From NCBI GenBank assembly GCA_000961805.1, contig LADV01000241.1:1-9220 (forward strand): a stretch of DNA of 9,220 bases. Reading direction: 5' to 3'. The stretch's first letter is position 1, and every line of letters begins with the position of its first letter. Source of the stretch: Peptococcaceae bacterium BRH_c23. GTDB lineage: Bacteria; Bacillota_B; Desulfitobacteriia; Desulfitobacteriales; Desulfitobacteriaceae. The notes below the pieces were generated by a model. That model was not told where the DNA came from. It did no database searches and worked only from the letters and a program-made list of their open reading frames with translations. Below, piece by piece: positions 1 through 9,220 of the stretch. The position numbers and the translations under genes were made by a program.

Positions 1-523
1 CTCTCTCGTTGAACCCTTGATCGAAGGGGGAACAGGAAGCGCATCAGAAAGTGTTCTTCAACTAACTTATATGCCAGATCGTTTTGAAGCAGGCACATTA
101 AACTTGCCAGGTATTTACGGGCTTAATGCTTCACTTAAATACATAATCGCGGAAGGCATTACTACTATTAGAGAAAAAGAGCTTAATCTTGTTCACAGGT
201 TTATTCAAAATGTGCAAACCATTCCTGGGGTTCAGCTCATTGGCCCCGACCAAAAACAAGACCGAACAGGGATTGCTTCTCTTAACTTTTTGAATCACGA
301 TAATGCGGAAGTTAGCTATCAATTGTTTAAGGACTTTGGAATCATGACTCGTTGCGGCCTTCATTGTGCTCCAGCAGCCCATCATACACTTGGTACGTTT
401 CCCCATGGAACAGTACGCTTTAGCTTTAGCTTTAGCTTTAGCTTTAGCTTTAGCTTTAGCTATTTTAATTCAAACCAGGATGTGGACTATGTCATTAATT
501 CATTAAATGAATGTAGCTACTAA
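1..523 (+). CDS. Class V aminotransferase / cysteine desulfurase family protein, C-terminal part
   Basis: This gene enters from the left edge and is read in frame from base 2; only about the last 173 residues are present. It resembles the C-terminal half of PLP-dependent cysteine desulfurase-like proteins of the NifS/SufS fold. Visible landmarks are the GGTGS turn, the RFEAGTLN segment, and the RCGLHCAP loop, whose HCAP cysteine matches the sulfur-accepting cysteine of SufS-type enzymes. The PLP-binding lysine lies upstream of the window. The family then normally ends with a strand like GTVRFSFSYFN. Here that strand is lengthened by seven FS dipeptides encoded by a perfect TTTAGC repeat, yet the reading frame stays open to a TAA and the normal tail (YFN...VDYVINSLNE) follows. 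The internal TTG at 17 is not the real start. The substrate (free cysteine, or something else) cannot be told. Family call is confident, exact role is not. Confidence 0.9.
   Translation, partial: SLVEPLIEGGTGSASESVLQLTYMPDRFEAGTLNLPGIYGLNASLKYIIAEGITTIREKELNLVHRFIQNVQTIPGVQLIGPDQKQDRTGIASLNFLNHDNAEVSYQLFKDFGIMTRCGLHCAPAAHHTLGTFPHGTVRFSFSFSFSFSFSFSYFNSNQDVDYVINSLNECSY
419..460 (+). repeat. In-frame hexanucleotide microsatellite (TTTAGC) x7
   Basis: Seven perfect tandem copies of TTTAGC lie inside the cysteine desulfurase gene and encode (Phe-Ser)x7 between VR and YFN. From memory of the family, relatives have about two Phe-Ser pairs here, so roughly five copies (ten residues) look extra. Because the unit is six bases, slippage changes protein length without shifting the frame. 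Confidence 0.97.
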
Positions 524-528
524 ATTGA

Positions 529-561
529 TTAACCGTCAAAGTTGGTACTTTTGACGGTTAA
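529..561. terminator. Intrinsic terminator-like hairpin between convergent genes
   Basis: Two 12-bp arms (529-540 and 550-561, core TAACCGTCAAA) enclose a 9-base loop, six bases after the stop of the cysteine desulfurase gene. The tail on the + strand is AT-rich (TTATATGCCTTTT) but not a clean U run, and the - strand tail is also weak. Its place between a + strand gene and a - strand tRNA suggests it may stop transcription from both sides. Confidence 0.6.
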
Positions 562-644
562 TTATATGCCTTTTCTAGGTTGGTGTATGGTAGTGTATTC
601 AATGTCTTCAGGTTACTACTAAGCTCTGAAACTCTTGCTATGAT

Positions 645-720
645 TGGTACGCCACCCAGGGATCGAACCAGGGACCTGCCGATTAAGAGTCGGATGCTCT
701 ACCAGCTGAGCTAGTGGCGC
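645..720 (-). tRNA. tRNA-Lys, anticodon CTT
   Basis: The reverse complement folds as a 76-nt cloverleaf. The acceptor stem is GCGCCAC paired with GTGGCGT (one G-U pair at the end), followed by discriminator A and an encoded CCA. The D arm has GCTC/GAGC with the AGCTGGTA loop. The anticodon loop is CTCTTAA, giving anticodon CTT (lysine, AAG codons). The T arm contains the standard GGTTCGATCC. The top pair of the anticodon stem (27-43) is a T/C mismatch; the other four pairs are sound. A promoter-like element lies just upstream. Confidence 0.97.
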
Positions 721-994
721 AATAATAACTTTGGAAAGTATACTGGTGAGTCGCGGCTATGTAACGATAGCTTGGCCTTTAGGAGTAGAATACTAAACAA
801 CTTTTTATAGCATTTTATCTCATCACTAAAACATTATTAACTATTATTTCTTTTACATTATAGTCTTCTTTTAGTTAATAAGCTAGTTTTTTTTATTTCC
901 TTTTCTTTAAGCAGTTATTTCTTCGTGTATCAATTGTATTTCTTTTTTGTTGCTTTACGCTGGCGTCTAAAATAACCGAAAATTGATGGATTCC
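721..994. other. AT-rich intergenic stretch without a recognisable gene
   Basis: Apart from the tRNA promoter at its left end, this stretch shows no coding pattern on either strand. It is very AT-rich between about 780 and 960, with several T runs on the + strand. It separates the decayed mobA-like remnant from the tRNA gene. No convincing terminator for the hdrA-mvhD transcript is seen here. Confidence 0.6.
737..764 (-). promoter_or_regulatory. Candidate promoter for tRNA-Lys
   Basis: On the - strand a TATACT (737-742) lies 16 bases upstream of the tRNA 5' end. A weak -35-like TTACAT (759-764) is 16 bases further upstream. This position would place the transcription start a few bases before the mature tRNA, as expected. 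The -35 match is poor, so the call rests on the -10 box and position. Confidence 0.45.
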
Positions 995-1171
995 TTAATC
1001 GGTGCAGTTTTCCAACACCTTCTGATAATCCACGGGATTATCCATATCCAGCAGTACTCCCTGGTCCGCCACTTCCACACTCGAGGTATTCATTGCAGAA
1101 TTATTCAGCAGCGCCCTTAAGCCTCCCGGCTGGTTCCAGGCAAGTATCCAAAGCTCGATGTCGCCCTCTCT
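995..1171 (-). pseudogene. Remnant of MobA-like nucleotidyltransferase C-terminus
   Basis: Reading on past the mvhD stop codon in the same frame gives 58 more sense codons to a TAA at 995-997. The translation contains GGLRALL and then GVLLDMDNPVDY near the end. These resemble the C-terminal signature of MobA/MocA-like NTP transferases of molybdenum cofactor maturation (typically a valine-rich strand, then LLDIDTPEDY). No start codon with a ribosome binding site is present, and the catalytic N-terminal GxxxRxG domain is absent, so it cannot be a working enzyme. It is best read as the leftover tail of a gene cut by a deletion whose breakpoint lies at or near the end of mvhD. The alternative is a chance open frame, but the match in order and at the very C-terminus argues against that. 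Confidence 0.6.
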
Positions 1172-1939
1172 TTACGCGAGAACATAGCATTTTTGGTTTT
1201 CCTCGTACCTGACGAATCCTTGCCTTGACGAACTATTAAGATGCCGTGATACTTCAGAAGTGGTCAGGCCTAAAACCTTTGCAATCTCTTCGCTTGTATG
1301 GGATCCTTCCCGCAAGAGTGTGATAATTTGACTGATCGCCAATTTCTCTCCAACTGTTTCATCAAACAACCTGCCGAACTCTTCACTTCTGAAAAACTTA
1401 TAATACTCTTCATCTGTTTTAAAACGCACTCTCAGTCTTTCCATATCTACCAGCTTAATGTAGGGGACTAGGTTTGTAACTGCTTCAAGTTTGGACCTTA
1501 AGTCATTTTTGTCTATTCCTTCGCTTTTGCCGAGAGGTCCTAAATTCTCTACCTTCATGCTAAATTCATTCATAATATTGGCGAATCGGATTCCTTCACC
1601 GGCTGATACCCATTCTAGCCTTAATCTTTCGGGGTTCACCCCTATGTACTCAAGTATTTTTTTACCTAGAAGCACCATGCTGATTGCATCGTAATTTCCT
1701 TCAGTATTGTAATGGCAGTCGTTAAGATGACAACCGCCGATAAACACCCCATCTTGTCCATTTGAGAAAGCTCGAAGTATATGTTCCAGCTCAACTCTGC
1801 CAGAGCACATCACCCTTATAAGCCTTATATAAGGGGGGTATTGAAAACGAGAAACTCCAGCAAGGTCTGCCCCTCCGTAGGTGCACCAATTGCATATCAT
1901 GCCTAAGATCCTTGGTTTAAACGTAAGTTCTGTACTCAT
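1172..1939 (-). CDS. mvhD: MvhD/FlpD-like hydrogenase iron-sulfur subunit with C-terminal winged-helix domain
   Basis: The 255-residue product begins with an MvhD (methyl-viologen-reducing hydrogenase delta subunit, FlpD) domain over about residues 8-140. It shows the five family cysteines: C16 and C19 (ICNWCTYGG), C45 (MCSGRVE), and C70 and C75 (GCHLNDCHY). MvhD proteins carry a [2Fe-2S] cluster and pass electrons between HdrA and a partner such as a hydrogenase or formate dehydrogenase; in the cytoplasm this is part of flavin-based bifurcation. About residues 199-255 form an ArsR-like winged helix (TSEEIAKVLGLTTSEVSRHL followed by a wing), which the core family does not need. The start ATG is preceded by AAGGCGGTG at 7 bases. 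It lies 40 bases after the HdrA gene and is clearly co-transcribed with it. The electron donor or acceptor is not visible in the window. Confidence 0.9.
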   Translation of the reverse strand: MSTELTFKPRILGMICNWCTYGGADLAGVSRFQYPPYIRLIRVMCSGRVELEHILRAFSNGQDGVFIGGCHLNDCHYNTEGNYDAISMVLLGKKILEYIGVNPERLRLEWVSAGEGIRFANIMNEFSMKVENLGPLGKSEGIDKNDLRSKLEAVTNLVPYIKLVDMERLRVRFKTDEEYYKFFRSEEFGRLFDETVGEKLAISQIITLLREGSHTSEEIAKVLGLTTSEVSRHLNSSSRQGFVRYEENQKCYVLA

Positions 1940-1979
1940 TCTAATTCACCGCCTTACTTAGTAATCCTGGCTTTCATTA

Positions 1980-4900
1980 TTATTGAACTGCTACAAAGTC
2001 TGGAATAGCCGCGTCAATTTGACTCATGAGTTCTTCATGGGTATAGTGCTTTAGAGAAATAGCCCTTGTTGGACACTTTGCGTTACAGAGACCATCTCCC
2101 TTACAAAGAACAGGATTAACCACAGCCTTTCTGCCTTTTGGGGTATCATGAAACTCTATGGCACCATATGTACATGCTGCAATGCATGCTCCACACGAAA
2201 TACAGTTACTCTCATTCACCTCACAAACAGAGCCGGAGGCTACGACTGTATTATGGGAGAGAAGAGTCAAGACCCTACCTGCTGCTCCATAAGCCTGGCT
2301 AATTGTTTCCGATATATGCTTGGGATAGTGAGCTATCCCACACAGGTAAATGCCGTCTGTGCTAAAGTCAACCAGTCTTAGTTTGACATGGGCTTCTTGG
2401 AAGAAACCATCTAGACTCGTATTCACCTTGAATAACTTGGTTGCTTCCTGGCTTCCCGCTGACGGAATAACGGCAACAGCTAAAGATAGTGCATCCGCAG
2501 CTATTTCAAGCTTCTTACCTAACACTAGATCGGTCACGGTAACCCTTAAGACACTCCGGCCATCCTCCTCAATGGCTTCCACCTGAGGTTTATCCTGCGG
2601 CTCATAGCGGATGAACCTTACATCCTTACTTGCCGCTTCCCGGTAATAATCCTCTTTGTACCCATACGTTCTCATATCGCGGAATAGAATGTAGATATCC
2701 ATCTGGGGGTTTATCTCTTTAAGTTTCAAGGCATTTTTTATCGACTCGCTACAACATATCCGACTACAGTAATTTCTGTCTTCATTTCTGCAACCCACGC
2801 ATTGGATCATCACCAAACTCTCGGAGTTAAGCAGCCTTTCATCTCCTTTGGCGATTTGCTCCTCCAACTCCAAGTGGGTTATTACTCTATCATCTTCACC
2901 ATATAGGTACTCGGTGGGTTGGTATACTTCAGCACCTGTAGCGAGGATGGTTGCTCCATGGTTTATCTCTGCGACCCTTCCTTCAGACTTTACCTTGGTT
3001 ACGAAATTTCCCACAAAACCGCCAGTCTCAATGATGGAAGCATCAGTATAGACGTGGATTAAGCGGTGCTGATAAACCTTGCGTATGACATCTCGCAAAT
3101 ACCCTTGAACATCCATCCCTTCCAAGGTGTAATGGATTCTGCGAGCCATTCCCCCAATGACAGTATCCTTTTCCACTAGGTAGACCACATGTCCCTGGTT
3201 GGCTATGCTCAGAGCACTGGTCAGACCGGCGAAACCTCCTCCGACTACTAAGGCCGCCTTGTTGACGGGCAGATCAAATTCCTGCAAGGGCTCCAAACGG
3301 CAAGCTCGGGCTACCGACATCCGGACAATATCCTGTGCCTTTTGGGTGGCCTTCTCCTTTTCTTTGGAGTGGACCCAAGAGCAATGTTCTCTAATATTAG
3401 CCATGTCGTAATAATATTGGTTAATTCCCGCTTCCCGAAGCGTGTCTCGGAATAGCGGCTCATGTGTCCTAGGGGTACAGGCGGCGACTACCACGCGATT
3501 GAGCCCTTTTTCCCGGATCGATTTTGACAGTTTCGCAGCAGCCTCAGTAGAACATATAAAGAGGCTTTCTTCAGCGTAAACGACATTAGGTAACGTCAGT
3601 GCATATTCAACTGTAGAGGGGACATCGACTATTCTTCCGATATTCGCTCCACAATGACACACATAGACTCCTACCCTGGGCTCCTCTTCCGAGGTATCCC
3701 TTTCCGGTGGATATATCCTTTCTTTAGCCAGATTCCCACGCCGGTAGTCAAGGAGTTCACCACATTGGGAACCAGCCCCACTGGCAGTCATAACCGACTC
3801 GGGGATATCTACAGGGCCCTGGAAAGCTCCGCTTATGAAAATTCCAGGCCTAGTGGTCTCCATAGGATTAACAGGATTGGTTTTACAAAAGCCGTGAGAA
3901 TTGAGCTCAATACCGAACATATTTGCGATGCCCTTTGCATCAGCAGGAGGGTTCAATCCAACGGATAGAACCACCATATCAAATTCTTCCTCTTTAACTC
4001 CATGCTCTAATGTAGAATATCTTATTGTTACATTCTTGCTTCCCGAGATTTCTTTCCCTATTGATACATAGCTTCTGATAAATCGAATTCCGGGAAGTTT
4101 TTCTGTTCTTTGGTAGAATCGTTCGAAATCCTTGCCATAGGAACGAATATCGTTATGGAATATGGTACACTCGGCCTCATCATCATGGTCTTTGGTTAAA
4201 ATTACCTGTTTTTGGGTATACGTGCAACATACACCTGAACAATAGCTGTTACCGCCCGCAGGGTTAACCTGTCGCGAACCAACGCAGTGAATCCAAGCTA
4301 TTTTATGGGGATGCCTCTTGTCGGAAGCGCGAAGTATCTCACCTTCGTATGGCCCAGTGGCACATAATAGCCGTTCAAAGTCAAGACTGGTTACCACGTT
4401 CTCAAACTTGCCATAGCCATAGTCGTTCATTAACTTAGGATTAAATGGCTCAAAGCCCGAAGACAGAACGATCGCCCCAACGTTTACCTCTACCCTCTCT
4501 GCCGTTTGATTAAAATCTATGGCCTCAGACTTACAGACTGATTGGCAAATAGTACATTTCCTTTCTTTAAAGTAAAGGCAGCTTTCATCTATATAAGATA
4601 CAAGAGGAATTGCTTGAGCGAAGTATATATGGATGGCTTTATTCTTCGATATCTCTTGATTAAATTGATCAGGGGACATGACCGGGCAGTATTCAACACA
4701 GACAGTACAACCCGTGCATTTGCTCTCTATAACATATCTAGGCTTTTTAATCAGGGTTACCTTGAAGTCTCCCGCTTCCCCTACTACACTGTCAACTTCA
4801 GTATAGGTCATGATCTTAATATTGGGATGTCTGTTACACTCAGAAAACTTAGGCGATTCAATGCACATGGAGCAGTCATTCGTAGGAAAGGTCTTGTCAA

Positions 4901-5090
4901 GCTGGGACATCTTGCCGCCAATGGTCGGTGATTTCTCAACCATGTAAACCTTAAAACCTGCAGTGGCAAGATCAAGAGCAGCTTGAATACCGCTGATCCC
5001 TCCGCCGACAACCATTACATCTCCAAAATTGCTGCCTGCGAGACTTATAACAGGCTGTCCTTCAATCTTTCTTTCTGATTCTTTTTCCAT
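1980..5090 (-). CDS. hdrA: Double-module HdrA-like FAD/iron-sulfur oxidoreductase
   Basis: This 1036-residue protein contains two HdrA-type flavin modules. Module 1 has an FAD Rossmann motif (VVGGGISG, 27-34), the HdrA cysteine insert (C73, C76, C85) and a ferredoxin insert (C125, C128, C131, C135; C171, C179, C182, C186). Module 2 begins at about 472 with the HdrA N-terminal domain (VGVYVCHCGANIG). It then has a second Rossmann motif (VVGGGFAG, 615-622) and ends in a C-terminal two-cluster ferredoxin. That ferredoxin's first motif is complete (C963, C966, C969, C973), but in the second (C996, C1002, C1006) the expected second cysteine is Asp999. The layout recalls BamE- and QmoA/B-like proteins rather than the single-module methanogen HdrA. 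It is presumably a cytoplasmic electron-bifurcating or confurcating flavoprotein working with the downstream MvhD. HdrB and HdrC are absent here. The ATG has GGAG six bases upstream. Confidence 0.92.
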   Translation of the reverse strand: MEKESERKIEGQPVISLAGSNFGDVMVVGGGISGIQAALDLATAGFKVYMVEKSPTIGGKMSQLDKTFPTNDCSMCIESPKFSECNRHPNIKIMTYTEVDSVVGEAGDFKVTLIKKPRYVIESKCTGCTVCVEYCPVMSPDQFNQEISKNKAIHIYFAQAIPLVSYIDESCLYFKERKCTICQSVCKSEAIDFNQTAERVEVNVGAIVLSSGFEPFNPKLMNDYGYGKFENVVTSLDFERLLCATGPYEGEILRASDKRHPHKIAWIHCVGSRQVNPAGGNSYCSGVCCTYTQKQVILTKDHDDEAECTIFHNDIRSYGKDFERFYQRTEKLPGIRFIRSYVSIGKEISGSKNVTIRYSTLEHGVKEEEFDMVVLSVGLNPPADAKGIANMFGIELNSHGFCKTNPVNPMETTRPGIFISGAFQGPVDIPESVMTASGAGSQCGELLDYRRGNLAKERIYPPERDTSEEEPRVGVYVCHCGANIGRIVDVPSTVEYALTLPNVVYAEESLFICSTEAAAKLSKSIREKGLNRVVVAACTPRTHEPLFRDTLREAGINQYYYDMANIREHCSWVHSKEKEKATQKAQDIVRMSVARACRLEPLQEFDLPVNKAALVVGGGFAGLTSALSIANQGHVVYLVEKDTVIGGMARRIHYTLEGMDVQGYLRDVIRKVYQHRLIHVYTDASIIETGGFVGNFVTKVKSEGRVAEINHGATILATGAEVYQPTEYLYGEDDRVITHLELEEQIAKGDERLLNSESLVMIQCVGCRNEDRNYCSRICCSESIKNALKLKEINPQMDIYILFRDMRTYGYKEDYYREAASKDVRFIRYEPQDKPQVEAIEEDGRSVLRVTVTDLVLGKKLEIAADALSLAVAVIPSAGSQEATKLFKVNTSLDGFFQEAHVKLRLVDFSTDGIYLCGIAHYPKHISETISQAYGAAGRVLTLLSHNTVVASGSVCEVNESNCISCGACIAACTYGAIEFHDTPKGRKAVVNPVLCKGDGLCNAKCPTRAISLKHYTHEELMSQIDAAIPDFVAVQ

Positions 5091-5105
5091 TTCTCTCCGC
5101 CCTCA

Positions 5106-5270
5106 TCAAGTAATTGAGGACATTCCTCCGACTACCCCTGACTTGTACTCAAGAAGAGGAGGAGTGTCCCCTTTCTTTTCATAGATGATTTCTTGGAAGT
5201 CAAACGACTCCGCTGGTGTTCCTAAGAATTTACACACTTCTTTCTTGTTATCCCTCCAGTTTCTTAAATT
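5106..5270 (-). pseudogene. Short unidentified open frame or gene remnant upstream of hdrA
   Basis: A 54-codon open stretch lies between a TAA at 5271-5273 and a TGA at 5106-5108, ending 15 bases before the hdrA start codon. The translation looks protein-like (for example KEVCKFLGTPAESF and DFQEIIYEKKGD) and ends in GVVGGMSSIT. I do not recognise the family. No ATG is in frame. The only candidate start is GTG at 5235-5237 (43 residues); a GGAGGG lies 14 bases before it, which is too far for a normal ribosome binding site. It could be the tail of a truncated gene, a small upstream protein of the hdrA operon, or noncoding leader. No function is proposed. Confidence 0.35.
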
Positions 5271-5301
5271 TTATTACGCACCAATTATCACTTATATCTT
5301 A

Positions 5302-5330
5302 TTTATAAACATAATTTATTGCTAATGCAA
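5302..5330 (-). promoter_or_regulatory. Candidate promoter for the hdrA-mvhD operon
   Basis: On the - strand, TTGCAT (5325-5330) and TATAAA (5302-5307) are separated by exactly 17 bases. The -10 matches five of six consensus bases; the -35 matches only the TTG. Transcription would start near 5295 and leave a leader of about 200 bases before hdrA that contains the short unidentified frame. The -35 sits inside a 17-base dyad. The region is AT-rich, so chance matches are likely. Confidence 0.4.
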
Positions 5331-5336
5331 TTAGCA
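5320..5336. promoter_or_regulatory. 17-bp dyad, possible operator
   Basis: TGCTAAT and ATTAGCA form a perfect 7-3-7 inverted repeat around GCA. It overlaps the -35 element of the candidate hdrA promoter, where a repressor or redox regulator could act. The half-sites do not match the FNR consensus (TTGAT-N4-ATCAA). The regulator is unknown. Confidence 0.35.
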
Positions 5337-5465
5337 TGCCATTATTATAATTCGAAACCTTATTTTGCTTATGGTTTGAAAACTATGTTTAACTGTCGAA
5401 AATTGGTGCTGAACGGTAATACTTCACAAGATATCAAACTTTTTTATTTAATGGCATCTCTTGGA

Positions 5466-5507
5466 AACGCTAAATACCACTGCAAGCTTGCAGTGGTATT
5501 TAGCGTT
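5466..5507. repeat. Perfect 42-bp palindrome
   Basis: Two 21-base arms (5466-5486 and 5487-5507) are exact reverse complements with no spacer, centred on AAGCTT. As RNA it would form a hairpin of about 19 bp with a four-base loop. No U tract follows it on either strand, so it is not a standard intrinsic terminator. It lies in the gap between the C_GCAxxG gene and hdrA. Confidence 0.9.
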
Positions 5508-5538
5508 ATAGGCAATAAGGCTACTAGAAGCAGAGTTC

Positions 5539-5583
5539 TATTAAGTCGGTATTGCATCACAACGATGCAATACCGACTTAATA
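5539..5583. repeat. Second long inverted repeat, 20-bp arms with 5-base loop
   Basis: Arms 5539-5558 and 5564-5583 are perfect complements around the loop ACAAC (core AAGTCGGTATTGCATC). It is 31 bases from the neighbouring 42-bp palindrome and unrelated to it in sequence. No U tract flanks it on either strand. It could act as an RNA stabiliser, a transcription barrier downstream of the C_GCAxxG gene, or a protein or transposase target. Confidence 0.9.
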
Positions 5584-5684
5584 TTTAGTTAAATAGTACG
5601 GATTCTATGACCATTTACCCGTCGCTCTGCATTCGTGACTGTTGCGGTCTTCTCTAACGCTTTAAATTATAAAACCTGATTTCC

Positions 5685-6158
5685 CTATAGTTCTACGGGT
5701 TGGATTCTTTTTTTAAGCGCTTCATCATCCAGCAATTTATTTGCTACCCAGGCCGCAACTTCTCCGGTGATTTTCACACAGTGCGCTTTTCGTTCCGGAG
5801 AGTCAAAGATTAAATCTTTAGTAATCACTCGACAACAAGTACTCTTATATGTTTTTTTGATATGGTCATGAAGTTCCGCCGCGACAGGAAACATTCTACT
5901 GTTCATGGCATTGCCAGGATCCCTGCCGTAAACTATCCCTAAGGCCATTACTCCACCACTGATAGCTCCACAAACACACCCAGATCTACCGATTCCGACC
6001 GGGAAACCGGAGGCCAATCGGACAATTGAAGTATCCAAGGGCCAGCCAAGAAATTCATTGAGGGTATGAACAACGGCCTCGGAACAATAAAACTCGCCTC
6101 TTTGGAAACACCCTCCAGCCTTTGTTCTTACATCGGCAATGATTTTTTCTCTTCCCAT
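5685..6158 (-). CDS. C_GCAxxG_C_C family redox protein
   Basis: This 157-residue protein matches the C_GCAxxG_C_C family of putative redox-active proteins, defined by four conserved cysteines and a CGAxxG motif. They are visible as C25 (YCSEAV), C63 in CGAISG, C108/C109 (TCCRV) and C127 (HCVKITGE). Length is normal for the family and no signal peptide or membrane helix is seen, so it should be cytoplasmic. The biochemical role of the family is not established; a metal- or cluster-binding or disulfide function is inferred. The start ATG has a strong GGGAGGAG seven bases upstream. It lies 92 bases after the activase gene, behind a hairpin, with a possible -10 (TATACT) of its own. It may therefore be expressed both with and apart from the reductase operon. 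Confidence 0.85.
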   Translation of the reverse strand: MGREKIIADVRTKAGGCFQRGEFYCSEAVVHTLNEFLGWPLDTSIVRLASGFPVGIGRSGCVCGAISGGVMALGIVYGRDPGNAMNSRMFPVAAELHDHIKKTYKSTCCRVITKDLIFDSPERKAHCVKITGEVAAWVANKLLDDEALKKRIQPVEL

Positions 6159-6185
6159 AATAACGCTCCTCCCAGATTGTAGCTA

Positions 6186-6191
6186 AGTATA
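6186..6191 (-). promoter_or_regulatory. Possible -10 box for the C_GCAxxG gene
   Basis: TATACT on the - strand lies 27 bases before the start codon, after the upstream hairpin. No good -35 is found at 16-18 bases, so promoter activity is uncertain. Confidence 0.25.
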
Positions 6192-6211
6192 CAGTTATGT
6201 GCATTTAACAG

Positions 6212-6241
6212 ATGGCACTTGCCAACTCAAGCAAGTGCCAT
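6212..6241 (-). terminator. Hairpin between activase and C_GCAxxG genes
   Basis: Perfect 11-bp arms ATGGCACTTGC and GCAAGTGCCAT enclose an 8-base loop, ten bases after the activase stop codon. On the - strand the hairpin is followed by CTGTTAAATG, not a clear U run. It may be a weak or partial terminator that lowers expression of the next gene, or an RNA 3'-end stabiliser. Confidence 0.5.
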
Positions 6242-6250
6242 TCATAGTTC

Positions 6251-6991
6251 TTATGCGAGTAAGGCTGCACCCAAGGCAGCTGTTAATTCGGGTTCCGGCG
6301 GGATCACAACGTCCCCCTTTAACTCTCGTTGGAGGAAGTAGACAAGAAGGCTGTAATATGCGCCTCCTCCGGTAAATATCAAAGATTCCGGATGTCCGAC
6401 AGACTCAACAAAATTAGCAAGACGTTTTGCCGTACTTTTGAAAAGGCCCGCAATGACTTCAGGTTTGGGGATCCCTTTAGCAAGCATCGTGATAACTTCT
6501 GATTCAGCAAACACTGTACACATGGAATTGATAGGCATTGGCTTAGCATCTGCAGCTAAATTCAGTTCCTCAGTCGTTAGATCTAAGCCCTTCAGGATAA
6601 CATCTAAAAAACGCCCGGTCCCGGCAGCACACTTGTCATTCATGATAAACTGAACAACTTTTCCCTCGGCGTTCTTCCTAATAACCTTAGCGTCTTGCCC
6701 CCCTAAGTCAAGAATGTAGGCATTATCCGGGAAATAGGCATGACACCCTCTACTCTGACAGGTGATTTCCGTAATCACCCGTCCTTCGGGAAAGTTTACC
6801 CGTCCATACCCTGTAACAACGAGTTTTTCGGGTTTTTCTCCATGTTCTTTGAGGTAGGACTTAAGTAAGGTGATACCCGCTTGCACGGAATCAAAACGGG
6901 AGGGTACGACTTGGCTAAATAGTCGTTCCCCGTTTTCTAACACGACCAACTTTGTATTAACCGAGCCAAGATCTAACCCCGCTTGCCTCAT
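6251..6991 (-). CDS. 2-hydroxyacyl-CoA dehydratase activase-type ATPase (DCCP reductase, YjiL-like)
   Basis: This 246-residue ASKHA-fold ATPase belongs to the BcrA/BadF/HgdC family. It has phosphate-1 motif GLDLGSVNTK (5-14), DLGGQDAK (95-102), and GGG (208-210) for nucleotide binding. C121 (NDKCAAGTGRF) and C158 (NSMCTVFAE) are the cysteines that hold the dimer-bridging [4Fe-4S] cluster in HgdC. Such proteins couple ATP hydrolysis to one-electron transfer at very low potential into a partner. The gene overlaps the reductase gene by ATGA, so the two are translationally coupled and the partner is almost surely the double-cubane protein. No separate ribosome binding site is evident, as expected for coupling. 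The electron donor is probably ferredoxin or flavodoxin; none is encoded here. Length is typical of the short activases. Confidence 0.94.
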   Translation of the reverse strand: MRQAGLDLGSVNTKLVVLENGERLFSQVVPSRFDSVQAGITLLKSYLKEHGEKPEKLVVTGYGRVNFPEGRVITEITCQSRGCHAYFPDNAYILDLGGQDAKVIRKNAEGKVVQFIMNDKCAAGTGRFLDVILKGLDLTTEELNLAADAKPMPINSMCTVFAESEVITMLAKGIPKPEVIAGLFKSTAKRLANFVESVGHPESLIFTGGGAYYSLLVYFLQRELKGDVVIPPEPELTAALGAALLA

Positions 6992-8256
6992 GCACGAATC
7001 ATCTCGATTAAAGCCTCAATCCGGGTTAAAAGTTGCCCCTGATCTTCATCAGAAAAATCACTTTCCAGGCGCAGGTAGGGAATCATTTTCTTCTCCATTT
7101 CTTTGCCCACAAAATAACTTTCTACACCATAGGTCTGACAGAACTGAAGCGTAAAATCAATCACAGCATCTGCTTTTAAATGTTCCGCCATGAAAGATAT
7201 ATCTTCCATGCGCCCTTGATTCGGGGTAAAGCAGGCACAATTCACCTTTAAGGGGCGCTTAGCAATATTAGCGAGCATATCCGATACACTATCTGCTGGC
7301 TCGGTGACATCCTTATAATAGCGTTCTCCTGTACAGGTTTCTTCCCCGACAACGACAGCCCCAGCTTGTTCGATTAAGGCATGAAGTTTCCAAGCTGGAA
7401 GCGGTTGCGGTGTCCCTGTTACCAGAATCCTTGGTGCATCGGCAGGAGCGACTCCGAACCCCTCTTTGACCCGTACATCAAGTTCGTCACACAAAGCATT
7501 GACTTGAGCCGCGAAGCGAACCGGATCGTCAAAGAAGGACAGTTGATTGATTAAGAGGACATCTAAGCCGTGAATAGGAGCTGGATTATGTTTTCTTAAG
7601 TTAGCTAACCTTTGGAGGGCTAAGCGTTTATTATTGATCACCTGAATCCCGTGAGCAAGATTCTCGGCGGTTAAATCCACCTTGGTCTCGCGTTCAATAA
7701 AGGAAGCAAACTCACGCACTTCTTCTTCCCAGAGACGGGCATCCTTGGCGTCTTTCTTTTGCGGGAGGTCCATCACATAGGTAGGAATATGTTCGTTTAG
7801 GATCTCCCAGGCCTTCTTCTTCCCGTCACAGGTCGTCTCCCCGATGACCCAATCCGAAACTTGGAAATACGGGCAAATCCGGTCTAATTTAAAGCCCATG
7901 GTTGATTTAATCAATGGGCAGAGATTACGAGGCAAGACTTTTTCCCCCGAAGAAACTGTATACTGGGCTCCAGCACATAAGCCGATGCTTACACTTCCAG
8001 TCGCAACAACAATTTCTTCCGGAACATAGACGCAAAAGGTCGAAAACACCTTAGCTCCCGCTTCTCTCTTAGCATAGAGTTCATGCACACGAATCCCATG
8101 CACATCTCCGACTACTGCATCAAAATACCCCATCGCTGCAGGGCGATTGGGTCGATCCAAAAACAAGCTCGTAAAAATCGCTGGTACAGGGGCTAAAAAA
8201 TCATCATGTTTCTCTAAATCCATTCCTAGGGCTGTCCATAACTCTCTGTTATCCAT
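6988..8256 (-). CDS. Double-cubane-cluster-containing anaerobic reductase (DCCP, YjiM-like)
   Basis: The 422-residue product belongs to the 2-hydroxyacyl-CoA dehydratase D-component superfamily. It matches the YjiM/double-cubane branch in motif order: FCVYVPEE (C75), GLC (C94), PRNLCPLIKS (C113), CPYF (C128), GETTCDGKKK (C143), EETCTGE (C308), NCAC (C340, C342) and QFCQTYGVES (C373). Members characterised in Carboxydothermus hold an [8Fe-9S] double-cubane cluster and reduce small molecules such as acetylene when driven by an ATP-dependent reductase; the physiological substrate is unknown. A homodimer is expected, since no second dehydratase subunit is encoded. I chose ATG at 8254-8256 because GGGGAGG (8265-8271) lies eight bases before it. 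The GTG at 8278-8280 would place that site inside the gene. It lies 46 bases after the dsrE-like gene and overlaps the activase. Confidence 0.93.
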   Translation of the reverse strand: MDNRELWTALGMDLEKHDDFLAPVPAIFTSLFLDRPNRPAAMGYFDAVVGDVHGIRVHELYAKREAGAKVFSTFCVYVPEEIVVATGSVSIGLCAGAQYTVSSGEKVLPRNLCPLIKSTMGFKLDRICPYFQVSDWVIGETTCDGKKKAWEILNEHIPTYVMDLPQKKDAKDARLWEEEVREFASFIERETKVDLTAENLAHGIQVINNKRLALQRLANLRKHNPAPIHGLDVLLINQLSFFDDPVRFAAQVNALCDELDVRVKEGFGVAPADAPRILVTGTPQPLPAWKLHALIEQAGAVVVGEETCTGERYYKDVTEPADSVSDMLANIAKRPLKVNCACFTPNQGRMEDISFMAEHLKADAVIDFTLQFCQTYGVESYFVGKEMEKKMIPYLRLESDFSDEDQGQLLTRIEALIEMIRA

Positions 8257-8264
8257 TCTTTTAT

Positions 8265-8271
8265 CCTCCCC
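8265..8271 (-). promoter_or_regulatory. Ribosome binding site deciding the DCCP start
   Basis: GGGGAGG on the - strand is eight bases before ATG 8254-8256. It would be internal if the upstream GTG at 8278-8280 were used, so it supports the shorter 422-residue protein. Confidence 0.8.
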
Positions 8272-8302
8272 GTTTCTCACAATTCGCTTACATTTATGGA
8301 TC

Positions 8303-8641
8303 TTAGATATGTATCACTTTATCGCTTTCATGCATAACCGTGATGATCTCAGGCATAGTGGAAACCTCTCCAACCTCGATTTTATCCTTGATACCGTAAT
8401 AATCCAGACAGGTCACACAGGCTAACAGAGTTACGCCCGATTCCTCTGCTAAAATCTTCAGAGCATCGACTGCGGAAAATTCGGGTAACAAAAGCTGCAC
8501 CCCTTTTTCCAGAAAAAGAATATGGGACGGTTTCTCAGCCGCCTGCAAGAGCTTCAAAAAGAAACTGTGCATTAGGCGTTTGCCCAGTTCAGGGTCTTGA
8601 TGACCAATGGTATCTGAGCTGATAAAGTAGGCAAAGGACAT
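8303..8641 (-). CDS. DsrE-family protein resembling the YedF C-terminal domain
   Basis: This 112-residue single-domain protein has the DsrE/TusD-like pattern: a first strand and loop FISSDTIGHQDPELGKRLM, then ILFLEKGVQLL, and a cysteine loop ACVTCLDYYGIKDK (C75, C78). It is closest to the C-terminal half of YedF, a protein linked to selenium metabolism. It lacks YedF's N-terminal TusA-like domain, and no selD or other selenium gene is in the window. The cysteine of the TCLDY motif may bind a persulfide or a metal; that is inferred from the fold. A strong GGGGGGAG site lies six bases before the ATG. It is the first gene of the operon with the double-cubane reductase, 46 bases upstream of it, which suggests a role in sulfur or redox handling for that system. 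Confidence 0.87.
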   Translation of the reverse strand: MSFAYFISSDTIGHQDPELGKRLMHSFFLKLLQAAEKPSHILFLEKGVQLLLPEFSAVDALKILAEESGVTLLACVTCLDYYGIKDKIEVGEVSTMPEIITVMHESDKVIHI

Positions 8642-8756
8642 TGAATTCTCCCCCCATTATAATTATTATGTTATTATATATTATCACTAAATTAATATGT
8701 TTTAAAGGGCTAACTTTAACAAAATGATTGTCTCTTAGTTTATCAAATTCAATAGA
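8642..8756 (-). promoter_or_regulatory. Likely promoter region of the dsrE-DCCP-activase operon (3' exon of the intron)
   Basis: These 115 bases between the intron end and the dsrE-like gene are very AT-rich and hold no gene. On the - strand a loose promoter can be drawn (TTGTTA, 17 bases, CATATT), and TATAAT occurs twice nearer the gene, without a good -35. The exact promoter cannot be fixed. Transcription from the intron could also read in. Confidence 0.35.
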
Positions 8757-8816
8757 GTAGGGGCGATTACTCGCCCCTCTCACGGAACCGTGCATGCGGA
8801 CCATCGCACACGGCTC
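8757..8816 (-). ncRNA. Group II intron domains V and VI
   Basis: Domain V spans 8785-8816. GAGCCGTG pairs with CACGGTTC, there is a two-base bulge (TG), an upper stem TGCG/CGCA, and a short loop. The AGC catalytic triad is present at its 5' side. Domain VI follows at about 8759-8778 as an eight-base-pair stem (AGGGGCGA with TCGCCCCT) capped by GTAA. No bulged adenosine is seen on the 3' side of that stem. The intron then ends in TAC. Confidence 0.85.
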
Positions 8817-8821
8817 TTCCA

Positions 8822-9220
8822 TCAGTTCGCCTTTTTAGCACAAAGATTTTCGTAAACACCTAACAGACTGACAAAACCAATCTTTTCAAACCATTTAAGG
8901 TCAAGGGCTGCATGAACCATTTGACACGCCGAATTCCGCCACCTAGTCATGGACAAGCTTAACATCTTGTCCTTTTTCCATCCTTTGCGCATTAGGATAG
9001 ACCAAATACGGCGTGGATTGCGCCAACTCCGCATCTGTACCATTCTGACTCGTCGCCGTATCCACGTATTTATGGTTTTAAATAAGGTTTTTACATTCCC
9101 ATGTCCATAATAGTTGGCCCAACCCCTGATATAAGGATTTAACTTCTTTAACAGGGTTGGCATGTTGGTTGTCTGGTTTCTTCGGGTAATTTCTCTTATC
9201 TTGGCTTTGAACTTATTCAG
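8822..9220 (-). CDS. ltrA: Group II intron reverse transcriptase/maturase, C-terminal part
   Basis: The frame is open to the right edge, so the start is outside the window and the ATG at 9161-9163 is internal. The 132 visible residues form the maturase-specific domain X, recognised by LNPYIRGWANYYG followed by basic helices (INTWIRRRVRM, MRSWRNPRR) and the C-terminal KIGFVSLLGVYENL. Domain X binds the intron RNA and helps splicing; the missing N-terminal part would hold the reverse transcriptase. The TGA stop lies five bases before domain V, the usual compact arrangement of an ORF running through domain IV. No zinc or HNH endonuclease domain follows domain X, so this intron would rely on reverse splicing without second-strand cleavage. 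Whether the rest of the gene is intact cannot be seen. Confidence 0.93.
   Translation of the reverse strand: MNKFKAKIREITRRNQTTNMPTLLKKLNPYIRGWANYYGHGNVKTLFKTINTWIRRRVRMVQMRSWRNPRRIWSILMRKGWKKDKMLSLSMTRWRNSACQMVHAALDLKWFEKIGFVSLLGVYENLCAKKAN

Follow-up and report, generated by a model that had tools for sequence, protein, structure and literature searches.

The window, that is, the whole 9,220-nucleotide stretch of DNA analysed here, carries on its minus strand the four genes that an earlier note had read from the sequence. These encode a DsrE-domain protein with a CVTC motif (positions 8303-8641, 112 aa), a double-cubane cluster protein (DCCP; 6988-8256, 422 aa), its activase or DCCP reductase, an ATPase (6251-6991, 246 aa), and a C_GCAxxG_C_C protein (5685-6158, 157 aa). 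The DCCP and activase genes overlap by 4 bp, and the first three genes form a predicted tight operon headed by DsrE, as had been proposed. A group II intron 3' end is located at 8752-8818, upstream of DsrE. A hairpin kept in close relatives (6211-6242) follows the activase stop codon, and two perfect inverted repeats within 5466-5583 (5466-5507 and 5539-5583), with counterpart sequence in loci L001 and L002, possibly mark the operon end. The minus strand also encodes an HdrA-like flavin/Fe-S protein (1980-5090, 1036 aa) and an FlpD/MvhD protein with a C-terminal ArsR-type HTH (1172-1939; 164.9 bits with PF02662 and 30.8 bits with PF01022). On the plus strand, the window edge cuts a gene for an SclA/EF2568-type cysteine desulfurase or selenocysteine lyase, leaving its 3' end (17-523). 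No corrinoid methyltransferase was found among the eight window proteins scanned with family profiles.

The DCCP scores 478.7 bits with family model NF040772 (curated cut-off 350), and the activase 204.4 bits with TIGR00241 (acyl-CoA dehydratase activase/DCCP reductase; cut-off 125.4). Structures 6eno and 7yyl are those of the DCCP/DCCP reductase of Carboxydothermus hydrogenoformans. Both window proteins resemble this pair over nearly their full length (717.8 bits with chain 7yyl_C for DCCP, 299.9 bits with 7yyl_E for the activase), and all ten DCCP cysteines align with cysteines of 7yyl_C. The DCCP reading frame as listed begins at GTG 8280; ATG 8256 is preferred, since it agrees with where the solved chain begins and is preceded by the Shine-Dalgarno sequence GGGGAGG. 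The Carboxydothermus pair reportedly performs ATP-driven low-potential reduction, and close homology suggests the same activity for the window pair. The window differs from the C. hydrogenoformans pair in having a DsrE gene before and a C_GCAxxG gene after the two. At a related locus of C. islandicus (L022), where the upstream flank covers only 296 bp, no C_GCAxxG gene was found downstream. The physiological relevance of DCCP activity was still called unclear in the available part of a 2025 paper (PMC11971306).

The DsrE protein matches PF02635 (DsrE/DsrF-like; 38.5 bits, gathering cut-off 22.7) and, over model positions 88-194 only, the YedF model TIGR03527 (104.9 bits, just below the cut-off of 110). 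The PF01206 profile found no N-terminal TusA/SirA-like domain in it. Judged from these matches, the protein consists of the C-terminal half of YedF, a selenium protein, and lacks the TusA half, which upholds its earlier description as YedF-like. It is 34-39% identical to five full-length YedF proteins and shares with them the CxxC of the DsrE domain, in which Cys75 and Cys78 are invariant in 16 aligned sequences including those five. Searches of solved structures with the DsrE and C_GCAxxG sequences gave nothing convincing.

Full YedF is encoded in 11 of the 28 genomes with the closest loci, none of which has an intact DsrE adjoining DCCP; the DsrE gene therefore appears replaceable. One genome (G059) has both DsrE and full YedF, near DCCP or elsewhere. 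The idea that DsrE stands in for YedF where selenium is not used was rejected, because SelD (35/36) and SelB-like matches (36/36, 34 of them above cut-off) occur in both kinds of genome. An invariable pairing of DsrE with the free TusA of the YedE operon, as a split YedF, fits only in part. Both are present in G001, G006, G017, and G047, no TusA-only match was obtained at the threshold used in G002, G005, G020, and G021, and several full-YedF genomes also carry a YedE-TusA cluster.

The C_GCAxxG protein is well assigned (PF09719, 101.4 bits, cut-off 27; TIGR01909, 87.7 bits, cut-off 47.4). It had been described as a four-cysteine protein; nine aligned sequences including that of the window instead share six invariant cysteines (25, 61, 63, 108, 109, and 127). 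A fold model built from nine sequences (mean pLDDT 80) had its best PDB match at E 0.7, with none at 0.001 or below. The gene begins 92 nt past the activase, beyond the conserved hairpin, and this makes its co-transcription with the activase uncertain. The hairpin has 13 pairs, with 96.5% of cells paired across 11 aligned sequences, and compensatory changes (both partners changed in four pairs; none of 500 shuffles scored as high). The transcribed strand shows no clear T tract, and the hairpin is also found at two loci without a C_GCAxxG gene after it, L002 and L006. A weak promoter-like match lies in the same gap (6203-6176, minus strand).

Four of the 28 closest loci have C_GCAxxG after the activase, frameshifted in one of them, and a fifth retains a remnant. 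An in-frame TGA in the L007 copy was considered as selenocysteine and rejected, since it arises from a frameshift near the gene start. Nine genomes hold an orthologue (78-90% identity), only four of them beside DCCP, and a close orthologue occurs also within the YedE-TusA-DUF3343-SclA clusters of L161 and L162. The gene is one that is gained and lost.

Recurrence was surveyed at 84 DCCP loci in three taxonomic samples, overlapping the 80 loci examined first. A YedF-type DsrE domain is encoded in the fetched region of 30 of the 84, in 28 cases on the DCCP strand. C_GCAxxG occurs at four, the same four genomes as among the closest loci. The expectation that the whole set recurs therefore stands for the DsrE/YedF partner and is weak for C_GCAxxG: the DsrE-DCCP-activase arrangement extends beyond this genome, and the complete four-gene set was seen only in the window and L001. 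In Desulfosporosinus, adjacency could be mostly inherited synteny, an old DsrE gene next to clpC-radA beside which DCCP-activase landed or stayed without functional coupling. ClpB/ClpC-type and radA genes do precede the operon in several loci, G047 keeps radA-DsrE without DCCP, and among the 28 closest loci only 8 have an intact DsrE adjoining DCCP, with DsrE split or reduced to a remnant in 2. We nevertheless consider this account unlikely, as DsrE comes last, in DCCP-activase-DsrE, at a different locus in L145, the fetched flanks of L018 and L021, which have DsrE ahead of DCCP, contain no radA-cluster gene, and the order DCCP-activase-YedF is found in 11 of 13 Chloroflexota loci. No paper describing a DCCP-activase-YedF operon was recognised in the available parts of the literature searched.

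It had also been suggested that the small proteins mature the [8Fe-9S] cluster of DCCP. Proximity is what speaks for such a role of DsrE and/or C_GCAxxG; most DCCP loci have neither gene nearby (in the class sample, DsrE/YedF in the region of 16/52 and C_GCAxxG in 4/52), and the Carboxydothermus DCCP is said to have been produced recombinantly with its cluster. Since so many DCCP genes manage with neither neighbour, a maturation role is not supported and seems very improbable.

Genes of selenium type are frequent around DCCP. At least one of DsrE/YedF, TusA, DUF3343, SclA, SelD, and YedE lies within 3 kb in 18/52, 15/19, and 11/13 loci of the three samples, and DUF3343 is encoded no more than 1.2 kb downstream of DCCP at 38 of the 52 loci with 50-61% identity. 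In Clostridium ljungdahlii (L042), the genes run DCCP-DUF3343-activase. YedE matches near DCCP score 523 and 475 bits with TIGR04112 (cut-off 200). YedF, SelD, and DCCP are consecutive in L239 and L245, and L029 has a single tight run of DCCP-activase-HdrA-FlpD-YedE-TusA-DUF3343. The SclA-type end in the window scores 160.7 bits with TIGR01977, to be read against a full-length cut-off of 377 with just 168 aa inside the window, and its DNA is 86-91% identical to the SclA-type counterpart in the YedE-TusA-DUF3343-SclA clusters of L161 and L162.

Similar associations appear in whole genomes, given here as raw counts uncorrected for phylogeny. In one class, the YedF-type DsrE domain is present in 42/42 genomes with DCCP and 5/20 without, and SelD in 40/42 and 11/20. 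In Clostridia, both are present in 16/16 genomes with DCCP and 21/131 without; YedF there goes with SelD, and among genomes that have SelD its excess in those with DCCP is not significant (16/16 vs 18/21, p 0.24). Two of the 14 control genomes, Escherichia coli and Methanocaldococcus jannaschii, have DCCP, and the same two have SelD. Neither of these has a YedF-type match at E 1e-18, and at 1e-8 M. jannaschii alone of the two has one, below cut-off, so a DsrE partner is not universal. DsrE and the YedE cluster are both kept in G047, where DCCP was not matched. That all DCCP genomes in the two classes sampled have a carrier-type partner, which adjoins DCCP at part of the loci of the three samples, narrows the substrate search from small molecules in general to compounds of selenium or sulfur, in line with the pointer given by the earlier note.

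The position of the DCCP operon among selenium genes, with a selenium-type carrier beside DCCP in distant bacteria, makes selenium salvage a testable guess. In the reading we prefer, at about even odds (roughly 0.5), DCCP-activase would serve selenium (or sulfur) salvage as an ATP-driven reductase, with DsrE as a chalcogen carrier, in an island of selenium-handling genes in a Desulfosporosinus-like bacterium. The identities of the genes, their recurrence and their co-occurrence are shown by the data; substrate, relay and electron donor are inferences. DCCP-activase would reduce or cleave a refractory compound, most likely of selenium and less likely of sulfur, to yield usable chalcogen. DsrE, through the invariant CxxC of its YedF C-terminal domain, would accept or present this as persulfide or perselenide, and a carrier relay (TusA, DUF3343) would pass it on towards SelD. 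C_GCAxxG may be an accessory redox protein from the same selenium gene pool, and HdrA-FlpD may feed low-potential electrons.

DsrE-type proteins pass sulfur in sulfur metabolism, the DsrE and TusA families being sulfur carriers generally, and Desulfosporosinus are sulfate reducers. What DCCP reduces might accordingly be a compound of sulfur or some other small molecule, with DsrE passing sulfur and selenium genes lying nearby because carriers of the two elements are interchangeable. Two DCCP genomes of the first class (G019 and G073) lack a SelD match, and SelD is not enriched with DCCP in Chloroflexota (12/13 vs 193/238, p 0.47), both of which agree with sulfur. This alternative looks doubtful in view of the selenium-type neighbours of DCCP (TIGR04112 YedE, SelD, SclA-type lyase, DUF3343) and of SelD in nearly all DCCP genomes of the first class and all those of Clostridia.

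A narrower form of the selenium-salvage reading is offered tentatively: selenide would be freed by reductive cleavage of an organic or otherwise inert selenium compound, YedF or the free DsrE half would receive the selenium, and HdrA-FlpD would supply electrons. In the related TudS enzymes an Fe-S cluster takes up sulfur, and the [8Fe-9S] cluster could perhaps likewise receive the chalcogen, at its bridging sulfide site. If selenide is released in this way, L029 would hold the complete pathway in one operon. The HdrA-like protein of the window (945.6 bits with the HdrA2 model NF040770, cut-off 1100) is a possible electron donor, and the HdrA and FlpD families directly follow DCCP-activase in L029. 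At the 84 surveyed loci, FlpD had no match and HdrA only weak ones (E 4e-9 or weaker; L198, L240).

The literature already contains a provisional link between DCCP and selenium: the available part of a preprint (PMC10418091) lists DCCP and its reductase among putative selenium genes. The Type I MGC clusters with a 'dicubane cluster protein' described there share DCCP and reductase with the window, among whose eight scanned proteins there is no corrinoid methyltransferase. A Slackia heliotrinireducens cluster, in the part of the source available (PMC5322559), comprises YedE, YedF, DUF3343, Sec lyase, SelD, a CoA-substrate-specific activase, and a 2-hydroxyglutaryl-CoA dehydratase subunit. The same gene families are linked to one another there as here, the activase and dehydratase appearing only as STRING neighbours in a table; the window differs in that DsrE is separate from TusA and that C_GCAxxG and HdrA-FlpD lie alongside.

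Molybdenum hydroxylase genes adjoin DCCP in L002, L007, and L027 and in L020 and L021. Identity between the two groups is just 33-35%, and these enzymes are therefore not counted as a conserved partner.

The minus strand of the window carries a DsrE gene (8641–8303; PF02635, 38.5 bits), followed by the gene of the double-cubane cluster protein (DCCP; best start ATG at 8256, end at 6988; NF040772, 478.7 bits, cut-off 350), its ATPase partner or activase (6991–6251; TIGR00241, 204.4 bits, cut-off 125.4) and a C_GCAxxG protein (6158–5685, minus; PF09719, 101.4 bits). The DCCP start is 46 nt past the DsrE stop and has GGGGAGG ahead of it, activase and DCCP overlap by 4 bp, and the two proteins match the solved pair 7yyl with 299.9 and 717.8 bits, respectively. 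The nearest loci in the genome collection searched are from Desulfosporosinus, with DCCP identity up to 94%. DCCPs are found in two forms, of ~390 aa and of ~422–430 aa with an N-terminal extension, and the window has the longer one. Upstream of DsrE, similarity to locus L001 ends near 8716, and the 3′ end of a group II intron with the C-terminal part of its maturase (8752–9163) stops ~110 nt before the gene.

The DsrE protein matches the YedF model only at positions 88–194 (104.9 bits, cut-off 110) and corresponds, judged by sequence, to YedF's C-terminal half, the TusA half being absent. Its Cys75 and Cys78 are shared by all 16 sequences of an alignment that includes five full-length YedF. 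Selenocysteine-containing members of both DsrE-like and C_GCAxxG families appear in a list of known selenoproteins (PMC9312934), which is compatible with selenium redox work and is no proof for the window proteins.

The 80 closest DCCP loci were divided into 28 with at least 70% identity (L001–L028) and 52 others. Intact DsrE precedes DCCP in eight of the 28 (L001, L002, L005, L006, L018, L020, L021, and L028), while L009 has a split copy and L017 just a remnant; the upstream flank is below 300 bp in three (L014, L022, and L026), and the sequences of L017 and L028 stop within DCCP. C_GCAxxG is found 3′ of activase in 4/28 (L001, L007, L023, and L027, the L007 copy being frameshifted), with a remnant in L005, and a Csd-SelD-YedF cassette is located downstream in L003, L004, L007, and L027. 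Among the 52 others, a gene for the Se/S carrier DUF3343 follows DCCP within 1.2 kb in 38, and a gene for an SclA-type cysteine desulfurase or selenocysteine lyase lies within ~3 kb in 23. L036 from Chloroflexota has SelD-SclA-DCCP-activase-YedF, in this order on one strand. No activase match was found at the DCCP locus of L010 (D. acididurans) as fetched. SelD is of two kinds: the first contains an in-frame TGA, and the second lacks it and lies beside YedF and a Csd gene (L003, L007, L027, and further genomes). Molybdenum hydroxylase genes flank the operon in L002, L007, and L027 and, on the other side, in L020 and L021, the enzymes of the two groups sharing 33–35% identity.

In the class to which the L001 genome belongs, 42/62 genomes have DCCP above the cut-off; the figures are 16/147 for Clostridia (class of L035's genome) and 13/251 for Chloroflexota (phylum of L036's genome). 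The 84 loci surveyed from these groups (52, 19, and 13, respectively; some end at contig ends) overlap with the 80, because many of the 52 come from the same genomes; genomes G051 and G067 were excluded, as were matches under the cut-off in G017 and G019. Scanning used profiles from few seeds each, one SelD seed including its in-frame stop. The earlier note asked whether the DsrE-DCCP-activase-C_GCAxxG set recurs, and the answer is divided. The YedF-type DsrE domain does recur, in 16/52 (four YedF and 12 stand-alone DsrE, the latter including the split L009 copy), 3/19, and 11/13 regions, on the DCCP strand except in L201 and L240; in Chloroflexota, YedF is 3′ of activase in 11/13 loci. C_GCAxxG was found in 4/52 (genomes of L001, L007, L023, and L027), 0/19, and 0/13, with a further copy ~480 bp past the fetched end of L184, visible in L162, and the complete set is present in 1/84 loci (L223, which is the L001 locus). 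DUF3343 is present in 10/52, 11/19, and 2/13 regions, and at the 84 loci FlpD had no match and HdrA weak matches only.

In 11 aligned sequences (those of the window, L001–L008, L023, and L027), the activase stop codon is followed by a hairpin of 13 pairs; these 11 were picked by eye for a visible stem. L014 also has the stem and was excluded, and the same stem is absent from the remaining compared loci. In this alignment, 96.5% of cells are paired and four pairs are changed on both sides, above all 500 shuffles, which leave relatedness in. The hairpin has no clear T tract. It is also kept at two loci that have no C_GCAxxG gene downstream, L002 and L006. C_GCAxxG thus sits past a probable transcript-end structure. 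Two perfect inverted repeats lie 3′ of C_GCAxxG, and both L001 and L002 contain counterpart sequence.

An SclA-type gene cut by the left edge of the window (17–523, plus strand) has 86–91% DNA identity to that of L161 and L162, in which it ends a YedE-TusA-DUF3343-SclA run. This order is found in eight more loci (L262–L269, seven of them in genomes already represented among the first 28; YedE of L262 is divided over two frames), L271–L274 carry related clusters, and L270 shows TusA only. Since the order recurs in relatives with a matching SclA-type gene, YedE-TusA-DUF3343 would be expected just beyond the window edge. In L161, the SclA-type gene is directly followed by a C_GCAxxG gene (87% identity to the window protein); in L162, a TudS-related gene and an ECF transporter precede the C_GCAxxG copy (90%). 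Close orthologues in G041, G009, and G010 (78–79%) are outside DCCP and YedE-cluster settings, as far as fetched. L033 (Halanaerobium) has in one run DCCP, ECF-type and TudS-like proteins, C_GCAxxG (56% identity in alignment), an SLAC1/TDT-type transporter, YedF, and a second DCCP. C_GCAxxG appears to be an optional part of the selenium gene pool. In L162 and L033, a TudS-related desulfidase and an ECF transporter S component stand beside DCCP, SclA or YedF, and C_GCAxxG, possibly as an uptake and desulfidation/deselenation module. The window and L162 DCCPs share 40% identity. At 417–461, a 6-bp unit in 7.5 perfect copies extends the SclA C-terminal RFSFS to a long FS repeat, the L161 counterpart being RFSFSHFN only.

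Across genomes, the YedF-type DsrE domain is present in 42/42 with DCCP vs. 5/20 without it, two of the five weak, in L001's class (G017, 82.7 bits, counted; TusA-only matches of G064 and G069 excluded), and in 16/16 vs. 21/131 Clostridia. SelD is found in 40/42 vs. 11/20, 16/16 vs. 21/131, and, in Chloroflexota, 12/13 vs. 193/238. Among SelD genomes, DsrE/YedF tracks DCCP in L001's class (40/40 vs. 5/11, p 3e-5, kinship ignored), and the excess is not significant in Clostridia (16/16 vs. 18/21, p 0.24, kinship ignored). All these statistics ignore phylogeny, and the Chloroflexota loci are perhaps from near relatives. In a 14-genome control panel, E. coli and M. jannaschii are the two genomes with DCCP and also the two with SelD; they have no YedF-type match at E 1e-18, so DCCP is not always accompanied by a DsrE partner.

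DCCP has been reported to reduce acetylene, hydrazine, and azide; a 2025 paper describes its physiological relevance as unclear and its family as partly including a thiouridine-monophosphate desulfidase (PMC11971306). The natural substrate is probably a selenium or sulfur compound, for which DsrE/YedF would act as acceptor or donor of the chalcogen. A selenium link of DCCP is already published: in Slackia, activase and dehydratase subunit are STRING neighbors of YedF, YedE, and DUF3343 (PMC5322559), and a 2023 preprint provisionally ties the dicubane cluster protein to selenium metabolism (PMC10418091). Apparently new are a DCCP operon that opens with a free DsrE half, the count of DCCP-activase-YedF runs in Chloroflexota, the finding that DsrE/YedF accompanies DCCP without exception in two of the classes sampled, the operon of L029, and the presence of C_GCAxxG orthologues within YedE clusters.

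In L029, from a metagenome-assembled genome, DCCP, activase, HdrA, FlpD, YedE, TusA, and DUF3343 overlap or almost touch. The window has an HdrA-FlpD pair ~600 bp past C_GCAxxG, which could possibly be the electron donor, because L029, the sole such case seen, joins HdrA-FlpD with DCCP-activase. The window FlpD (1172–1939) carries a C-terminal ArsR-type helix-turn-helix, and that of L029 has just 149 aa.
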